Source of the DNA: a virus
Virus record (IMG/VR): IMGVR_UViG_3300025012_000103
Location: 1-57,553 of that record
Length of the DNA stretch: 57,553 nt
Strand: one strand, 5' to 3'
A program made the translations under genes and the position numbers. Shown piece by piece: positions 1-57,553 of this stretch (the first letter of the stretch is position 1; each line of letters starts with the position of its first letter). The notes under the pieces are model-generated. The model did not search any database. It was not told the DNA's origin and saw only the letters and a list, made by a program, of their open reading frames with translations.

Positions 1-266
1 ACCGAAATTTTCGGCTTAATACTAGTGGCTTTTGCCATATCAACCTCAATCTCTGGTTTGTGTCCCTCGGCCAACTCCTCAAAGAATTTTTCGTCACTCC
101 AGCTTTCAGTGTCGAGTATAATCCTGAGCCCGATCAAGTCATTAACCATAGTCAGGTTACTCTCCAAGCAGGTCGGGATCGTGAATTGATTGATGGCTCG
201 GGTCAAGCTCTTGCGCTGCTTTTTGAGCAACTCCAAGTCCACGTTTTTAATGATCAGATCGGACAT
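1..266 (-). CDS. Hypothetical protein, 3' end cut by window edge
   Basis: An open frame begins with ATG at 266-264 and is still open at base 1, giving at least 88 residues. A good ribosome binding site (GGAGG, 7 bases upstream) decides the start. The ATG overlaps the TGA of the upstream gene by one base, so the two are probably translationally coupled. The visible protein starts MSDLIIKNVDLELLKKQ and is mixed charged and hydrophobic, with no signal peptide or motif I recognise. It is probably another small early phage protein. Confidence 0.75.
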   Translation of the reverse strand, partial: MSDLIIKNVDLELLKKQRKSLTRAINQFTIPTCLESNLTMVNDLIGLRIILDTESWSDEKFFEELAEGHKPEIEVDMAKATSIKPKIS

Positions 267-820
267 CAGGTTACCTCCTTCAGAAAGCAATCTTTCAAAG
301 TGTTCCGGCGGATTCTGACTGTCACATGATCCCCCAGACTCTCCAAGCACAAAGGCTTCAGCTGAGTAACCAGGAAGTGTGACCGGCCTTTGCCGTCGGA
401 AAAATGGATCGGCCGGGTTTCGATCTGCATCCCGACTTTGAGTTTGAACACCTTGCCCTTGGCAATATTATCCCAACACTTCCGACGCCACTCCAAGGCA
501 TACTCGTGGGCAGTGGGCGTGAGCAGGTTCAGGATCCGTTCCGGGCACTGAGCCTCGCATGGACCGACGGATTCGTCCATATCCTTGTAGCCGGTGTCGT
601 AATCGTCTTTCGGTCGGTAATCCAAGAGAAAGACGTAGGCCACGACATAGGGGTCTTGACCCGCCCGGGTGATCCTCACCGCCATGTAGGCCGTCCTGAA
701 CTTGACAATAGCGCAGTCGAGCATCTCCCATTTTGTGCCTTTGTCATTTGTGCAGTCGGTCTCTCCTCTGAGAAATTCCTTAATCGGTTGCGTTCCGCGG
801 TGCGTGTATGTCCAGCCCAT
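266..820 (-). CDS. Hypothetical phage protein starting MGWTY
   Basis: 184 residues, starting with the MGWTY signature shared by a group of uncharacterised phage and bacterial proteins (DUF6927-like; family recalled, not searched). The middle (about residues 35-75) is hydrophobic and beta-rich, and the C-terminal half contains a small-barrel-like stretch. No catalytic motif is evident. The start lies a few bases after the stop of the upstream gene, and the end overlaps the next ATG. The function is unknown; the context is an early accessory operon. Confidence 0.75.
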   Translation of the reverse strand: MGWTYTHRGTQPIKEFLRGETDCTNDKGTKWEMLDCAIVKFRTAYMAVRITRAGQDPYVVAYVFLLDYRPKDDYDTGYKDMDESVGPCEAQCPERILNLLTPTAHEYALEWRRKCWDNIAKGKVFKLKVGMQIETRPIHFSDGKGRSHFLVTQLKPLCLESLGDHVTVRIRRNTLKDCFLKEVT

Positions 821-822
821 AT

Positions 823-1038
823 TTATGCCTCCTCGGTTGCTTTCTTTATTGCATCTTCGATAGGCTGCTTGTTTTTGCTGCAGATTAGGAGCGCACGAGC
901 CAATTTACATGCCTCCAACAAGTCAGGAGCAGCGGCCATAAGGGTAGCGTGTTCCTTTTCGTAGGTTACGGCAATATTGTTGCCTTTGTCGTCGACGACC
1001 AGCCCTTGATGGTTTCCTGTCTTTGCTACATGCCACAT
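823..1038 (-). CDS. Small conserved phage protein (AAPDLLEA motif)
   Basis: 71 residues with the stretch HATLMAAAPDLLEACKLA, a hallmark of a very common family of uncharacterised small phage proteins that usually end in a helical pair. An AGGAGG ribosome binding site precedes the ATG. The short N-terminal beta part (WHVAKTGNHQGLVVDDKG) followed by the Ala/Leu-rich helix matches that family. No biochemical role is established for it. It sits in the same tightly spaced minus-strand operon as its neighbours. Confidence 0.8.
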   Translation of the reverse strand: MWHVAKTGNHQGLVVDDKGNNIAVTYEKEHATLMAAAPDLLEACKLARALLICSKNKQPIEDAIKKATEEA

Positions 1039-1050
1039 AATCAGATCCTC

Positions 1051-1230
1051 CTATTTGATTTGACAAAGCCCAGCTTCGATCAGGCCTATTGCCATCCGCT
1101 GATACGACCCCTGCAGTTGCCAGACGATTCCGAAATCGATCAGGCTTTGAAACCCCTCGATCACGGCGTCTTCGTCAAGCCGGCCGTCTTCGTAGGCATT
1201 AATAAAGCTGACGACGTCGACGTTGCTCAT
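1051..1230 (-). CDS. DUF7417-like small phage protein
   Basis: 59 residues, an easily missed gene filling the gap between its neighbours. The sequence contains INAYEDGRLDEDAVI and IVWQLQGSYQRMAIGLIEAG, which match my memory of the DUF7417 family (acidic helix, then VWQLQGSYGR..A..LIEAG). A GAGGAG ribosome binding site precedes the ATG. The role of the family is unknown; members are short helical proteins in tailed phages, sometimes near nucleotide metabolism genes. The family assignment is fairly confident, the function is not. Confidence 0.82.
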   Translation of the reverse strand: MSNVDVVSFINAYEDGRLDEDAVIEGFQSLIDFGIVWQLQGSYQRMAIGLIEAGLCQIK

Positions 1231-1232
1231 GC

Positions 1233-1853
1233 TCAGATCTCCTCTTTTAACTTGATTTCTGTTTCTTCTCGGATTTCTTTCCAGTCGATTTCTTTTTCAT
1301 CCCTCGGTAGATCCTTGACCCAGTCGTCAAGTTTGACACAAAATTCAGAGCAATATCTCCAGAATTTACTTGGGTTGAGAGTCCCGTCTTTTCGAAGAAT
1401 TTGTCTGGCGCCGGGGAGAAATCTGGGTTCTTGCATCAAATACAAGGCCATCATCCACGTTCCTGCATTTGTCCAGCCTTGATATCGAATTTCTGCCTGA
1501 CGTTTCTTTTGAGCCTCATTCCGGATTATCCAAGGTTTGTGCCCGGGGGTATGCCCGGCCGGAACACCATAAGGTTCAAGATCAGAACTCCAGATCTCCC
1601 GCGGGTACCAATCTGTTTCCCAGTGGCACCAAGGCTGGGAATACCCATCAAGGCGAATTTGCACATTACCAACTTGGGATTTGTTACACTTATCAGGAGG
1701 GGCGTCAACGACTCGCCCCCACTCTCCTTGGGCACAATACAGATATCGATCTCCAAACAAGCTTGTTTTGAAAATGTTTCTGGTGACCCTGACGATGTCG
1801 CCGAGGTGGAAGAAATGGCCACGGCAGCCATCTGGGTAATACGTGGTTCTCAT
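1233..1853 (-). CDS. Hypothetical protein with C-terminal DUF7249-like domain
   Basis: 206 residues that look like two parts. The N-terminal part (about 1-110) has a beta-rich, SH3-like pattern (FHLGDIVRVTRN, GEWGRVVDAPP), like small phage proteins that begin GDxVR. The C-terminal part has GWTNAGTWMMALYLMQEP, resembling the DUF7249 signature WTNxxTWNVALW. The ATG overlaps the preceding TGA as ATGA, so translation is coupled. It may be a natural fusion of two small phage protein families. The function is unknown. Confidence 0.75.
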   Translation of the reverse strand: MRTTYYPDGCRGHFFHLGDIVRVTRNIFKTSLFGDRYLYCAQGEWGRVVDAPPDKCNKSQVGNVQIRLDGYSQPWCHWETDWYPREIWSSDLEPYGVPAGHTPGHKPWIIRNEAQKKRQAEIRYQGWTNAGTWMMALYLMQEPRFLPGARQILRKDGTLNPSKFWRYCSEFCVKLDDWVKDLPRDEKEIDWKEIREETEIKLKEEI

Positions 1854-2005
1854 GCCCGCGCCCTCTTTCGATTTGCTTCCATGGTAAAGACCTGAAATTC
1901 GACTACGCGCTGGCCGGTGGGCCGAAACGTGGTGACCGCCTTGACCGGGCGCTTTCTCTTGTCCTCAAAGTACTGTACTGCACAAACCTGACGCTCTGTT
2001 TTCAT
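1850..2005 (-). CDS. Small basic hypothetical protein
   Basis: 51 residues starting MKTERQVCAVQYFEDKRKRP, preceded by an AGGAG ribosome binding site (AAAGGAGAATCAAA-ATG). It is rich in Arg and Lys. The stop overlaps the next start as ATGA, which supports it being real. No known family was recognised. The basic charge would suit a nucleic-acid or protein binding peptide, but this is only inference. Confidence 0.65.
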   Translation of the reverse strand: MKTERQVCAVQYFEDKRKRPVKAVTTFRPTGQRVVEFQVFTMEANRKRARA

Positions 2006-2026
2006 TTTGATTCTCCTTTTTGTCTG

Positions 2027-2043
2027 GGTAGTTTTAAACTACT
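2027..2043. repeat. 17-bp palindrome, copy 1
   Basis: GGTAGTTTTAAACTACT, one mismatch from the consensus palindrome GGTAGTTTTAAACTACC. It straddles the stop codon of the gene at 2039-2230. Related copies lie at 3197, 4795, 6892 (degenerate), 7055 and 7192, all in the left arm. Confidence 0.7.
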
Positions 2044-2230
2044 GGTTACCTAAACTATTTTCGAGTTCCCGAAGTCGATCGTGCTCCCAAGGTGTGGCCA
2101 GCTTCCCACGGCAGGCCCGACGTAAATAATCCATCTCGCGCAGGTTGTTTATTCTGTGCATATGCCCAATAGCGTCCGGGTAGTTTGCAGCCATGTTGTG
2201 CCAGTCGTCGGCGGTTAAGTGTGGGAACAT
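2039..2230 (-). CDS. Hypothetical protein
   Basis: 63 residues, starting MFPHLTADDWHNMAANYPDA, with a His/Trp/Arg-rich helical composition. The ribosome binding site is GAGGTG. The end contains LRELENSLGNQ and its TAG stop lies inside a copy of the recurring 17-bp palindrome. No family recognised. Confidence 0.6.
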   Translation of the reverse strand: MFPHLTADDWHNMAANYPDAIGHMHRINNLREMDYLRRACRGKLATPWEHDRLRELENSLGNQ

Positions 2231-2238
2231 CGTTCACC

Positions 2239-2454
2239 TCACGCCGCGGCAGTGGCCAGGAGTCCAAGAATGAGCAGACCCCGGGCGGTTATCGGATAGG
2301 GAACGCCGCCGAGCGGATACTCGTCGTAGCTCCAAACGAAATGGGGAACCACGTCAAATCCGCGTTCCGCCATGCGATCCACCCAAGGTTGCGGCAGGGC
2401 ATTGTCGAACACTTTCAGGCCTTTTGATTTTGCAACTTCATCTTTTGTCGGCAT
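2239..2454 (-). CDS. Hypothetical protein with C-terminal hydrophobic stretch
   Basis: 71 residues, preceded by AGGAGG eight bases before the ATG. The N-terminal part (MPTKDEVAKSKGLKVFDNAL) is soluble-looking. The last 15 residues (ARGLLILGLLATAAA) form a short hydrophobic segment that could insert in a membrane. No known family was recognised. Confidence 0.6.
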   Translation of the reverse strand: MPTKDEVAKSKGLKVFDNALPQPWVDRMAERGFDVVPHFVWSYDEYPLGGVPYPITARGLLILGLLATAAA

Positions 2455-2457
2455 GGT

Positions 2458-2847
2458 TCAGTCCTCCTTTAGTTTCCAGATCAGCCATGGTGTGGTGCGT
2501 TCTGTTGTGAAACTCGTGCCACCATCTTGGAAGGTGTGCATAAGCTCTCTGTCAAAGTGGCTGAAGTGCCTGGGCAGCCATTGGGCGACGGCGTAGTCCT
2601 TGACGTAGACCTTGGCGTCTGTAGCCAGGTCGGGCAGGGGCGCTGTTTCTTTGGGGAGAGGGAACTCGTGCCAATAGAGATCGGGATAGAGATCCCGGTG
2701 ATCAAATTTACCCTTAAGATTGTACCATCTTTTGAAATCTTCCCTAAAAATGACCTCGATATCGTCGACGTAAATGTTACTGATCACGCCCCAGCCCGAC
2801 GTCACTGACCAGACTTTGTCACCAATCTTCACATTTTTGAATTTCAT
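2458..2847 (-). CDS. Hypothetical protein with GDKVWS beta-barrel-like N-terminus
   Basis: 129 residues. The first 40 (VKIGDKVWSVTSGWGVISNI) resemble the small-barrel fold seen in many phage proteins of the 'GDKVWxxxxGWG' type, often small accessory proteins of unknown role. A GGAGG ribosome binding site precedes the start, and the ATG overlaps the TGA of the repeat-containing upstream gene. No catalytic residues are visible. Confidence 0.7.
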   Translation of the reverse strand: MKFKNVKIGDKVWSVTSGWGVISNIYVDDIEVIFREDFKRWYNLKGKFDHRDLYPDLYWHEFPLPKETAPLPDLATDAKVYVKDYAVAQWLPRHFSHFDRELMHTFQDGGTSFTTERTTPWLIWKLKED

Positions 2848-3554
2848 TTCTCAACCTCCTGGAATAATTGATAAATTATGGAGTTAAATTCAATTCGAGC
2901 AGCGTCCCAAGCAGCATCCCGAGCAGCGTCCCAAGCAGCGTCCCAAGCAGCGTCCTGAGCAGCGTCCCGAGCAGCGCCCCGAGCAGCGCCCCAAGCAGCG
3001 TCCCGAGCAGCGCCCCGAGCAGCGCCCCAAGCAGCGTCCCGAGCAGCGCCCCGAGCAGCGCCCCAAGCAGCATCCCAAGCAGCGTCCCAAGCAGCGTCCC
3101 AAGCAGCGGCCCAAACAGCGTCCCGAGCAGCGCCCCAAACAGCGCCCCAAACAGCGTCCCGAGCAGCGCCCCGTAGGGATTCGTCAGCTGTCTTGAGGTA
3201 GTTTAGAACTACCTCCGGGCAGTTGGGACAGAGATGAATAATGCTCAGAGCTTGATCACAGGCGAAACGCCGCAGGAGTTGAGTGACATTGATAGATTGC
3301 AGGATAATGCGCTCGCGCCCGACCCATTTGTCGATAGGATTTCCATGCGAAATCATTTTTCCTCTGAGTTTGACATGGTGAAGAATGGCTCCTGGAGCAA
3401 ATTGTAAGGCGTCAAAAGGTTCCTCGCTCATATGCAAACCGGATTCGCAGGGGATGACAGCACCTTTGTGCCGGAGGATCTTCCCGACGTCAGGAATGGT
3501 TGAGCCATCTCGAAGGGTGTTATTTGTGAAATGCCAGCCGAGTTTTGTTTGCAT
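2844..3554 (-). CDS. DUF7666-like protein with Ala-Ala-Trp-Asp repeat tail
   Basis: 236 residues in two parts. Residues 1-125 contain GWHFTNNTLRDGSTI, CESGLHMSEEPFDALQFAPG and IDKWVGRERIIL, the signature of a common phage protein family (DUF7666-like, from memory). Residues about 128-220 are tandem four-residue units of the form A-A-[W/R/Q/V]-[D/G], coded by 12-bp repeats. Such a tract would form a long Ala-rich helix or stack. A GAGGAGG ribosome binding site precedes the start. A similar repeat tail is found on the gene at 3879-4457, which is otherwise unrelated. The repeats could change length by slippage. The function is unknown. Confidence 0.75.
   Translation of the reverse strand: MQTKLGWHFTNNTLRDGSTIPDVGKILRHKGAVIPCESGLHMSEEPFDALQFAPGAILHHVKLRGKMISHGNPIDKWVGRERIILQSINVTQLLRRFACDQALSIIHLCPNCPEVVLNYLKTADESLRGAARDAVWGAVWGAARDAVWAAAWDAAWDAAWDAAWGAARGAARDAAWGAARGAARDAAWGAARGAARDAAQDAAWDAAWDAARDAAWDAARIEFNSIIYQLFQEVEK
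2897..3172. repeat. 12-bp minisatellite coding A-A-x-x units
   Basis: About 23 tandem 12-bp units with the plus-strand core GAGCAGCGTCCC or CAAGCAGCGCCC. Each codes four residues of the Ala-Ala-Trp-Asp type on the minus strand. Variation is mostly at two positions of the unit, as expected for slippage plus selection on the coded pattern. Confidence 0.9.
3197..3213. repeat. 17-bp palindrome, copy 2 (inside a gene)
   Basis: GGTAGTTTAGAACTACC, arms of 7 bp. It lies within coding sequence (codes V-V-L-N-Y-L in the gene at 2844-3554), yet matches the intergenic copies. Confidence 0.7.
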
Positions 3555-3732
3555 TGCAAACCTCCTCTTTGTTAAATTTCCCGGAAGTATAGGTTTTGTC
3601 TATAGCACCGTAGACGTCTTCGCATTCGTAAACTTGTACGTTTTGTGCAACGTCTGGCGTTGGCGTCAGGCAGTTGAGGATCATCCCCAGGGTTAACCCC
3701 AGGGTGAGGCTAATAAGGATTGCTTTTAGCAT
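3520..3732 (-). CDS. Small exported or membrane protein
   Basis: 70 residues from the ATG at 3732, chosen because AAAGGAGG lies just upstream. The N-terminus (MLKAILISLTLGLTLGMILN) is a clear hydrophobic signal or anchor, followed by a polar part with three Cys (NCLTPTPD, YECEDVYG, EEVCNANK). The Cys at residue 21 is not in a good lipobox. The product probably sits in the envelope with a small extracytoplasmic domain that may be disulfide-bonded. It could modify the cell surface during infection, but this is only inference. Confidence 0.65.
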   Translation of the reverse strand: MLKAILISLTLGLTLGMILNCLTPTPDVAQNVQVYECEDVYGAIDKTYTSGKFNKEEVCNANKTRLAFHK

Positions 3733-3865
3733 GCTGCCTCCTTTCATTCTGAGCCAGACATCTCTGGATCTTTTCTTCTTTCTTAATAGCAGGGTCTTCC
3801 GGTTTATAATCTCGACGGAATTCCCGACGTTGACGTTGCTCTCTTGTGGGGAATTGGATGATCAT
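3710..3865 (-). CDS. Small charged hypothetical protein
   Basis: 51 residues from the ATG at 3865, which has a GAGGAGG ribosome binding site. It starts MIIQFPTREQRQRREFRRDY and is very rich in Arg, Lys and Glu. The 3' end overlaps the next gene. No family was recognised. A 17-residue upstream extension is possible but has no ribosome binding site. Confidence 0.6.
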   Translation of the reverse strand: MIIQFPTREQRQRREFRRDYKPEDPAIKKEEKIQRCLAQNERRQHAKSNPY

Positions 3866-3878
3866 GATGTGGCCTCCT

Positions 3879-4457
3879 CTACTTTGAGTCTGTGACCATT
3901 CTGATGAGCTGCTCACACTGTTTTTGTCGAGCAGCGTCCTGAGCAGCGTCCTGAGCAGCGTCCTGAGCAGCGTCCTGAGCAGCGGCCTGAGCAGCGGCCT
4001 GAGCAGCGTCCTGAGCAGCGCCCCAAGCAGCGCCCCAAGCAGCGCCCCAAGCAGCGCCCCAAACAGCGCCCCGAGCAGCGGCCTGAGCAGCGCCCCGAGC
4101 AGCGCCCCAAGCAGCGTCCCAAGCAGCGTCCCAAGCAGCGTCCTGAGCAGCAGTTAATTCTTCTGCAGTGGCCTGCCCGTGGGCAAATCGTTCAGCAACG
4201 TTGCAGGCAGCAATACTGCGCGGATCCGGATCTTTGATAAGTTTCAAGGCTTCTCGGGCACACCAAACTGCAAAAAGTCTCAGTGTCTTCGAATCAATGG
4301 CCTCTTCCCTGAGCACGACCCAAAGCCGATCCTCGATAGGAACGTTGTCAGCTCTGAGGACGTCAAGAGCGGTCCCTTGCCAGTCCTTGGGGATGAACTT
4401 GATCGGGTCATAACATGGATCCCAAGAGCAAATGAGTTTGTACGTTAACGTTTTCAT
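3879..4457 (-). CDS. Imm5-like protein with Ala-rich repeat tail
   Basis: 192 residues. The N-terminal part contains DRLWVVLREEAIDSKTLRLF, AVWCAREAL and DPRSIAACNVAERFAHGQAT. This pattern recalls the putative immunity protein family Imm5 and a related group of phage proteins (family recalled, not searched). Residues about 104-180 are tandem A-A-[Q/W/R]-[D/G/A] units, parallel to the tail of the gene at 2844-3554. A GGAG ribosome binding site precedes the ATG. Whether it protects against a toxin is unknown; phage members of this group are uncharacterised. Confidence 0.7.
   Translation of the reverse strand: MKTLTYKLICSWDPCYDPIKFIPKDWQGTALDVLRADNVPIEDRLWVVLREEAIDSKTLRLFAVWCAREALKLIKDPDPRSIAACNVAERFAHGQATAEELTAAQDAAWDAAWDAAWGAARGAAQAAARGAVWGAAWGAAWGAAWGAAQDAAQAAAQAAAQDAAQDAAQDAAQDAARQKQCEQLIRMVTDSK
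3929..4152. repeat. 12-bp minisatellite, second copy
   Basis: About 18 tandem 12-bp units (cores GAGCAGCGTCCT, CAAGCAGCGCCC) coding the Ala-Ala-x-x tail of the gene at 3879-4457. It is the same unit type as at 2897-3172. Confidence 0.9.
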
Positions 4458-4531
4458 AGTAGTGGTCTCCTGTTTGGTTTTAAAGGTCCCCTCTGGGGGC
4501 TGGAATGACTCTTCCTGCTCTTTTTGGAATT

Positions 4532-4939
4532 TTAGGGTAGGGTGGGCTGGGTTTTGAGTTCCAGTTCGTGTATGAGCACTTTGATGGCCAGGATGAGGTC
4601 TCGTTTAATCCAGTAGCAGGCTTTGTCTGTTTCTGCATTGGCATACCTGTAGTAGAGAGACCTTCCACGATTGCCCCAGCAACCTTTAGAATGGTATCGT
4701 TGGGATCTTGGTGGTTCAGGATCCCAAACAGTTCTTAATGGACAAACAGGTTCACATTCACAATGTCTTTGATTTGAGCCTACTGTGATGCCAGAGTAGT
4801 TTTGAACTACCCACTCGCAGGCCGGCCAGTTGTTGTAATACTCAGGTGTTTGCTGCGGATTATTCGGGGGAAATGTGTCTGAGAATGCTTCTGTGAACCG
4901 CAGGCACTCTTTCAGGCATTCTTCGAGTGTGAATTTCAT
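4532..4939 (-). CDS. Cys-rich hypothetical protein
   Basis: 135 residues from the ATG at 4939 (MKFTLEECLKECLRFTEAF); a longer in-frame start exists at 5113, but that would overlap the upstream gene extensively. The middle has CEWVVQ, RHCECEPVCPL and KGCWGN, a Cys/His cluster that might bind zinc. No family recognised. The recurring 17-bp palindrome lies within it at 4795-4811, coding V-V-Q-N-Y. Confidence 0.5.
   Translation of the reverse strand: MKFTLEECLKECLRFTEAFSDTFPPNNPQQTPEYYNNWPACEWVVQNYSGITVGSNQRHCECEPVCPLRTVWDPEPPRSQRYHSKGCWGNRGRSLYYRYANAETDKACYWIKRDLILAIKVLIHELELKTQPTLP
4795..4811. repeat. 17-bp palindrome, copy 3 (inside a gene)
   Basis: AGTAGTTTTGAACTACC, a near match to the consensus GGTAGTTTTAAACTACC, within coding sequence. 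Confidence 0.65.
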
Positions 4940-4979
4940 TGGGTTTAAGGTCCTGCTTGAGTTTTGATTCGAGTCCGAA

Positions 4980-5720
4980 TTATGAACGGTGAACAATGGT
5001 TTGCCGTCTGCCAGCAATGCCTCCAGCTCGTGAGAGAAATGAGTTCTCAGGTGTGTAGCCTTTGTTACAGTCTTTTCTGAGGACGTATTTCTTGCCGTTG
5101 TAGTCAGGATCAAAGACTTCTCCGAAGTTTGGTTGGGAAATGGCCCAACCGAGAAACCAGACGAAATCCTGTGCCCAAAGAGGATCCATTGAGGTTCTGA
5201 GCCGCTTGGACCTTTCTCTTATTTTAGTCCAGGTGGTATACATTTCGTGCTTAGTTTTGCAGGTGTTAAAGATGTCTTTAGGCCAGGCACCCTTTTCCGG
5301 GCCGATGCAGCCGCAAGACAGAATTGAATGCGGATTCTTGGATCGCTTGGTGAACCTTTTGCCACAAAGGCAGAGTCCGGTGTAGACGTTTTTGTGACGC
5401 CGGAGCTGGCTCCAGAAGTTGTATTTGATGTTTTTCTTCAAGTCTTCGGCGTACTCCTTTTGGAGTTCGATTCGCTGGGGATATCTTTTGCAGCCGCAAC
5501 TTTCAGTGTGTCCTGAAACCAAATTTCGTCTCAAAACTGAAAATGATTCGGAGGTGTTGCATTCACAGGTTACAAGCCAGGCTGTTCTTCCGAGATATCT
5601 TTCCACAGTGAGCTTGCCAAACTTCTTGCCAGTGAGATCTTCCTTGAGTGGTCGTCCCAAAAGAGTCTTATTTACGTAAGTGCTTAGAATATCTACAATT
5701 GGTGGTTTTTTTGATCCCAT
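4980..5720 (-). CDS. Putative HNH/AP2-type homing endonuclease
   Basis: 246 residues. Near residue 30 it has GKKFGKLTVERYLG, then CECNTSESFSVLRRNLVSGH and ESCGCKR. This is the zinc-ribbon/AP2-like N-terminal pattern common in phage HNH homing endonucleases. A second Cys set follows (GLCLCGKRF, SCGC). The C-terminal part, MYTTWTKIRERSKR ... FVWFLGWA ... YVLRKDCNKGYTPENSF, resembles the HNH end YxxWxxMxxRC ... LxRxDxxxGYxPENC, with the key catalytic His not obvious. It probably nicks or cuts DNA, or is a degenerate relic. It starts a leftward gene group just downstream of a long non-coding gap. Confidence 0.65.
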   Translation of the reverse strand: MGSKKPPIVDILSTYVNKTLLGRPLKEDLTGKKFGKLTVERYLGRTAWLVTCECNTSESFSVLRRNLVSGHTESCGCKRYPQRIELQKEYAEDLKKNIKYNFWSQLRRHKNVYTGLCLCGKRFTKRSKNPHSILSCGCIGPEKGAWPKDIFNTCKTKHEMYTTWTKIRERSKRLRTSMDPLWAQDFVWFLGWAISQPNFGEVFDPDYNGKKYVLRKDCNKGYTPENSFLSRAGGIAGRRQTIVHRS

Positions 5721-6169
5721 GAATGGCTCCAGAGAAGAAAGGGGTTATTAGATAATGATAGAATAGCACAGAGATAACAGAAATACTAGGTAAAATGTCA
5801 CCCTACCAGGGCTTGGAAAATCTTTACTATATAAAAAAAAATTCTCTATGTACCCCTCGAATTTTTCCCTCGCGAAGGACTTTTTATAGTAGTGGTAGGG
5901 TAATAGTAATAAAGTAAAAATGTTAACCTATTGTTAATGGGGCATTTTGAGGTTCAGAAATAGTTCTCTCGAGTTTGGCCAAAAAACTGACTTTTAGGCC
6001 CGATGCTCTGTCATTCCTGGCATAGTTTATTTTTTAGCTATTTTTGTGTGCATATGCTCAGAATGTTTTTTATAAAATACTATGTCATTTTTGACACACT
6101 TATTTTTTTGATTAAACTTTTGGGCCTGAAGCTCGACAGAAATCTTTTACAAGGTTTATGAGTCTCTAG

Positions 6170-6241
6170 AAAACATTATGCGACATTGGAGAAGAATTTT
6201 TGGGACTATTTCAGGAAAGTGAAAAACATTATGCGACATTG
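6170..6241. repeat. Pair of 19-bp direct repeats 53 bp apart
   Basis: AAAACATTATGCGACATTG occurs at 6170-6188 and again, identical, at 6223-6241. The start-to-start spacing of 53 bp is about five helical turns, which suits two proteins binding the same DNA face. Confidence 0.85.
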
Positions 6242-6304
6242 TGGACGTTAACGTCGACGTCTTGAGGATGTTAGGCCGGCCCACTCGCCAAAAAATTTCT
6301 ATGC

Positions 6305-6349
6305 TTGACAGGATGAAAAAAAGACTGTAACGTCACGATTGACGTTACA
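6305..6349. promoter_or_regulatory. Palindromic element A (promoter-operator or terminator)
   Basis: Plus strand: TTGACA at 6305-6310, 17 bases, then TAACGT inside a perfect palindrome (arms TGTAACGTCA and TGACGTTACA around CGAT, 6326-6349). Minus strand: the same palindrome is followed by seven T, like an intrinsic terminator. It is a near-copy of the element at 6396-6440. Confidence 0.65.
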
Positions 6350-6356
6350 AAACACG

Positions 6357-6391
6357 AAAAAAGGGGCGCCCAATCGAGCACCCCTTTTTTT
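6357..6391. terminator. Bidirectional intrinsic terminator
   Basis: Arms AAAAAAGGGG (6357-6366) and CCCCTTTTTT (6381-6390) around a 14-base loop that has an extra GC pair. T runs on both strands allow either direction. On the minus strand it backs up the stop of the gene at 6436-6765. Confidence 0.8.
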
Positions 6392-6395
6392 ATTG

Positions 6396-6440
6396 TTGAC
6401 AGGCTAGAAAAAAGTTTGTAACGTCACGATTGACGTTACA
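6396..6440. promoter_or_regulatory. Palindromic element B (promoter-operator or terminator)
   Basis: TTGACA at 6396-6401, a 17-base spacer, and the same 24-bp palindrome at 6417-6440 as in element A. The TAA stop of the gene at 6436-6765 lies in the palindrome, which is followed on the minus strand by six T. It may thus serve as a terminator, an operator or both. Confidence 0.65.
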
Positions 6441-6765
6441 AGACACGTCGACGTTTATAGCAACTTCCATTCATCCAGACAACTCCAGGCGAATCATCAG
6501 CCGGCATGTTTTGGGCCCTTCCTGAACCTGTCCATTGGTATCTTGTTTGCTCCCTTTTCTGTGCCAGATATTCCTCACTCACTCCTATATAGTGGCGTAA
6601 AATTCCACCATGTTGACGTCGATACTCCTGACATTGTTCTTTTGATTTTCCCTCGAAGATTGTCACACCGGCCAGGTCAACGAACCATCTTTCTTTAGCT
6701 GGTTTCGGCTGTCTGACATCCTCATCCTTGAAGGGCCAATTTGTTCCCAGCAGATTCCATGTCAT
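6436..6765 (-). CDS. Hypothetical protein
   Basis: 109 residues with an AAAAGGAG ribosome binding site. It has RWFVDLAGVTIFEGKSKEQC, a beta-beta-alpha pattern, and a basic Cys-containing end (GSCYKRRRVL). No family was recognised. Its likely promoter region contains the 94-bp GTTGAC array about 30 bp upstream of the start codon, and its stop is inside palindromic element B, so both ends are bounded by TGACGTT-containing sequence. Confidence 0.65.
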   Translation of the reverse strand: MTWNLLGTNWPFKDEDVRQPKPAKERWFVDLAGVTIFEGKSKEQCQEYRRQHGGILRHYIGVSEEYLAQKREQTRYQWTGSGRAQNMPADDSPGVVWMNGSCYKRRRVL

Positions 6766-6794
6766 TGTGTTCTCCTTTTACTGTCTGGCGAGCT

Positions 6795-6888
6795 GTTGAC
6801 GTTGACGTTGACGTTGACGTTGACGTTGACGTTGACGTTGACGTTGACGTTGACGTTGACGTTGACGTTGACGTTGACGTTGACGTTG
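6795..6888. repeat. GTTGAC hexamer array, 15.7 uninterrupted copies
   Basis: 94 bp of perfect hexamer repeat in the gap between the genes at 6436 and 6918. Each unit junction contains TGACGTT, the half-site of the two palindromes at 6326 and 6417. It has no spacers and is not a CRISPR. Confidence 0.95.
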
Positions 6889-6891
6889 CTC

Positions 6892-6908
6892 GGTAGTTTA
6901 AAATTGCC
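6892..6908. repeat. Degenerate 17-bp palindrome copy
   Basis: GGTAGTTTAAAATTGCC matches the left arm of the recurring palindrome, but the right arm is decayed. It lies directly beside the hexamer array. Confidence 0.5.
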
Positions 6909-6917
6909 TTGTTAGGT

Positions 6918-7040
6918 CTAGATTACTTTTAAAATTCTTGCGCAGATTAACAGAACAGCTTGCAATACTTCGCCCTCTGTTCTCAATCCCTCGTCATATG
7001 CGGTCAGAATTTCTTTAATTTCTGTTATTGCATTCTTCAT
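6918..7040 (-). CDS. 40-residue helical peptide
   Basis: A short gene with an AGGAGG ribosome binding site. The product starts MKNAITEIKEILTAYDEGLR and is predicted helical with a hydrophobic C-terminal half (VLLICARILKVI). A copy of the 17-bp palindrome lies just upstream of its ribosome binding site, so translation could be controlled by that hairpin. No family recognised. Confidence 0.6.
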   Translation of the reverse strand: MKNAITEIKEILTAYDEGLRTEGEVLQAVLLICARILKVI

Positions 7041-7054
7041 TTTTGTTCCTCCTA

Positions 7055-7208
7055 GGTAGTTTAAAACTACCGTCTTGCACACTTTGTGCTATTTGTTACT
7101 TCCCGCCTTGCGTTTGTGTTATCGGCATTTCCGATACTCCAAACGCAAGGCGGGCAGGGTGAACAATCACCCTGCCCGCTCCCTCCTCTGAGGTAGTTTT
7201 AAACTACC
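7055..7208. ncRNA. Structured element bounded by two 17-bp palindromes
   Basis: GGTAGTTTAAAACTACC (7055-7071) and GGTAGTTTTAAACTACC (7192-7208) flank 120 bases with two strong hairpins. Hairpin 1 has a 15-bp stem (7102-7116 with 7140-7154) capped by a 6-bp stem (7120-7125 with 7131-7136). Hairpin 2 has an 11-bp stem (7151-7161 with 7168-7178) and loop AACAAT. The two stems share bases 7151-7154, so they may compete. No coding frame is seen. It may be a structured RNA in the leftward transcript, a processing site or a small mobile repeat. Confidence 0.6.
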
Positions 7209-7211
7209 CTG

Positions 7212-7793
7212 CTACATGCAAGCCACCATGACGGCAATATTGGTGGCGCTGACTTCTTGCCCTTTCTGGGACAGGATAGCACGGGCGCGTTGCTCCTTCT
7301 CGTCATGCGCGATAGCCTCGGCTTTTTCGCGCAACTCCTTGGTAGCATCGCGCAGAGCAACAGCCGCCTTGCTGTGCATGGCTTTCATGGTGTCAATGAC
7401 ATGAGCCGGGACACTCTCCCCCAGGACGTCCCATGCATCACTGAGCTTGTCCTTCTCGATGCGCGCAACATGAGCGATGACCGTGCAGTTATCGCCGGCG
7501 AAATGCAGGCTGTACGTCTCATCGCTGGCTTTTACCATGGCCAGACCGAGGGAGCGCTTAAGCGACTGTTTGGCGGCCTTTGTTCCGGTAAAGACAGCCA
7601 TGGACAGGGACAGGTGGTCAACGAGGAGGGCATGATCTTTACCGTACTCGCCAATCATGGCCACGCGTTCCACCGACAACGCTTTGTTGCTCGCTGTCAC
7701 GGCTTCCCTGTTCACGAGGTTCGCGGCGGTACGACTGAAGTGGTTCAACCAGTCAATCGTCGTGAGGTCTGTTGCTGTTGCTTTCTTTTTCAT
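7212..7793 (-). CDS. Hypothetical helical protein
   Basis: 193 residues with an AGGAG ribosome binding site. The first two thirds are mixed, including LSMAVFTGTKAAKQSLKRSL and CTVIAHVARIEKDKLSDAWD. The C-terminal part (KAAVALRDATKELREKAEAI) is a charged helix likely to form a coiled coil. No family recognised. The stop is followed at once by one of the 17-bp palindromes. Confidence 0.7.
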   Translation of the reverse strand: MKKKATATDLTTIDWLNHFSRTAANLVNREAVTASNKALSVERVAMIGEYGKDHALLVDHLSLSMAVFTGTKAAKQSLKRSLGLAMVKASDETYSLHFAGDNCTVIAHVARIEKDKLSDAWDVLGESVPAHVIDTMKAMHSKAAVALRDATKELREKAEAIAHDEKEQRARAILSQKGQEVSATNIAVMVACM

Positions 7794-7822
7794 GATGTTG
7801 TCTCCTGTTGTCTGATGTTAAA

Positions 7823-8083
7823 CTACTTGATTGATAACCCTTCTACCTTGTAGGTATCCCCATCAGCGGACTCGACAGGGTGGAGGGTAAACGCTACTGT
7901 TACCTTGTCGCCTATGGCGTAGTGTGCCTGGCTTGTTGCCCCCCATACCTCTGACCCTACCTGCAAGCACACCACATTTTTCGGGGCGTTCTCGATACAA
8001 GGTCGGACTGTGGCTGTTCCTGTTAACGTCATACCCTGTTGCAATGATGCTATCATTACCGCTGTCAATAACAAGTTGCCCAT
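7823..8083 (-). CDS. Small, probably exported protein
   Basis: 86 residues. The N-terminus, MGNLLLTAVMIASLQQG, is a weak signal-like segment with no positive charge. The rest is beta-rich (TLTGTATVRPCIENAPKNVV, GDKVTVAFTLHPVESADGDT, YKVEGLSIK) and resembles a small OB- or barrel-like domain with two Cys. It starts three bases after the stop of the upstream 53-residue gene. No family recognised. Confidence 0.6.
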   Translation of the reverse strand: MGNLLLTAVMIASLQQGMTLTGTATVRPCIENAPKNVVCLQVGSEVWGATSQAHYAIGDKVTVAFTLHPVESADGDTYKVEGLSIK

Positions 8084-8085
8084 GA

Positions 8086-8247
8086 TTACACCCCTAATGT
8101 TAAATTATAGAAGGATTGATAGCCTAATGCAATTACCCGTGCCAAGTACTTTCCGACCAAAGGGCGTAACCAAACACGTATGTGTAATGGGTTTAGATAG
8201 TGGCGCACTTGGTCGGCGTTGGTAGTGTGATGGATTGATGTCGTCAT
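8086..8247 (-). CDS. 53-residue hypothetical protein, first gene after leftward promoter
   Basis: Starts MTTSIHHTTNADQVRHYLNP with an AAGGAGC ribosome binding site. The product is basic and aromatic-rich (RVWLRPLVGKYLARVI, GYQSFYNLTLGV). It is the first gene downstream of the strong promoter at 8292-8320, so it may be expressed very early. No family recognised. Confidence 0.65.
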   Translation of the reverse strand: MTTSIHHTTNADQVRHYLNPLHIRVWLRPLVGKYLARVIALGYQSFYNLTLGV

Positions 8248-8291
8248 GGCCTAGTGCTCCTTTGTTCTGATTGTTCTTCTCTCTTACTTAT

Positions 8292-8334
8292 AATATACGA
8301 CATCGTTACCAAGATGTCAACAAATAATTTGTTG
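8292..8334 (-). promoter_or_regulatory. Leftward sigma70-type promoter with overlapping operators
   Basis: On the minus strand TTGACA (8320-8315), a 17-base spacer and TATATT (8297-8292). A perfect 17-bp palindrome, CAACAAATAATTTGTTG (8318-8334), touches the -35 box. A second inverted repeat, GACATC and GATGTC (8299-8318), spans the spacer. It is a repressible promoter for the left-arm genes. Confidence 0.8.
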
Positions 8335-8560
8335 TCGATAACTTTTTTTTCTGCTCTTTGTTATTGTATAGCTTAACGTTAAGACGTATACCGCCTACAA
8401 TGTGGTAGCTCGCCCAGGGCGGCCCACGAGGTACCCCCAGAAACCTGACAACTTTTTCTGCAGAATGTAGCATAAAATTACACCAAGCCCGACAGTAACG
8501 TCAACGTCCTCAAGACGTCGGGAGCAGGAGCAGGCAAGACGTTCCCAGACACAAGACGTC

Positions 8561-8590
8561 TTGACAAACGTCAATAGAAACGCCTATACT
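8561..8590 (+). promoter_or_regulatory. Rightward promoter for the head genes
   Basis: TTGACA (8561-8566), an 18-base spacer, and TATACT (8585-8590). The expected start of transcription is about 8597, next to the ATG at 8598, which implies a leaderless message. The palindrome AAGACGTCTT at 8553-8562 overlaps the -35 box. Confidence 0.7.
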
Positions 8591-8597
8591 GGGCAGT

Positions 8598-8900
8598 ATG
8601 AACGTCGACCTCAACGCTGAAATAAACGCACAATTGAAGCGCTGCAAGGACTTGGCTGATGACGCCACGGAAGACGGCGAGAGCCCTCTCAGTCAACGCG
8701 CCGCCGCCCTGACAACGCTCAATAACCTGCTCAAAGAGATCACGAAGTCGCAGTTGGAAGTGATCAACATGTCACGGTTGCAAGCACTGGAACAGACACT
8801 GATTGACCTACTGCCCGAGTTTCTCTCAGACGACCAGACACAAGAGTTTATGGCGGAATATGAGCGCCGCCTGACCCTACTGGAACATAGGGATGAATGA
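8598..8900 (+). CDS. Putative terminase small subunit
   Basis: 100 residues, acidic and helical (LNAEINAQLKRCKDLADDAT, QRAAALTTLNNLLKEITKSQ). The identification rests on position directly before the large terminase and on size and helical make-up; no clear HTH is visible. There is no ribosome binding site, and the predicted transcription start is at the ATG, so translation may be leaderless. Its end overlaps the next start. It would recognise the packaging site on phage DNA. Confidence 0.6.
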   Translation: MNVDLNAEINAQLKRCKDLADDATEDGESPLSQRAAALTTLNNLLKEITKSQLEVINMSRLQALEQTLIDLLPEFLSDDQTQEFMAEYERRLTLLEHRDE

Positions 8901-10644
8901 CCTTTACTCCAGGCATTTCACCCGTCTTTCAGCAGGCCTCTCTCGAACAAAGATCAGCCTTTCTGACTATATCACGCGCTACACCTACCTCGGCGTCAAG
9001 CGCTTTTCCTATGTCAACCACGAGTATCAGCCCTATATCATCAGCAAGATTAACGCCGACCCCGATATCAACCTTCTTCTCTACAAGTGCTCGCAGTTGG
9101 GCGTCTCAGAGGTGTTTCACCGGCTGATTCTGTCAATGATGGGTATTGAACCAGGCTTTTCCACACTCCTGGGCATGCCGTCACAGACTTTCTCTCAAGA
9201 GGTGATGAAAACAAGAATTTCTCAAATAGTGAGAAGTTCGAAAGTCCTGAGAGAACTCAGCGATCCACGAGTAGACTCAGCATCCGTCAAGCAATTCATC
9301 AACGGCTCTATCCTGTATGCCTTGGGCGCCGGCGAGCAGTCGGGCGAATCTTCCTTGATCAACCGCCCGATCAAATTGGTGTGTATCGACGAGTTGGACA
9401 GATGCTCGATGGATATCGTAACTGGTTTCCGTTCCCGGCAGACGCATTCTGTCCACAAACCCCGCATCTACATCTCAACACCGACTTATGAGGGCCTGGG
9501 TATCGACGGCGAGAGTGAGGATGCTGAAATTCACAGGAATGTGGTCAAGTGCTGCCATTGCTCCCACCATTTCTTTCCTGATTACTATGAACACGTGTGC
9601 TTGCCCGGGTTTGACCAGCCTCTTGAGCTTCTCACCAAGGCCGACGTCGACAGCAACGTCGCTATCAACCTTGACGAAGCGTATTTATTCTGCCCAAAGT
9701 GCTTAAAACAGCCGGATTTGAGCCCAAAACACCGTGAGTTCGTCATAGAAACAGCCCAAAAATCAACGATTGAGCGGAAAATTTGTATCAAACTGAGCCC
9801 TTTTGACGCACCCGGTTTCATCAAAACACCTGATTTAATCCGCTCAAGCTTTATTTATTCAGACAATAACGAGTTTCGCAACCAGGCATTGGGGCTGCCG
9901 GTCAAGGCTTCCGACAGTTCTATCGACAGAAACCTCCTCAGATTTGAGAACGTCGAGGTCCCGAGCGACGCCGTGACTGTGGCCGGGCTTGATATGGGCA
10001 AGTTGTGTCACCTGATCCTGCTCTCGATCACCCCTAGCAACCACATCATCGTGCACTCGCCGGAGATCATCCCCTTGGAATTGATCCCGGAAGAGATGCA
10101 GGACCTTTTCCATGGCCCTAGCAGCCGGCACATCGCCTCGTTGGTCGTTGATAGCCAGCCCTATACCGACACCGTGAACAAGTTGGTGACCTTGCATCCG
10201 CAGGTTTGGTCAGCGCTCTACTCCGTCCCCGTGCAGCCCAAACCCGAACTCTATTGGTTGAAGACTGAAGAAGAACCGGAAGACGCCAACAACCCTTACA
10301 AGATCGCGAACAGGGTCGCGGACTACAAAGTGCGCCAGATCACGATCAACAAAAACCCCTTTTTCGACTACACCGCAGGGCTGCTGCAGTCGGAGCAGCT
10401 CAAATTCAAGTCCGGACCCTATGACCTGCAGGTCTTGAACCATGTTCTTGATATGCGCAGGATCAGGGACCACAGATACTCTGACATGCGGTACAAATGG
10501 GTGAAATCGAAAAAAGGCGCGGACCACTTCTTTCATGCGATCAACTACGGGATTGCGGCATTTAAGCTCATAGACACCATCAATTCTACAGTTATCTTGC
10601 CCAGAGTCCTCCTCCATCGCATTAAAATGACCAATCAACTGTAA
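8893..10644 (+). CDS. Terminase large subunit, GpA type
   Basis: 583 residues. The ATPase part has the deviant Walker A region LLYKCSQLGVSEVFHRL (about residue 60), Walker B LVCIDELDR (about 155-165) and coupling-type ISTPTYEGLGIDGESE. A zinc-like Cys set follows (KCCHCSHHF, FCPKCLKQ). The C-terminal nuclease domain starts at VAGLDMGKLCHLILL. This layout is that of GpA-family (lambda-like) terminases, which pump DNA into the prohead and cut at the packaging site. Its ATG overlaps the end of the small subunit gene. Confidence 0.92.
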   Translation: MNDLYSRHFTRLSAGLSRTKISLSDYITRYTYLGVKRFSYVNHEYQPYIISKINADPDINLLLYKCSQLGVSEVFHRLILSMMGIEPGFSTLLGMPSQTFSQEVMKTRISQIVRSSKVLRELSDPRVDSASVKQFINGSILYALGAGEQSGESSLINRPIKLVCIDELDRCSMDIVTGFRSRQTHSVHKPRIYISTPTYEGLGIDGESEDAEIHRNVVKCCHCSHHFFPDYYEHVCLPGFDQPLELLTKADVDSNVAINLDEAYLFCPKCLKQPDLSPKHREFVIETAQKSTIERKICIKLSPFDAPGFIKTPDLIRSSFIYSDNNEFRNQALGLPVKASDSSIDRNLLRFENVEVPSDAVTVAGLDMGKLCHLILLSITPSNHIIVHSPEIIPLELIPEEMQDLFHGPSSRHIASLVVDSQPYTDTVNKLVTLHPQVWSALYSVPVQPKPELYWLKTEEEPEDANNPYKIANRVADYKVRQITINKNPFFDYTAGLLQSEQLKFKSGPYDLQVLNHVLDMRRIRDHRYSDMRYKWVKSKKGADHFFHAINYGIAAFKLIDTINSTVILPRVLLHRIKMTNQL

Positions 10645-10682
10645 CACTCCCGGCAACACATCAATAAAAATCACTGCATCGC

Positions 10683-12284
10683 TTGACTTTTTACCTGCTT
10701 TCCTCTACACTTATCTCAGGACGTACTAGAGTACTTGACTTTTACAGTACTTTAGACAGCAACTTCGGGAGAGAAAGAGACGACTACGTGGCTTTGAATA
10801 ACCCTTTCAGCGGGATGCTGACGTCGATCAAGAAAGTAAAGACCAAAGGGCTGGCTCTTCCATCATATCTCCGTTCCGCAACGACCCGCAGTGGCGCCGA
10901 CATCAGCAACACGACCCCTGATGTCACCAACATCGACCTCACTCAATATCGCAACCTCTCGACCAAGCTCGACGTCATCAAGTCGTTGTCGTATGCGTCA
11001 CCGGATTGGTCGCAGGCGATCAATTCGTTGTTAAGATTTGCCATCACCGACGCCTACCAGATCGTCGCTTACACCTTCGACGGCAAGGTCGACGTCAACG
11101 CCACGAACTACACGCAAGCACTGGCTGCACGGTTTGACTGTCTCCCTCCTGACTACGACGGTTTCTACACACAGACAGACCTGAGGTCAACATCCGAGTC
11201 TTTACTTCGCCAACTTGTCACCTACGGAGCTATGTCGAGTGAACTGGTCCTCTCACAGGCCCGAGACGCCTCCCACATTCGGGCCATCTCCGTAAAAGAT
11301 CTCAAGTTTGAGAATAAAGGCAACAGAGCGGTCCCGTATCTGCAGTTGAACACTGGTGGCGCCAACAATAAGCTGTCGCTCGACTCGCCGCTGTTCTTCT
11401 ACACGTCGCTCGATCAGGATCTTGATGAGGCCTACCCGATATCCCCCATGACGTCGGCCGTACAGCCCGTGCTTGCTAACGAGGAGTTCAAAAATGACCT
11501 TCGCCGGGCGTTCCGCAAAGCAGCGCTGCCTCGAATCAAGGCCCTGATCAAGACCAAAGAATTCCAGGAATCTCTGCCGGCGGCCGTCCGTTACGACGAG
11601 ACCAAGCTCAAGGCCTACATGGACAACTTGATCACGGATCTCGAAACCAAACTCAACGGCTTGAACCCTGAAGACGCCTTGGTCTTTTTCGACATCTTGG
11701 ACATCGAGCACCATTCCGCCGGGAACATCAGCTTTCACGAGAATGTGAAAGAGTACGGGAACCTCATCAACGCCAACGTTGCTGCTGGCGTCAAGACCCT
11801 GCCCAGCGTCCTCGGCCGAGGTGAGTCTCAAAACGTGGCTTCAACGGAATCAATGCTGTACCTGCGCTATGTCGAGGGCATGCAGGAAAAACTGAACACC
11901 CATTACTCAAAAAAATTCACCCTGGCAGCTCGTCTCTCCGGGTTTGACGTCTACTGCAACTTCAAATATGCGGACCCGGAACTTCGGCCGAAGTCGGAAC
12001 TGGCCACGTTCGAGTCCATGAAACAAAGCACGGTCCTGGAGCGGCTCAGTCTCGGGTTCGTTTCTGACGAAGAAGCTTCGGTTCAACTCACTGGCCGGCT
12101 GCCATCAGGGGAGTTTACGCCACTGTCGGGGACCGGGTTCTTCGAGGCGAAAGCGCCGGTGGAAAACCCCTACTCCAACACCTCCGTCTCCGGTGAGGGC
12201 GTGACCGCGACCAAAAACCAAAAAGACACCAAATCGACCGCACCCACCGGCACCAAGCGCACCGGCGGGCAGCAGGGGAGATAG
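10683..12284 (+). CDS. Portal protein
   Basis: 533 residues in the longest form. Portal identity comes from position and from SVLGRGESQNVASTESMLYL, the typical stem/crown end, and the acidic/Thr-rich tail. It forms the dodecameric DNA gate of the head. The start is uncertain: the longest form begins with TTG at 10683; GTG at 10788 has a purine-rich GGGAGAGAAAGAGA upstream and would give VALNNPFSGML at the N-terminus (498 residues). The last 40 residues are low-complexity (Lys/Thr/Gly). Confidence 0.85.
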   Translation: MTFYLLSSTLISGRTRVLDFYSTLDSNFGRERDDYVALNNPFSGMLTSIKKVKTKGLALPSYLRSATTRSGADISNTTPDVTNIDLTQYRNLSTKLDVIKSLSYASPDWSQAINSLLRFAITDAYQIVAYTFDGKVDVNATNYTQALAARFDCLPPDYDGFYTQTDLRSTSESLLRQLVTYGAMSSELVLSQARDASHIRAISVKDLKFENKGNRAVPYLQLNTGGANNKLSLDSPLFFYTSLDQDLDEAYPISPMTSAVQPVLANEEFKNDLRRAFRKAALPRIKALIKTKEFQESLPAAVRYDETKLKAYMDNLITDLETKLNGLNPEDALVFFDILDIEHHSAGNISFHENVKEYGNLINANVAAGVKTLPSVLGRGESQNVASTESMLYLRYVEGMQEKLNTHYSKKFTLAARLSGFDVYCNFKYADPELRPKSELATFESMKQSTVLERLSLGFVSDEEASVQLTGRLPSGEFTPLSGTGFFEAKAPVENPYSNTSVSGEGVTATKNQKDTKSTAPTGTKRTGGQQGR

Positions 12285-12285
12285 C

Positions 12286-13737
12286 ATGAACAAAAACCAC
12301 TTACGCCGCAAGATCTGCCTGATTTCGGAAGGTTCGGAACAGGAACTGCTCAGCCTAGAGAACCGGATCTTCGAGTTGCAAGGGGACAGTGGGGCCCTTG
12401 CGGCGTACTCTCTTCAGCAAGATGAGGCCGAGGAGAAGAAAGAACGGCCCTATCAAGTCCACGAGGGGGTCGCGATCATCGAGATGAAGGGGCCGCTCGT
12501 CGCCAGGACGACCTGGATGTCGCGGTTCATGGGGGCCATGTCCTACGAAGACCTCCGCGCCCAGTTCGTTGAAGCGGTCATGGACGAGGAAGTGCAGAGC
12601 ATCCTTATCGACGCCGACACCCCGGGCGGGCAAGTGAATGGGCTCGGAGAATTGTCCGGGCTCTTAGACAAGATCAAAGGCATCAAGCCCATCGACACCT
12701 ACGTCGCTGGCGGACTTCTGTCCGCGGGTTACTGGGTGGGGGTGACGGCTCGGAAAATCTACGCATCCGAGACAGCTTTCGTCGGCTCGATCGGCGTCGT
12801 GATCACCCACGCGTCCTATGAAAAAGCCTACGAAGGAGAAGGGATCAAGATCACCAAGATCAAGTCTGGTGAGAAGAAGCAAGTAGGCTCTTCCGAGAAA
12901 GACCTCTCTGCCGAGGACAAAGCATACCTGCAGGCCCAGGTCGACGACTTGTTTGGCTTGTTCAAGAAACATGTGCTCGCACATCGGGCACAGGTCAATC
13001 CCGACACCTTTGACGGGTCGGAGTTTGTAGCGGATAAAGCCTTGGCAATGGGGCTTGTGGATAGAGTTATGACGTTTGACGACGTCCTGGCTCATATTGT
13101 TACTCAACGTGAATCCAATGGAGGTTCAACTATTATGAAGAAAGGTTTTACAGCAGAACAGGTAGCGGCGGCAGCAGCCTCCGGTGCCAAGCTGGAGGAT
13201 CTCGAGCTTGCCGGCGGAGGAGCGGATCCCGACGCCGAGGCTCTGGCTGCCAAGGAGAAGGCTGAAGCCGACGCCAAGGTCGCTGCTGACGCTGAGGCCA
13301 AAGCTAAGGCCGATGCTGAGGCCGCGGCAGCCGCTGCAGGCACTGAGGCTCCACCGGCAAAGGCTGAGGGTGAGACAGTATCTGCCTATCTCGAGTCCCA
13401 GCTCGCGAAGTCGGCCGACAAGATCGCTGATCTGACGGTCGAAAACAAGGAACTCAAAGCCAAACAGGCCCGGACTGAAGAGGTCCTGCCCAAGCTGAAG
13501 ACCATCGTGTCCGAAGCCATCAATCGGATGCACGTCGCCCTGGGCATGACCAGGACTGATATGGCAGCCATGGATGAGGGCGCCCTGATCAAGCAGTATG
13601 AAGCGACTTGCGAGCAGTTCAGCAAGACGTTCAAGACCGGGGGCCTGACCGCAGGTGCGGATATGCCAGACACCGAGAAGAACAAGGCGAAGATCACCAA
13701 CATCGACGAAGCTCGCTGCAAGTCGGTTGGTTTGTAA
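12286..13737 (+). CDS. S49 (SppA-like) prohead protease fused to scaffold
   Basis: 483 residues. The protease part (about 50-270) has VAIIEMKGPLV, ILIDADTPGGQVNGL, the Ser region GGLLSAGYWVGVTARKIYAS and Lys region TKIKSGEKKQVGSSEKDLSA, as in SppA/lambda gpC-type peptidases that use a Ser-Lys dyad. The C-terminal part (about 284-483) is Ala/Glu/Lys-rich, coiled-coil and scaffold-like. An in-frame ATG at 13135 with its own GGAGG would release the scaffold alone, as lambda C/Nu3 does. It lies between portal and decoration/capsid genes, as in lambda. Confidence 0.9.
   Translation: MNKNHLRRKICLISEGSEQELLSLENRIFELQGDSGALAAYSLQQDEAEEKKERPYQVHEGVAIIEMKGPLVARTTWMSRFMGAMSYEDLRAQFVEAVMDEEVQSILIDADTPGGQVNGLGELSGLLDKIKGIKPIDTYVAGGLLSAGYWVGVTARKIYASETAFVGSIGVVITHASYEKAYEGEGIKITKIKSGEKKQVGSSEKDLSAEDKAYLQAQVDDLFGLFKKHVLAHRAQVNPDTFDGSEFVADKALAMGLVDRVMTFDDVLAHIVTQRESNGGSTIMKKGFTAEQVAAAAASGAKLEDLELAGGGADPDAEALAAKEKAEADAKVAADAEAKAKADAEAAAAAAGTEAPPAKAEGETVSAYLESQLAKSADKIADLTVENKELKAKQARTEEVLPKLKTIVSEAINRMHVALGMTRTDMAAMDEGALIKQYEATCEQFSKTFKTGGLTAGADMPDTEKNKAKITNIDEARCKSVGL
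13135..13737 (+). CDS. Nested scaffold protein (internal start)
   Basis: 200 residues from an internal ATG (MKKGFTAEQVAAAAAS) in frame with the S49 gene. GGAGG at 13120-13124 sits ten bases upstream. The product is an Ala/Lys/Glu helix (residues 25-75) plus a coiled coil (LAKSADKIADLTVENKELKA). It would be the capsid scaffold made in excess over the protease, equivalent to lambda Nu3. The evidence is the ribosome binding site and family precedent. Confidence 0.65.
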   Translation: MKKGFTAEQVAAAAASGAKLEDLELAGGGADPDAEALAAKEKAEADAKVAADAEAKAKADAEAAAAAAGTEAPPAKAEGETVSAYLESQLAKSADKIADLTVENKELKAKQARTEEVLPKLKTIVSEAINRMHVALGMTRTDMAAMDEGALIKQYEATCEQFSKTFKTGGLTAGADMPDTEKNKAKITNIDEARCKSVGL

Positions 13738-13770
13738 ATAAAACACGAAATTTCCAGGAGGAATTGAATC

Positions 13771-14217
13771 ATGTCAAAGTTTACTTTCAAGGCAATGGTC
13801 GCTGAAGGCGACCTGACAACCGCCAAACTCGGAACCGGCACTGTGGCGGCTTCCGGCGACCTCAACGGTAACGACATCGGCAAGCCGGTCAAGCTGACCG
13901 CGGCCGACACCTACGGCCTGTGCTCCAATGGTGACCAGATCGACGGTTTCCTGTATTCCGTGGAGTCCTACACCGCTGATGGCTATGCTGTCGGCACCGT
14001 ACAGCTGAGCGGCCGGCGCCGGGTGGAGCTGGGCGGCAACAGCGCCGTCGGCACCCTCGTGCAGTCTGGCACCAACGCGGCGCGGACCGTGGCGCCGACC
14101 AATGGCCTGGGCGTTGTCGTCGAGCACACCCATGTGACAGCGACCCGCAAACTGTGGCGTGTAATCTCCGGGACTGGCCTGTCCGGCGACACTACCTGCA
14201 TCATCGAGAAACAGTAA
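13771..14217 (+). CDS. Capsid decoration protein
   Basis: 148 residues with an AGGAGG ribosome binding site. The sequence is Gly/Thr/Ala-rich and beta-rich (VAASGDLNGNDIGKPVKLT, GAVGT-type turns, RRRVELGG). It is like the head-decoration (DUF2190-like/HDPD) proteins that sit just before the major capsid gene in lambda-like operons. It probably binds the outside of the expanded shell and stabilises it. The assignment is by position and composition. Confidence 0.75.
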   Translation: MSKFTFKAMVAEGDLTTAKLGTGTVAASGDLNGNDIGKPVKLTAADTYGLCSNGDQIDGFLYSVESYTADGYAVGTVQLSGRRRVELGGNSAVGTLVQSGTNAARTVAPTNGLGVVVEHTHVTATRKLWRVISGTGLSGDTTCIIEKQ

Positions 14218-14247
14218 CTCATCGAGCCTATTGGAGGGCAAACAAAA

Positions 14248-15447
14248 ATGGATAAGACAAAGGTATATTTCACCGATGCAGCAGGGCTTCGCCAGGAGGC
14301 GTCTTTTGGTCCCAGCCTGTACCGGGCCGCCATGGACAAGAACATGACGGTTCGGCAGTACATCAACAGCGAATTCCCGACCGCGGCCGACGCCAAGCAC
14401 GACACCTTCGTGCAGATGTGCGCCTCGGCGGGCCTGCAGTTTAAGCAGGACAAGACCCTGGGCGTCAACAGCGCCCCGCTGCGGGTTATTCTTGACGGCC
14501 CGGTCAGCCCTGATGCCGCCGGCATCACCGGCAACACCAACCCGGTTCAGTCCCGCATCCTGTTCCCGGCAGCGATCCTCGAGTACATCGAGAACGCGAT
14601 GGCCGTCGACCGCACCTCGGTCATCTCGGCCTTTGACCAGACTGTGGCCCTGACCACCACCGTGCCCAATGCCCGCATCGAGCGCCCGGTGATCAGCTAT
14701 GCTGGTAAAGACGGCCCGCAGGACTCCCGTTCCCAGGTCATCTCTCAGTTGACCAAGCCGCCGGCGATGTTGTCCATCACCGCGTCCGAGGTCACCAAGA
14801 AGATCCCGACCCGGTCGATCGGCCTTGAGGTCTCTGATGAGGCCCTGCAGTCGACCACCCTGGATCTGGTTGGGCTGGCCCTGCGCCGGCAGACGGAGGT
14901 AGAGGGCTATGCTATGGCCGGCGAGGCGCTCATCGATATGCTGAGCGGCGACGTTGACAACGGGCAGTCTGCCCTGTCTCAGGTAAAAGCTGACACGCTG
15001 GATTCTACCATCGTGGCGGCCGGGGCGCTGACTCAGTCTGCATGGGTGCAGTGGCTCTACACCAACCTGCAGTCCCGCCAGATCGACTGGGTCTTCACCG
15101 ACCTGGCCGGCGCCCTGGCCATCGAGAACCGGACCGGCAAGCCGGTTATCACCGGGGATGATCCCAACAGTCCGCGGATCGACACCATCTTCAACATTGC
15201 CTTCCCGCAGTTGGTGAAGAATGTGAAGATGTTCATCGTGCCCTCTGACTGGGGTTGGACGGCCAACACCATCATGGGCATTCAGAGCGCCTACGCCATT
15301 CACAAGTTTGTGAATTCCTCGGCCGAGTATTCTGCCATGGAGCGATTCGCTCTGCGGAAGGGTCAGGGCCTGCGCTTTGACTTCGGCAATATGTACGAGC
15401 GTATGTTCGACGGCGCATTCTCCGTGCTGAGCTTGACGTTGACCTAA
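14248..15447 (+). CDS. Major capsid protein
   Basis: 399 residues, a HK97-fold candidate of the lambda gpE-like kind. It lies directly after the decoration gene and before a strong hairpin, with an excellent ribosome binding site (GGAGG) and codon use typical of a highly expressed gene. Features include ILFPAAILEYIENAMAVDRT, a long helix/E-loop-like stretch, and the C-terminal core VKNVKMFIVPSDWGWTANTI. It forms the icosahedral shell; no maturation cleavage site can be read. Confidence 0.88.
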   Translation: MDKTKVYFTDAAGLRQEASFGPSLYRAAMDKNMTVRQYINSEFPTAADAKHDTFVQMCASAGLQFKQDKTLGVNSAPLRVILDGPVSPDAAGITGNTNPVQSRILFPAAILEYIENAMAVDRTSVISAFDQTVALTTTVPNARIERPVISYAGKDGPQDSRSQVISQLTKPPAMLSITASEVTKKIPTRSIGLEVSDEALQSTTLDLVGLALRRQTEVEGYAMAGEALIDMLSGDVDNGQSALSQVKADTLDSTIVAAGALTQSAWVQWLYTNLQSRQIDWVFTDLAGALAIENRTGKPVITGDDPNSPRIDTIFNIAFPQLVKNVKMFIVPSDWGWTANTIMGIQSAYAIHKFVNSSAEYSAMERFALRKGQGLRFDFGNMYERMFDGAFSVLSLTLT

Positions 15448-15462
15448 ACTTACACCCCGAGA

Positions 15463-15490
15463 GCGGGCCCGACGTCGGGCCCGCCTTTCT
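15463..15490 (+). terminator. Hairpin after the capsid gene
   Basis: A perfect 22-bp palindrome at 15463-15484 (arms GCGGGCCCGAC and GTCGGGCCCGC) followed by CTTTCT. It is probably a partial terminator or 3' end stabiliser that raises capsid mRNA relative to downstream genes. The T run is short. Confidence 0.65.
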
Positions 15491-15502
15491 CAAGGAGTCA
15501 TT

Positions 15503-15724
15503 ATGGCAAGGTTGAAAAAAGAAGACTCGGAAACCTCCGAAGCGGCCCCGGAGGAGAAGGTGGAGAAGGTCGAGAAGAAGGTCCGGCGCTTTGTCGGCAA
15601 AAGGTTCGCTTATTACCACCCCTTCCAGAACAAGGCCATCCCTTTGGGTGGCGACGGGGTTGTGTTGGAGATGGATAGCTGGCTGGACTGTCAGGTCAAG
15701 GCCGGCTATATCGTTGAAGTTTAG
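15503..15724 (+). CDS. Small head/neck protein
   Basis: 73 residues. The N-terminus is a charged stretch (SETSEAAPEEKVEKVEKKVR), the C-terminus a small barrel (KRFAYYHPFQNKAIPLGGDG). This resembles small head-completion proteins located between capsid and connector genes. AAGGAG precedes the ATG. No specific family was identified. Confidence 0.65.
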   Translation: MARLKKEDSETSEAAPEEKVEKVEKKVRRFVGKRFAYYHPFQNKAIPLGGDGVVLEMDSWLDCQVKAGYIVEV

Positions 15725-15739
15725 GTTGAGGGACTCCCT

Positions 15740-16417
15740 GTGAATATCACGACCTATACCAGCTATGCGGAAGTCAGGGCAGTTCTGGGCGTTTCTGCCT
15801 TGGAACTCACTGACACCCAGCTGGCTCTTGGTATTTATGGGGAGTTTCTTTATCAAGAACTGTCTTCGATCAGTGGCATCTTGGCGCCGGACACGGTGTC
15901 CAGAAACCTGATCGAGCAGTTTACTTTTCTCTCAGCAGTATCTTCCGTAAGCCCGAGCAGCAGCCCAAGCAGCAGTGTGAGCAACAGCCCGAGCAGTTCA
16001 GCAAGCCCAAGTGCTTCTGTTTCGGCGAGCCCGAGCGAGTCGAACAGCACCAGCCCGAGTGGCTCAGTCTCATCGAGTCCGAGTGCTTCTGCTTCAACTG
16101 CACCGGTTGCACAGCCGACGGCAAATCAAAGCCTGCTGCTGAGCTACATCAGGACCTTTGCCACCTATACAGTGGCGGCGAACGTCTCCGGGTCGATATC
16201 ACTGCTGGCGCCGAAGACGATCTCCGACGGCAAGGCACTGACGACACGGTTCTCTTCCGAGCGTACTTTCGAGGCAGTAGTTGCTGATGTCAATTATCGA
16301 AAGTCCGATCTGAAGCGAAAGATCCAAGATTTGTTCGGAACTACGCTGGCAGACAAGTCCTATCTGGGTGTGGTTGCTCCGGCGATTGACGTTGTGACCA
16401 ACGCGGCTTACGAGTAG
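15740..16417 (+). CDS. Neck/connector protein with inserted Ser/Pro repeats
   Basis: 225 residues from GTG with GAGGG upstream. The N-terminal part (residues 1-65: YTSYAEVRAVLGVSALELTD, LYQELSSISG) is a helical head-tail connector type. Residues about 68-122 are an inserted Ser/Pro/Ala tract (SVSPSSSPSSSVSNSPSSSA and onward). The fold seems to resume at QPTANQSLLLSYIRTFATYT, so the repeats interrupt rather than extend the domain, probably as an exposed surface loop. Related repeats occur in four other virion proteins. Confidence 0.72.
   Translation: MNITTYTSYAEVRAVLGVSALELTDTQLALGIYGEFLYQELSSISGILAPDTVSRNLIEQFTFLSAVSSVSPSSSPSSSVSNSPSSSASPSASVSASPSESNSTSPSGSVSSSPSASASTAPVAQPTANQSLLLSYIRTFATYTVAANVSGSISLLAPKTISDGKALTTRFSSERTFEAVVADVNYRKSDLKRKIQDLFGTTLADKSYLGVVAPAIDVVTNAAYE
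15944..16110 (+). repeat. Ser/Pro-coding repeat tract 1
   Basis: Imperfect AGCCCGAGC/TCAGCTTCG-type units coding Ser-Pro-Ser-x, inside the connector gene. Confidence 0.85.
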
Positions 16418-16424
16418 GGTTGCC

Positions 16425-17258
16425 ATGGACTTGCGAGACGCCGCCAAGTTCTTTGACAAAGAGATTTTCAAGGACTATTACAGCTCCTCGACGTTTTACG
16501 GGCAGGTTGGCCCGTTCGCTGAGAGCACCAGGTCAGGGCCGGCAACACCGCGGCGGGTCTTGTCGGTGGCGCCTGACGTTTCTATCCCGGCCCGGAAAGT
16601 GGTCAAGATGGTCAGTTCCGGCCGGAATTACATCGTCGGGATCCTCAACGAGGACTACTGGTTTAATGGGGTGATCCGGAAGAAGTATCCGATGATCCCA
16701 GTGGATACGCAGGTACGACTGGGCAATGTCGGAACGCACCTCGCCGGGTCCGGGTACTCATCAGACGTCTTCATGTTCCTGACATATGTCCGCCGGGTGC
16801 CACTGGAGGAGGAGTCCTCGCTGTTTTACGCCGGGTATGAGATCCACTTCTCGGCATATGAAACTGTTGCCAACGACAGCATCATCAAGTTTGGCAACGA
16901 CTATTTCCGGGTAAAGGTGGCAGCGTCAATCGACGGCGCCGGCTTCGGGATGTGCGAGGCGGTGAAACTGGAGTCGCCGATGACGACGGTGACCTACACG
17001 AAGAAGGGCACGGTTTACGATCCGGCGACGGACACGCACGGATCAACAGTGCTCGCGGGGGTAGCAGCCTTCATCGAGCCGACGAGGTTCAACTTCCTGT
17101 TCACTTACCCGGCGTTTGAGAAGGTCGAGCCAGGCGACAAGACGGTCTCAGTGCTGAAGACAGCTGTGAACGCGGCTAAGGCTGGGGACACAGTTGATGC
17201 ACGAAATGTTTTGGCAGTACGGGATGCTTCGACGTACTGGGTTCTTCACTGCAGGTAA
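16425..17258 (+). CDS. Putative head closure/neck protein
   Basis: 277 residues, mostly beta. It includes KVVKMVSSGRNYIVGILNED, FGNDYFRVKVAASIDGAG and TLLAGVAAFIEPTRF-type stretches that resemble stopper or head-tail adaptor proteins. It follows the connector by seven bases and precedes a gp10-like gene, which is the usual place of the head-closure protein in siphoviruses. No conserved motif secures the family. Confidence 0.6.
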   Translation: MDLRDAAKFFDKEIFKDYYSSSTFYGQVGPFAESTRSGPATPRRVLSVAPDVSIPARKVVKMVSSGRNYIVGILNEDYWFNGVIRKKYPMIPVDTQVRLGNVGTHLAGSGYSSDVFMFLTYVRRVPLEEESSLFYAGYEIHFSAYETVANDSIIKFGNDYFRVKVAASIDGAGFGMCEAVKLESPMTTVTYTKKGTVYDPATDTHGSTVLAGVAAFIEPTRFNFLFTYPAFEKVEPGDKTVSVLKTAVNAAKAGDTVDARNVLAVRDASTYWVLHCR

Positions 17259-17263
17259 GGGCT

Positions 17264-17788
17264 ATGGCTGGAGTCTTTCTCACCATCAACACAGATTTTA
17301 ACGCTCAGGTAAAGCGTGAGATCCGGGAAATGGAACTCAAGCTGGGCCGGGTCTTTTCTGGCATTGTTGAGGAGGCCTTTGTCAATCTTGTGCTGGAGAC
17401 GCCGCAGTATTCAGGAACGATGGCGGCATCGTGGAATATGACAGTGAACAGGGCCAGTTTCCGAGTTTCCGGAAATTTTCCTTTTCCGGAAAATCCCTAT
17501 CAGAAGGGGGATCTGCCGGCAGTGATGGAAGCTCTGGGGAAGGCACAAGGGAAGTCAAAGTCGTTCAAAGACCGGTTCGAGGCCAAGGGCTGGACGATTG
17601 AAGTGGCCAATGGAGTTGACTACGCCTCGAATGTGAACGACGGAGACATCAAGCTCAGATCAGAGGTCGGGCACAGCCCGGGGTTTGTGGAGCAGTTTAT
17701 GATGCGGGTGCAGGGCGCCGTGGCTTATTCTGATTCTGACTGGAACTACTATGCGAATACTGACTTTCTCGGGATAGGTGCAGCATGA
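17264..17788 (+). CDS. HK97 gp10-like neck/minor tail protein
   Basis: 174 residues. It starts with helix NAQVKREIREMELKLGRVFS, then LVLETPQYSGTMAASWNMTV, DYASNVNDGDI and EQFMMRVQGAV. The pattern 'TPxxTGxLxxSW ... YAxxxxxG' is that of the HK97 gp10 family, placed at the head-tail joint. It ends with ATGA overlap into the next gene, as expected for neck genes that are coexpressed. Confidence 0.78.
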   Translation: MAGVFLTINTDFNAQVKREIREMELKLGRVFSGIVEEAFVNLVLETPQYSGTMAASWNMTVNRASFRVSGNFPFPENPYQKGDLPAVMEALGKAQGKSKSFKDRFEAKGWTIEVANGVDYASNVNDGDIKLRSEVGHSPGFVEQFMMRVQGAVAYSDSDWNYYANTDFLGIGAA

Positions 17789-18189
17789 CGTTTGAAGAGT
17801 TGAGAGAGACGATTATGGCGGCCTTCCAAGCTGCGCACGATACGTCGTACCCGACGACTCTAGTGGACTATCCGAACCGGCCCAAGGTCGACGTCGAGAC
17901 TCAGGTTAATCCTTGGGTCAGGGTCGAGCTGGCGATCAATAACCAGAAGCAGTTGTGCCTGGGCAGTGATTTCACCCGGGTGAGCGGGTGGTTGTATATT
18001 GTGACGAATGTTCAAACTGGGGAGGGCACGAGGTGGCAGACCCAGTATACGGATTTTTTAGACACCAATTTCTCGCTGAAGACGATCAATGAGATCCTTT
18101 TCAGGGAGCTTGTCCCATTGCCAGGGGTGAGTTATCCGGCTTGGCACACGGTTCGGAATGTGCTGCCATTTACTTTTGAAAAATATTAA
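17785..18189 (+). CDS. Tail terminator/completion protein
   Basis: 134 residues with TFEELRETIMAAFQAAHDTS and a beta core (VDVETQVNPWVRVELAINNQ, RVSGWLYIVTNVQTGEGT), as in phage tail terminator proteins (lambda gpU/HK97 gp11-like shape). It would cap the tail tube and join it to the neck. It overlaps the previous gene by four bases and lies directly before the tail tube gene. Confidence 0.72.
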   Translation: MTFEELRETIMAAFQAAHDTSYPTTLVDYPNRPKVDVETQVNPWVRVELAINNQKQLCLGSDFTRVSGWLYIVTNVQTGEGTRWQTQYTDFLDTNFSLKTINEILFRELVPLPGVSYPAWHTVRNVLPFTFEKY

Positions 18190-18204
18190 CGGAGGATCTT
18201 AAAC

Positions 18205-19524
18205 ATGCCTGCTTCTGCAAGTGCTGCTCAAGTACGATACCTTGAAGAAGTTGTCCGCGGGACAACTCCTTCCGGGAACCCTACTGAGATCAGGGTTACT
18301 GGTGAGTCCTTAAACCAGAGTGTCGAGTCTGCCGCCAGCCAGGAACTCCGTGATGACCGGATGACTCCTGACAGTATTTTGACTGGCGGTCAAGTTGGCG
18401 GAGCCCTGAACTTCGAGATGTCGTTTGAAACCTACGACACGTTCCTCGAAGCTCTGCTTGCCGGAACCTTTGCCACGATCGGGACCGACAGTACGGACCC
18501 GGTGGCGGATGCGACGTTCTCCTCAACGGATAACAGTCTGAACTCTGCCGGCAACAGTATTCCTTACACCTTGATTGCTCTGGGGCAGTGGGTTCGAGTA
18601 GCAAGTGCCAGGACCGCGGCGAACGTTGGTATTTATCGGGCGTCAACGACTGTCGCTGCTACTGGTGCGAAGCTGCGGTTTGACACCGCGGTCAAGACGG
18701 TGACGACTGATGCCGTAGCGCATATGGCGACTATCTCCTCGGCCCGGCTGAAGAATGGTGTAGCTGCCCTACGGACATTCTCGATGGAAAAAGAGTTCAC
18801 TGATGTCAGCCAGCACTTTATGTTTACCGGGTGTGGTGTTGAGTCAGCCAGCCTTGACTTCTCGACGGGGTCGATGCTGACCGGGTCGTTCAACTTCCTG
18901 GGACAAAGTTGTACCCGGGCGACCGCTACTCAGTTCCCCTCGGGGCTGGGTTCGGTAGTTGCAGCGACGACTTCACCGGTTATGAACTCTGTACAGGGGA
19001 CCACGGTTCTTCTGGACGGGGCATCGCTGGGTGAGAGCTGTGCTGAGTCGTTTTCTCTGAATATCGGGACAGGGCTTCGCGGCATCCGATGTTTGGGCAG
19101 TGGCCTGGGGTTCTCAGCCCTTGTTCTGGGTACCTTTGAGATCACGGCCAACCTTAACATTTTCTTCGGGGCGGCGTCTTCGGCTGCGGTTTATGACAAG
19201 ATGATCCTGAATCAGCCGCTGTCGTTCGCGATCGCGGTCTCTGATGCTAACGGTAAGGGGTATGGGTTCAACCTGGATCGGGCGAAACTGTCCAGCTGCG
19301 AAATCGTGGCCGGTGGGATCAATACCGACGTCATCATGAACCTGGGCCTGACGGCAACGATCGACACGGTTTCCAACGCGATGATCAGTATTGATCGTTT
19401 TGGTGACACCGGGCCGAGCGGGGCTGCCAGTGCGAGCCCGAGTTCTTCTAACTCTTCGAGCCCGACGACAAGCCCAAGTTCGAGTGTGTCGGCTTCACCT
19501 TCATCCAGCCCGAGCGCTTCTTAA
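18205..19524 (+). CDS. Major tail tube protein with Ser/Pro C-terminal tail
   Basis: 439 residues, GGAGG ribosome binding site. The N-terminus, GTTPSGNPTEIRVTGESLNQ ... ESAASQELRDDRMTPDSILT, is the mark of a common siphovirus tail tube family. The rest is beta-rich with repeated Ala/Gly/Thr turns (VSQHFMFTGCGVESASLDFS). The last 40 residues are a Ser/Pro/Thr tail like the repeats in four other structural proteins. As the tube has many copies, such tails would coat the tail shaft. The absence of a sheath gene nearby fits a long, non-contractile tail. Confidence 0.88.
   Translation: MPASASAAQVRYLEEVVRGTTPSGNPTEIRVTGESLNQSVESAASQELRDDRMTPDSILTGGQVGGALNFEMSFETYDTFLEALLAGTFATIGTDSTDPVADATFSSTDNSLNSAGNSIPYTLIALGQWVRVASARTAANVGIYRASTTVAATGAKLRFDTAVKTVTTDAVAHMATISSARLKNGVAALRTFSMEKEFTDVSQHFMFTGCGVESASLDFSTGSMLTGSFNFLGQSCTRATATQFPSGLGSVVAATTSPVMNSVQGTTVLLDGASLGESCAESFSLNIGTGLRGIRCLGSGLGFSALVLGTFEITANLNIFFGAASSAAVYDKMILNQPLSFAIAVSDANGKGYGFNLDRAKLSSCEIVAGGINTDVIMNLGLTATIDTVSNAMISIDRFGDTGPSGAASASPSSSNSSSPTTSPSSSVSASPSSSPSAS
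19402..19521 (+). repeat. Ser/Pro-coding repeat tract 2
   Basis: C-terminal Ser/Pro/Thr units of the tail tube gene (AGCCCGAG/TCTTCG-type), ending at its stop codon. Confidence 0.85.
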
Positions 19525-19550
19525 AGTACTCAGGTTTTCAAAGCTCAACA

Positions 19551-19584
19551 AAAAGCAGGAGGCCTCAGGCCTCCTGCTTTTTTT
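19551..19584. terminator. Bidirectional terminator after the tail tube gene
   Basis: 15-bp arms AAAAGCAGGAGGCCT (19551-19565) and AGGCCTCCTGCTTTT (19567-19581) with a single-base centre, and T runs on both strands. The stem also carries the stop of the leftward ribbon-helix-helix gene. Confidence 0.92.
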
Positions 19585-19744
19585 CTTGTTCCAGAACCCT
19601 GCCAAACAGGTCGTGTCCTTCGATCAACCGTTGAAGTACTGCTGAGTTGTTCAACCCGGTCTTGTTACAGATCAGCGCGAGCTTTTTCTGATGAAAAGGT
19701 GTGAGGGTTATCTGCACTATTTTGTTATCTTTCTTAATCGCCAC
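19565..19744 (-). CDS. Ribbon-helix-helix DNA-binding protein, antisense in the tail module
   Basis: 59 residues from GTG with GAGAGG six bases upstream. The pattern IVQITLTPFHQKKLALICNK then GLNNSAVLQRLIEG is that of an RHH (Arc/MetJ/CopG-type) domain: a short basic strand followed by two helices. Such proteins bind DNA as dimers and usually regulate their own promoter. It points leftward between the tail tube and chaperone genes, and shares the bidirectional terminator. A candidate rightward promoter lies 58 bases from its start. It may control late transcription or be an anti-superinfection regulator; this is inference. Confidence 0.75.
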   Translation of the reverse strand: MAIKKDNKIVQITLTPFHQKKLALICNKTGLNNSAVLQRLIEGHDLFGRVLEQEKKQEA

Positions 19745-19801
19745 GCTTGACCTCTCTAGTAAAAGTTAATGACTCAATGACTTCTTTATATACGATTCCA
19801 C

Positions 19802-19830
19802 TTGATATTGCAAGTTGCATCTGATATCTT
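19802..19830 (+). promoter_or_regulatory. Promoter for tail chaperone and tape measure genes
   Basis: TTGATA (19802-19807), a 17-base spacer and TATCTT (19825-19830). It lies between the antisense RHH gene and the chaperone gene, so it restarts transcription after the terminator at 19551. Confidence 0.6.
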
Positions 19831-19867
19831 TAGAGTAACTTTAACCCCTCTATAGGAGATTGCAGTT

Positions 19868-20278
19868 ATGCTCGACATCGACAAGGTATTCGGTTTTGAC
19901 GAAAAGATGGCCAAAGACGGCGTGAAGATGATCCTCGACATCAAAGGGGAGCAGTTCTTTCTCGTGCGCCGAACCCCTAACCCGGACTACGAGCGACAGC
20001 TGGGCCAGGAGTATCGCCGGTATGAGAAGGTCCTTAAGCTGAAGACCCCTGAGTCGGAGGAGCTGTCTCAGAAGCTGATGGCAGAAGTCTTGGCCAAGAC
20101 CGTGCTGATTGGCTGGGGTGGAATCTCGGTCAAGGGCAAGAAGCTGGAGTTCACTGTCGAGAATGCCACCAAGCTCCTGCTTGACTACCCAGCGCTGCGG
20201 ACGTCAATTATTGACTTCGCTCAAGAGGCCAGCAATTTCCGGCCCACGGACGACCCGGCTGAAATAAAAAAGCCTTAA
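19868..20278 (+). CDS. Tail assembly chaperone, short form (gpG-like)
   Basis: 136 residues, AGGAG ribosome binding site. It is helical and charged (GFDEKMAKDGVKMILDIKGE, KVLKLKTPESEELSQKLMAE). The place between tail tube and tape measure is that of tail assembly chaperones, which coat the tape measure protein during assembly. The last codons contain the slippery heptamer A-AAA-AAG (20266-20272), just before the TAA stop, which would allow a -1 frameshift into the following frame. Confidence 0.82.
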   Translation: MLDIDKVFGFDEKMAKDGVKMILDIKGEQFFLVRRTPNPDYERQLGQEYRRYEKVLKLKTPESEELSQKLMAEVLAKTVLIGWGGISVKGKKLEFTVENATKLLLDYPALRTSIIDFAQEASNFRPTDDPAEIKKP

Positions 20279-20655
20279 TTCCTTACATCGACTGGTCGGT
20301 CGAGTGGGGTGAACACATAGCGGTGCTTGAGAGTGCTGCCAAATCTGGCAACATTCCTCAAGCACTTCGAAATCGTCCAACAGTGGAGTGGTGGCACATT
20401 TCACTGGTACATGACTTTTCAAGGCTTCACCAATCAAGAACATATGGCATGTCTGGGGCTAATCCCCTTGACTTGCCTTCTATTATTGCCTACAATGAAG
20501 CAGTCAGTAAAGAACCAATGGAGTTCTTTATCGACATCATGCAGGAGTTGGATAGCACTTTTCTGAAAGCTGAGAGAAAAAAGGCCGAAAGAAAAGGTAA
20601 AGCGAAAAAAGTAACTAACTCTTCCAGTACCAAGGGCCGGAAATCGGGGCGGTAA
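19868..20655 (+). CDS. Tail assembly chaperone, -1 frameshift product (gpGT-like)
   Basis: Zero frame from 19868 to 20272, then -1 slip at A-AAA-AAG (20266-20272), and reading on from 20272 to the TAA at 20653-20655, for 262 residues. The downstream frame is open directly from the slip (ALIPYIDWSVEWGEHIAVLE) and ends in a Lys/Ser-rich basic tail. The zero-frame stop lies four bases after the site. The arrangement and size match lambda G/GT. The downstream frame has a weak GTG (20323) but no ribosome binding site, which supports frameshifting over reinitiation. Confidence 0.8.
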
Positions 20656-20659
20656 TTAA

Positions 20660-21832
20660 GTGCGAAGAGCTCACAAAATAAAGTTAAAGCCAAACAATAA
20701 GCAAGCCACTTTCTTTAAGAAAGCCTGTGGTGTCCGACGTCTGGCTTTTAACTGGGGTCTGGCGGAGTGGAAAAGACAATACGAAGCTGGGGAGAAGCCC
20801 TCTACCTCTGGAATCAGAAAACAGTTCAACGCTTTGAAGAGGTCAGATTTCCTGTTTGCTTATGAGACTCCTGCAGGAGTAACTGCCCAAGCGTTTTCTG
20901 ATCTTGACACTGCCTTTAAGAACTTTTTCAGAAAGACGTCAAGGTACCCAAGATTCAAAAAGAAAGATCAACGAGATGCTTTTCGATTAGATAACCAAAA
21001 ATTTAAGCTTGATGGTAAAAGTATCAGGATACCAAAGTTGGGCTGGGTAAGAATGCAGGAGTCTCTCAGACTCTCAGGTAAGCTCTTATCAGCAACGGTG
21101 AGTAAAGAAGCAACAGGTTGGTTTGTATCTATCTTGGTAGAGATTCCAGACGGTTCTGAATGCAGCGATAGCCAAGTGTATTCAGCCGTTGGCGTTGATC
21201 TCGGGATAGATAAATTGGCAGTGCTCTCTAACGGGAGAATTTTTGAGAATCCCAAGACGACAAAGAAATATGAAAAGAGACTTCGACGGCTCAATAAATC
21301 CCTGGCCAGGAAAAAGAAAGGTAGCAATAATCGAGAGAAAGCAAAAAAGAAGCTGGGCCTTTTGCATTCTAGAATCAGAAACGTCAGGAAAGACGTTTTG
21401 CATAAGTTGACGTCATACCTTGCTGATAACTATTCAGACATATGTATAGAGGATCTGAATACATCAGGAATGGCGAAGAACCGACGTCTTGCAAAGAGTG
21501 TTCAAGACGCCTCTTTTTCTGAAATTAGAAGGCAACTTGTTTATAAATCTATCAGAGTTCACGTCGTGGGGAGGTTCTTCCCAAGCACAAAGCTCTGTAT
21601 GAGTTGTGGTCAGTTGCATGACATGCCGTTAAATAAGAGAACTTTCCAGTGCTCTTGTAATGGTGTCTCTATTGATAGAGACCTTCACGCAGCTCAAAAT
21701 ATACTACGGGCGGGTTGCCCGAACGTCAAGCCTGTGGAGAGAGAAGCTCTGGTTCTTAGGCAATTGCCCGGGAACGAAACTATTTTCTGGGAAGCAGGAA
21801 ATCAACCAGAGTCTCTGACTCTAGGAGTTTGA
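20660..21832 (+). CDS. tnpB: TnpB RNA-guided nuclease, copy 1
   Basis: 390 residues, IS200/IS605 OrfB type. RuvC parts are GVDLGIDKLAVLSNG (Asp, about residue 178), DICIEDLNTSGM (Glu) and DRDLHAAQNILRAG (Asp). A zinc finger lies between the last two (CMSCG ... CSC). N-terminal KIKLKPNNKQATFFKKACGV is typical. No tnpA is present. It uses GTG, is more AT-rich than its neighbours, and is inserted exactly between the chaperone stop and the tape measure ATG. A right-end hairpin (21808-21822) overlaps its last codons and is followed by AGGAG, which is also the tape measure ribosome binding site. TnpB cuts DNA with a guide taken from its own right flank. Confidence 0.93.
   Translation: MRRAHKIKLKPNNKQATFFKKACGVRRLAFNWGLAEWKRQYEAGEKPSTSGIRKQFNALKRSDFLFAYETPAGVTAQAFSDLDTAFKNFFRKTSRYPRFKKKDQRDAFRLDNQKFKLDGKSIRIPKLGWVRMQESLRLSGKLLSATVSKEATGWFVSILVEIPDGSECSDSQVYSAVGVDLGIDKLAVLSNGRIFENPKTTKKYEKRLRRLNKSLARKKKGSNNREKAKKKLGLLHSRIRNVRKDVLHKLTSYLADNYSDICIEDLNTSGMAKNRRLAKSVQDASFSEIRRQLVYKSIRVHVVGRFFPSTKLCMSCGQLHDMPLNKRTFQCSCNGVSIDRDLHAAQNILRAGCPNVKPVEREALVLRQLPGNETIFWEAGNQPESLTLGV
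21808..21827 (+). ncRNA. Right-end hairpin of TnpB copy 1 (putative omega-RNA 3' end)
   Basis: AGAGTC-TCT-GACTCT (21808-21822) plus AGGAG. The matching position in copy 2 has a different sequence that also folds. The omega-RNA of TnpB normally covers the end of the gene and the right end; bounds here are inferred. Confidence 0.55.
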
Positions 21833-21833
21833 T

Positions 21834-24800
21834 ATGTCGGGTCAAATCCATGTTGGCGTCAGCGTTTCCCAACAGGGCCTGCAAGATATTGACAAACTCG
21901 TCAGTAAGCTCCAGAAAACCGGAGAGATCACTGAGAAGACCGCAGCGAGTTTTAAGACCAGCACCAAAGGGATATCAGAGTTTCTCGGGCAAGTAAAAGC
22001 TGCCCAGACCAGCCTCACTCAGATGGCTGAGGCTTACAATAAAGGTGGTCTAGCGCTGCGTGAGTTCAACGCAGGGCTCAAGGCATCTACTGCTCAGACG
22101 ATCACTGACCGGAAAGCTGTTCAGGATTTGGTTACTACCTACCAGCTATGGGGCGGGACGTTTGACACGCTCTACTCAAAACAATACCGAAAAATCGTCA
22201 CATCAAAAGCTGAACAGGCTGTAACAAGCAGCCTTCTTGGGATCCACCAGAAGATCATTGCTACCAAAGCCCAAGAGATTGCTCTCACGGACTCGGCGAC
22301 GATTGCTATGGGGAAAGCTCTGGCAGTTACCCAGGCTGATCTGGCGATCAAGAAAGCCCATCTTCTGGTAGACGAAGCCTACTCAAAACAGATGATGGTC
22401 AACGCTGTGTTGAGGTCCGGGGAGACTCTGGCTATAAAGCAGCAGGCGCTGGCATACGCAGGCATCCCGCCGATCAAGATGGCAGTGGCTGCTGCGACCG
22501 AGGCTGAGGCGATGGCGGCGAATGCGAGTGCCGGCGCCAATATGAAGTCAGCAGCAGCGACGACGGCAGCGGGCCGGGCAGCATCAGGGGCTTCCGGGGC
22601 ATTCACAACATATGGCTCAGCCGTCCGTGGTGCCGCCGGGGCCATGGGTATGCTTTGGTTTGCCTATGGCCAGTTGCTGCCGATGATGGCAGCTTTCGCA
22701 GGGGTCCGGGTGGCGAAAGAAGCAATGAGTCTGGGTGTAGCCTTCGAGTACACCACAAAGTCTATCCAGTCGCTGTCAAAGGATGTTGAGGGGGCTGCAA
22801 TGCCCCTGGAGAAGATTCAGCAACAGCTGATGGCGATGGAGGGTCTTCGCCACACCCCGACGGAACTTGCTGCCGGGATGAGGGAATTTGCCAAGGCGGG
22901 TATCGGGCCTGCTGATGCTCTCCGGGATCTGGCAACGATGAGCAAGTTTGCGACGATTGCCGAGATGGATCTGGGGGAAGCGATCAAAGATATCATCGGC
23001 TTGACTCTGGCGTTTCAGCCAACAATGGAGGCTGCCACTGGTGAGATGTTCACCTTTGCTGACGCGGCAAATATGGTTGCTGCTGCGGCGATGCTTTCTA
23101 TCACTGATGTCAAAGAGATGAGCAGCGCCTTCTCCCATGCGGCGGAGCTTGGGATTGTTTCCAAGATGCGGTTTGAAGAAGTCGCAGCGTCTCTCGCAAT
23201 AATGGCGAATGCTGGGATCAGAGGGACAAAGGCTGCGACGTCACTCAGAACTGGCATGCTGAAGCTTCAGACAGCTGGGGATCCTGTTCATAAAATGTTT
23301 GCAGAACTCGGTCGGAAGTTCAACGCTTTCAATGAAGACGGGAGCGTTAAAAATGTCATCGAGACGTTTGAAGAGCTTAACCGGGCGTTGATTGGGGTCA
23401 CTGACGAAAAGCGGATCGCAGTATTTACCAAACTGTTTACTGCTCGGTCAATGAAGGCCGGGGCGGTTCTCTCACAACAGGTGAAAGAGCTTGATGCTTT
23501 TATTAAGAAACTTGAAGAAGCCGCCGAAGGCATGGGCTTTATTGAAGAGAAATATCAGGATCTGGCTAGTACCGTTGGAGCTGAGTTGGACTATCTCAGA
23601 GTGGAGGTGGAAAAGCAGCTCTTGGGGATGGTCAATACTGACTGGCTGGCTGAGATGGTTTCTGGGTTGCGAGAGTTTGTCCATAGTGCAGCCCCGGAGG
23701 TGCGAGATGCCTTGGGGGGGATTAAGGATACTCTGGAGATTCTGTATACCAGTGCTAAAACTTTTCAGGATCTGGGTGGCCCCTCGATGGGAGAGTGGGG
23801 TCTAATTGGGTATGCCTTGTTACGCGGGGGGCCCCAGGCCGCTGCGGTAGTGGCAGCACTTTCTGTTATAAACGAGGCACTGGCAGAGTTTGGGCTGAAT
23901 ATTGGGGCTCTGGGGCCAAAGGCTGTGAGTCTTAATGAAACGCTGACCCATCTGTGGGAAGGGTTGTCTGGTCAGCGAGATATGGACACGGGCCAGTGGA
24001 GCTTTCTGGTTGATGTTCCTTCACACGAAGAACTCTCTTGGGGGGTGGCTGCTTATGCTGATTCAATCTATGAGTTGGCGAATCAGACAAAAATTGGTGT
24101 AAATTCTGCAGTGTCTTCTCATCAGACTTTCTTGCAATCGCTCGATGAGCTTTCAAGAGGACTGGCAGCTTTTTATGGTTCCGGGTTGACTGCCGGCGGA
24201 ATCGGAGATGCCTTGTCTTCAGACGAGCAAGCGATGCTTGATAGGCTTTTGCCTTTGCAGAAAGCACAGAAAGATTTTGCTCAGGGGCTCATAGAGTTAG
24301 ATGTCTTGGCTAAAAAGACCGGGATGTCTACGACTGACTACAATATTGCATTGGAGAATCTGAAAAAATCCACCACAGAATCTACAAAATTTACAAAAGA
24401 GTCTACAAAAGCTTTTAAAGACCATAGCAATGAGATTCAGAATACTATTGATAAATATCTGCCGCTAAAAAAAGAGGTGGAAGAAACCGACAAAGCTGAA
24501 AGAATCTTAATCCAAGCGCAGAAAGATGGTAAGATCACTGCTGATGAACTTGTTGTAGCTCTTGACAATCTTACTAAGTCTACTACAGCTTATAAGGATA
24601 AATCCAAGGAGGCTGCTGAGCAAGTCAAGCAGATTAAGAAAAACCTTGAAGAATGGGAGAAACAGCAAAAGGCTGCAGCAGATTTAGCAAGTAAGCGGTC
24701 TAAAGCTTATCAAGACATCTATAAAGAATTAGCAGACTCTTCAGCAAAAATGTCTTGGGAGAGCTACCAGGCTCAACGTCAGGCGATCGATGAAGGTCTG

Positions 24801-27800
24801 GCAGACTATGAGTCAATGCAAGTCAATGAGGATCTTCTTCGGGAACTCCGGAAAAAACGCGAAGAGGAACTGTATATTAAGTGGGCCCGGAGTGCCGGAG
24901 GGTTTTTTGATGGGTTTGCCGCGGGGGCGCTTGAGGCAGCAAATACTCTGAACGGTCTGGGTGAAGTTGGGTATAAGGTTTTCAACGAACTTACGGAGAC
25001 CTTTCAAGGTACGTTCGTCGCCGCGATCAAAGGTGACTTCGAGAGTATTGGTGACCTCTGGGATAGCCTCCTCGACCGGATGTTGGACCTTTTCATCAAT
25101 TGGATCGCCAGCCTGCTTGCTCGTTGGGCCATGGGAGCATTGGGCAGTGCAATCTTAGGTGGGCTCGGGGGCGGGTGGAGTGGTGCACTCAGTGGGCTTG
25201 CAGGAGCTTTTGGCGGTGGAGGCGGCGGTGGTGGCGCCGGGAGTTATTTGGGCGCAGCAGCCTCAATCGGTTCGACTGGCTATCAGATGTACACCGGTGA
25301 GTCAGCACTTGCCGCGGCAGCAAAGTGGGCGGCAGCAAAGGCTGGGATTACCCAGGCAGCTCCAGCGGCCCAAGGGGCCGCTGAGGGTTTGGGTATTTAC
25401 CAAGGGAGTTCCATAGGGGCTGGGGCTGGCGGCGGACTCGGGACATATGGGGCGAGCCAAGGCACATATGGAGTGCTGTCTTCACAGGCAGGAGCTTCCC
25501 CAGGAACCTATGGTGTACTGGCTTCTGATGCTGCGCCAGCGGCACCTTCTGGGGCCGGGGCAGGATTTTCTGGCCTCTCCAGCGCGGCCGGAATGGCAGC
25601 CATAGCTGTCACCGCGGCCGTAATGTTTGTCGGTCATTTGATCGAGAAGCAGAAGCCGCACGAAGCAGACGCATACAATGCCATGGGACTGCGCCCAGCC
25701 GACTTTGCCAGCTTGATAGGCGAGGGATTCAAGCGGGTAGTCCTCCCAGTTCTCGGCGAGTCCAACGCGAAGTGGGATGTGGCAACATCCACGATGCTCT
25801 TGGCACAAGGCCCTGAGTCGTTCAAAGCTCAGAGAGATCGGGGCCGTTCGGACCTTGAGGAGTTTCCTAATCCGGCAGCAACAGGCATCTCAGGTATGAC
25901 TTGGAATGCGAGCGCAACAACTTGGGAGCGTACTGGTAATTTCGAAGCTGAGAAGATCCTGCGTGGGGAGGGGCTGTTTCAGATGTTGGGGCACGAGAGT
26001 GCGCCGAAGACCATTGAGGAATATGCTGCAGCGCTGGAGCGGGCCGGGGTTGCTCTAGACGCATCAACTGTCCAAGACCTTTGGGAGTGGGGCCAAGCGA
26101 CCAGAATCAACAGCGAGATTATCAAAGATGCCCAAGCCAGTCTGGCTGCCCATGGGGGAGATCTCAAAAAGGCTCTGGACCTCGTGGAGTGGTCAATGCT
26201 TGATCTCGGCGGCTCCGCTGCTGAGGCTGAGAAATATTTGTCTAACTTGGGTTACACCCAAAAGGAGACTACAGAGCTAATTCAAGGTTTGGACAGAACT
26301 CTGACCAAAGGCCGGGCAGGTCTTGGGTCGATGTCTGATATGATCATAAGGGCGCTGTTTGAGCAAGGCCAAATCTCAGAGGTGACAGCCCTTGCGATGC
26401 TTCGCCAAAACAGAGCAACACAGCTGCTGGAAGAAAGTAGCCTCATGGCCGGAACAAATATTACAATGGCTTCTGTGGGGCTTGGCCAACTTGGCAGCGA
26501 GGCAAGTCAGTTGTTGGGGACATCCTCGGTGGTGAGCAGCTCATTAGGCGCGGCCGGGGACCAATTCCAAGATTTTGCCGACACAGTGGTCAGCGGCATA
26601 GGGCACATAAGATACAGCGCAGAAAGCCTTTTTGATCTTGCTGCTCCCACTGAGGCACCACCTGAAGCTGGGATGAAGAACGGTGGCATCATCGGTTATG
26701 CCAGTGGGGGCCTGCTCCGCGGTGGCTCCATGGTCAGGGATGATCTTTATCTTGGAACTGTCAATGGGGTGGCTCAAGTAGCCCAAGGTGGAGAGTACAT
26801 CATGCCCCAGGACCAAACAAAGAAGCATTTGAGGCTCTTGGAGAACATCCGGGCGGACCGCTACGCTGACGGCGGGCCGACGCGGCTGCCGGCGCCGGGC
26901 ACGACCCCGAGGCCAGGGGCAGGGGATCTTCTGAGCGATGTTCGCCACTCAAGGACTCCCGATGACTTGAAATCTCTGCAGGATATGATGCGAGATATAT
27001 CCAGATCTATGTCGCTGATGGCTGGGACTGATTTGGATAAGGCTTTGCTTGAGCTTTACTATCAGTTTGAAGATCAGATCAAGGAAGCCAAGGCGTTGGG
27101 GGCCTCTGAGGTTGACCTGAACCAGATCCGTCAGTTGCAGGTGGCAGAGGCTGCCGAGCTTATCAAAGCCAATAAGGAAGCGCAGTCAGACTTCATGACT
27201 GGCATTCAGGATCAGATTGATGACTTTGGGTTGTCTGATTTGGAGAGTGCTCTTAGAGAAACTCGGCGTGAACGGGATGAACAGATCAAGCAGGCCAAAG
27301 AATTAGGGCTTGGCGAAGAGGCACTAATCAAGATCCGGGAACTGCAGAAGCTCAAAGCAATGGAGTTGCGGGATGCCCAAGCAAAAGCCCTTGGTGACTT
27401 CATGCTGGATGTCACTGATCAGATGGCGATGCTGGGGATGAGCGAGACCGATAAAGCGCTGTTCCAGCTGAATCGCGAGATGGAAGATATGATCGAGAGC
27501 GCCAAGGAGCTTGGCGCCTCTGAGTCGGACTTGGCCAAGATCCGGGAACTCTACGGGATGAAGGCCGCCGAGGCGATGAACCAAGGGCTCAAGGAGGCCG
27601 TCACGGCAATGGGCTCATTCCGGGATTCGATGCTGAGCCTTGGTGATGCCTCAGTGCGGTCGGCCGGTGCCCAGCAGGAGTTGTTCAACATTTTAGGGCA
27701 GGCCCGGAAAGGCGATTTCAGTGGGGTTGAGGCAATCGGCGACGTCTTGAAAGACATCTCGATCGACAAGTCGAAATATGCTACGGCCGCGGATTATGCC

Positions 27801-28073
27801 CGTGATTATTGGAAGACTATCGGAGCGGTCAACGAACTTGAGCGGTTGACTACAGGGCGGATGGAGGCCAACGAGCAGTCTGTTCCGGTGATCTCAGTTC
27901 GAGACATTGCTGAGTCTGATAGGAAGAGCACCGCGGCGATGGTCGCGGAGCTGCAAGAACTTCGTGGGTCGATTGTTGAGGGCAACGTTCAGAATATCAA
28001 AACCAATCTGAAGACGGCTCGGCTGATTGAGCGTTGGGAGGCGATTGGTATGCCTATCACGAGGACTGCGTAA
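21834..28073 (+). CDS. Tail tape measure protein
   Basis: 2079 residues, the largest gene, which fits a long tail (roughly 0.3 micrometre by the usual 0.15 nm per residue). It has the TP901-type core at about 320-560 (DLATMSKFATIAEMDLGEAI ... AAASLAIMANAG-type Ala-rich helices), hydrophobic parts near 1080-1160 (LARWAMGALGSAILGGLGGG) and Gly-rich runs. Residues about 1727-1935 are three repeats of about 66-69 residues (xxGxSxxDKAL ... AKELGASExDLxKIRELQ). The start has AGGAG, lying in the end of TnpB. It sets tail length and is threaded through the tube; hydrophobic parts may insert in the host membrane. Confidence 0.94.
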   Translation: MSGQIHVGVSVSQQGLQDIDKLVSKLQKTGEITEKTAASFKTSTKGISEFLGQVKAAQTSLTQMAEAYNKGGLALREFNAGLKASTAQTITDRKAVQDLVTTYQLWGGTFDTLYSKQYRKIVTSKAEQAVTSSLLGIHQKIIATKAQEIALTDSATIAMGKALAVTQADLAIKKAHLLVDEAYSKQMMVNAVLRSGETLAIKQQALAYAGIPPIKMAVAAATEAEAMAANASAGANMKSAAATTAAGRAASGASGAFTTYGSAVRGAAGAMGMLWFAYGQLLPMMAAFAGVRVAKEAMSLGVAFEYTTKSIQSLSKDVEGAAMPLEKIQQQLMAMEGLRHTPTELAAGMREFAKAGIGPADALRDLATMSKFATIAEMDLGEAIKDIIGLTLAFQPTMEAATGEMFTFADAANMVAAAAMLSITDVKEMSSAFSHAAELGIVSKMRFEEVAASLAIMANAGIRGTKAATSLRTGMLKLQTAGDPVHKMFAELGRKFNAFNEDGSVKNVIETFEELNRALIGVTDEKRIAVFTKLFTARSMKAGAVLSQQVKELDAFIKKLEEAAEGMGFIEEKYQDLASTVGAELDYLRVEVEKQLLGMVNTDWLAEMVSGLREFVHSAAPEVRDALGGIKDTLEILYTSAKTFQDLGGPSMGEWGLIGYALLRGGPQAAAVVAALSVINEALAEFGLNIGALGPKAVSLNETLTHLWEGLSGQRDMDTGQWSFLVDVPSHEELSWGVAAYADSIYELANQTKIGVNSAVSSHQTFLQSLDELSRGLAAFYGSGLTAGGIGDALSSDEQAMLDRLLPLQKAQKDFAQGLIELDVLAKKTGMSTTDYNIALENLKKSTTESTKFTKESTKAFKDHSNEIQNTIDKYLPLKKEVEETDKAERILIQAQKDGKITADELVVALDNLTKSTTAYKDKSKEAAEQVKQIKKNLEEWEKQQKAAADLASKRSKAYQDIYKELADSSAKMSWESYQAQRQAIDEGLADYESMQVNEDLLRELRKKREEELYIKWARSAGGFFDGFAAGALEAANTLNGLGEVGYKVFNELTETFQGTFVAAIKGDFESIGDLWDSLLDRMLDLFINWIASLLARWAMGALGSAILGGLGGGWSGALSGLAGAFGGGGGGGGAGSYLGAAASIGSTGYQMYTGESALAAAAKWAAAKAGITQAAPAAQGAAEGLGIYQGSSIGAGAGGGLGTYGASQGTYGVLSSQAGASPGTYGVLASDAAPAAPSGAGAGFSGLSSAAGMAAIAVTAAVMFVGHLIEKQKPHEADAYNAMGLRPADFASLIGEGFKRVVLPVLGESNAKWDVATSTMLLAQGPESFKAQRDRGRSDLEEFPNPAATGISGMTWNASATTWERTGNFEAEKILRGEGLFQMLGHESAPKTIEEYAAALERAGVALDASTVQDLWEWGQATRINSEIIKDAQASLAAHGGDLKKALDLVEWSMLDLGGSAAEAEKYLSNLGYTQKETTELIQGLDRTLTKGRAGLGSMSDMIIRALFEQGQISEVTALAMLRQNRATQLLEESSLMAGTNITMASVGLGQLGSEASQLLGTSSVVSSSLGAAGDQFQDFADTVVSGIGHIRYSAESLFDLAAPTEAPPEAGMKNGGIIGYASGGLLRGGSMVRDDLYLGTVNGVAQVAQGGEYIMPQDQTKKHLRLLENIRADRYADGGPTRLPAPGTTPRPGAGDLLSDVRHSRTPDDLKSLQDMMRDISRSMSLMAGTDLDKALLELYYQFEDQIKEAKALGASEVDLNQIRQLQVAEAAELIKANKEAQSDFMTGIQDQIDDFGLSDLESALRETRRERDEQIKQAKELGLGEEALIKIRELQKLKAMELRDAQAKALGDFMLDVTDQMAMLGMSETDKALFQLNREMEDMIESAKELGASESDLAKIRELYGMKAAEAMNQGLKEAVTAMGSFRDSMLSLGDASVRSAGAQQELFNILGQARKGDFSGVEAIGDVLKDISIDKSKYATAADYARDYWKTIGAVNELERLTTGRMEANEQSVPVISVRDIAESDRKSTAAMVAELQELRGSIVEGNVQNIKTNLKTARLIERWEAIGMPITRTA

Positions 28074-29686
28074 TGAAGCTTCTCAAGCCCGTTCCAGTTA
28101 CTGATGCTTCTTTGTATGGCTGTTCTGTGGCGGAGCCAACCGCGACAGAGTGGGCGACGCTGGCGACAGGTTTTGAAGCCTGGGCTGTCGCCCATACCTA
28201 TGCCTCCGGGGATAAGGTTTTTGTTGCCAGCACTCACCGGCTTTACGAGTCTCTTCAGAGTGCCAACACTGGCAATGACCCGACGTTGACGGCGAGTGCT
28301 GCCTGGTGGTTGGATCTGGGTGCGACGAATCGCTGGAAGCAGTTTGATCAATCGGTCGGGTCAGTGACCTCTGCTGATGATTTTCTGATCGTGATGGTGA
28401 AGCTGACGGATGCTGATTTTGTGGACTCTCTGGCATTGCTGGATATTGTCGCCAATCATGTAGTTGTTGAGTTGCTGGATGATGCTGTTTACGGGACGAT
28501 GAGCCCGAGCAGCTCTCCTTCGGCAACGGCGAGCCCATCCGGAGCAGCGAGCCTGAGTTCTTCTGTTTCGTCAAGCCCGACGACTTCAGCTTCGTCGAGC
28601 ACGAGCAGCAGCCCGAGTGGGTCAGCTTCAAGCAGCCCGAGCAGCAGCCCGTCTTCGAGCCCAACGACAAGCCCTTCTTCAAGCCCGAGCAGCAGCCCGA
28701 GCGCTTCAGTATCAGGAAGCCCGACGACGAGCCCTAGCGCTTCAGTATCAGGAAGCCCAACAACCAGCGCCTCAGCCAGCATTTCGTCAAGCCCCAGCGC
28801 TTCAGCTTCCAGCAGTTTGAGTGCCTCGACCAGCCCTTCTGGTGGGGCGAGTGTCAGCCCGTCCGGAGGCGCCAGCGCCAGTTCTAGCCTTTCTGACAGC
28901 CCCTCGGCGTCGCCGAGTGTTAGTGGGGCCAACTATTTGACGGACGGCTCTGGCAACTATTTGACGGACGGCGCCGGCAACAGGTTGAAAGATGGTGGGG
29001 CCGCCGGCGGGGGGGCTTCAACTTCACCCTCAGCGAGTGTTTCCTCGAGTCCGACGACCAGCCCGAGTAGCAGCCCGAGTAGCAGCCCGACGACAAGCCC
29101 GAGCAGTTCTGTGAGCGCCAGTCCCAGTGCATCAGCGAGCGCCAGCCCTTACCCAGTGGGGGTGCTTTGGCATTATGAGACTGATTTGATCTCTGCTCCG
29201 GATGAGAATGATAACGATTGGTATCAGTATTTCTTCGCCTCACTAGAGAATCTGGAAGATTTCATCCTCCTTGATATGCCGACCTACACTAATGCAATAC
29301 TTAAAGTTACCTTAACAGGAACAAGTGTGGAGGTAGGTACGTTTGCTTTTGGAAAATCTGTCTTTATTGGGGACACTCAATGGGGATTGCAATTAGGAAT
29401 CACGGATTACTCAACAAAAGAGACTGACGAATTTGGAGTGACCTCTATTGTTGAGAGGGTCTTTGCAGACAGGATGGACTGTGATCTTTTCCTGGAGCAC
29501 AGTTTGGTCAGAATGGTGAAGAAATTACTCGCCAGTGTCAGGGCCACACCTTGTATTTGGATGGGATCTGAGACCAGTACATTTTCCGAGTTAACAATTG
29601 TTTATGGATTCTACAAGAATTTTGATATAGTACTGCAAGATTACGGCGGGAGCATCTGCTCTCTCGAAGTCGAAGGTCTAACTTAA
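28073..29686 (+). CDS. Tail-tip protein with inserted Ser/Pro repeats
   Basis: 537 residues from the ATG overlapping the tape measure stop (TAATG). The N-terminal part has HTYASGDKVFVASTHRLYES ... DPTLTASAAWWLDLG, a carbohydrate-binding-module 5/12-like motif seen in phage tail proteins. Residues about 143-282 and 316-359 are Ser/Pro/Thr repeats, with an interlude of NYLTDGSGN-type units (NYLTDGSGNYLTDGAGNRL). The C-terminal domain (about 360-537) starts GVLWHYETDLISAP and is beta-rich. Together the ends resemble one distal tail protein split by the repeat insert. It is the largest such insert in the window. Confidence 0.72.
   Translation: MKLLKPVPVTDASLYGCSVAEPTATEWATLATGFEAWAVAHTYASGDKVFVASTHRLYESLQSANTGNDPTLTASAAWWLDLGATNRWKQFDQSVGSVTSADDFLIVMVKLTDADFVDSLALLDIVANHVVVELLDDAVYGTMSPSSSPSATASPSGAASLSSSVSSSPTTSASSSTSSSPSGSASSSPSSSPSSSPTTSPSSSPSSSPSASVSGSPTTSPSASVSGSPTTSASASISSSPSASASSSLSASTSPSGGASVSPSGGASASSSLSDSPSASPSVSGANYLTDGSGNYLTDGAGNRLKDGGAAGGGASTSPSASVSSSPTTSPSSSPSSSPTTSPSSSVSASPSASASASPYPVGVLWHYETDLISAPDENDNDWYQYFFASLENLEDFILLDMPTYTNAILKVTLTGTSVEVGTFAFGKSVFIGDTQWGLQLGITDYSTKETDEFGVTSIVERVFADRMDCDLFLEHSLVRMVKKLLASVRATPCIWMGSETSTFSELTIVYGFYKNFDIVLQDYGGSICSLEVEGLT
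28501..29148 (+). repeat. Ser/Pro-coding repeat tract 3
   Basis: Two blocks (28501 to about 28920 and about 29018 to 29148) of Ser/Pro/Thr units. The antisense strand is open by chance because of the regular codon pattern. Confidence 0.88.
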
Positions 29687-29697
29687 AGAGGCTCATC

Positions 29698-30519
29698 ATG
29701 GCTATCTCAGCTCTTCCAGCGGCACCAAATAAAAATACTGACAGCGTCTCGACGTTCAATACAAAGGCAAATGCTTTTGTTGCAGCACTGTCGACGTTCA
29801 GGACTGAGGCAAATGCTCTTGAAACTAATGTCAATAGCAAAGAAACGCTGGCGACGGCGGCGGCTGTTACAGCCTCAGCAGCCTCAGCAACGGCGACGAC
29901 AAAGGCTTCGGAAGCTCAAGCCAGTGCTGAGGCGGCAGTGAATGCTCCGGGCACCAGCGCGACGAGTACGACCAGCCTAACGATTGGCACCGGGTCAAAG
30001 TCGCTGACGATCCAGAATGGGAAGTCTCTGGTTGCCGGGATGAAGGTCATCATTGCCTCGACGGCAACGCCGACAACCTATATGTATGGGACGGTGACCT
30101 CTTACAATTCTGGCACAGGTGCCTTGGTTGTTACTTCCGAGGCATTCAGTGGCTCGGGGACACTCGCAGCATGGACGGTCTCCTTGACGGCGCCGGCGGT
30201 AGGTGTGGGCCTCGGGCAGACTTGGCAAGATATGTCGTTTTCCCGGGATTTCAACACTAACTATACGAACACAACGGGGCGTCCGATCGAGGTAGCTGTG
30301 TCGATTTATTCAGCTGATGAGAACCCTACTGCTGGAGGCTATCTATATGTTGATGGGGTACAAATTATGAAGATCCTTCAAGCGAGTACTCTGACTGTAC
30401 ACTCCTCTTGTATGTCGGCTGTAATTCCGGCTGGGTCAGTATATAGGGTTACGACTACAGGATCTGTGGCGCCTCTCTCGGGGACACTTTTGCCGTCAGG
30501 ATGGGCCGAACTGAGATAA
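29698..30519 (+). CDS. Tail fibre-like protein
   Basis: 273 residues. Residues 1-85 are an Ala/Thr/Ser-rich helical stretch (STFNTKANAFVAALSTFRTE) of the type that forms coiled-coil trimers near phage fibre N-termini. Then comes a beta domain (SLTIGTGSKSLTIQNGKSLV ... GMKVIIASTATPTTYMYGTV) common in fibres, and a C-terminal beta domain ending SGTLLPSGWAELR. It follows the tail-tip gene. It probably forms part of the side or tip fibre. Confidence 0.72.
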   Translation: MAISALPAAPNKNTDSVSTFNTKANAFVAALSTFRTEANALETNVNSKETLATAAAVTASAASATATTKASEAQASAEAAVNAPGTSATSTTSLTIGTGSKSLTIQNGKSLVAGMKVIIASTATPTTYMYGTVTSYNSGTGALVVTSEAFSGSGTLAAWTVSLTAPAVGVGLGQTWQDMSFSRDFNTNYTNTTGRPIEVAVSIYSADENPTAGGYLYVDGVQIMKILQASTLTVHSSCMSAVIPAGSVYRVTTTGSVAPLSGTLLPSGWAELR

Positions 30520-30554
30520 CAATGAAATCTATAATAAATAGCCGGAGAACAGCT

Positions 30555-31388
30555 ATGAAGAGACTTTTAATAACAGCAATCCTCTTGCTGCTAACTACAG
30601 GGCAGGCCCGAGCTGACTTTGACATCACGGCTTTGCCGGATCACACTGCGCCGGCGACGGCGAACGACGGGCTGGTGGTCTACAAATATGCCGCGGCTGA
30701 GGGCAGCCGAGTGCAAGAGGTCAAGGCCTCAGCCGACGCCGGGCAGTGTTTGTCCGGGACGTGGACCTGGGTGTCTTTCCAGCCGCTAGACTCAGCCCTT
30801 ACCCAATTTGCAGGCCTGACGCTGTCTCGAGGCGATATTCTATTCTACAATGGGTCGACGATCATAAACCTGGGCCCGGGAACCGCGGGGCAGTTGCTGC
30901 AGACAAACGGGGTGGGGGCTGACCCGACGTGGACAAGTGCAATCGCACTCGATGTTTTTGGCCTGCCTAACGGTGTGAGTCCTACCGTGGATGAGGCCGG
31001 CGAGGCGGCTGTTGATACCACTTCTGACCAACTGGTCCTCTACGGCGGGGCGAAGCGAGTCATCTCCTACAAAAACGAGAAGCCGTTTACCCTAGAGTCT
31101 CCGGTTGCCGCGGATGACAATGTGCCGATTTGGCACCCCGGTCAGGCTATTACCATTACTGACGTTCACTGCGAAGTGGATGGGGGGACTTCGGTTGAAT
31201 TGATTATCAGTGACGGCACCAATGCCCTGGAAACCATTACTTGTGATGATGACGGGGCTGACGATGACGGCACGATTGCTAATGGCACCTTCACCGCCAA
31301 TGAGCGGATGGAGTTTGACATAGGTACAGTGGTTGGGACGAACACTTGGTTGTCTTGGACAATAACCTACAACATTACGGCTGACTGA
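30555..31388 (+). CDS. Exported fibre-like protein 1 (Sec signal peptide)
   Basis: 277 residues from the ATG at 30555, chosen for GGAGAA upstream and because MKRLLITAILLLLTTGQARA is a textbook signal peptide with cleavage after ARA. The mature part has the fibre-like motifs LTLSRGDILFYNGSTIINLG, GQLLQTNGVGADPTW and a C-terminal beta domain (VPIWHPGQAITITDVHCEVD) seen in tail proteins. Signal peptides are rare in virion proteins, so it could be an accessory secreted protein, or a fibre exported before assembly. Confidence 0.75.
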   Translation: MKRLLITAILLLLTTGQARADFDITALPDHTAPATANDGLVVYKYAAAEGSRVQEVKASADAGQCLSGTWTWVSFQPLDSALTQFAGLTLSRGDILFYNGSTIINLGPGTAGQLLQTNGVGADPTWTSAIALDVFGLPNGVSPTVDEAGEAAVDTTSDQLVLYGGAKRVISYKNEKPFTLESPVAADDNVPIWHPGQAITITDVHCEVDGGTSVELIISDGTNALETITCDDDGADDDGTIANGTFTANERMEFDIGTVVGTNTWLSWTITYNITAD

Positions 31389-31966
31389 TGCGATGGCTAT
31401 TGGCGGCAGTCCTGATACTGCTTATGGGGTTGGATGCACAGGCCGGCATTATTATGCGGCGGGCTGCTACTTGTGCTACTCCTGCTGATGCCTGCACTGG
31501 ACAAGATGACAGTTGGATAGATATCGCTGCTGCATCTGCGAGAGTCTGGAATTCGAGTCTTTTTGTCGCTGATGCAACTGATACTATTTGCTCATTGACT
31601 GCACGACTGTCAGAAACAGGGACATTTCCTAACAATCTGATAGCTTGTATCTATACTGATGATGGAGTTAATGATTTTCCTTCAACAGAAGTTTCTTGTT
31701 CAACAAACACAGTAGGCACTGCAGAAATTCCGGCCTCAGTAGGTGATGTTTCCTTTACAGGTCTTTCAGCTGCAGTGACAAGTGGTACGAAATACCATGT
31801 GGTTATTCATTCCACTGGGGCAGCTGATGCTGCAAATTTTGTCTCATGGTACTATGAGAATGCTGACTGTTTGGCTGATGGGGAGAATACGGCTCGCTCC
31901 GCAGATGGGATTTCTTGGGTACTCATCTATGGAACTGCGGCACTTGAATTTCAGGGGTATAAATAA
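31388..31966 (+). CDS. Exported beta-domain protein 2 (Sec signal peptide)
   Basis: 192 residues, signal peptide MRWLLAAVLILLMGLDAQAG (cleavage near AQA). The mature part has a conserved-looking beta-sandwich: SLFVADATDTICSLTARLSE, GTFPNNLIACIYTDDGVN, FTGLSAAVTSGTKYHVVIHS. This jelly-roll pattern (shared with bacterial extracellular carbohydrate- or matrix-binding domains) suggests surface binding. The ATG overlaps the previous stop by one base, and the stop overlaps the next ATG, so the three exported genes are coupled. Confidence 0.72.
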   Translation: MRWLLAAVLILLMGLDAQAGIIMRRAATCATPADACTGQDDSWIDIAAASARVWNSSLFVADATDTICSLTARLSETGTFPNNLIACIYTDDGVNDFPSTEVSCSTNTVGTAEIPASVGDVSFTGLSAAVTSGTKYHVVIHSTGAADAANFVSWYYENADCLADGENTARSADGISWVLIYGTAALEFQGYK

Positions 31967-33684
31967 TGATCCGTATATTCATTAGTTTCTTTCTGCTGGG
32001 ACTGTTATTCCCAGGTCAGCTGTGGGCCGCCTGCGGCGGAGCGTCTCCTACGTGGACAGCGGCGGATGCTTCGTTAACGGAAGTTAACCTTTGTATCGCC
32101 GGGGCCTCGGCAGGGGATACGATCAATGTTCCGGCTGGTTCTGCCAACTGGTCAGGTGCTCCTTCAACAATTTCAGGACTACGATTAGTGGGTGCTGGGA
32201 AAAATGGGAGCGGAACTACTATTACTGCTACGGGTGCAGTGACTGTTGATATTAATGGGCATGCTACTAAAGAAACGCGACTAGAAGGGTTCCGGTTTGT
32301 TTATTCTAATACAAGCAACACTGTTAAGCTAGATGTAGATAGTGATATTTCATATGAACCTGTCGTCATTTATAATGTTTATATATCATATACTGGTGGT
32401 GGGGATCACAGTACCTCTGGTGTTGTTAATATTAACTGTGCCTATGGGGTTATGAGTAATGTTGACCTCATTAATTTCTCGGGTGAAATAGTTTATGTTA
32501 ACTGTACTAATGAAGATCCGTGGGACGTTAGCCCTGGGCCAGTAGATTTTGGTACTGCTGACTTCTTTTTTATTGAAGACTCCACATGGTATAGTAGTTC
32601 TGTCCCAGCATCACAACATGCAATTATGACTGATGACTCGGGGAAAACAGTTGCTCGTTATAACAGTATAGATGGTCCACTGAATATAGACTCACATGGC
32701 TGGTGTAATGCTTCAGCAGGCAGTTATGGGGCTAGAGCCACTGAAATCTATGGCAATACTTGGACGGGGGTGTCCGGAAAATCAAACACAATAAATTTTC
32801 GTGGAGGCCCAGGGTATATATGGGGCAACTCTGTCACAGGCGGAGACCCAAACAGGTTCATCACGTTCACAGAATACAGACTGCATTATGATACGTCCCT
32901 ATGTGCATACCGGGGGTGCCCGGGGGTTTATCCTGCCGGGCAGCAGATTGGGTGGGATCTTTCAGCAGCTGGCACTTTTGATGTTGATGCTGACTATGAG
33001 TTACGACCTATCTATATGTGGAATAACGCTGCTGATGGGGTGTTAAGTTACAGATATATCACTCCAGGGGTAGGCGAGTGCCCCACAGGTCTGGGTGGCG
33101 GAACTGCAGCAAATGTGCAGGTAGGTCGTGAAATTTTTGATTCCGAAGATGGTATGGTTGCCAGCGGACTGAGTTCTGCAAAGCCGGGAACTTGCACAGA
33201 CAATTATGGATATTGGGCCACAGATACACAGAAACTATATTCTTGTCTATCCAATGTTTGGACAGAAATATATTCTCCCTACACATACCCACATCCGTTA
33301 ACGCAACCTGGCCCTGTGCGTTCTGCAGGATCTCCTTCATCAAGCTTATCTTACTCAACAACAACAACGCTATCACTCTATACGTCAACCAATGCTACTT
33401 GTAAATATGGTACAATTGCAGAAACAGCTTATGCTTCGATTGCGAACACTTTCACTACCGCAGATGGTTATTCACATTCTCAATCCGGTGTAGCCGTATC
33501 TCCAGGCACGAATACTTTTTATGCAAGATGTACCGACGGGACTTACACAAACACAACTGATTATATTATTAGTTTTAGTATGTTGGCTCAGAGTTCAGCT
33601 CGCGTGGGGCTCAGCTCAACAGGGACAGGGAAGTTTGGCCCATCTGCAGCTGGCACTGGGAAGTTGATAATAGCAGCACCATAA
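31966..33684 (+). CDS. Exported beta-helix protein 3 (Sec signal peptide)
   Basis: 572 residues, signal peptide MIRIFISFFLLGLLFPGQLW with cleavage near WAA. The mature part begins ACGGASPTWTAADASLTEVN and INVPAGSANWSGAPSTISGL, as in beta-helix (pectate-lyase-like) proteins, with repeated short beta segments to about residue 330. A C-terminal domain (about 450-572) is Ser/Thr-rich. It is more AT-rich than its neighbours, suggesting separate origin. It could be a tailspike that acts on or binds a host polysaccharide, but no catalytic residues are evident. Confidence 0.72.
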   Translation: MIRIFISFFLLGLLFPGQLWAACGGASPTWTAADASLTEVNLCIAGASAGDTINVPAGSANWSGAPSTISGLRLVGAGKNGSGTTITATGAVTVDINGHATKETRLEGFRFVYSNTSNTVKLDVDSDISYEPVVIYNVYISYTGGGDHSTSGVVNINCAYGVMSNVDLINFSGEIVYVNCTNEDPWDVSPGPVDFGTADFFFIEDSTWYSSSVPASQHAIMTDDSGKTVARYNSIDGPLNIDSHGWCNASAGSYGARATEIYGNTWTGVSGKSNTINFRGGPGYIWGNSVTGGDPNRFITFTEYRLHYDTSLCAYRGCPGVYPAGQQIGWDLSAAGTFDVDADYELRPIYMWNNAADGVLSYRYITPGVGECPTGLGGGTAANVQVGREIFDSEDGMVASGLSSAKPGTCTDNYGYWATDTQKLYSCLSNVWTEIYSPYTYPHPLTQPGPVRSAGSPSSSLSYSTTTTLSLYTSTNATCKYGTIAETAYASIANTFTTADGYSHSQSGVAVSPGTNTFYARCTDGTYTNTTDYIISFSMLAQSSARVGLSSTGTGKFGPSAAGTGKLIIAAP

Positions 33685-33787
33685 AATAATGTCGAGAACC
33701 CCTTCAATAAGGGTGTGAAAAGCGGTATATAGAAACAGGGGCAATAACCCTACGTGTAGAAAGAAAACGTAATCACAGGAGGAGATA

Positions 33788-34459
33788 ATGGAAACACCGT
33801 GCCCCTATCATTTGTTTGGTAATGTTCGAGGCAACAACTATGCCAGGATCGACCCATTGACGGGGCTCATGACGTTCAAAGGGTTGGCCCGGCCGTACAT
33901 CGGGCTGTGGACCCCGCTGACAGCCATGGAACAGACCTCGGCGCCGGATTACGACGGGACCAATTTCGGGTTCCTGTTCCCGAACGGCAGCACTGCCGAG
34001 TTCCTGACAGCAAACATCGCTTTGGACCATGACTATGCTGCGGGTACCTCGCTCTATCCAAGGATCCTCTGGCATCAAGCTTCAGCGACGGCTCCGGTGT
34101 GGAAAATCTCATATCGCTGGCTGAACCCGGGTGAGCAGGTGGGGGCCTTCACGACGGCGACGGCTACAGGGCAGGAATATACCTACATCCAAGGGACGAT
34201 CCAACAAATCTCCTACTTCCCTACAATCCCTGGCGCTGGCAAGAAGATGGGCAGTGTCCTGCAGGTCAAGATCTACCGCGACGACGCGGTACTGGGCGGG
34301 GATGCTCTGGCCATCGCCTTTGGGGTGTTCAAGCGAGTCGACAGTCTTGGTTCCCAGACGTTGACGTTGAAGAGTGTTCCGGGAGCAGCCGTGTCGTCTT
34401 CACCGAGTGCTAGTGCCAGTGCCAGTCCGAGCGCTTCACCATCAGCTTCAGCATCCTAA
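33788..34459 (+). CDS. Structural protein with short Ser/Pro tail
   Basis: 223 residues, AGGAGG ribosome binding site. The body (1-200) is a beta-rich domain (FKGLARPYIGLWTPLTAMEQ, KMGSVLQVKIYRDDAVLGGD). The last 21 residues are SSSPSASASASPSAS-type, as in four other virion proteins. It is paired with the following gene, which has a much longer tail of the same kind. Both are probably surface structural or decoration proteins; no family recognised. Confidence 0.65.
   Translation: METPCPYHLFGNVRGNNYARIDPLTGLMTFKGLARPYIGLWTPLTAMEQTSAPDYDGTNFGFLFPNGSTAEFLTANIALDHDYAAGTSLYPRILWHQASATAPVWKISYRWLNPGEQVGAFTTATATGQEYTYIQGTIQQISYFPTIPGAGKKMGSVLQVKIYRDDAVLGGDALAIAFGVFKRVDSLGSQTLTLKSVPGAAVSSSPSASASASPSASPSASAS
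34394..34456 (+). repeat. Ser/Pro-coding repeat tract 4
   Basis: Short C-terminal Ser/Ala/Pro tract, ending at the stop of its gene. Confidence 0.8.
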
Positions 34460-34472
34460 GGAGGGATAGACT

Positions 34473-35294
34473 ATGAGCCAGGTTCTCATTGCGCCGACAA
34501 CGGCCGCTGCGGAATACAAAATGAAGATTCCGCAAAACAGGTTCAACATGACGATCCAAGTCGACGCCAACATCGGTGCCGCGGAAGTCGTTGAGATCAA
34601 ACAACTGGATACTGATCAGCAGTGGCGGGCGATTAAGCTTGGCGGGGCTGCCTTGGTCTTGTCGGCGAGCAACACGCAGGTGAGCTTCACGGCAACAAAT
34701 CTGATCAAGCTGGTGAAGTCGACCACTGTCAATGCTATTGGGGTTCAGCTTCTGTCTGACCTCGGCTTTGGCGATAACGAAGCTTCTGACAGCCCGAGCG
34801 CTTCGGCTTCGTCGAGCCCGACTACCTCACCGTCGTCCTCAGCTTCGTCCAGCGCTTCCTCTTCAGCTTCTTCGAGTCCGACGACCAGCGCTTCTTCGAG
34901 CGCTTCTTCGAGCCCGACGACAAGCCCGAGTAGCAGTGTTTCGTCCTCAGCTTCCTCGAGCCCAAGCTCCTCGGCTTCGGCGAGCGCCTCAGGCAGCCCG
35001 ACGACCAGCCCGAGCACGTCAGCCTCGAGCAGCCCGACGACCAGTCCAAGCGCCTCGGCCTCAGCAACGGCAAGCCCGTCTGGGGCAGCGAGCTTGAGTT
35101 CTTCGTTGAGCAGCAGCCCAAGCGTTTCAGCTTCTGGCAGCCCGACGACCAGCCCGAGCACGTCAGCTTCTTCGAGCCCAACGACCAGCCCGAGCGCTTC
35201 CGCTTCTTCGAGCCCGAGTTCTTCGGCTTCGGCAAGCCTGAGCGGCAGCCCGACGACCAGCCCGAGCGCTTCCCCGTCAAGTTCACCGTCTTAA
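34473..35294 (+). CDS. Mucin-like Ser/Pro repeat protein
   Basis: 273 residues, AAGGAGGG ribosome binding site. Residues 1-105 are a compact beta domain (YKMKIPQNRFNMTIQVDANI, NLIKLVKSTTVNAIGVQLLS). Residues about 107-273 are almost only Ser, Pro, Thr and Ala in SPTTSPSSSASSS-like units, with one break (ATASPSGAASLSSSLSSSPS). Such tracts are extended and are classic O-glycosylation substrates. The next three genes code for glycosyltransferases and methyltransferases, so this may be the main modified surface protein. Confidence 0.7.
   Translation: MSQVLIAPTTAAAEYKMKIPQNRFNMTIQVDANIGAAEVVEIKQLDTDQQWRAIKLGGAALVLSASNTQVSFTATNLIKLVKSTTVNAIGVQLLSDLGFGDNEASDSPSASASSSPTTSPSSSASSSASSSASSSPTTSASSSASSSPTTSPSSSVSSSASSSPSSSASASASGSPTTSPSTSASSSPTTSPSASASATASPSGAASLSSSLSSSPSVSASGSPTTSPSTSASSSPTTSPSASASSSPSSSASASLSGSPTTSPSASPSSSPS
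34788..35291 (+). repeat. Ser/Pro-coding repeat tract 5
   Basis: About 500 bp of imperfect AGCCCGACGACC/TCGGCTTCG-type units, the densest tract in the window, just upstream of the glycosyltransferase cassette. Confidence 0.88.
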
Positions 35295-35306
35295 CAGGGG
35301 GCATCT

Positions 35307-36782
35307 ATGTTAAGCGTGGTTATCCCATCCCGCAATGAGCAGGGATATCTGGAAAAGACTATCGAGTCCCTCTTGGCCAACGCCGAGGGGGATATCGAGA
35401 TTATCGTTGTGCTCGACGGCTGGCTCCCGGAGCGGCCGATCGAGTTCCCAGTGAGTGACAGACAGCAGATTCACTGGCTTCACAACCAAGAGCACCTTGG
35501 GCAGCGGCAAGCGATCAACCAGGCTGCCCGGGTTGCCAAGGGCAAATATATCATGAAGCTGGATGCGCACTGTGCCGTGTCAAAGGGCTTTGACTTGATC
35601 TTGGCCCGAGACTGTGAGTATGACATGACGATGATCCCCAGGATGTACAACCTGGACGTCGTGACGTGGCAGCCAAAGTGGCACAAGCGCACTGACTACA
35701 TGTATATCGGGCTGGTTGAGGGCAACCTCCGGGCGCAGTATTACAAGAAGCAGCCCGACAACGACAAGATGATCGACGACACGATGTGTTGCATGGGGCC
35801 TGGGTTCTTCCTGCATCTGGACAGGTTCTGGGAACTTGGCGGCTGCATGGAAGAGCACGGTGGCTGGGGTCAGCAGGGTGTGGAAGAATCCGCGAAGGCG
35901 TGGCTTAGCGGCGGTCGGATGGTGGTCAACAAGCACTGCTGGTTTGCTCACTGGTTCCGCGGGGGTGGAGTGCCTGAAGGTCACAAGAAAGGCTTCCCGT
36001 ATCACATGAGCCAGCATGCGGTCAATATCGCCCGAGCTTACAGCAATGACCTCTGGATGAACAATAAGTGGCCCAAGCAGACCAAGACCTTTCAGTGGCT
36101 GCTGGATAAATTCAACCCTCCAGGATGGAGCAAGGAAGATATGGCTATGGCAGGTAATCCAGCAGCATCGGCAGTGGCGCCGGCAGCCTCGCCGGCCCGG
36201 GCATTTTTCAACCATATGATGTCCGGAAACAAGATGCCCACATGGATGGGCTACCCGGTCATCAAATACCCCAACGACCTCATCTTGTATCAGCAGAAGC
36301 TCTTTGAAAAGCGGCCTGACGTCTTGGTCGAGGTCGGGACCCATAAAGGCGGCTCGGCCCTTTTTTTTGCCCAGATGATGGATCTCATAGGGCACGGGCA
36401 GGTGATCACTATCGACAAGTCGCATGACAAATATCCGCTGCCGCAGCATCCGCGGATCACTTACCTGACCGGGAGGTCGACGGCAACGGAGACGTTGACG
36501 CAACTGAAGGAGTTGGTCAACGGCAGCTCCGTTATGGTGGTGCTCGACGGCGATCATAGCCGGACGCAGGTGAAGCGGGAGTTGGTTCGTTATTCCGAGA
36601 TCGTCACACCCGGGCAGTACCTTGTCGCCGAGGACACAGTGATGGGGGAGATGGGCATGCCGGATAACCCGGCAGAGGCTGTCGAGTGGTTTCTCAAACG
36701 GACTGATAAAATCCAGCGAGAGCGGCCTGAGGCCCAGTTCATGTTCTCCTGCAACGGTGGAGGCTGGCTGAAAAAATTATGA
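35307..36782 (+). CDS. GT2 glycosyltransferase fused to CmcI-like methyltransferase
   Basis: 491 residues in two domains. Residues 1 to about 215 are family 2 glycosyltransferase: LSVVIPSRNEQGYLEKTIES, IIVVLDGWLPE, and the nucleotide-binding region GKYIMKLDAHCAV, then GCMEEHGGWGQQGVEESAKA, which suits the acceptor site (D/E-rich). An Ala/Pro linker (AASAVAPAASPARA) follows. The C-terminal domain (about 310-490: DVLVEVGTHKGGSALFFAQM, QVITIDKS, VMVVLDGDHSRTQVKREL) resembles the cephalosporin hydroxylase/CmcI (rhamnosyl O-methyltransferase) group. It may add and methylate a sugar. The next ATG overlaps its stop. Confidence 0.82.
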   Translation: MLSVVIPSRNEQGYLEKTIESLLANAEGDIEIIVVLDGWLPERPIEFPVSDRQQIHWLHNQEHLGQRQAINQAARVAKGKYIMKLDAHCAVSKGFDLILARDCEYDMTMIPRMYNLDVVTWQPKWHKRTDYMYIGLVEGNLRAQYYKKQPDNDKMIDDTMCCMGPGFFLHLDRFWELGGCMEEHGGWGQQGVEESAKAWLSGGRMVVNKHCWFAHWFRGGGVPEGHKKGFPYHMSQHAVNIARAYSNDLWMNNKWPKQTKTFQWLLDKFNPPGWSKEDMAMAGNPAASAVAPAASPARAFFNHMMSGNKMPTWMGYPVIKYPNDLILYQQKLFEKRPDVLVEVGTHKGGSALFFAQMMDLIGHGQVITIDKSHDKYPLPQHPRITYLTGRSTATETLTQLKELVNGSSVMVVLDGDHSRTQVKRELVRYSEIVTPGQYLVAEDTVMGEMGMPDNPAEAVEWFLKRTDKIQRERPEAQFMFSCNGGGWLKKL

Positions 36783-37246
36783 AGAGATCAGTTAGACGAT
36801 TTGTCAAACAACAAGTAGACAGGTTGGCCGCGGCCGGCGACTGTTTGGAGATCGGATCTTACGACGTCAACGGCAATCTCAGGCAAATCCTTGCCCACAC
36901 CAACTACACCGGTCTCGATATGCGGGAGGGGCCCAACGTCGACGTCGTCGCCAACAGCAACGACTTGCCCTTCCCGGATAATTTTTTCGACGTGGTCGTC
37001 TGTGTTGAAACATTCGAGCACGACAAGTTCTTTTGGAAGACTGTTACCCAGATCCGGCGAATCCTCCGGCCGGGCGGCGTAGTGATCTTGACGGCGCCGA
37101 GTATTGACTTCGGTATCCATGAGCATCCGAACGATTACTGGCGGTTTACTGAGGAAGGGCTCAAGTCTTTGATTGAGGACTGGTGCGGGGATATCGTCTC
37201 ACACTACCATGACCGGGCGGCATTCGTCGCAGGGAGGAAGCTCTAG
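36779..37246 (+). CDS. Class I SAM-dependent methyltransferase
   Basis: 155 residues with LEIGSYDVNGNLRQILAHTN (motif I), YTGLDMREGPNVDVV (motif II), LPFPDNFFDVVVCVETFEHD (motif III, as in Methyltransf_11) and ILRPGGVVILTAPS. ATGA overlap with the GT2-CmcI gene shows coupled expression. The target is likely a sugar or other small group on a phage glycan, inferred from its neighbours. Confidence 0.85.
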   Translation: MKRSVRRFVKQQVDRLAAAGDCLEIGSYDVNGNLRQILAHTNYTGLDMREGPNVDVVANSNDLPFPDNFFDVVVCVETFEHDKFFWKTVTQIRRILRPGGVVILTAPSIDFGIHEHPNDYWRFTEEGLKSLIEDWCGDIVSHYHDRAAFVAGRKL

Positions 37247-38863
37247 ATGGACACTAGCATAATTTTTTACACAGACGGATCTCTGGATCCGTTTCTTTTT
37301 ATCCGATGTCAGGAAAAACTCCTTGAGGCTGCCCAAGGTAAACGAATCATCTCTGTCTCTCAGCAGCCACTTGACTTCGGTGATAACATCTGTGTTGGCG
37401 ACATTGGCCGGAGCCACCAATCATTGTTCACTCAAATCCTCACAGGTGCAAAAGCGGCGACCACGAAGTATGTGGCGCTGGCGGAACACGATTGCCTGTA
37501 TTCTCCAGAGCATTTCAACTGGCAGCCGCCGAACGACTTTATCTTTTGGTACAATATCAATCATTGGTTCGTGCAGTGGGGTGGCACCAACACTGGGCAG
37601 TACAGCTATATGCGCCGGAAGGTCCTGTCAAACCTGATCTGCGAGCGAGGGCTGTTAATCGAGGCGGTGGAAGAGAAGCTGGCGATCCTCCGGCAAGGCG
37701 CCCAAATCCGGAAAGGGCTCCCTGGGGCTTGTGAGCCGGGCGTCTGCTCAAATGAAGACGCTTTCGTCGGCATCATTGGCAAGGATTTGGGCAAGGCGCC
37801 AGGGGATTATCGGGCAAAGGGGTTCTCAACTGTAGTGCCCAATCTCGACATCCGGCATGGGCAGAACTTCTCCGGTGGCCGGGTGGCCAAGAAGCAGTGT
37901 TATTCTCTGCCACACTGGGGAAGCTTCCATTCCGTCATGGGAGTAGTGCCACCGGGGAAGTGGTATCAGGAAGCCAATGTGCAGGGCGTTCAAATGCCTC
38001 AGCGGCGGACGAATGACACAAACGAAAAGCGCTGGCACAAGTTCATCAAGCCCTTGGTCGGTGCGCCTGGCACTGGTCGGATGACGGATCTGGGTTGCAA
38101 TGCTGGCTTTTACTGCCGGAAGTTTTCTGATCTGGGGTTCAGAGCCGTTGGCGTTGAGCGTGATCCTGAGGTCCTCAGGCATAATTACTGGTGGGAAGAG
38201 CATGAGCCCAAAGGTGTCAGAGTTGTTGAGTCTGACATCAATGACTTTCATCCGGGTTGCTCTGACTATGTTCTTCTGGCCAACGTCCATTACTGGTTGA
38301 CGCCGGCACAACTGCAGAAACTTGTGCAGAAGCTCAACGACCGGGCCTTGAACGTGATCTTGATTGGGAGATACAATACAGCAAAGGTCCACAAGTCACC
38401 GGCTGATCTACAATTCCTGCGAAAACTCTTTGTAAATTGGCAAGAAAAACAGGTTATTAAAGGGGTCAAGCACTTTTCGGTGTTGTTCCAGAACCCAACG
38501 TTAACTTCAAGAGGTGTCGATGAGTTGTTCTCCTGTCAACAATTTTTTAAGAGCAGCCGCTTTTTACCTTCATATTCAGACCTGATTGATGCTATACTGA
38601 AAGGCAAGAGTGGGAATCATCAGGATTCGCCTTATTATCAGTATCTGCTCTGGCGAGGATTCAAGGATAGTGATGAACTTCTCAAGCACCACGTTGACCT
38701 TGTTCCTAGTATTCAGCAGGAAGGTATTAAAGAACCACTATTGATTGGTCGAGTAGTCAATGGAAAGTATGAGGCGAATAGATTGGTTGATGGTGACCAT
38801 CGATTGATCGTTGCTCAGAAATTAGGGATAAAAAATGTTATTTGTCGAGTTGTCAAACCGTAG
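37247..38863 (+). CDS. Three-domain protein: GT, methyltransferase, ParB-like
   Basis: 538 residues. Part 1 (1 to about 210) is a GT-A-type glycosyltransferase-like domain with YVALAEHDCLYSPEHF (acidic metal/nucleotide-binding motif). Part 2 (about 265-400) has MTDLGCNAGFYCRKFSDLGF and VGVERDPEVLR, a class I methyltransferase. Part 3 (about 480-538), QEGIKEPLLIGRVVNGKYEA and VDGDHRLIVAQKLG, is the core of a ParB/sulfiredoxin-like domain. Two enzymes for surface sugar change fused to a nucleotide-binding ParB fold is an unusual layout. The start follows the previous stop directly, with AGGAAG upstream. Confidence 0.78.
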   Translation: MDTSIIFYTDGSLDPFLFIRCQEKLLEAAQGKRIISVSQQPLDFGDNICVGDIGRSHQSLFTQILTGAKAATTKYVALAEHDCLYSPEHFNWQPPNDFIFWYNINHWFVQWGGTNTGQYSYMRRKVLSNLICERGLLIEAVEEKLAILRQGAQIRKGLPGACEPGVCSNEDAFVGIIGKDLGKAPGDYRAKGFSTVVPNLDIRHGQNFSGGRVAKKQCYSLPHWGSFHSVMGVVPPGKWYQEANVQGVQMPQRRTNDTNEKRWHKFIKPLVGAPGTGRMTDLGCNAGFYCRKFSDLGFRAVGVERDPEVLRHNYWWEEHEPKGVRVVESDINDFHPGCSDYVLLANVHYWLTPAQLQKLVQKLNDRALNVILIGRYNTAKVHKSPADLQFLRKLFVNWQEKQVIKGVKHFSVLFQNPTLTSRGVDELFSCQQFFKSSRFLPSYSDLIDAILKGKSGNHQDSPYYQYLLWRGFKDSDELLKHHVDLVPSIQQEGIKEPLLIGRVVNGKYEANRLVDGDHRLIVAQKLGIKNVICRVVKP

Positions 38864-38895
38864 CCGGGGGCAACAACTGCTTCCAAATAAGTTGT

Positions 38896-38907
38896 AAAAA
38901 GTTACAA
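38896..38907. repeat. Left arm of 12-bp inverted repeat around TnpB copy 2
   Basis: AAAAAGTTACAA, the reverse complement of TTGTAACTTTTT at 40111-40122. The two bracket TnpB copy 2 by 26 bp on the left and within its last codons on the right. Confidence 0.6.
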
Positions 38908-38932
38908 AAACTTATTGACAGAGGTTAGAAAC

Positions 38933-40126
38933 GTGCTGCAAAGAGCCCACAGAATAAAGTTAAAGCCAAACAATAAGCAAGTGACCTACTTCAAGAAAGC
39001 TTGCGGCGTCCGACGTCTGGCATTTAACTGGGGTCTGGCAGAGTGGAAGAGGCAATACGAAGTCGGCGAGAAACCCTCTGCTTTTGGGCTTAATAAACAG
39101 TTCAACGCCGTGAAGAAGTCAGAGTTTCCGTTTGTTTCTGAAGTCACGAAGTGTGCTCCACAGAGAGCTTTTGCTGACCTTGAGAAAGCATTTAAAAAGT
39201 TTTTCAAAAAGACGTCGAGGTACCCAAAATTTAAAAAGAAAGGCCAACGGGACTCTTTCTATGTTGATAATCTGAAGTTCAAGCTCAACGGCAAGAGCAT
39301 CAAGATACCAAAGTTGGGCTGGGTAAGAATGCAGGAGTCTCAGAGACTCCCGGGCCGGCGCTTGTCAGCAACAGTAAGCAAGGAAGCAGCAGGTTGGTTT
39401 GTGTCTATCACGGTAGAGATTCCAGACGGTTCTGAATGCAGCGATAGCCAAGTGTATTCAGCCGTTGGCGTTGACCTCGGGATAGATAAATTGGCAGTGC
39501 TCTCGAATGGGATAACTTTTGAGAATCCCAAGACGACAAAGAAATATGAAAAGAGACTTCGACGGCTCAATAAATCTCTGGCCAGGAAAAAGAAAGGTAG
39601 CAGTAACCGAGAGAAAGCAAAAAAGAAACTGGGCCTTTTGCACTCTAGAATCAGAAACGTCAGGAAAGACTTTTTGCATAAGTTGACGTCATACCTTGCT
39701 GATAACTATTCAGATATTTGTATAGAGGATCTGAATACATCAGGAATGGTGAAGAACCGACGTCTTGCAAAAAGTGTCCAAGACGCCTCTTTTTCTGAAA
39801 TCAGAAGGCAACTCGTTTATAAATCTATCAGAGTTCACGTCGTGGGAAGGTTTTTCCCAAGTACGAAGCTCTGTATGGCGTGTGGTCAGCTGCATGACAT
39901 GCCGTTAAATAAGAGAACTTTCCAGTGCTCTTGTAATGGTGTCTCTATTGATAGAGACCTTCACGCAGCTCAAAATATACTACGGGCGGGTTGCCCGAAC
40001 GTCAAGCCTGTGGAGAGAGAAGCTCTGGTTCTTGGGCAATTGCCCGAGAATGAAACTACTTTCTGGGAAGCAGGAAATGTACACAAATTCAATGGGTTTG
40101 AAGGAGCCCCTTGTAACTTTTTGTAA
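38933..40126 (+). CDS. tnpB: TnpB RNA-guided nuclease, copy 2
   Basis: 397 residues from the GTG at 38933 (GAGG upstream; a longer TTG form begins at 38915). Long parts are nearly identical in DNA to copy 1, with most differences in the N-terminal third (SEVTKCAPQRAFADLEKAF against YETPAGVTAQAFSDLDTAF). RuvC and zinc-finger motifs are intact (GVDLGIDKLA, CIEDLNTSGM, CMACG ... CSC, DRDLHAAQNIL). Identity to copy 1 stops after GAAGCAGGAAAT. It lies between the glycan cassette and an exported protein gene. The high identity points to recent duplication or separate gain from a shared source. Confidence 0.93.
   Translation: MLQRAHRIKLKPNNKQVTYFKKACGVRRLAFNWGLAEWKRQYEVGEKPSAFGLNKQFNAVKKSEFPFVSEVTKCAPQRAFADLEKAFKKFFKKTSRYPKFKKKGQRDSFYVDNLKFKLNGKSIKIPKLGWVRMQESQRLPGRRLSATVSKEAAGWFVSITVEIPDGSECSDSQVYSAVGVDLGIDKLAVLSNGITFENPKTTKKYEKRLRRLNKSLARKKKGSSNREKAKKKLGLLHSRIRNVRKDFLHKLTSYLADNYSDICIEDLNTSGMVKNRRLAKSVQDASFSEIRRQLVYKSIRVHVVGRFFPSTKLCMACGQLHDMPLNKRTFQCSCNGVSIDRDLHAAQNILRAGCPNVKPVEREALVLGQLPENETTFWEAGNVHKFNGFEGAPCNFL
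40088..40106 (+). ncRNA. Right-end hairpin of TnpB copy 2
   Basis: TTCAA-TGGGT-TTGAA (40088-40102) plus GGAG, at the position of the copy 1 hairpin but with different bases. It is the likely omega-RNA 3' end; the guide would follow. Confidence 0.5.
40111..40122. repeat. Right arm of 12-bp inverted repeat around TnpB copy 2
   Basis: TTGTAACTTTTT, pairs with 38896-38907. It also forms a local hairpin (GTAACT with AGTTAC). Confidence 0.55.
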
Positions 40127-40145
40127 GTTACATAAACCAGTCAAT

Positions 40146-40895
40146 ATGCTTAAAAAAATAATCGTTCTGGGGTTTCTCTTAGGGATCGCCCCAACTGTCT
40201 GGGCGCAAGGGTTCTCTACTCCGTTTGGGACTCAACCTGAGATCGCGATCAGCACCGACTGCTCTTCATTCATTGCTGATGGGAAGCTCTGTTGGGATTC
40301 TGACAACGATCTGCTCTATGTTGGAAACGGTACTACCGCGGCCTTGGTGGATATCACCAGCGGTGCCGACACCCCATACACTACCACCAGCACCGTAACT
40401 GACTCAATCCGCTGGAACGCTGCCGGGACAGCCGGGGATGGGGTGTATTGCGGATATGCCAACCTGGTTCAGATCAACTCCGGGCCGTATCAGTATTCCA
40501 TCATTTGCCAAGATAGCGACAGTTCCACCATCTACGGCAACACCGTCATGCGCGACGGTTGGAACGCCGGGACGATCACTTTTGAACTTGAGTATGTCCA
40601 GACCGCCGCCGACACCGGGCCGTTGAACTCAGATATTACCTGCGCCTGCCGAGGGCCGGGAGAGACGATCAACTCCACCTGGGGCACGGAGATAGCCATC
40701 GATGACGCGGCTGTGACCGGGAGCAGCGGAGTGGACCATACGACATCCGCCGCCGTGACCTGCAACGGGCCATGCGCTGCCGGGGATACCCTCTATTGGC
40801 GCTGGCAGATGGATGCGGCCGGGACCACGACCGCAGTGGCGACGCTCAACATTTTAGGCGTCAAGGCCGAGTATACTGCAATGTTGGGGGATTAA
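40146..40895 (+). CDS. Exported beta-domain protein 4 (Sec signal peptide)
   Basis: 249 residues from the ATG at 40146 (MLKKIIVLGFLLGIAPTVWA then QGFSTPFG), a clear signal peptide with cleavage after VWA. There is no clear ribosome binding site, probably because TnpB copy 2 ends 20 bases upstream and may have displaced the native leader. The mature part has TDCSSFIADGKLCWDSDNDL, LYVGNGTTAALVDI and a beta domain to the end. Such motifs occur in phage fibre-associated proteins. Confidence 0.7.
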   Translation: MLKKIIVLGFLLGIAPTVWAQGFSTPFGTQPEIAISTDCSSFIADGKLCWDSDNDLLYVGNGTTAALVDITSGADTPYTTTSTVTDSIRWNAAGTAGDGVYCGYANLVQINSGPYQYSIICQDSDSSTIYGNTVMRDGWNAGTITFELEYVQTAADTGPLNSDITCACRGPGETINSTWGTEIAIDDAAVTGSSGVDHTTSAAVTCNGPCAAGDTLYWRWQMDAAGTTTAVATLNILGVKAEYTAMLGD

Positions 40896-40896
40896 G

Positions 40897-43074
40897 ATGC
40901 GACGATTTCTCCATACTCTGCTGGTCGCCCTGCTGATTGCGGGGCTTGGTCTTCCTGCCAACGCTGAGCAGTTCATCGGTGGTGCTTCACAACCGCAGTT
41001 GACTGCGGACCTGATCACCTCCCTTGAGTACAAAGGTACTCCGACCGGTGGCACCGCCACCTTCACCCGAGGTTCCGCCCGAGTCTTCGAGGACTGGGAA
41101 GGCAACTACGTCCGCACCACCAACGTAAACGAGGCAGTATTCAAAGCCCGGCGGGTAGCGAACCTGCTTGCTGCGGATTCGAGTGAGGATTTCTCGGTCG
41201 CGAGTTGGGGCACAACCTCGGCAACTGTAGCGTCTAACGGGGATGGGTCTTACAGGGTAACAGCAACAGGAGCAACCGCGAATATCAGACAAGCGGTTAC
41301 AGTTTCTAGCGGAGATGTGCGGACATTCAGAAACTCCATCTGGATTAAGCGGGCAAGCGGGACCGGGACAATATCGCTGATGGACCCAAACCTTACGGCT
41401 GTAGGTGTACCAGTAACCAGCAGTTGGGTAAGGTATAGTGTGGCAGATTTTGGGTTAGCATCGTCCGCTAATATAAGAGTTATCATAAGCACCAGCGGTG
41501 ATGCAGTAGATGTAAAAAACGCTCAGCTTGAGGAAGTCACGGGCCAGAGCATAACCGCACCTTCTGAGTACAGATCAACTCACCAGTATTATGGGGGTCA
41601 ACCTCATAAAGGGGTGGATTTCCTCGCATACGAGAACGGCAACACGGTAGATGCCAACGGCGTTGTGACCGAGGCCCAGGGCGAAGCGATCCCCGAGGCC
41701 CAGCTTACCGGATACCAGTATGACGGAGCGAGCACCAACAAGATTGCCGGGGCTTACAATGCCGTTGGGCCGGATATGCTGTCCACTACGAATATCTATG
41801 CAAGCTATGATTTTACGAGTGGGTGGAGCGCAAGCAGCGCGACGATAAACGATGCGAACACTTTTACGACTACGGGCGCAAACGGGAAGATATATAAAAC
41901 AGGATCAACTAATACCGGGAAGAGATACAGGCTAACAGTCGCAGGTACGGTTTCCACCGGTGTTTTTGAGGTTAGGAGTCCTAGTACCGGAGCACTGTAT
42001 ATGACGGGCTTCGGAACGGTAGATTTTACGGCTGATGCGACGATCGGGCCGCTATTGCAGACCGCTACAAGTGGAGCAGTAGTAGACATCACCGCCCTCA
42101 CCTTGTACGAGATCGGCGCTGCAAACCTCGCAGGCACTTTCGTCTCCGGCCTCGGCACCGGGGCAAAGAACACCGCAGCAGCTACCGCAGCTATCCCCGG
42201 CCAAACTCACGGCGGGACCGGCTCGACCACTGTCACCGATGTCAGCGCGGTAATCACCAATACCAACAAGTACAAGAGATTAACCCCAGCTACGAAGTGG
42301 TACGTCACTACGGCCAGTGGCGGGGATGCAACGGTGGACTTTACCGGGGCACTCTCTGCTGCGACGCATACCCTCTCTCTGGTTGCCTACGGGGCCACGG
42401 CAAGCGATGTGCTGACCCTCGGTACAAATACAGTCGGAGGTACCCCGCAGACCGTAACTACTGCGCCTGTGCTGTACTCGCAGACCCTGACCGCGAACGC
42501 CAGCGACACCATGCGCCTGACCGTAGCCGATGGCGACACGATAACGTGGTGTCTGATGCAAGCGGAAACCGGCTACGTCCCAACAAGCAGAATCGTCGTG
42601 GAGGGTGCCGCTGCTTCTCGGAGTAGAGACAACTTGACCATCCCGGTTGCAGATGGCACGAACTTCAGGCAACGGGAAGGTACTGTTTCTGTTGACATTA
42701 CCTGGGGGTTCGGGAGTGCGAGTATTCCTGTGGCAGCATATGTGCCAATTTTTAGTTTATCAAACAGGGTTGATTCAATTCTTTATTTACAGAATTCGGC
42801 TGGAACTGTCTACCTGCGGAACGATGATTCTACAAATGCTCCATTCGTCGCAACAGGCGCGTTCGTTACTGGAGACACTGATGCGTTAGAGACAACCTGG
42901 TCAGTAAGCAAAAATAAATTAAGGACTAAATTTAATGCAACCTGGTCTTCGGCAACTGCGTATGATGGTAGTTACAATTTAGGTACATCGTGGGTTTTAA
43001 GTTATAACGGAGCCTACCCCTTCGCCCTCAAAAACCTGCGGGTATTAGGCACCGCTGATCCGGGAGGGATGTAA
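40897..43074 (+). CDS. Exported tail fibre/spike-like protein 5 (Sec signal peptide)
   Basis: 725 residues. Signal peptide MRRFLHTLLVALLIAGLGLP with cleavage near ANA. Next, TGGTATFTRGSARVFEDWEG and the EAVFKARRVANLLAADSSED region are typical of phage fibre modules (TNLL ... NxDFS ... W). It is followed by two related beta-sandwich domains (about residues 95-200 and 300-410: VASNGDGSYRVTATGATANI ... SIWIKRASGTGTISLMD). The C-terminal part (about 590-725) is a further lectin-like domain. It probably binds sugars at a cell surface. Its export signal is at odds with cytoplasmic virion assembly. Confidence 0.75.
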   Translation: MRRFLHTLLVALLIAGLGLPANAEQFIGGASQPQLTADLITSLEYKGTPTGGTATFTRGSARVFEDWEGNYVRTTNVNEAVFKARRVANLLAADSSEDFSVASWGTTSATVASNGDGSYRVTATGATANIRQAVTVSSGDVRTFRNSIWIKRASGTGTISLMDPNLTAVGVPVTSSWVRYSVADFGLASSANIRVIISTSGDAVDVKNAQLEEVTGQSITAPSEYRSTHQYYGGQPHKGVDFLAYENGNTVDANGVVTEAQGEAIPEAQLTGYQYDGASTNKIAGAYNAVGPDMLSTTNIYASYDFTSGWSASSATINDANTFTTTGANGKIYKTGSTNTGKRYRLTVAGTVSTGVFEVRSPSTGALYMTGFGTVDFTADATIGPLLQTATSGAVVDITALTLYEIGAANLAGTFVSGLGTGAKNTAAATAAIPGQTHGGTGSTTVTDVSAVITNTNKYKRLTPATKWYVTTASGGDATVDFTGALSAATHTLSLVAYGATASDVLTLGTNTVGGTPQTVTTAPVLYSQTLTANASDTMRLTVADGDTITWCLMQAETGYVPTSRIVVEGAAASRSRDNLTIPVADGTNFRQREGTVSVDITWGFGSASIPVAAYVPIFSLSNRVDSILYLQNSAGTVYLRNDDSTNAPFVATGAFVTGDTDALETTWSVSKNKLRTKFNATWSSATAYDGSYNLGTSWVLSYNGAYPFALKNLRVLGTADPGGM

Positions 43075-43757
43075 TGCGCTTCCGGTTCGACTGCTGGCTC
43101 ATTGCCCTCGGGTGCTTATGCGGGTTGGTTTTGATCTGCAAGATAGCGCAGGGCGATACGCTGGTTGTTTCCGGCTCATGGGCTGAACGGAATTGCCACC
43201 AGGAATGGTCAATGTGGGCGCTGAATGCAGCAAGTCAACTCCCCGGCCCAACAACTGCACTCGCTACCCCGATTGGACAGGCAGTAATTGATAACGCGGT
43301 TGGAAAATCTAATTTTTACATGGCCGCGCACAGTGACCACTACATATCATGGCCCGGATGCGATATGGTTGATCCTTGGAAAGATGAGTTAAGGGCCGAC
43401 GCATTCGATATCAAGGAGCCGTTTGATTTTGCGTTCATCGCCGGGTGCGGGGCGTTGTGCAGAACCGGTTTTGGAACTTTTGCAAACATCGCAATAGATG
43501 CGGTCGGATACTGTGACATGGCCGCGCCTCAGTGTGCGGGCTGCTGGTCTGTCAGCGCGTTGTCGTTTCAGGACTTCATGTTCATGGAAATGGCTGACGG
43601 GCGACCAGTCGGTGAGGCACACCAGGCCGCGCTGAATCGGTTTCCAGAATGTCAGGGGTGTATCAGGTACTCGCACCACGATATGCCTATTCCTACACTG
43701 GAGAAAAATCAGATAGTCATGACAATAATAGTCCCGTGGCTGATGAGGAAACGATGA
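43074..43757 (+). CDS. Membrane-anchored caspase-like protein
   Basis: 227 residues. A hydrophobic N-terminal segment (LIALGCLCGLVLICKIAQG, about 8-27) is a signal anchor or signal peptide. The rest has the order of a caspase/CHAT/gingipain fold: the His loop SNFYMAAHSDHY (His86 or His89), then the Cys strand FDFAFIAGCGALC (Cys125), then AVGYCDMAAP, a Trp/Ser turn and a helix with ADGRPVGEAHQAAL, matching the 'F..FF..L..G.TLGEA...A' end of CHAT. A His-Cys dyad peptidase is inferred, acting outside the inner membrane. There are many other Cys, probably disulfides. Confidence 0.55.
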   Translation: MRFRFDCWLIALGCLCGLVLICKIAQGDTLVVSGSWAERNCHQEWSMWALNAASQLPGPTTALATPIGQAVIDNAVGKSNFYMAAHSDHYISWPGCDMVDPWKDELRADAFDIKEPFDFAFIAGCGALCRTGFGTFANIAIDAVGYCDMAAPQCAGCWSVSALSFQDFMFMEMADGRPVGEAHQAALNRFPECQGCIRYSHHDMPIPTLEKNQIVMTIIVPWLMRKR

Positions 43758-44116
43758 TGAAAGCCCTGTTGCTGACCGCCCTGCTGCTCATGTCAGGCTG
43801 TACACTCGGTCTGCCGCAAAACAACCTGCTTCCGGTCCTGGTGGAGAAGCACGACAACAAGCCACTGGACCCGCTGACCGAAGTGGATATCCGGGCGGAA
43901 GTGATCGGACCAGGCGTCTATACCAACTGCGGGCCGAAGGGGTATCTGGCCCTCATCACCGGCGGGGCTCTGTTCGGGTGCGCTCGGCTCGGGTGCGCAG
44001 GGATCAAGAGGTGGCAGACAGATAAAATCTGTACCTGCCAGATATACCTGATGTTCGACTGGGATACGATCCGAAACCACGAATACAAGCATTGTCTTGG
44101 GTATGGCGAATTATGA
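43754..44116 (+). CDS. HExxH-containing lipoprotein
   Basis: 120 residues from ATG 43754, overlapping the caspase-like gene stop (ATGATGA). The N-terminus MMKALLLTALLLMSGC is a lipoprotein signal with a lipobox (LMSGC). The C-terminal end has NHEYKHCLGYGEL, which contains the zinc-peptidase motif HExxH (HEYKH) with a following GYGE. It also has a Cys-rich central part (CARLGCAGIKRW, CTCQIYLM). It may be an envelope metallopeptidase in the lysis/exported cluster. The stop overlaps the next start. Confidence 0.68.
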   Translation: MMKALLLTALLLMSGCTLGLPQNNLLPVLVEKHDNKPLDPLTEVDIRAEVIGPGVYTNCGPKGYLALITGGALFGCARLGCAGIKRWQTDKICTCQIYLMFDWDTIRNHEYKHCLGYGEL

Positions 44117-44202
44117 AATTTATTCTGTTGATAGCCTGCATTATAGCGGCCCTTGCGGCTGGCGATACATGGGGAAAAATCAAGGAACGGAGGAAAAAAT
44201 GA
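44113..44202 (+). CDS. 29-residue membrane peptide
   Basis: MKFILLIACIIAALAAGDTW, then a basic end (GKIKERRKK). A single membrane helix with a positive C-terminus. The start overlaps the previous stop and the stop overlaps the next start (both as ATGA), the best evidence it is real. It may be a small lysis helper. Confidence 0.55.
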   Translation: MKFILLIACIIAALAAGDTWGKIKERRKK

Positions 44203-44960
44203 AACACATTCTTGCGCTGATACTGGCGCTGCTGCTGGCCGGGAACTGCGAGGCGTATTCCATGGGCTACTTCCCGAAAGATGACCCGCCGGCCGTGCCT
44301 GTTCCGGTTCCAGATCCGGTGCCTACTCCAACGGTAACGACCGAACAGGGTACGCGCTCCATCTCCGGGAACGAGGTTGACTTCTACTTCAGCAAGCCAA
44401 TCACGAGCTACGGCAAGTTCGACCTGCGCACCGGCGGCAAAAAGTACACGATCAAGGGATCGTACAAGGACGGTAACATCGAGGTCCGCAACTCCCAGAC
44501 CAAAGGTAATATGGTGGTCATTGCCGGGCCTGCATATAAGGGCGCAACTGCTACCGTGATTTACCCTTCAACCGATGCGCCGACTGTGCCAGACGCTACC
44601 CCGCCCCCGGTGACACCCCCTGCCGATGAAGCGACGACATCAAAACGATTTGCCCATATCAACCACATGTCATGGCGCGGCCAGGGCACCACCATCGTCT
44701 TCTGCGCCGGGGATGACGTAACCAGCGTGACCTTCCACGACACTGCGTTCCACTTCCACATGAAAGACGGACTCGACAAGGGACCGGGCAGAGAGCAATG
44801 GACCAACCATTACTTCCGGGGCAAGAGTGAAACCGGCACAGCTGGCATGTTCGTCTGGACCATCGGCGGGAAGAAATATCAATATTATTCCGATGGCCGG
44901 GGTGATGGGCTTACCGATTATCAGAAGCATACCGGCGACTGCTACCAAAAATATAAATGA
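44199..44960 (+). CDS. Exported Pro-linker protein with two beta domains
   Basis: 253 residues from ATG 44199, with GGAGG five bases upstream. Signal peptide MKHILALILALLLAGNCEAY. Then a Pro/Val/Thr linker (PVPVPDPVPTPTVT), a beta domain (about 55-115), a second Pro/Thr linker (PSTDAPTVPDATPPPVTPPA) and a His-rich C-terminal domain (HINHMSWRGQGTTIVFCAGD, FHDTAFHFHMKDG). It is probably a periplasmic or outer surface protein; His-rich parts could bind metal. No family recognised. Confidence 0.68.
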   Translation: MKHILALILALLLAGNCEAYSMGYFPKDDPPAVPVPVPDPVPTPTVTTEQGTRSISGNEVDFYFSKPITSYGKFDLRTGGKKYTIKGSYKDGNIEVRNSQTKGNMVVIAGPAYKGATATVIYPSTDAPTVPDATPPPVTPPADEATTSKRFAHINHMSWRGQGTTIVFCAGDDVTSVTFHDTAFHFHMKDGLDKGPGREQWTNHYFRGKSETGTAGMFVWTIGGKKYQYYSDGRGDGLTDYQKHTGDCYQKYK

Positions 44961-44970
44961 GGAGGGGATG

Positions 44971-45174
44971 ATGAAAAGGGTATTTTGGATTCTTCCGTTG
45001 ATGCTTCTGGCCGGCTGCGCTGATAGTAGCCGAAACCTGACGGTACAGGTGTATGGCGGCGGGGTGTTGACGATCTGCCACTCTACCATTTCGCCGGAAG
45101 TGCTGAAGTCTGGCACCGACGAGCGGGCCACGAATACGCCGTCGATTTCGCCGAACTTCCCAATTGTTCCGTGA
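44971..45174 (+). CDS. Small lipoprotein, o-spanin candidate
   Basis: 67 residues from the ATG at 44971 (GGAGG five bases away; an extra ATG lies at 44968). Lipoprotein signal MKRVFWILPLMLLAGCADSS with lipobox LLAGC. The mature part is short and ends in a Ser/Pro stretch (SPNFPIVP). Its size and place beside a holin-like gene suit an outer-membrane spanin, which with an inner-membrane partner fuses the membranes at lysis. No clear family match. Confidence 0.6.
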   Translation: MKRVFWILPLMLLAGCADSSRNLTVQVYGGGVLTICHSTISPEVLKSGTDERATNTPSISPNFPIVP

Positions 45175-45184
45175 GGAGGACCAC

Positions 45185-45412
45185 ATGACTATTATCGAAG
45201 CAATGGATGGAAAGAAAGTCAACGCCAGTATGGTGCTTGTCATCGTTGCTGCTTTACTTATGCCGGTGATCGCTGACGGGGTAGCCCTTGCCGGATATCC
45301 AGAATGGGCGGCACTCATCCGGCGCGTTGCTGAGATATTTGTCGGCGTCGGCGCAGGCGGCGGGGTAATCGGGCTGGCGGACAAGGCCAGGAAGTCTTCA
45401 GGAGCTGACTAA
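45185..45412 (+). CDS. Putative holin
   Basis: 75 residues from ATG 45185 with GAGGAGG upstream. It has two hydrophobic segments (MVLVIVAALLMPVIADGVAL and RVAEIFVGVGAGGGVIGLAD) and a charged end (KARKSSGAD), as in class II-type small holins. It would form the inner-membrane hole that releases the endolysin. It lies in a block with a small lipoprotein, a membrane coiled-coil protein and the endolysin. Confidence 0.65.
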   Translation: MTIIEAMDGKKVNASMVLVIVAALLMPVIADGVALAGYPEWAALIRRVAEIFVGVGAGGGVIGLADKARKSSGAD

Positions 45413-45675
45413 TGCAATATGCCAGGTGCAAATGTGGGAAGCAAGAGCGGTGGGACTCTGGCTATCCAATTTTCCCCTGCCAAGGGTGCGAAGACTGCCA
45501 GGCTACTCTGGCAAGAGGGCCAAGCGGGCATAAGCCACTCGCTCCTCACAAGATGCAGCGTCACGAAGAAAAGAGAACTGTTGACGGCAAGGAGGTGTCT
45601 TCACGAACTTGGGACGTGTGCTCAGTCTGCGGAGATATAGAAGAAGTCAAACCGGAACAGTCTGTGATCTCTTAG
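45412..45675 (+). CDS. Small zinc-ribbon-like protein
   Basis: 87 residues with ARCKCGKQERWD, FPCQGCEDCQ, the His motif PLAPHKMQRHEE and CSVCGDIEE. These Cys/His pairs suggest one or two zinc-binding sites. The ATG overlaps the holin stop (TAATG). This type of Cys-rich small protein is common in phages; its role is unknown. Confidence 0.65.
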   Translation: MQYARCKCGKQERWDSGYPIFPCQGCEDCQATLARGPSGHKPLAPHKMQRHEEKRTVDGKEVSSRTWDVCSVCGDIEEVKPEQSVIS

Positions 45676-45697
45676 ATCCGGGCAAAGGAGTGGTGAG

Positions 45698-46108
45698 GTG
45701 ATGGATTTTGATACACTGGTAGCGGTTGCGGCGCTGTTGGCTTCGGCTTTGGCGATTATCACTGTCTGGAGAAAGTCTGGGGCGATCGAGGGGAAGATCC
45801 TTGAGCGATTGGATAACCAACAGGAGTGGCTTCGAGGACATGAGCAACGGCTCCAAGGGATCGAGCAGGCCAACTACATCACTGAAGAGATCCACGAGAA
45901 ACAGTCACTCCGCTGTGTGCAGAGTATCACCAAACAAATTGATGAAAACCACTCGAACCTGGCGAAGCTCGAAATAACTACCAGTACAATGGAGGCAGCC
46001 AGGCACAGTGCCAGAGAGATCGACAACCAGCGTTGGTGCAGGATTGAAGTGACTCTGGGAAAGTTGGAGGAGTTCATCGCGACGTTGAAAAAGGGTAATG
46101 GAATATGA
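45698..46108 (+). CDS. Membrane-anchored coiled-coil protein, i-spanin candidate
   Basis: 136 residues from GTG (or ATG 45701). One N-terminal membrane segment (LVAVAALLASALAIITVWRK) and then a long charged coiled coil (KILERLDNQQEWLRGHEQRL ... NHSNLAKLEITTSTMEAARH). This is the shape of an inner-membrane spanin or a holin accessory. Its stop overlaps the next start (ATATGA). It may pair with the small lipoprotein at 44971. Confidence 0.55.
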   Translation: MMDFDTLVAVAALLASALAIITVWRKSGAIEGKILERLDNQQEWLRGHEQRLQGIEQANYITEEIHEKQSLRCVQSITKQIDENHSNLAKLEITTSTMEAARHSAREIDNQRWCRIEVTLGKLEEFIATLKKGNGI

Positions 46109-46818
46109 CTGTCATCATGAAAGACGGCACTGAGGTGCTCGACAGTCGGCTCGGGCGGCTTGTTGACTTCGACGCCCGGAGCAAGGGCTTTCCGATCAGG
46201 TCAACTTTTGAGACCAAGACGCCGAGAGCAAACTACTGGCGGTGCCGTTTACGTCTTGATCAGGGTGTTGATGGAATGTGTACCGGTGCCGGCGTTTCTC
46301 ACGAATTGGCTGCCTGCCCGGCGGAAGTTCCCGGGTTGGACATCAACTTCGCCCGGGAGAAAATCTACTGGGAAGCGCAGAAAGAAGACCCTTGGGAAGG
46401 AGGAGCTTACCCGGGGGCCAGCCCCAGATATGAGGGGTCAAGTGTTCTGGCCGCGGTAAAAGTGGCCCAACGACTGGGCTATTTTGATAACTATCGCTGG
46501 GCGTTCAGCCTACAGGACCTGATCCTTGGTGTAGGCTACAACGGGCCTGCAGTCATGGGCACCGTCTGGTATGAGGGCATGTCCGACCCCGACGTCGACG
46601 GCTTGATCCGGCCCGCCGGCCGGTTAATCGGCGGCCACTGCTACCTTATCGACCAAGTCATTCCCAAAAAGAAACTGTTTGGCGGCCTCAATAGCTGGGG
46701 CACAAAGTTTGGCGTTGACGGCCGGTTCTACATCTCGTTCGACGATATGGAGATGCTCCAGCATGAAGGCGGGGAAGCGGTATTTATGTTGAAGCGGCAC
46801 TGCAGGCCCAGAGGGTGA
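46105..46818 (+). CDS. Papain-like (C1) cysteine peptidase
   Basis: 237 residues. Catalytic Cys in DQGVDGMCTGAGVSHEL (like QGxCGSCWAF), His in IGGHCYLIDQV, and Asn in LNSWGTKFGVDGRFYIS, in the order and spacing of family C1A. No signal peptide, so it acts in the cytoplasm or on the virion. C1-like peptidases occur in a number of tailed phages; targets are unknown. It overlaps the upstream gene by four bases. Confidence 0.88.
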   Translation: MTVIMKDGTEVLDSRLGRLVDFDARSKGFPIRSTFETKTPRANYWRCRLRLDQGVDGMCTGAGVSHELAACPAEVPGLDINFAREKIYWEAQKEDPWEGGAYPGASPRYEGSSVLAAVKVAQRLGYFDNYRWAFSLQDLILGVGYNGPAVMGTVWYEGMSDPDVDGLIRPAGRLIGGHCYLIDQVIPKKKLFGGLNSWGTKFGVDGRFYISFDDMEMLQHEGGEAVFMLKRHCRPRG

Positions 46819-46821
46819 GTT

Positions 46822-47265
46822 ATGTTCAGCGGGCGAGTCAAAGCTGAGTGGCTGGACGACGGGCGCAACATGTGCCTGCTAGAGACGTTGACGTTTATCG
46901 ACTCCGCTGGTAAACTCTGGGAGGCACCGGCCGGCAGTGTGATCAACGGCGCGAGCGTCCCCGGGATCTTCTGGCAGATCATCGGCTCTCCCTATACCGG
47001 CAAGTACCGTCGGGCCGCTGTGATTCATGACGTCTACTGTGGCTGCCGCACCGAGCCGCACCGGGCCGTCCACAAGGTGTTCAACGAGATGATGGAGTTT
47101 GACGGCGTGGATGATCTCCGGCGGATCAGGATGTTCAAAGCGGTCTGGTACTTTGGCCCGAAGTGGTCGCCGGCCCTGCGTCGAACTCAAGATCATCCCG
47201 AGATGCTGCCGATGAACTTGGAGGTTATAACAAAAATATTGGATGCTAAGCCGTGGCCATTATAA
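46822..47265 (+). CDS. DUF1353 family protein
   Basis: 147 residues with TFIDSAGKLWEAPAGSVING ... ASVPGIFWQIIGSPYTGKYR ... AAVIHDVYCG, the DUF1353 signature (from memory). Members are frequent near phage lysis or tail genes; biochemical role unknown. The conserved His/Asp (AVIHDVYC) is suggestive of a hydrolytic or metal site. Confidence 0.85.
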   Translation: MFSGRVKAEWLDDGRNMCLLETLTFIDSAGKLWEAPAGSVINGASVPGIFWQIIGSPYTGKYRRAAVIHDVYCGCRTEPHRAVHKVFNEMMEFDGVDDLRRIRMFKAVWYFGPKWSPALRRTQDHPEMLPMNLEVITKILDAKPWPL

Positions 47266-47621
47266 TTCCGTTCACGTCGACGATACTCCCGACGTCTGGC
47301 GCCCTGAGAGAGCAGCAGAAACTCCTCGTCAGGGCGTCAGGTTGGCGGCCACTCCGGGAAGATTTTATTGTCGCCCACCCGGCCTGTGCCGCCTGTGGCG
47401 CCGTCGAGCTTATGATGCAGGTGCATCATATCAAGTGTGTCCACCTGTTTCCGGAACTGGAGTTGGTCTGGGGCAATCTGATCACGCTCTGCAGCAAACA
47501 TCATCTGATTCTCGGACATGGAGGAAATTGGAAACTCTGGAACAAGAACATTGTCGAAATCTGCCGACTGATGTCGGAAGGCGTCGTGGTGGGTCGTGAA
47601 GATCTCCGAATCGTCGCATAA
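47253..47621 (+). CDS. HNH endonuclease
   Basis: 122 residues from GTG. The HNH core is VAHPACAACGAVELMMQVHH, then IKCVHLFPELE, NLITLCSKHHLILGHGG, with two Cys pairs (CAAC; C) around the nuclease. Many siphoviruses carry such a gene next to terminase for packaging; here it lies in the lysis block, so it is either packaging-related at a distance or a free-standing homing endonuclease. It overlaps the DUF1353 gene by 13 bases. Confidence 0.88.
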   Translation: MAIIIPFTSTILPTSGALREQQKLLVRASGWRPLREDFIVAHPACAACGAVELMMQVHHIKCVHLFPELELVWGNLITLCSKHHLILGHGGNWKLWNKNIVEICRLMSEGVVVGREDLRIVA

Positions 47622-47784
47622 AGACTGCCGGTGCAATCACGGCACACCTGTCGGGCGGAACTGTCCGTACTGCTTTGCCGTTCTACGAGTGGGACAGGCT
47701 CAGGAACGGCTGACCTTTATTGATTTTTCAAGTTTTGTCCATCGCAAGAAGGCCCTCTCCGGATCAGGAAATGGCAAGGAGTAG
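47596..47784 (+). CDS. Small Cys-rich protein
   Basis: 62 residues from GTG, overlapping the HNH gene end. It has CRCNHGTPVGRNCPYCFAV, a probable zinc-binding knuckle, and a basic end. No good ribosome binding site, so the start is uncertain. It may be translated by coupling. Confidence 0.5.
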   Translation: MKISESSHKDCRCNHGTPVGRNCPYCFAVLRVGQAQERLTFIDFSSFVHRKKALSGSGNGKE

Positions 47785-47788
47785 ACTA

Positions 47789-47971
47789 ATGACGAGGCCC
47801 GAAAATACCCCAATCCTGACTCTGACAAAGCTGTTGCTCCGCTCCTGCTCCACCTGGGAACAATACTGTTCCGATCTCGAGTACATCAAGAATTTCAGGA
47901 GAAGAAATGAATTTTCCGGAAACATTTTTATTCGCGATGGTGTTCCTCTTTCAGGAAGAGGGGGGGACTAA
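47789..47971 (+). CDS. 60-residue hypothetical protein
   Basis: ATG at 47789 with AAGGAG seven bases upstream. Starts MTRPENTPILTLTKLLLRSC and is basic. Overlaps the endolysin start by 65 bases in another frame. No family recognised; the ribosome binding site is its best support. Confidence 0.45.
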   Translation: MTRPENTPILTLTKLLLRSCSTWEQYCSDLEYIKNFRRRNEFSGNIFIRDGVPLSGRGGD

Positions 47972-48413
47972 CGCTGATCCTCTGGACCGTGGGGGCTTTA
48001 CAAACTTTGGGCTCTCTGAGAAACAGTACCCTGACCTCGACTTGAAGAATATTACTCGGGAGCAGGCGCTGGAGATCTACTATCTTGACTACTGGCTCAA
48101 GCAACAGTGCCACATGTTCTTGTCGCCCATCGCCGTCGCTCTGTTCGACTCCTCGGTGAACTGTGGCCCGGGCACGGCCGCCAAGTGGCTGCAGAAGTCA
48201 ATCAACCAAGGGAACAACTTTCTCAACGTCGACGGCAACGTCGGGCCCAAAACGATCTTGGCGTCAACCGGCCCCCCGCCGTATCGAGTAGCCGGGGGGC
48301 TGATCGGGTACCGAGTGAGTCACTATGCTGACCTGCTGGACCGGTACCCGGAGCAAGTGCGGTTTATCAAAGGCTGGAACCGCCGAGCGGGCCGGCTGTT
48401 GAATTATATTTGA
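47907..48413 (+). CDS. Endolysin, GH108 (N-acetylmuramidase)
   Basis: 168 residues. N-terminal EEGGTNADPLDRGGFTNFGL is the GH108 active-site motif (EGGYxxxPxDxGGxTxxGI, catalytic Glu first). Next, EQALEIYYLDYWLKQQC and FDSSVNCGPGTAAKWLQ, also usual in this family, and a C-terminal region like the peptidoglycan-binding domain 3 (VDGNVGPKTI). It cleaves the peptidoglycan backbone at lysis. No signal peptide, so it needs the holin. Confidence 0.93.
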   Translation: MNFPETFLFAMVFLFQEEGGTNADPLDRGGFTNFGLSEKQYPDLDLKNITREQALEIYYLDYWLKQQCHMFLSPIAVALFDSSVNCGPGTAAKWLQKSINQGNNFLNVDGNVGPKTILASTGPPPYRVAGGLIGYRVSHYADLLDRYPEQVRFIKGWNRRAGRLLNYI

Positions 48414-48592
48414 GGCAGCTTTCCAGACTGCCGGATCTTGTTGGCTTTCTTCTTGGCCAGCTTGTAGACCCTGCGCCCGTCGCTGGCGACGATTTGTAAC
48501 GTCCGTGGATGCCGGAACCTCTTAGGGTCGTCGACGTTGACGTTGACGTCTCGGAGGGCCTTGCGCAGTTTCTTAATTGATTTCCCGCTCAT
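48404..48592 (-). CDS. Small basic hypothetical protein
   Basis: 62 residues from ATG 48592, with AGGAGG upstream and ATGA overlap with the gene before it. Starts MSGKSIKKLRKALRDVNVNV and has KRFRHPRTLQIVASDGRRVY, a basic helix-strand protein that may bind nucleic acid. It is the last gene of the leftward operon, converging with the endolysin gene with a 10-base overlap and no clear terminator between. Confidence 0.65.
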   Translation of the reverse strand: MSGKSIKKLRKALRDVNVNVDDPKRFRHPRTLQIVASDGRRVYKLAKKKANKIRQSGKLPQI

Positions 48593-48756
48593 CGCTTTGC
48601 CTCCTGCATCGCTTTCATAATCTTCAGCATCTCGCCAGCTTTCTTCATCCGTGCTTGGTTGAACGCCGACGTGATCATAAAGGTACACATATAGAGCCAG
48701 GCCGGTACCAAGATAAAGAGCCCCAACACAAAGGCCACGAATTCATACCATTCCAT
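48589..48756 (-). CDS. 55-residue membrane protein
   Basis: Starts MEWYEFVAFVLGLFILVPAW, one or two membrane helices, then a charged helix (RMKKAGEMLKIMKAMQEAKR). The ATG lies in the stop of the upstream gene (TAATG), and its stop overlaps the next ATG. No family was recognised. Confidence 0.65.
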   Translation of the reverse strand: MEWYEFVAFVLGLFILVPAWLYMCTFMITSAFNQARMKKAGEMLKIMKAMQEAKR

Positions 48757-49010
48757 TATTTGATCCTCACAGTTTTTGGGTCAGTGTACCTCCCGGCGTC
48801 GAGAAGATCTATGATCTCCCGAGCTTTGGTATACACAGGCTCAGGATCAGACGTCAGCCCACGAACTCTGACCAGGACCTTTCCTCTTTTTGTCCCCTTC
48901 CCGCTGGACTTTTTCAAAATTGGGAAGACCCCAACAGAAAAAGTCTCCGAGTTAAAGGGCTCTTTGCCAGGCGTCCAGCTACCGTCAAACCCATGAAGAA
49001 TCTTTTCCAT
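48756..49010 (-). CDS. Hypothetical protein
   Basis: 84 residues from ATG 49010 (GAGG ribosome binding site; a longer ATG at 49025 lacks one). Starts MEKILHGFDGSWTPGKEPFN, has SSGKGTKRGKVLVRVRGLTS and ends DPKTVRIK. It is beta-rich and basic in the middle. No family was recognised. It overlaps the HTH gene upstream. Confidence 0.6.
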   Translation of the reverse strand: MEKILHGFDGSWTPGKEPFNSETFSVGVFPILKKSSGKGTKRGKVLVRVRGLTSDPEPVYTKAREIIDLLDAGRYTDPKTVRIK

Positions 49011-49485
49011 ACATCCGCCTCTCATATTTGGTTGGTTCAGGGATCCGGCTCAGGTTGTGATCCCGAGGCCGGCCTTTCAGGTTTCCCCAGTTTGATTTCA
49101 TTTCCAGCTTGTCTTGGTACTCTTTCAGGTTATTCTCGACGAGCTTCCCGACGATCCACGTCCTGGGGTTGTCGGGCCCGTGCTTGTGCAGTCTCTTAGC
49201 AAATGACGGGACAGAGACCTGAAGCTTCTTAGCACAGTAAGCGTATGTCTGGAGGCCCCACTCAGGGGTCTGTACCGTCCGGGTGGCCAGGGGTTCACGG
49301 GAACTATATTCTCGCAACTTGGTGTACCGATCCCAAAGCGGCCGGCCGTCGGTTACCCACCGGCACATCACCGGCCCGGTCACGCCGACAATATCAGCGG
49401 CAGCCTGCCGGGTTGTTTCGCCAGACCTTATCTGCTCTTCCAACGTGTTCAGGATTTCTTTTGTCAGCCTGCGATTCAGCTTCAT
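48985..49485 (-). CDS. Helix-turn-helix DNA-binding protein
   Basis: 166 residues from ATG 49485 (GGAGG five bases upstream; GTG 49488 is an alternative). N-terminal RRLTKEILNTLEEQIRSGET and QAAADIVGVTGPVMCRWVTD form an HTH of the transposase/terminase-small type (homeodomain-like). The later part has a second candidate at GLQTYAYCAKKLQVSVPSFA. It ends with a basic tail. It could be a transcription regulator or a small terminase-like protein away from the head module. Confidence 0.68.
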   Translation of the reverse strand: MKLNRRLTKEILNTLEEQIRSGETTRQAAADIVGVTGPVMCRWVTDGRPLWDRYTKLREYSSREPLATRTVQTPEWGLQTYAYCAKKLQVSVPSFAKRLHKHGPDNPRTWIVGKLVENNLKEYQDKLEMKSNWGNLKGRPRDHNLSRIPEPTKYERRMYGKDSSWV

Positions 49486-49494
49486 CACCCCTCC

Positions 49495-50112
49495 TCACAT
49501 CATCAAGGTTGCTCTTGCGATCCGGTCCGTCAATCGGAAGTCATACCGCCGATCGGCACAGTTGGTAATTTCTTCTTCGTGGCTCACGATCAGGAACTGG
49601 AGGTCGAACTCTTTCGACAGCATGCGCAACATCTCCGCCGCGGCCGGCTGGAGGTCCTCAGACAGGTGGCGGAAGGGCTCGTCGAGCAGGATGAACGGCG
49701 CCGTCGAGGACAACAGCCAGTAGCTGATCCGCAAGGTGAAGGAAGCGACGTCGGCAGCACCGTGGCCGGCACTCTCCAGCGGGTCGTAATCCTCACCGCC
49801 GCGGGAGAACAATAGGTCGCACTCGGTAGAATTCCTGCGCTCAACGAACTCCACCTTGAATTCGTAGGGGTCTGGGAACACTAGCGATAGCGCCTGCGTG
49901 ACGATGTTCGAGATCTTGTATTTGAGCTGCTCCTGCGTCAGGGCAACGGCCCTCTGGATCAACCCCCGGCAGTCAACGGCGAGCTTCTGCTGTTTCTCTG
50001 CGCTGACGAGCAGGCATTGCTGCGCGTCGGCCTGCTGCCGGAGATCCTCGATCTTCCAAAGCTTCTTGTCGACCTTCTCCTTGAACTCGGCAAGTTTAGA
50101 GGAGTGCGGCAT
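49495..50112 (-). CDS. SbcC/Rad50 C-terminal half (split ATPase)
   Basis: 205 residues from ATG 50112 (GGAG seven bases upstream). It has coiled coil (LAEFKEKVDKKLWKIEDLRQ ... ALTQEQLKYKISN), then signature-like SAGHGAADVASFTLRISY, Walker B/D-loop APFILLDEPFRHLSED and H-loop FLIVSHEEEI. There is no Walker A and no zinc hook, so it is only the second half of a Rad50-type ATPase. The first half is at 52559-53746. With SbcD it should form an exonuclease for DNA ends and hairpins. Confidence 0.85.
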   Translation of the reverse strand: MPHSSKLAEFKEKVDKKLWKIEDLRQQADAQQCLLVSAEKQQKLAVDCRGLIQRAVALTQEQLKYKISNIVTQALSLVFPDPYEFKVEFVERRNSTECDLLFSRGGEDYDPLESAGHGAADVASFTLRISYWLLSSTAPFILLDEPFRHLSEDLQPAAAEMLRMLSKEFDLQFLIVSHEEEITNCADRRYDFRLTDRIARATLMM

Positions 50113-50332
50113 ATCGCGTCTCCAGATCCTTGACGGCGATGTCGATCTCGACGTCGAGCTTATCCAGTTCCTCATCCATCTTGGCAATAGCTTTGTCGGC
50201 CTCAGGCACAGTGTCATAGCCCAACGTCTTCAACTGGTCGAACGCCGACTCCAATTGGCCTTCGACCTTGGCCTTCTCCTTCTGCTTTTCTTCCAACACC
50301 GACTTCAACTTCTTCAGTTTCTCCAAGCTCAT
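50096..50332 (-). CDS. Small coiled-coil protein between split Rad50 and SbcD
   Basis: 78 residues that are almost wholly coiled coil (LEKLKKLKSVLEEKQKEKAK ... DKAIAKMDEELDKLDVEIDI). The ATG overlaps the SbcD stop (ATGA), and its end overlaps the start of the Rad50 C-terminal half. It could be the missing part of the descending coiled coil, making a three-part Rad50, or a linker protein. Its place supports that. Confidence 0.7.
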   Translation of the reverse strand: MSLEKLKKLKSVLEEKQKEKAKVEGQLESAFDQLKTLGYDTVPEADKAIAKMDEELDKLDVEIDIAVKDLETRYAALL

Positions 50333-51258
50333 CGAATACCCTCCAGATTTTTTCGTGCCGTGGTTAATACATCCCTTGTCATTGCGGCTAGCTCGACGTC
50401 TTCAGCCTCAGCAACGACACCGTCGAGGATCTTGAAGAAGTCAGGCCGGTCTTCCTTCTTGGCCATGGCATCCCGCAGACCGTTGGTACTGACGGAAATA
50501 TCATGCTGGGCCTGTTTCTCGATCCGCTCATCATTCCAGACGTCGCTCTTGACGTCGAGGTACAGAGGTTCAATCTCCGCGGTATCAGTGTCAATCAAGT
50601 ACACCCGGGGCCGGTAATCCCGTTTATCAATACTGGACCTGAGCATGGGCCCGGGGTTGACCAAGAACGCGCCGTCGCGCTCAGCGATGAACGGATCGTG
50701 ATAGTCGCCGGAGAGCACGAGGTCAAAGTTATACAGGGTCTCCAAGGTCTTCTGTGCCGGCGTGGCGTCCTTCAAGAAAAACGGCGGCTCGCCAGGGGTG
50801 ATGGTTCGGTGCAAGAGCAAGACGTCGACGATGTTGTCGGTCTTCTCCATGGGCATGGGAATATCCTGACCCCAGCCAGAGCCGTAGAACCTGACGTTGC
50901 CAATGGTAATGCCCAGAGCGCCAGGCACTTCAATACCGCCACCGACGAACAGCGTGTAGTACGGCGAAGTCTGCAGGTTCGGGTTATGGTAGGTCATGTC
51001 GTGCTGACCGTGACACGCAAGGACCCTGACCTTCAGCAACCTGATCATCTGCAGGACCTTGTTCGTCAGTTGATACGGGATCTTCGACAACTTCGACGTG
51101 TCCCACAGGTCCCCGGAGACGGTCAAGACCGCGTCGTGTTCCTTGACCAGGGCGAGGATCTGGCTGAACTTATCCAGCACGGTAGCCTCGTAGTCGTCAA
51201 TCCTATTGACTGGCCGGGCGGTTGTCATATGGAGGTCGGCGGTGGCTATGATTTTCAT
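50329..51258 (-). CDS. sbcD: SbcD/Mre11-like nuclease
   Basis: 309 residues from ATG 51258. Metallophosphatase motifs: IIATADLHM (DxH), VLTVSGDLWD (GDxxD), ACHGQHDMTY (place of GNHD, with Gln for Asn), LLLHRT (His), LVLSGDYHDPF (place of GHxH, first His replaced by Asp), and NPGPMLR. This is the nuclease partner of Rad50/SbcC, processing DNA ends and hairpins. The two replacements are at metal-binding positions and may be tolerated or may alter activity. It overlaps the upstream stop. Confidence 0.88.
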   Translation of the reverse strand: MKIIATADLHMTTARPVNRIDDYEATVLDKFSQILALVKEHDAVLTVSGDLWDTSKLSKIPYQLTNKVLQMIRLLKVRVLACHGQHDMTYHNPNLQTSPYYTLFVGGGIEVPGALGITIGNVRFYGSGWGQDIPMPMEKTDNIVDVLLLHRTITPGEPPFFLKDATPAQKTLETLYNFDLVLSGDYHDPFIAERDGAFLVNPGPMLRSSIDKRDYRPRVYLIDTDTAEIEPLYLDVKSDVWNDERIEKQAQHDISVSTNGLRDAMAKKEDRPDFFKILDGVVAEAEDVELAAMTRDVLTTARKNLEGIR

Positions 51259-51455
51259 ATCAAACCCTTCTTCTCTACCAGCCATTCCGGGATCACCAAT
51301 GTCATAGTGCCGTCGACAGGCATAATCTCAGTCTCATCATCGATCTGTGATTTGGGAATCCAGTAATCTGTCTCGTCATCGTCAGTGATGCAGATTGCCA
51401 GATCAGTCTCAGCTACCAGCCTGCAATAGATTTCAACCATCTTAACGTCGGTCAT
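51255..51455 (-). CDS. Small acidic protein
   Basis: 66 residues from ATG 51455, overlapping the MazG-like stop (ATGA). Sequence MTDVKMVEIYCRLVAETDLA then ICITDDDETDYWIPKSQIDD is beta-rich and acidic, with LVIPEWLVEKKGL at the end. It looks like the small 'WIPKSQI' family often found in phages (small barrel). No role known. Confidence 0.7.
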   Translation of the reverse strand: MTDVKMVEIYCRLVAETDLAICITDDDETDYWIPKSQIDDETEIMPVDGTMTLVIPEWLVEKKGLI

Positions 51456-51808
51456 GCGAATCGCCCTCCGTTGACAGGTTTCCCTGCACTGGCCCCGGCC
51501 GGATCGGCTTTCCAATCCCGGGCCAAGACTTGAGCAATCACAGCCGCGATCTCTTCCTCGGCGTCCAGCCCGAGAATAGACAAAAGCTGCAGCCCGTAGA
51601 TCACTGTGTCAGCAACCCCGTCAGCGATCTCTGCCTTGTTGAGGCCATTAACCCCACCACGGATGCCTTGGGTTCCTTTCAGAACGTGATGACAGACCTC
51701 ACCAACTTCCTCAGCCATACCCAGAGCGCACTTGAGAAGGTCGTCATTATGGCTGCCAAAGTTTCTCTTCTGCCACTGGTCAAGTTCTTTCTGTCGTAGA
51801 TCAATCAT
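51452..51808 (-). CDS. MazG-like nucleotide pyrophosphohydrolase
   Basis: 118 residues with LKCALGMAEEVGEVCHHVLK (metal-binding EExxE-like: E-E-x-G-E) and EIADGVADTVIYGLQLLSIL (ExxD-type), the MazG/all-alpha NTP pyrophosphatase pattern. It should hydrolyse (d)NTPs or related alarmones to monophosphates. A weak AAGGA ribosome binding site is present. In phages it is often placed with replication genes, as here. Confidence 0.85.
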   Translation of the reverse strand: MIDLRQKELDQWQKRNFGSHNDDLLKCALGMAEEVGEVCHHVLKGTQGIRGGVNGLNKAEIADGVADTVIYGLQLLSILGLDAEEEIAAVIAQVLARDWKADPAGASAGKPVNGGRFA

Positions 51809-51831
51809 TCTCGTGTTCCTTTGTGTTGGGT

Positions 51832-52233
51832 TTACTGGCAGCTATTTCCATAAAGTACCGCCTGAAACAACGCAATTCGATCAGCTTTAGCTAATAGATT
51901 AAGCTTTTTTGCAACACTCGTTGCAGCAAGAAATTTCTTTGCAAATTCTGGGCTGTCGGTAACTATTAAATTAAGGTCATCGCTTTTGCGCCTGAAAGAG
52001 GTAAACAGTGTCAACTCTTTTCTTTGCTCTAGTTTGTTTGCTGGCACGGAACCTCCAACCTCAAAACCTTCGCGGATAGCTACGCTTAGAAACTCGTGCC
52101 AGTCTCCTGTAAGGCAAAGCCAGTCTGAGTCAGTGTTCATCACAGGTGGCGAGCATGTTACCCGGCTCCCAACCTCGTGTATCCCGGTGCAAAGAGCCAA
52201 AAAGGGGACCGTCCAATTTGGTAGTATGTTCAT
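51832..52233 (-). CDS. Nucleotidyltransferase (Pol beta superfamily)
   Basis: 133 residues with HEVGSRVTCSPPVMNTDSDW (GS ... D-x-D motif, catalytic Asp pair) and LFTSFRRKSDDLNLIV (third Asp), a minimal nucleotidyltransferase like those in other tailed phages. The target (protein, RNA or small molecule) is unknown. Its start overlaps the stop of the DUF1599-like gene. Confidence 0.75.
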   Translation of the reverse strand: MNILPNWTVPFLALCTGIHEVGSRVTCSPPVMNTDSDWLCLTGDWHEFLSVAIREGFEVGGSVPANKLEQRKELTLFTSFRRKSDDLNLIVTDSPEFAKKFLAATSVAKKLNLLAKADRIALFQAVLYGNSCQ

Positions 52234-52562
52234 TTCCCCAACCCCATAAAAGCTGGCGCCGGCATCGACGCTTTCAGTTCTTTTTCTTTGTCCTCCATCT
52301 TCTTCCGGCGCAGCACCCTCTTCAGAATCAGATAGCCGACAAGGTCAAGCTCAGTATCATCACCGTGGAACTCGTTGCCCTTGGCGATGCGGGAGAGCTT
52401 GTCGTCGATCCGGATATCAATCTGGGCCAGCGGGTCGGCCTTGGAAAAAATCCTGACCGGTTCGGCCGCAGAGTTGCCATAGGCCTTGTTCTTCTCAATA
52501 AGAAAATTCGCCAGCTTCTCGCACTCGAGAGTGATCAGTTCTTGCATTCTCAGGTTATTCAT
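52230..52562 (-). CDS. DUF1599-like protein
   Basis: 110 residues from ATG 52562, overlapping the Rad50 N-half stop (ATGA). Core IEKNKAYGNSAAEPVRIFSK, IDIRIDDKLSRIAKGNEFHG and DTELDLVGYLILKRVL matches the DUF1599 (nucleotide-modification-linked) family from memory. It is a small all-alpha domain of unknown activity, often found with phage nucleotide metabolism. Confidence 0.78.
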   Translation of the reverse strand: MNNLRMQELITLECEKLANFLIEKNKAYGNSAAEPVRIFSKADPLAQIDIRIDDKLSRIAKGNEFHGDDTELDLVGYLILKRVLRRKKMEDKEKELKASMPAPAFMGLGK

Positions 52563-53746
52563 TCGCAGCATCCTTCTGTAAAGTTATTACCACACACCGG
52601 GCAGACGCCGAGGTCGACTTTGAGGGCCTCATAGGCCTCTTCAGCATCAACCAGAGCAAGCTCGGCAGCCTTCAATTTTCCCTGCCATTTATCAACAGCG
52701 ACCAGGGCGCCACGCAGGGTGGATCTGCCGGCGGTGAGGTCGCGTTTCTTGATCTCGAAGCCGGCGACGTCGGGCATGACGTCAACGTCAGGCAGGACGT
52801 CGAGTTTCTCTTGAAGTTGGGCGATCCGTTGACGTGCATCAACAAGGTTCTTTCGCGCCAGTTCTACCACGGCACGAGTCTCACAAAGGTCAATCCCGAC
52901 CTCAACGTCGGAGATACTGATCTCAGGGAATTTCTCAATAACCTGCTGCAAGACGTCAACCCGGTCAACGGCGTTCATCAGGGCAGTGCCCTGGGCAAAG
53001 AGATCATCACGACGTTGCTGTTGGGCGAGGATGTCTTCGATATATGTCAATCCTGACATATCTGGAAACTGGTCCAGTTCAGAGCTAATGTCGGTGATAG
53101 TGCCGATGACCCCAATGAGACTCTCTTTTGTCGATGAGAGCCTATCATAGGCTTCCTGCAGCCCAACCCCCTGGTCAACTAGTTTCTTCGCCTCAGCGAC
53201 CCACTGCAGCCCGTCCAGCTGGTCGTTGATCCCAGTGATTGACATCTTGATGACGTTGACGTTGCCGTCGGCGTCTCGCACAAGAGCATTTACGGTCTTT
53301 AACGACTCATCCATGATACTCAGGTCAGCAACCTCGTTCAGGCGCTTGGCCACATTCCCTCCGGTTTCATCCAAGAGAAAATAATGGGGATGCTGCCACT
53401 GGCAGTTGTCCAGAGTGACCCCATGGAACTTGCTGACCTCGGCAGGGACGTCGGCCTTGATCGCTTTGAAGACGTCGCCGTTGAACTGGTACTGGTTCAC
53501 CTTTGGACCTCGCTCCCGGATCAGGACGTCGCCAGTGTCGTAGGTCAGGGTAACCCGGGTCGTGCCCTTGCGGTCCAGCATAAAGTTGCCCTTGGGCGCC
53601 CGGTTGAAGAATACCCACCGTAACGCCCGGACCAACGATGATTTCCCAGAGTCGCTAGAGCCAGTGATCAGAGTGATCGCGTCAAGCTCAAGCTCGGTGT
53701 GCTGATGGGCTTGAAAGTTCTCAAGCAGGATCTTGGTGAGTTTCAT
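52559..53746 (-). CDS. SbcC/Rad50 N-terminal half with zinc hook
   Basis: 395 residues. KLTKILLENFQAHQHTELEL and Walker A ITLITGSSDSGKSSLVRALR, Q-loop region (QWQHPHYFLLDETGG), then long coiled coil and at the very end VDLGVCPVCGNNFTEGCCE, a CxxC zinc hook. A normal SbcC/Rad50 continues with a descending coil and signature/Walker B; these are found in separate genes at 49495 and 50096. The protein ends at the hook, so the split falls at the natural apex. ATGA overlap with the RuvC-like gene. Confidence 0.88.
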   Translation of the reverse strand: MKLTKILLENFQAHQHTELELDAITLITGSSDSGKSSLVRALRWVFFNRAPKGNFMLDRKGTTRVTLTYDTGDVLIRERGPKVNQYQFNGDVFKAIKADVPAEVSKFHGVTLDNCQWQHPHYFLLDETGGNVAKRLNEVADLSIMDESLKTVNALVRDADGNVNVIKMSITGINDQLDGLQWVAEAKKLVDQGVGLQEAYDRLSSTKESLIGVIGTITDISSELDQFPDMSGLTYIEDILAQQQRRDDLFAQGTALMNAVDRVDVLQQVIEKFPEISISDVEVGIDLCETRAVVELARKNLVDARQRIAQLQEKLDVLPDVDVMPDVAGFEIKKRDLTAGRSTLRGALVAVDKWQGKLKAAELALVDAEEAYEALKVDLGVCPVCGNNFTEGCCE

Positions 53747-54216
53747 ACCTTCCCCACTCGTTGAAGATTACCAAACACCCCCAGCAGCAAGGCGTCCGCC
53801 AGAGCTTGGCCTTTGCCTTTGAAGTCAAGATCAGAGATCCCAGGAAAGAGTTGAATAGCCCGGGCCCGGGCAGCATCCTTGTCCTGACTGATGAGGCCCG
53901 CCCATTTCTTCCACGCCTGCGGAGTAATCAACGACAGTGGTATGTGAGAACCAGTCACAATACCCTCCACAAGCCCTGCAGAATGGCCAAATGAGAATAC
54001 GGAAGACACCCCTTGGCCTGGCATGGAATGAACCGCCTCCAGGTAGCAATGATCGATCTTATACTGTTCCAGCCAGCGGGTAATGGCGGCGCCGTTGACC
54101 CGGTTCCGCTTCCCGATCTTGGTTGAGGGCATGAACAAGTGGTCGACGTGGACGTTGTTCTCATCCAAAAGGGCAAGGCAGCCGCTGATACCCGGGTCAA
54201 TTGCGAGAATAATCAT
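53743..54216 (-). CDS. RuvC-like Holliday junction resolvase
   Basis: 157 residues. IILAIDPGISGCLALLDE (first Asp, RuvC fold), DHCYLEAVHSMPGQG (Glu), and KGKGQALADALLLGVFG (last Asp, DALL), in the order of RuvC-type phage resolvases. It resolves branched DNA during recombination and before packaging. Both ends overlap neighbouring genes by four bases, within the recombination operon. Confidence 0.9.
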   Translation of the reverse strand: MIILAIDPGISGCLALLDENNVHVDHLFMPSTKIGKRNRVNGAAITRWLEQYKIDHCYLEAVHSMPGQGVSSVFSFGHSAGLVEGIVTGSHIPLSLITPQAWKKWAGLISQDKDAARARAIQLFPGISDLDFKGKGQALADALLLGVFGNLQRVGKV

Positions 54217-54407
54217 ATTTCACCCTCCGGCATGTAGATTGTCAGCATCTTGACCGAGGCCCGGGCAGCATAAGGTTTCTGCCCAACCGACTCAACAATC
54301 TGATAGTCGAACTGAACGTTGTCGATCCTGATGCTGTGCTCGTTGAAGATCTCTTTGGCGAGTTCGTGCAGTTTCTTGTTGATGGCTGCTTCTACTGATG
54401 TTTCCAT
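54213..54407 (-). CDS. Small hypothetical protein
   Basis: 64 residues, GAGGAG five bases upstream of the ATG. METSVEAAINKKLHELAKEI then VQFDYQIVESVGQKPYAARA: helix then beta. Stop overlaps the RuvC-like start. No family recognised. Confidence 0.65.
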   Translation of the reverse strand: METSVEAAINKKLHELAKEIFNEHSIRIDNVQFDYQIVESVGQKPYAARASVKMLTIYMPEGEI

Positions 54408-54416
54408 GTCGGCTCC

Positions 54417-54677
54417 TCAAACTCTGTTTGTTCGAGCAACTGGGCGGTCAGGTCCACCTGTAGTGCGGCGTTCTTGAACAACTGGCGCCTGCACTAACTC
54501 CAACTGGGGCTCGTCAAACTGACCAGCCTCTCTGATTGCTCCCTCTTTCAGGTCTTTTGGTTGTACCCGATACACGTTGCAGTTGTACAGCCATTGAGTT
54601 CTAGCCACAATGACACCAGAAAAACCAGTAATCAAGTCTTTCACTTCCGAACCAAGAGCAAACTTAAACTCTGTCAT
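54417..54677 (-). CDS. Small hypothetical barrel protein
   Basis: 86 residues from ATG 54677 (GGAGG seven bases upstream; TGATG overlap with the polymerase stop). FKFALGSEVKDLITGFSGVI and YNCNVYRVQPKDL are the KOW/SH3-like pattern of a small family common in phages (GxxVxDxxTGFxGxV). The C-terminal end is Arg-rich. Confidence 0.7.
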   Translation of the reverse strand: MTEFKFALGSEVKDLITGFSGVIVARTQWLYNCNVYRVQPKDLKEGAIREAGQFDEPQLELVQAPVVQERRTTGGPDRPVARTNRV

Positions 54678-57553
54678 CAAACTACCTCCTCATTTGTTAG
54701 CGGCCACTCATATTTTTTACAATCGGCATAGTTCGGCCCGACCTCAGGGGTACTCGTTGTCGGGATACCCATCGAGCCATAAGGAATGCACACGCAGTCT
54801 CGCAAGATAGGGACGACGACGTCAACGTCGCCTTTGTGAATTCTGTTGACGACTTCATCGTGTACCGAGGTCACCGGGGAGCACCGATACAGAAAGAACA
54901 CCTCGGACCGCCAAAGGGCGCCCATAATCAATTTTGTCTGCTCAGATGCTGAACCTTGGATCCGAAAACTCCAAGCCCACCGGCCAGCTTTGGCCCGGTA
55001 GAACTTATCATTCGTCGAGAACGGCACATGCAAGTGACGGCGCCCGCCAAGAAACGTCAACGAGTACTTCCGCTTCTCACATTCAGCAATGTATTTCTCA
55101 ACGTGGGGCATCAGGCCGGGGAATGCTGCTGCCTTGGCGTCCATGAATGCCTGGGCCTCATCTTCAGGAACACAAAGCATGTTGCCCAGCTTCTTCGCCA
55201 TGCAAAGATACGACGTGGAGAAATTGGTCTCCTTGCCTTGATGGTAGACCCTGGCGGCGATCTCGTCGTCGGCGTTGACCGCTGCTTGGAACTCCTCATA
55301 AGTGGCCCAACGCTTTTCTTTTTTCTGATCAATGCTGAACCCGGTCAACGAGTGGAGCTTCCGCTTATTCTCTCCGATATAGCAAGACAAGAAATTGACG
55401 TCCTGCGAATCCCAAGCCTGGAGCTTAAGCTCCTGCCCATCTATGTCGAGCTTGCAGATAACGTGGTCGTCGTCGCCGGCAGTCACAATGCCCCGCATTT
55501 CCTTCCCCTTTTTCTTGGGCATCTGAGCGAGGTTGGGAGCCCCATGGGAGAAACGTCTTGTTGACGTCGACGACTGGTTGAGGTGGTGATGGAGCTTGCC
55601 GTCCTTCCAATGCACCAACACGGGGTACTTGTCATAGAAAAGCGAGAAGCGAGTGATGATCTTCTTCAACTCCAGCAGCGTCTTGAAAGCATCTTCGTAC
55701 TGCCCGACGTCACCGAAAGCGATGGCGTTCTTGACCGCCTCTTCGTCAGTCGAGGGTGTGCCGCCGCGCCCTTCCTTGCGCATCTTGTCAGTGGGCTTGT
55801 TCCTGATCCTGACAGGCATATTCAGGGCGTCGTACATCAGCCGAGTGACGTCCATCGGGCTGCCGGGGTTGAAGTTGGGGCTGGGCACCCACCGGGCCTC
55901 ATACTCGGCGTTAACCTTGTCCAGATCCCCAGCGGCAATAGCCTCAGCCAGAGGGGCCTCGGTGAAGAACGCAGCCAGTGCATCCAGATTCCGGGCCTGA
56001 CATTTGAATGGTTCGCCGTAGAGGACTCCGTACATCCTCTTGATCTGGACGCCGTTGAGTTCAGTCAAGGGCTCGAAATAGGTCCCGGGCCAACGATGCT
56101 GGGTTGCCTTCGGAATCTTCTTTCCGTCAACCTCAACAAGCTCCCGAGTCTCCCAAGATAGATCCATCAAGAAGTTAAAGAACTTCTGCCAGTGCTCATC
56201 ATAAGCAGCCTGGTCCCGGGCAGAAAGTTCTTCAACTTTATCAAGGTCGCAGTCAACACCACGGTGCATAGCCAAGGCAGCAGTGTATTGGCAGTCCTGC
56301 TCAACGGTGACAAAGACATCCAAAGTACGTTCATACTCCATGATGGCTGTGAACAGGTTCCACAGAGAGTCCGTGCAAAGAGTATCGTCAAGGCCGTAGT
56401 TGAGGACCTCCTGCCCGGTGACTTCAAACATACCGGACCGGCCGGCCAGGGTCTCCTCATAGGTCAGCTGCGTGTAGTGCAACCACTTCTTTGACAGTGA
56501 CTTCAGGCCGGTGATCGGCGTGTTCTCGTCGACATAGTTGGCAGCAATCTTGGTGTCGTGAACATTTGGGAGGAAGCCGTGATCGCCGAAGGTCTGGTCT
56601 TCGCCAAACTCCCGAAACAGCACCGGCAACTCGAATCCCCCTGCCCGATGGCAGAGGATCGGGGTCGTCTTTGGGATCCACCTGAGGACCTCTTTCAAGT
56701 CCTCGACGTCGACGTTGTCAGTGTCCTTGTGCCGGATCGGGAAGTAGAAGCTGTGCGGGCCGGCCGTCAGCCCGCAGCCGGCGAGTTCCGAGCCAAAGGT
56801 ATCAATCTTCTCACCGTTTTTCTCCAACCAAACCTTCGACTCCGGAGGCGTGTCAGTCTCGATATCGAGAGCGACGTGTTGAGCAGACTCCAGCGCCTTG
56901 CGAATTGTCTCGGCCCGGGTCTCGATATTGGCGTCGGTGATCAGCCGGCGAGACGGCCACCATTTCTCCATGCCGGGCTCGAAGCGGAGTTTCTGCACTC
57001 CGCCTCCCCACTTCACTTTGTAGGCCGGCACATGCTGGAAAGAGAACAGTGCCCAGGCTGTGTAGGCCGTCTGCATGTCGTCCAGGATCAACTGTAGGCA
57101 TGGCAAGTCAGCGACGTCTTCAGAGAGCCGGTGCAGTTCGTCGTTCTCAAGCAGTTCTGCCATCAAGTCCAAGCCGTCGGCGCCGAAGGCCTCGATCAGC
57201 TGCATGAATTTCTGCTGACCGAAGCCCTTGACTGAGGGGACGTTGTCAGAGGAATCGCCCTTGACCAAGACCTTCCAGACCTTGATGTGGTTGGGCTCAA
57301 TCAATCCGGAGGGGTGAGGAGGGTTGAGTTGCCCCTCAAGAAAGATGTCGCCTTCAAGGCACTGGAGGTCCCGGTCCCGCGTCCAAATGATTGTGTGCCG
57401 GAACCTGTTTGAAATCTCGGCGATCAAATCGTCAGCTTCGTAGCCTTCTTTGGGCGTGGCAACAATCCCACCAAAATCCTTGATCAGGGTCTCTGCCTTT
57501 TCCATCGCCGCGGAGTACGCCGCATACCACTCAGGTGGCCGGGGCTCACGGTT
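54677..57553 (-). CDS. polA: DNA polymerase I (family A), 5' end cut by window edge
   Basis: At least 958 residues; the frame is open to the window end. N-terminal part: 5'-3' exonuclease/FEN (GYEADDLIAEI, RDRDLQCL, GDSSDNVPSVKGFGQQKF). Then 3'-5' exonuclease: VALDIETDTP (ExoI), CHRAGGFELPVL (ExoII, with Glu where Asp is usual) and YGLDDTLCT (ExoIII). Then the polymerase: motif A KLDIDGQELKLQAWDS, motif B RVYHQGKETNFSTSYLCM and motif C TSVHDEVVN. So it is a full Pol I with proofreading and 5' nuclease, the phage replicase candidate. It heads the coupled recombination operon. Confidence 0.95.
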   Translation of the reverse strand, partial: NREPRPPEWYAAYSAAMEKAETLIKDFGGIVATPKEGYEADDLIAEISNRFRHTIIWTRDRDLQCLEGDIFLEGQLNPPHPSGLIEPNHIKVWKVLVKGDSSDNVPSVKGFGQQKFMQLIEAFGADGLDLMAELLENDELHRLSEDVADLPCLQLILDDMQTAYTAWALFSFQHVPAYKVKWGGGVQKLRFEPGMEKWWPSRRLITDANIETRAETIRKALESAQHVALDIETDTPPESKVWLEKNGEKIDTFGSELAGCGLTAGPHSFYFPIRHKDTDNVDVEDLKEVLRWIPKTTPILCHRAGGFELPVLFREFGEDQTFGDHGFLPNVHDTKIAANYVDENTPITGLKSLSKKWLHYTQLTYEETLAGRSGMFEVTGQEVLNYGLDDTLCTDSLWNLFTAIMEYERTLDVFVTVEQDCQYTAALAMHRGVDCDLDKVEELSARDQAAYDEHWQKFFNFLMDLSWETRELVEVDGKKIPKATQHRWPGTYFEPLTELNGVQIKRMYGVLYGEPFKCQARNLDALAAFFTEAPLAEAIAAGDLDKVNAEYEARWVPSPNFNPGSPMDVTRLMYDALNMPVRIRNKPTDKMRKEGRGGTPSTDEEAVKNAIAFGDVGQYEDAFKTLLELKKIITRFSLFYDKYPVLVHWKDGKLHHHLNQSSTSTRRFSHGAPNLAQMPKKKGKEMRGIVTAGDDDHVICKLDIDGQELKLQAWDSQDVNFLSCYIGENKRKLHSLTGFSIDQKKEKRWATYEEFQAAVNADDEIAARVYHQGKETNFSTSYLCMAKKLGNMLCVPEDEAQAFMDAKAAAFPGLMPHVEKYIAECEKRKYSLTFLGGRRHLHVPFSTNDKFYRAKAGRWAWSFRIQGSASEQTKLIMGALWRSEVFFLYRCSPVTSVHDEVVNRIHKGDVDVVVPILRDCVCIPYGSMGIPTTSTPEVGPNYADCKKYEWPLTNEEVV

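Follow-up and report, generated by a model that had tools for sequence, protein, structure and literature searches.

What does a viral protein do that carries parts resembling a glycosyltransferase, a methyltransferase (MT) and ParB in a single chain? The question is raised by P0001, a protein encoded in the IMG/VR virus record IMGVR_UViG_3300025012_000103, of which positions 1-57,553, a stretch of 57,553 bases here called the window, were studied. A sequence-only reading had proposed three domains in one protein and suggested that the third could prepare or sense a nucleotide sugar. Our analysis favors, as a fairly probable reading, a three-domain glycan-modifying enzyme in a glycosylation island, an activity that we infer; the probable outcome is that a modified sugar is attached to the virion or to the host.

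P0001 is one gene

All three stretches cited in the sequence-only reading lie within a single open reading frame, which begins with ATG and has GGAGG 10-14 nt upstream of this start. A frame error that joins two genes had been named as an outcome that would overturn the proposal, and most relatives do encode the N-terminal domain (N-domain) and the methyltransferase-ParB part (MT-ParB) as separate genes. In a codon-by-codon comparison of P0001 with its closest relative, L002, which was gap-free and had 468 of 538 residues identical, dN/dS was 0.052 overall. By part, it was 0.046 for residues 1-225, 0.044 for the methyltransferase and 0.078 for residues 418-538, and it was 0.029 at the junction (residues 226-262). 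Differences at the three codon positions numbered 62, 40 and 237, i.e., 237 of 339 fell at the third position. In addition, the identical fusion layout was present in three further viral contigs (L002, L003 and L011) when other viral DNA was searched for it. Given these values, a frame error or chance reading, with two genes joined or a spurious third domain, has virtually no chance of being correct. P0001 is one genuine gene, constrained over its full length, and the three domains in one protein were borne out by the intact frame and by profile, fold and motif evidence (Table 1).

Table 1. Positions in the window of P0001, its domains and neighboring genes of interest
Feature	Position	Strand	Remarks
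GT-MT-ParB fusion gene P0001	37247..38863	+	538 aa; stop codon within coordinates
GT-A-like glycosyltransferase domain (predicted)	37247..37942	+	P0001 residues 1-232; family of standalone phage proteins, fold match
Class I SAM methyltransferase domain	37958..38500	+	P0001 residues 238-418; GxNAG and N-V-H-Y motifs
ParB/sulfiredoxin-superfamily domain (putative)	38501..38860	+	P0001 residues 419-538
D515-G-D-H-R519 motif	38789..38803	+	Box II / GxxR position; family alignment
GT2 + rhamnosyl O-methyltransferase/CmcI-like fusion	35307..36782	+	491 aa; Glycos_transf_2 E 3e-18, RMNT_CmcI E 6.5e-41
Standalone SAM methyltransferase	36779..37246	+	155 aa; Methyltransf_11 E 4.5e-12
Ser/Thr-rich repeat protein	34473..35294	+	58 S+T in 80 residues; 12 nt upstream of GT2 gene
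Second protein with Ser/Thr-rich stretch	28034..29686	+	55 S+T in 80; overlaps tape-measure gene end

Domains of P0001

Pfam support for the N-domain was negligible, with no match in a scan of P0001 residues 1-232 and a best score among 10 members of E 0.019 (Glyco_transf_25). The predicted structure of residues 1-204 matched 6p61, a Leptospira glycosyltransferase that we take to have a GT-A fold (Z 13.0, rmsd 2.9, 165 aligned), suggesting that the modeled N-domain has this fold as well; 6p61 was the single glycosyltransferase among 50 rows listed for the full-model fold search, the remaining rows matching the methyltransferase. The N-domain family is large and consists of standalone phage proteins of ~220 aa. 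Relatives were confirmed in 129 of 155 scanned stretches, and the best 80 of the 129, representing 79 loci, were used. E80, D82 and Y85 (E80-x-D82..Y85; AEHDCLY) were invariant in the N-domain alignments (A3, 10 rows; A8, 24 of 50 non-redundant picks out of 168) and may form a DXD-like site. N-domain relatives were also found fused behind GT2 domains (e.g., L029:6677-8317). MT-ParB occurred within about 6 kb in just 7 of the 79 N-domain loci, which argues that it is an accessory.

By its fold and SAM-binding motif, the second domain is a class I SAM methyltransferase. Pfam Methyltransf_11 matched residues 281-362 over its cut-off (E 2.4e-5), the domain aligned with 1ve3 (Z 19.7, 169 aligned, rmsd 2.5), and its G-x-G motif reads GCNAG. 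An N-x-H-Y motif was present in 25 of 28 aligned MT-ParB members; in L099 and L105 the site reads M-x-H-Y instead, and in L117 it reads N-F-I-Y. PF13489 matched many members, mostly under its cut-off. The best NCBIfam match was TIGR04290 (E 4.4e-7), but it was confined to the methyltransferase part and, at 29.6 bits, well under that model's threshold of 300; tblastn also gave weak matches of the methyltransferase to TIGR04290 methyltransferases. In the one TIGR04290 case examined, the gene belongs to a glycan cluster whose other members include glycosyltransferases and a UDP-glucuronate decarboxylase. WbdD was among the methyltransferase profile matches (E 2.5e-4) and ranked third in Foldseek (E 2.2e-9). 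It did not appear among the top 50 entries of VIA, where class I methyltransferases were near-tied, and the likeness to WbdD is thus not special.

Several profile comparisons point to a ParB-like C-terminal domain. Pfam ParB_N matched residues 484-532 with E 0.018, under its cut-off; the PF02195 gathering score was reached by none of the scanned family proteins, with a match at E <= 0.1 in 12 of 28 members. A PHROG ParB-like match had E 1.9e-4. When the C-terminal domain profile (28 members) was compared by hhalign with three annotated or Pfam-recognized ParB-type phage proteins, the probability was 96.3%; a control with an unrelated profile gave 1.2%. PDB profile matches at E <= 10 were singly weak (7e-4 at best, up to 0.35), and 19 of 21 were ParB/Noc/Spo0J/SbnI/SerK/sulfiredoxin entries, counting 1vk1, labeled 'conserved hypothetical protein', which we take to be a SerK-type entry.

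Structure prediction agreed with these matches. AlphaFold2 modeled the C half of P0001 as one packed body (pLDDT 90.0, pTM 0.88), and the full protein with pLDDT 81.4 and pTM 0.54, weak at residues 234-257 and between 303 and 325. A predicted structure lacking a ParB fold in the last 60 residues would have spoken against the sequence-only reading. These residues were instead predicted as alpha-beta-beta-alpha-beta (pLDDT about 93-96 until the final few), with H475-492, E498-504, E507-513, H518-525 and E530-535 and with GDHR at 516-519; alpha-beta-beta-GxxR-alpha-beta is the order that we would expect of a ParB core. Fold searches with both models listed methyltransferases in nearly all rows and no ParB entries among them, barely probing the ParB-like domain, and a viral fold library search of P0001 listed methyltransferase-type entries. 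From profiles and model, residues 419-538 appear to be a domain of the ParB/sulfiredoxin superfamily.

The motif in this domain suggests which branch of the superfamily it resembles. GxHR was present in 28 of 28 aligned members and DGxHR in 27 (EGNHR in L112); the residue following G is variable (N, D, G, Q, L or I), and four members outside the alignment that reach the motif have DGxHR as well. Switch-type ParBs in the same profile search have GERR, not DGxHR. With a shorter C-terminal profile, SbnI matched at E 0.004, its VIDGVHR aligned with the family DGxHR, and SerK, compared by aligned range rather than by residues, was among the C-terminal profile matches (E 0.05-0.15). Box III, the second P motif, is absent from P0001, whose chain ends 19 residues past R519; ParB of phage Doggs, by contrast, continues to AENIERQ. 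P0001 has neither an HTH nor a C-terminal dimerization domain, as judged by the chain end, with no residues past the ParB-like domain, and by Pfam. A ParB CTPase DNA clamp, which would have Box III, HTH and dimerization domain, was therefore rejected.

Because the motif is DGxHR rather than GERR and Box III is absent, an SbnI/SerK/Srx-like minimal domain is favored over a CTP clamp. SerK kinase activity has been published (PMC5120207). However, SbnI and SerK are proteins of about 240 aa that act on free serine, whereas the P0001 domain is ~120 aa, C-terminal, behind a methyltransferase and in a glycan island; the NCBIfam SerK model scored 12.1 bits on P0001 against a family cut-off of 380, and homology would be at the superfamily level only. 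DGxHR may be linked to catalysis. It is plausible, by analogy of fold (PMC12704722), that the domain binds some nucleotide. The proposal that it prepares or senses a nucleotide sugar found no support: the domain has the SbnI-like DGxHR, Box III is missing, and no feature of it points to nucleotide sugars.

Divergent ParB-like domains were also seen in two long multi-domain proteins (L067:5128-7743 and L079:2801-5998), between glycosyltransferase and Methyltransf_24-type domains. Their motifs are RGWRR and KGYRR, respectively, with the His of DGxHR lost.

MT-ParB family and origin of the fusion

Proteins of the two-domain MT-ParB family, which occurs in uncultivated phages, mostly have a gene to themselves (about 305-330 aa). 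A search with this half of P0001 recovered 31 viral loci. They include four contigs that were already part of the dataset (L090, L096, L110 and L119) and, by ORF layout, three near-identical pairs (L091/L093, L094/L095 and L100/L102), leaving fewer than 31 independent cases. The alignments of this family (A7, A9, A10 and A11) hold 28 of 35 distinct matches; left out were L093 (an X), L102 (>90% identical to L100), L109 and L116 (>340 aa), and L104, L108 and L111 (end before the motif). A further, mixed alignment (A6) was discarded because it appeared misaligned.

GT2-type genes were present in all 31 loci. An N-domain gene was found in 29 of 31, as the immediate neighbor in 22 and at -60 to +200 nt from MT-ParB in 20, mostly with a 4-nt overlap. 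The fusions in the window, L002, L003 and L011 form one clade (support 1.000), to which L113:3809-4801 and L115 are joined with a support of 0.959. At L113:3809-4801, an upstream N-domain gene overlaps MT-ParB by 4 nt, presumably the state before fusion. As part of the explanation that we prefer, and with the same fair degree of confidence, the fusion arose by joining of two neighboring, translationally overlapping genes. A second fusion type, GT2-MT-ParB, was found in L109 and L116 elsewhere in the tree and looks like a separate event. Throughout the loci L010-L119, GT2 domains, N-domains and several methyltransferase types are widely reshuffled, often with 4-nt gene overlaps; modular glycosyltransferase/methyltransferase islands are described here in many uncultivated phages.

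A tblastn search of P0001, the L091 MT-ParB and the L030 N-domain against 50,697 phage records (cultured phages) gave no match, and the ParB part alone gave weak matches there (E 0.02 to 1). The longest match of the ParB part, L009, was an ordinary ParB and was set aside. A search of MT-ParB against 379 genomes of the phylum of L087 yielded 3 matches, all confined to the methyltransferase part, and a plasmid search yielded TIGR04290-type methyltransferase matches only. In a scan of cellular genome contigs, the single N-domain relative was L087:8981-9904, in a Zambryskibacteria MAG. This protein continues into a tail that, by eye, looks like the GIY-YIG type, and the contig has several glycosyltransferase-like genes besides it.

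Genomic setting and probable function

The upstream part of the window encodes terminase, portal, protease, major head, tail and tape-measure proteins, followed by unassigned genes that we presume from their position to be tail-tip genes. P0001 is followed by a peptidase and by long ORFs of no assigned function. P0001 is the last gene of a short glycosyltransferase/methyltransferase island among the tail genes, and the stop codon of the standalone methyltransferase directly abuts its start. The two Ser/Thr-rich proteins in Table 1 are candidate acceptors. Of the 31 MT-ParB loci, 21 had an ORF in which S+T made up 40 or more of 80 residues, as did 59 of the 77 N-domain loci (L010-L086). No such ORF turned up in 50 overlapping 12-kb windows taken from lambda, Doggs and HK97; these three cultured phages are a small control, and the enrichment is therefore a lead. 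When the threshold was raised to 50 of 80, 1 of the 31 MT-ParB loci and 14 of the 77 N-domain loci still passed. Separately, the two Ser/Thr-rich genes of the window share Ser/Thr-Pro-Ala repeat DNA with 24- and 36-base periods.

The same pair of domains in phages has been described by Kaljevic et al. (PNAS 2025, PMC12704722), who list fusions of Methyltransf_23 (PF13489) with a ParB-CTPase fold with predicted DNA methyltransferase activities; the comparison is with their main text, and these fusions may include MT-ParB proteins. The earlier view that the layout belongs to no standard family thus holds in that the layout is unusual, but not in the sense of being wholly unprecedented. P0001 could be a DNA-modifying enzyme, a DNA methyltransferase with a ParB-like domain, as this naming of the domain pair would have it. 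The PHROG DNA methyltransferase family phrog_498 is also weakly similar to the ParB-like part (E 0.0046). However, motif IV of amino- or C5-type DNA methyltransferases, which we define as [DNS]PP[YFWH] or PC[QN], was present in 0 of 28 methyltransferase domains of the family. Moreover, glycosyltransferases are fused or nearby in 31 of 31 loci, the gene lies in the tail region rather than a replication region, and no DNA-modification gene was seen among ten other window ORFs scanned. DNA modification was rejected as the main reading on motif IV and the GT2 genes, and we consider it highly unlikely. The lack of motif IV, the glycan-gene neighbors and the fusions together make glycan methylation likely.

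The glycan context argues against the label of predicted DNA methyltransferase for phage Methyltransf_23-ParB fusions; instead of modifying DNA, as has been presumed, these would probably modify glycans. The main text of PMC12704722 describes no glycosyltransferase fusion or glycan context ('glycos' occurs in one reference title only), and we found no report of a glycosyltransferase-methyltransferase-ParB protein in the literature searched, this main text included. Relative to it, the new elements are the preceding glycosyltransferase domain and the location in a glycan island.

In the glycan-modifying enzyme that we favor, the GT-A domain would transfer a sugar, as its family, fold and E-x-D site suggest, and the class I methyltransferase would O-methylate the glycan, judging from its motifs and neighbors. 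The ParB-like domain may be a nucleotide-binding, possibly phosphotransferring module; the ParB/sulfiredoxin/serine-kinase fold may thus be recruited to sugar chemistry. The likeliest acceptors would be the repeat proteins rich in Ser and Thr whose genes adjoin the island, the alternative being a host-surface glycan, and such proteins next to MT-ParB fusions offer a testable substrate. Virion glycosylation is known in mycobacteriophages, a subject touched on in the abstract of an announcement (PMC11256854). Against a nucleotide-binding module, 17 of 28 purified ParB-fold proteins in PMC12704722 did not bind NTPs; a SerK-like protein in that study bound CTP.

A serious but clearly less favored possibility is that the enzyme acts on glycans as above and the ParB-like domain is a nucleotide-sensing or structural gate of the methyltransferase, without phosphotransfer. 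Domains of the ParB-CTPase fold frequently act as switches, and ATP binding is reported for a bacterial SAM-MT fusion (PMC12704722). The residue after G of the motif varies, unlike a fixed catalytic residue, and the C half was modeled as one packed body, both of which would suit a gate. However, the near-invariant D, H and R of DGxHR match the kinase SbnI and not the GERR of switch-type ParBs.

The target of the island might also be a polysaccharide on the host surface instead of the virion, serving receptor masking or superinfection exclusion. Sets of glycosyltransferases and methyltransferases resemble O-antigen gene sets, and phage serotype conversion of the GtrB type is known. Protein P0002 has a faint GtrB-like PHROG match (E 0.039), and TIGR04290-type relatives occur in a bacterial glycan cluster. 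However, the island lies between tail-tip genes and Ser/Thr-rich repeat genes, and no flippase or lipid-carrier enzyme was recognized among the scanned subset of ORFs, examined without transmembrane prediction. We regard this target as rather doubtful.

WbdD, the O-antigen kinase/methyltransferase of E. coli O9a, first adds a phosphate to the terminal mannose and then a methyl group to that phosphate (PMC3482155). It consists of an N-terminal class I methyltransferase and a phosphotransferase-type domain, and this combination is thus a known glycan-capping layout; however, its second domain is a eukaryotic-type kinase (PMC3482155), whereas that of P0001 is ParB-like. By analogy, the N-domain might add the terminal sugar of a virion glycan, the ParB/SerK-fold domain with its DGxHR motif phosphorylate it and the methyltransferase methylate the phosphate, yielding a methyl-phosphate cap. 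Such a course of events is improbable on present evidence. To our knowledge, no ParB-fold glycan kinase was known previously; if real, this would be the first, convergent on the O-antigen cappers.

Directly after the P0001 stop codon, an OrfB/TnpB-type element was found at 38865-40144 (ORF 38915-40126), with no transposase A seen. L002 is free of this element, and its fusion gene runs straight into the next gene. The encoded protein is 86% identical over 381 residues to a second OrfB/TnpB protein of the window (20660-21832), and both lie beside tail genes; two copies in one phage suggest duplication or repeated insertion.
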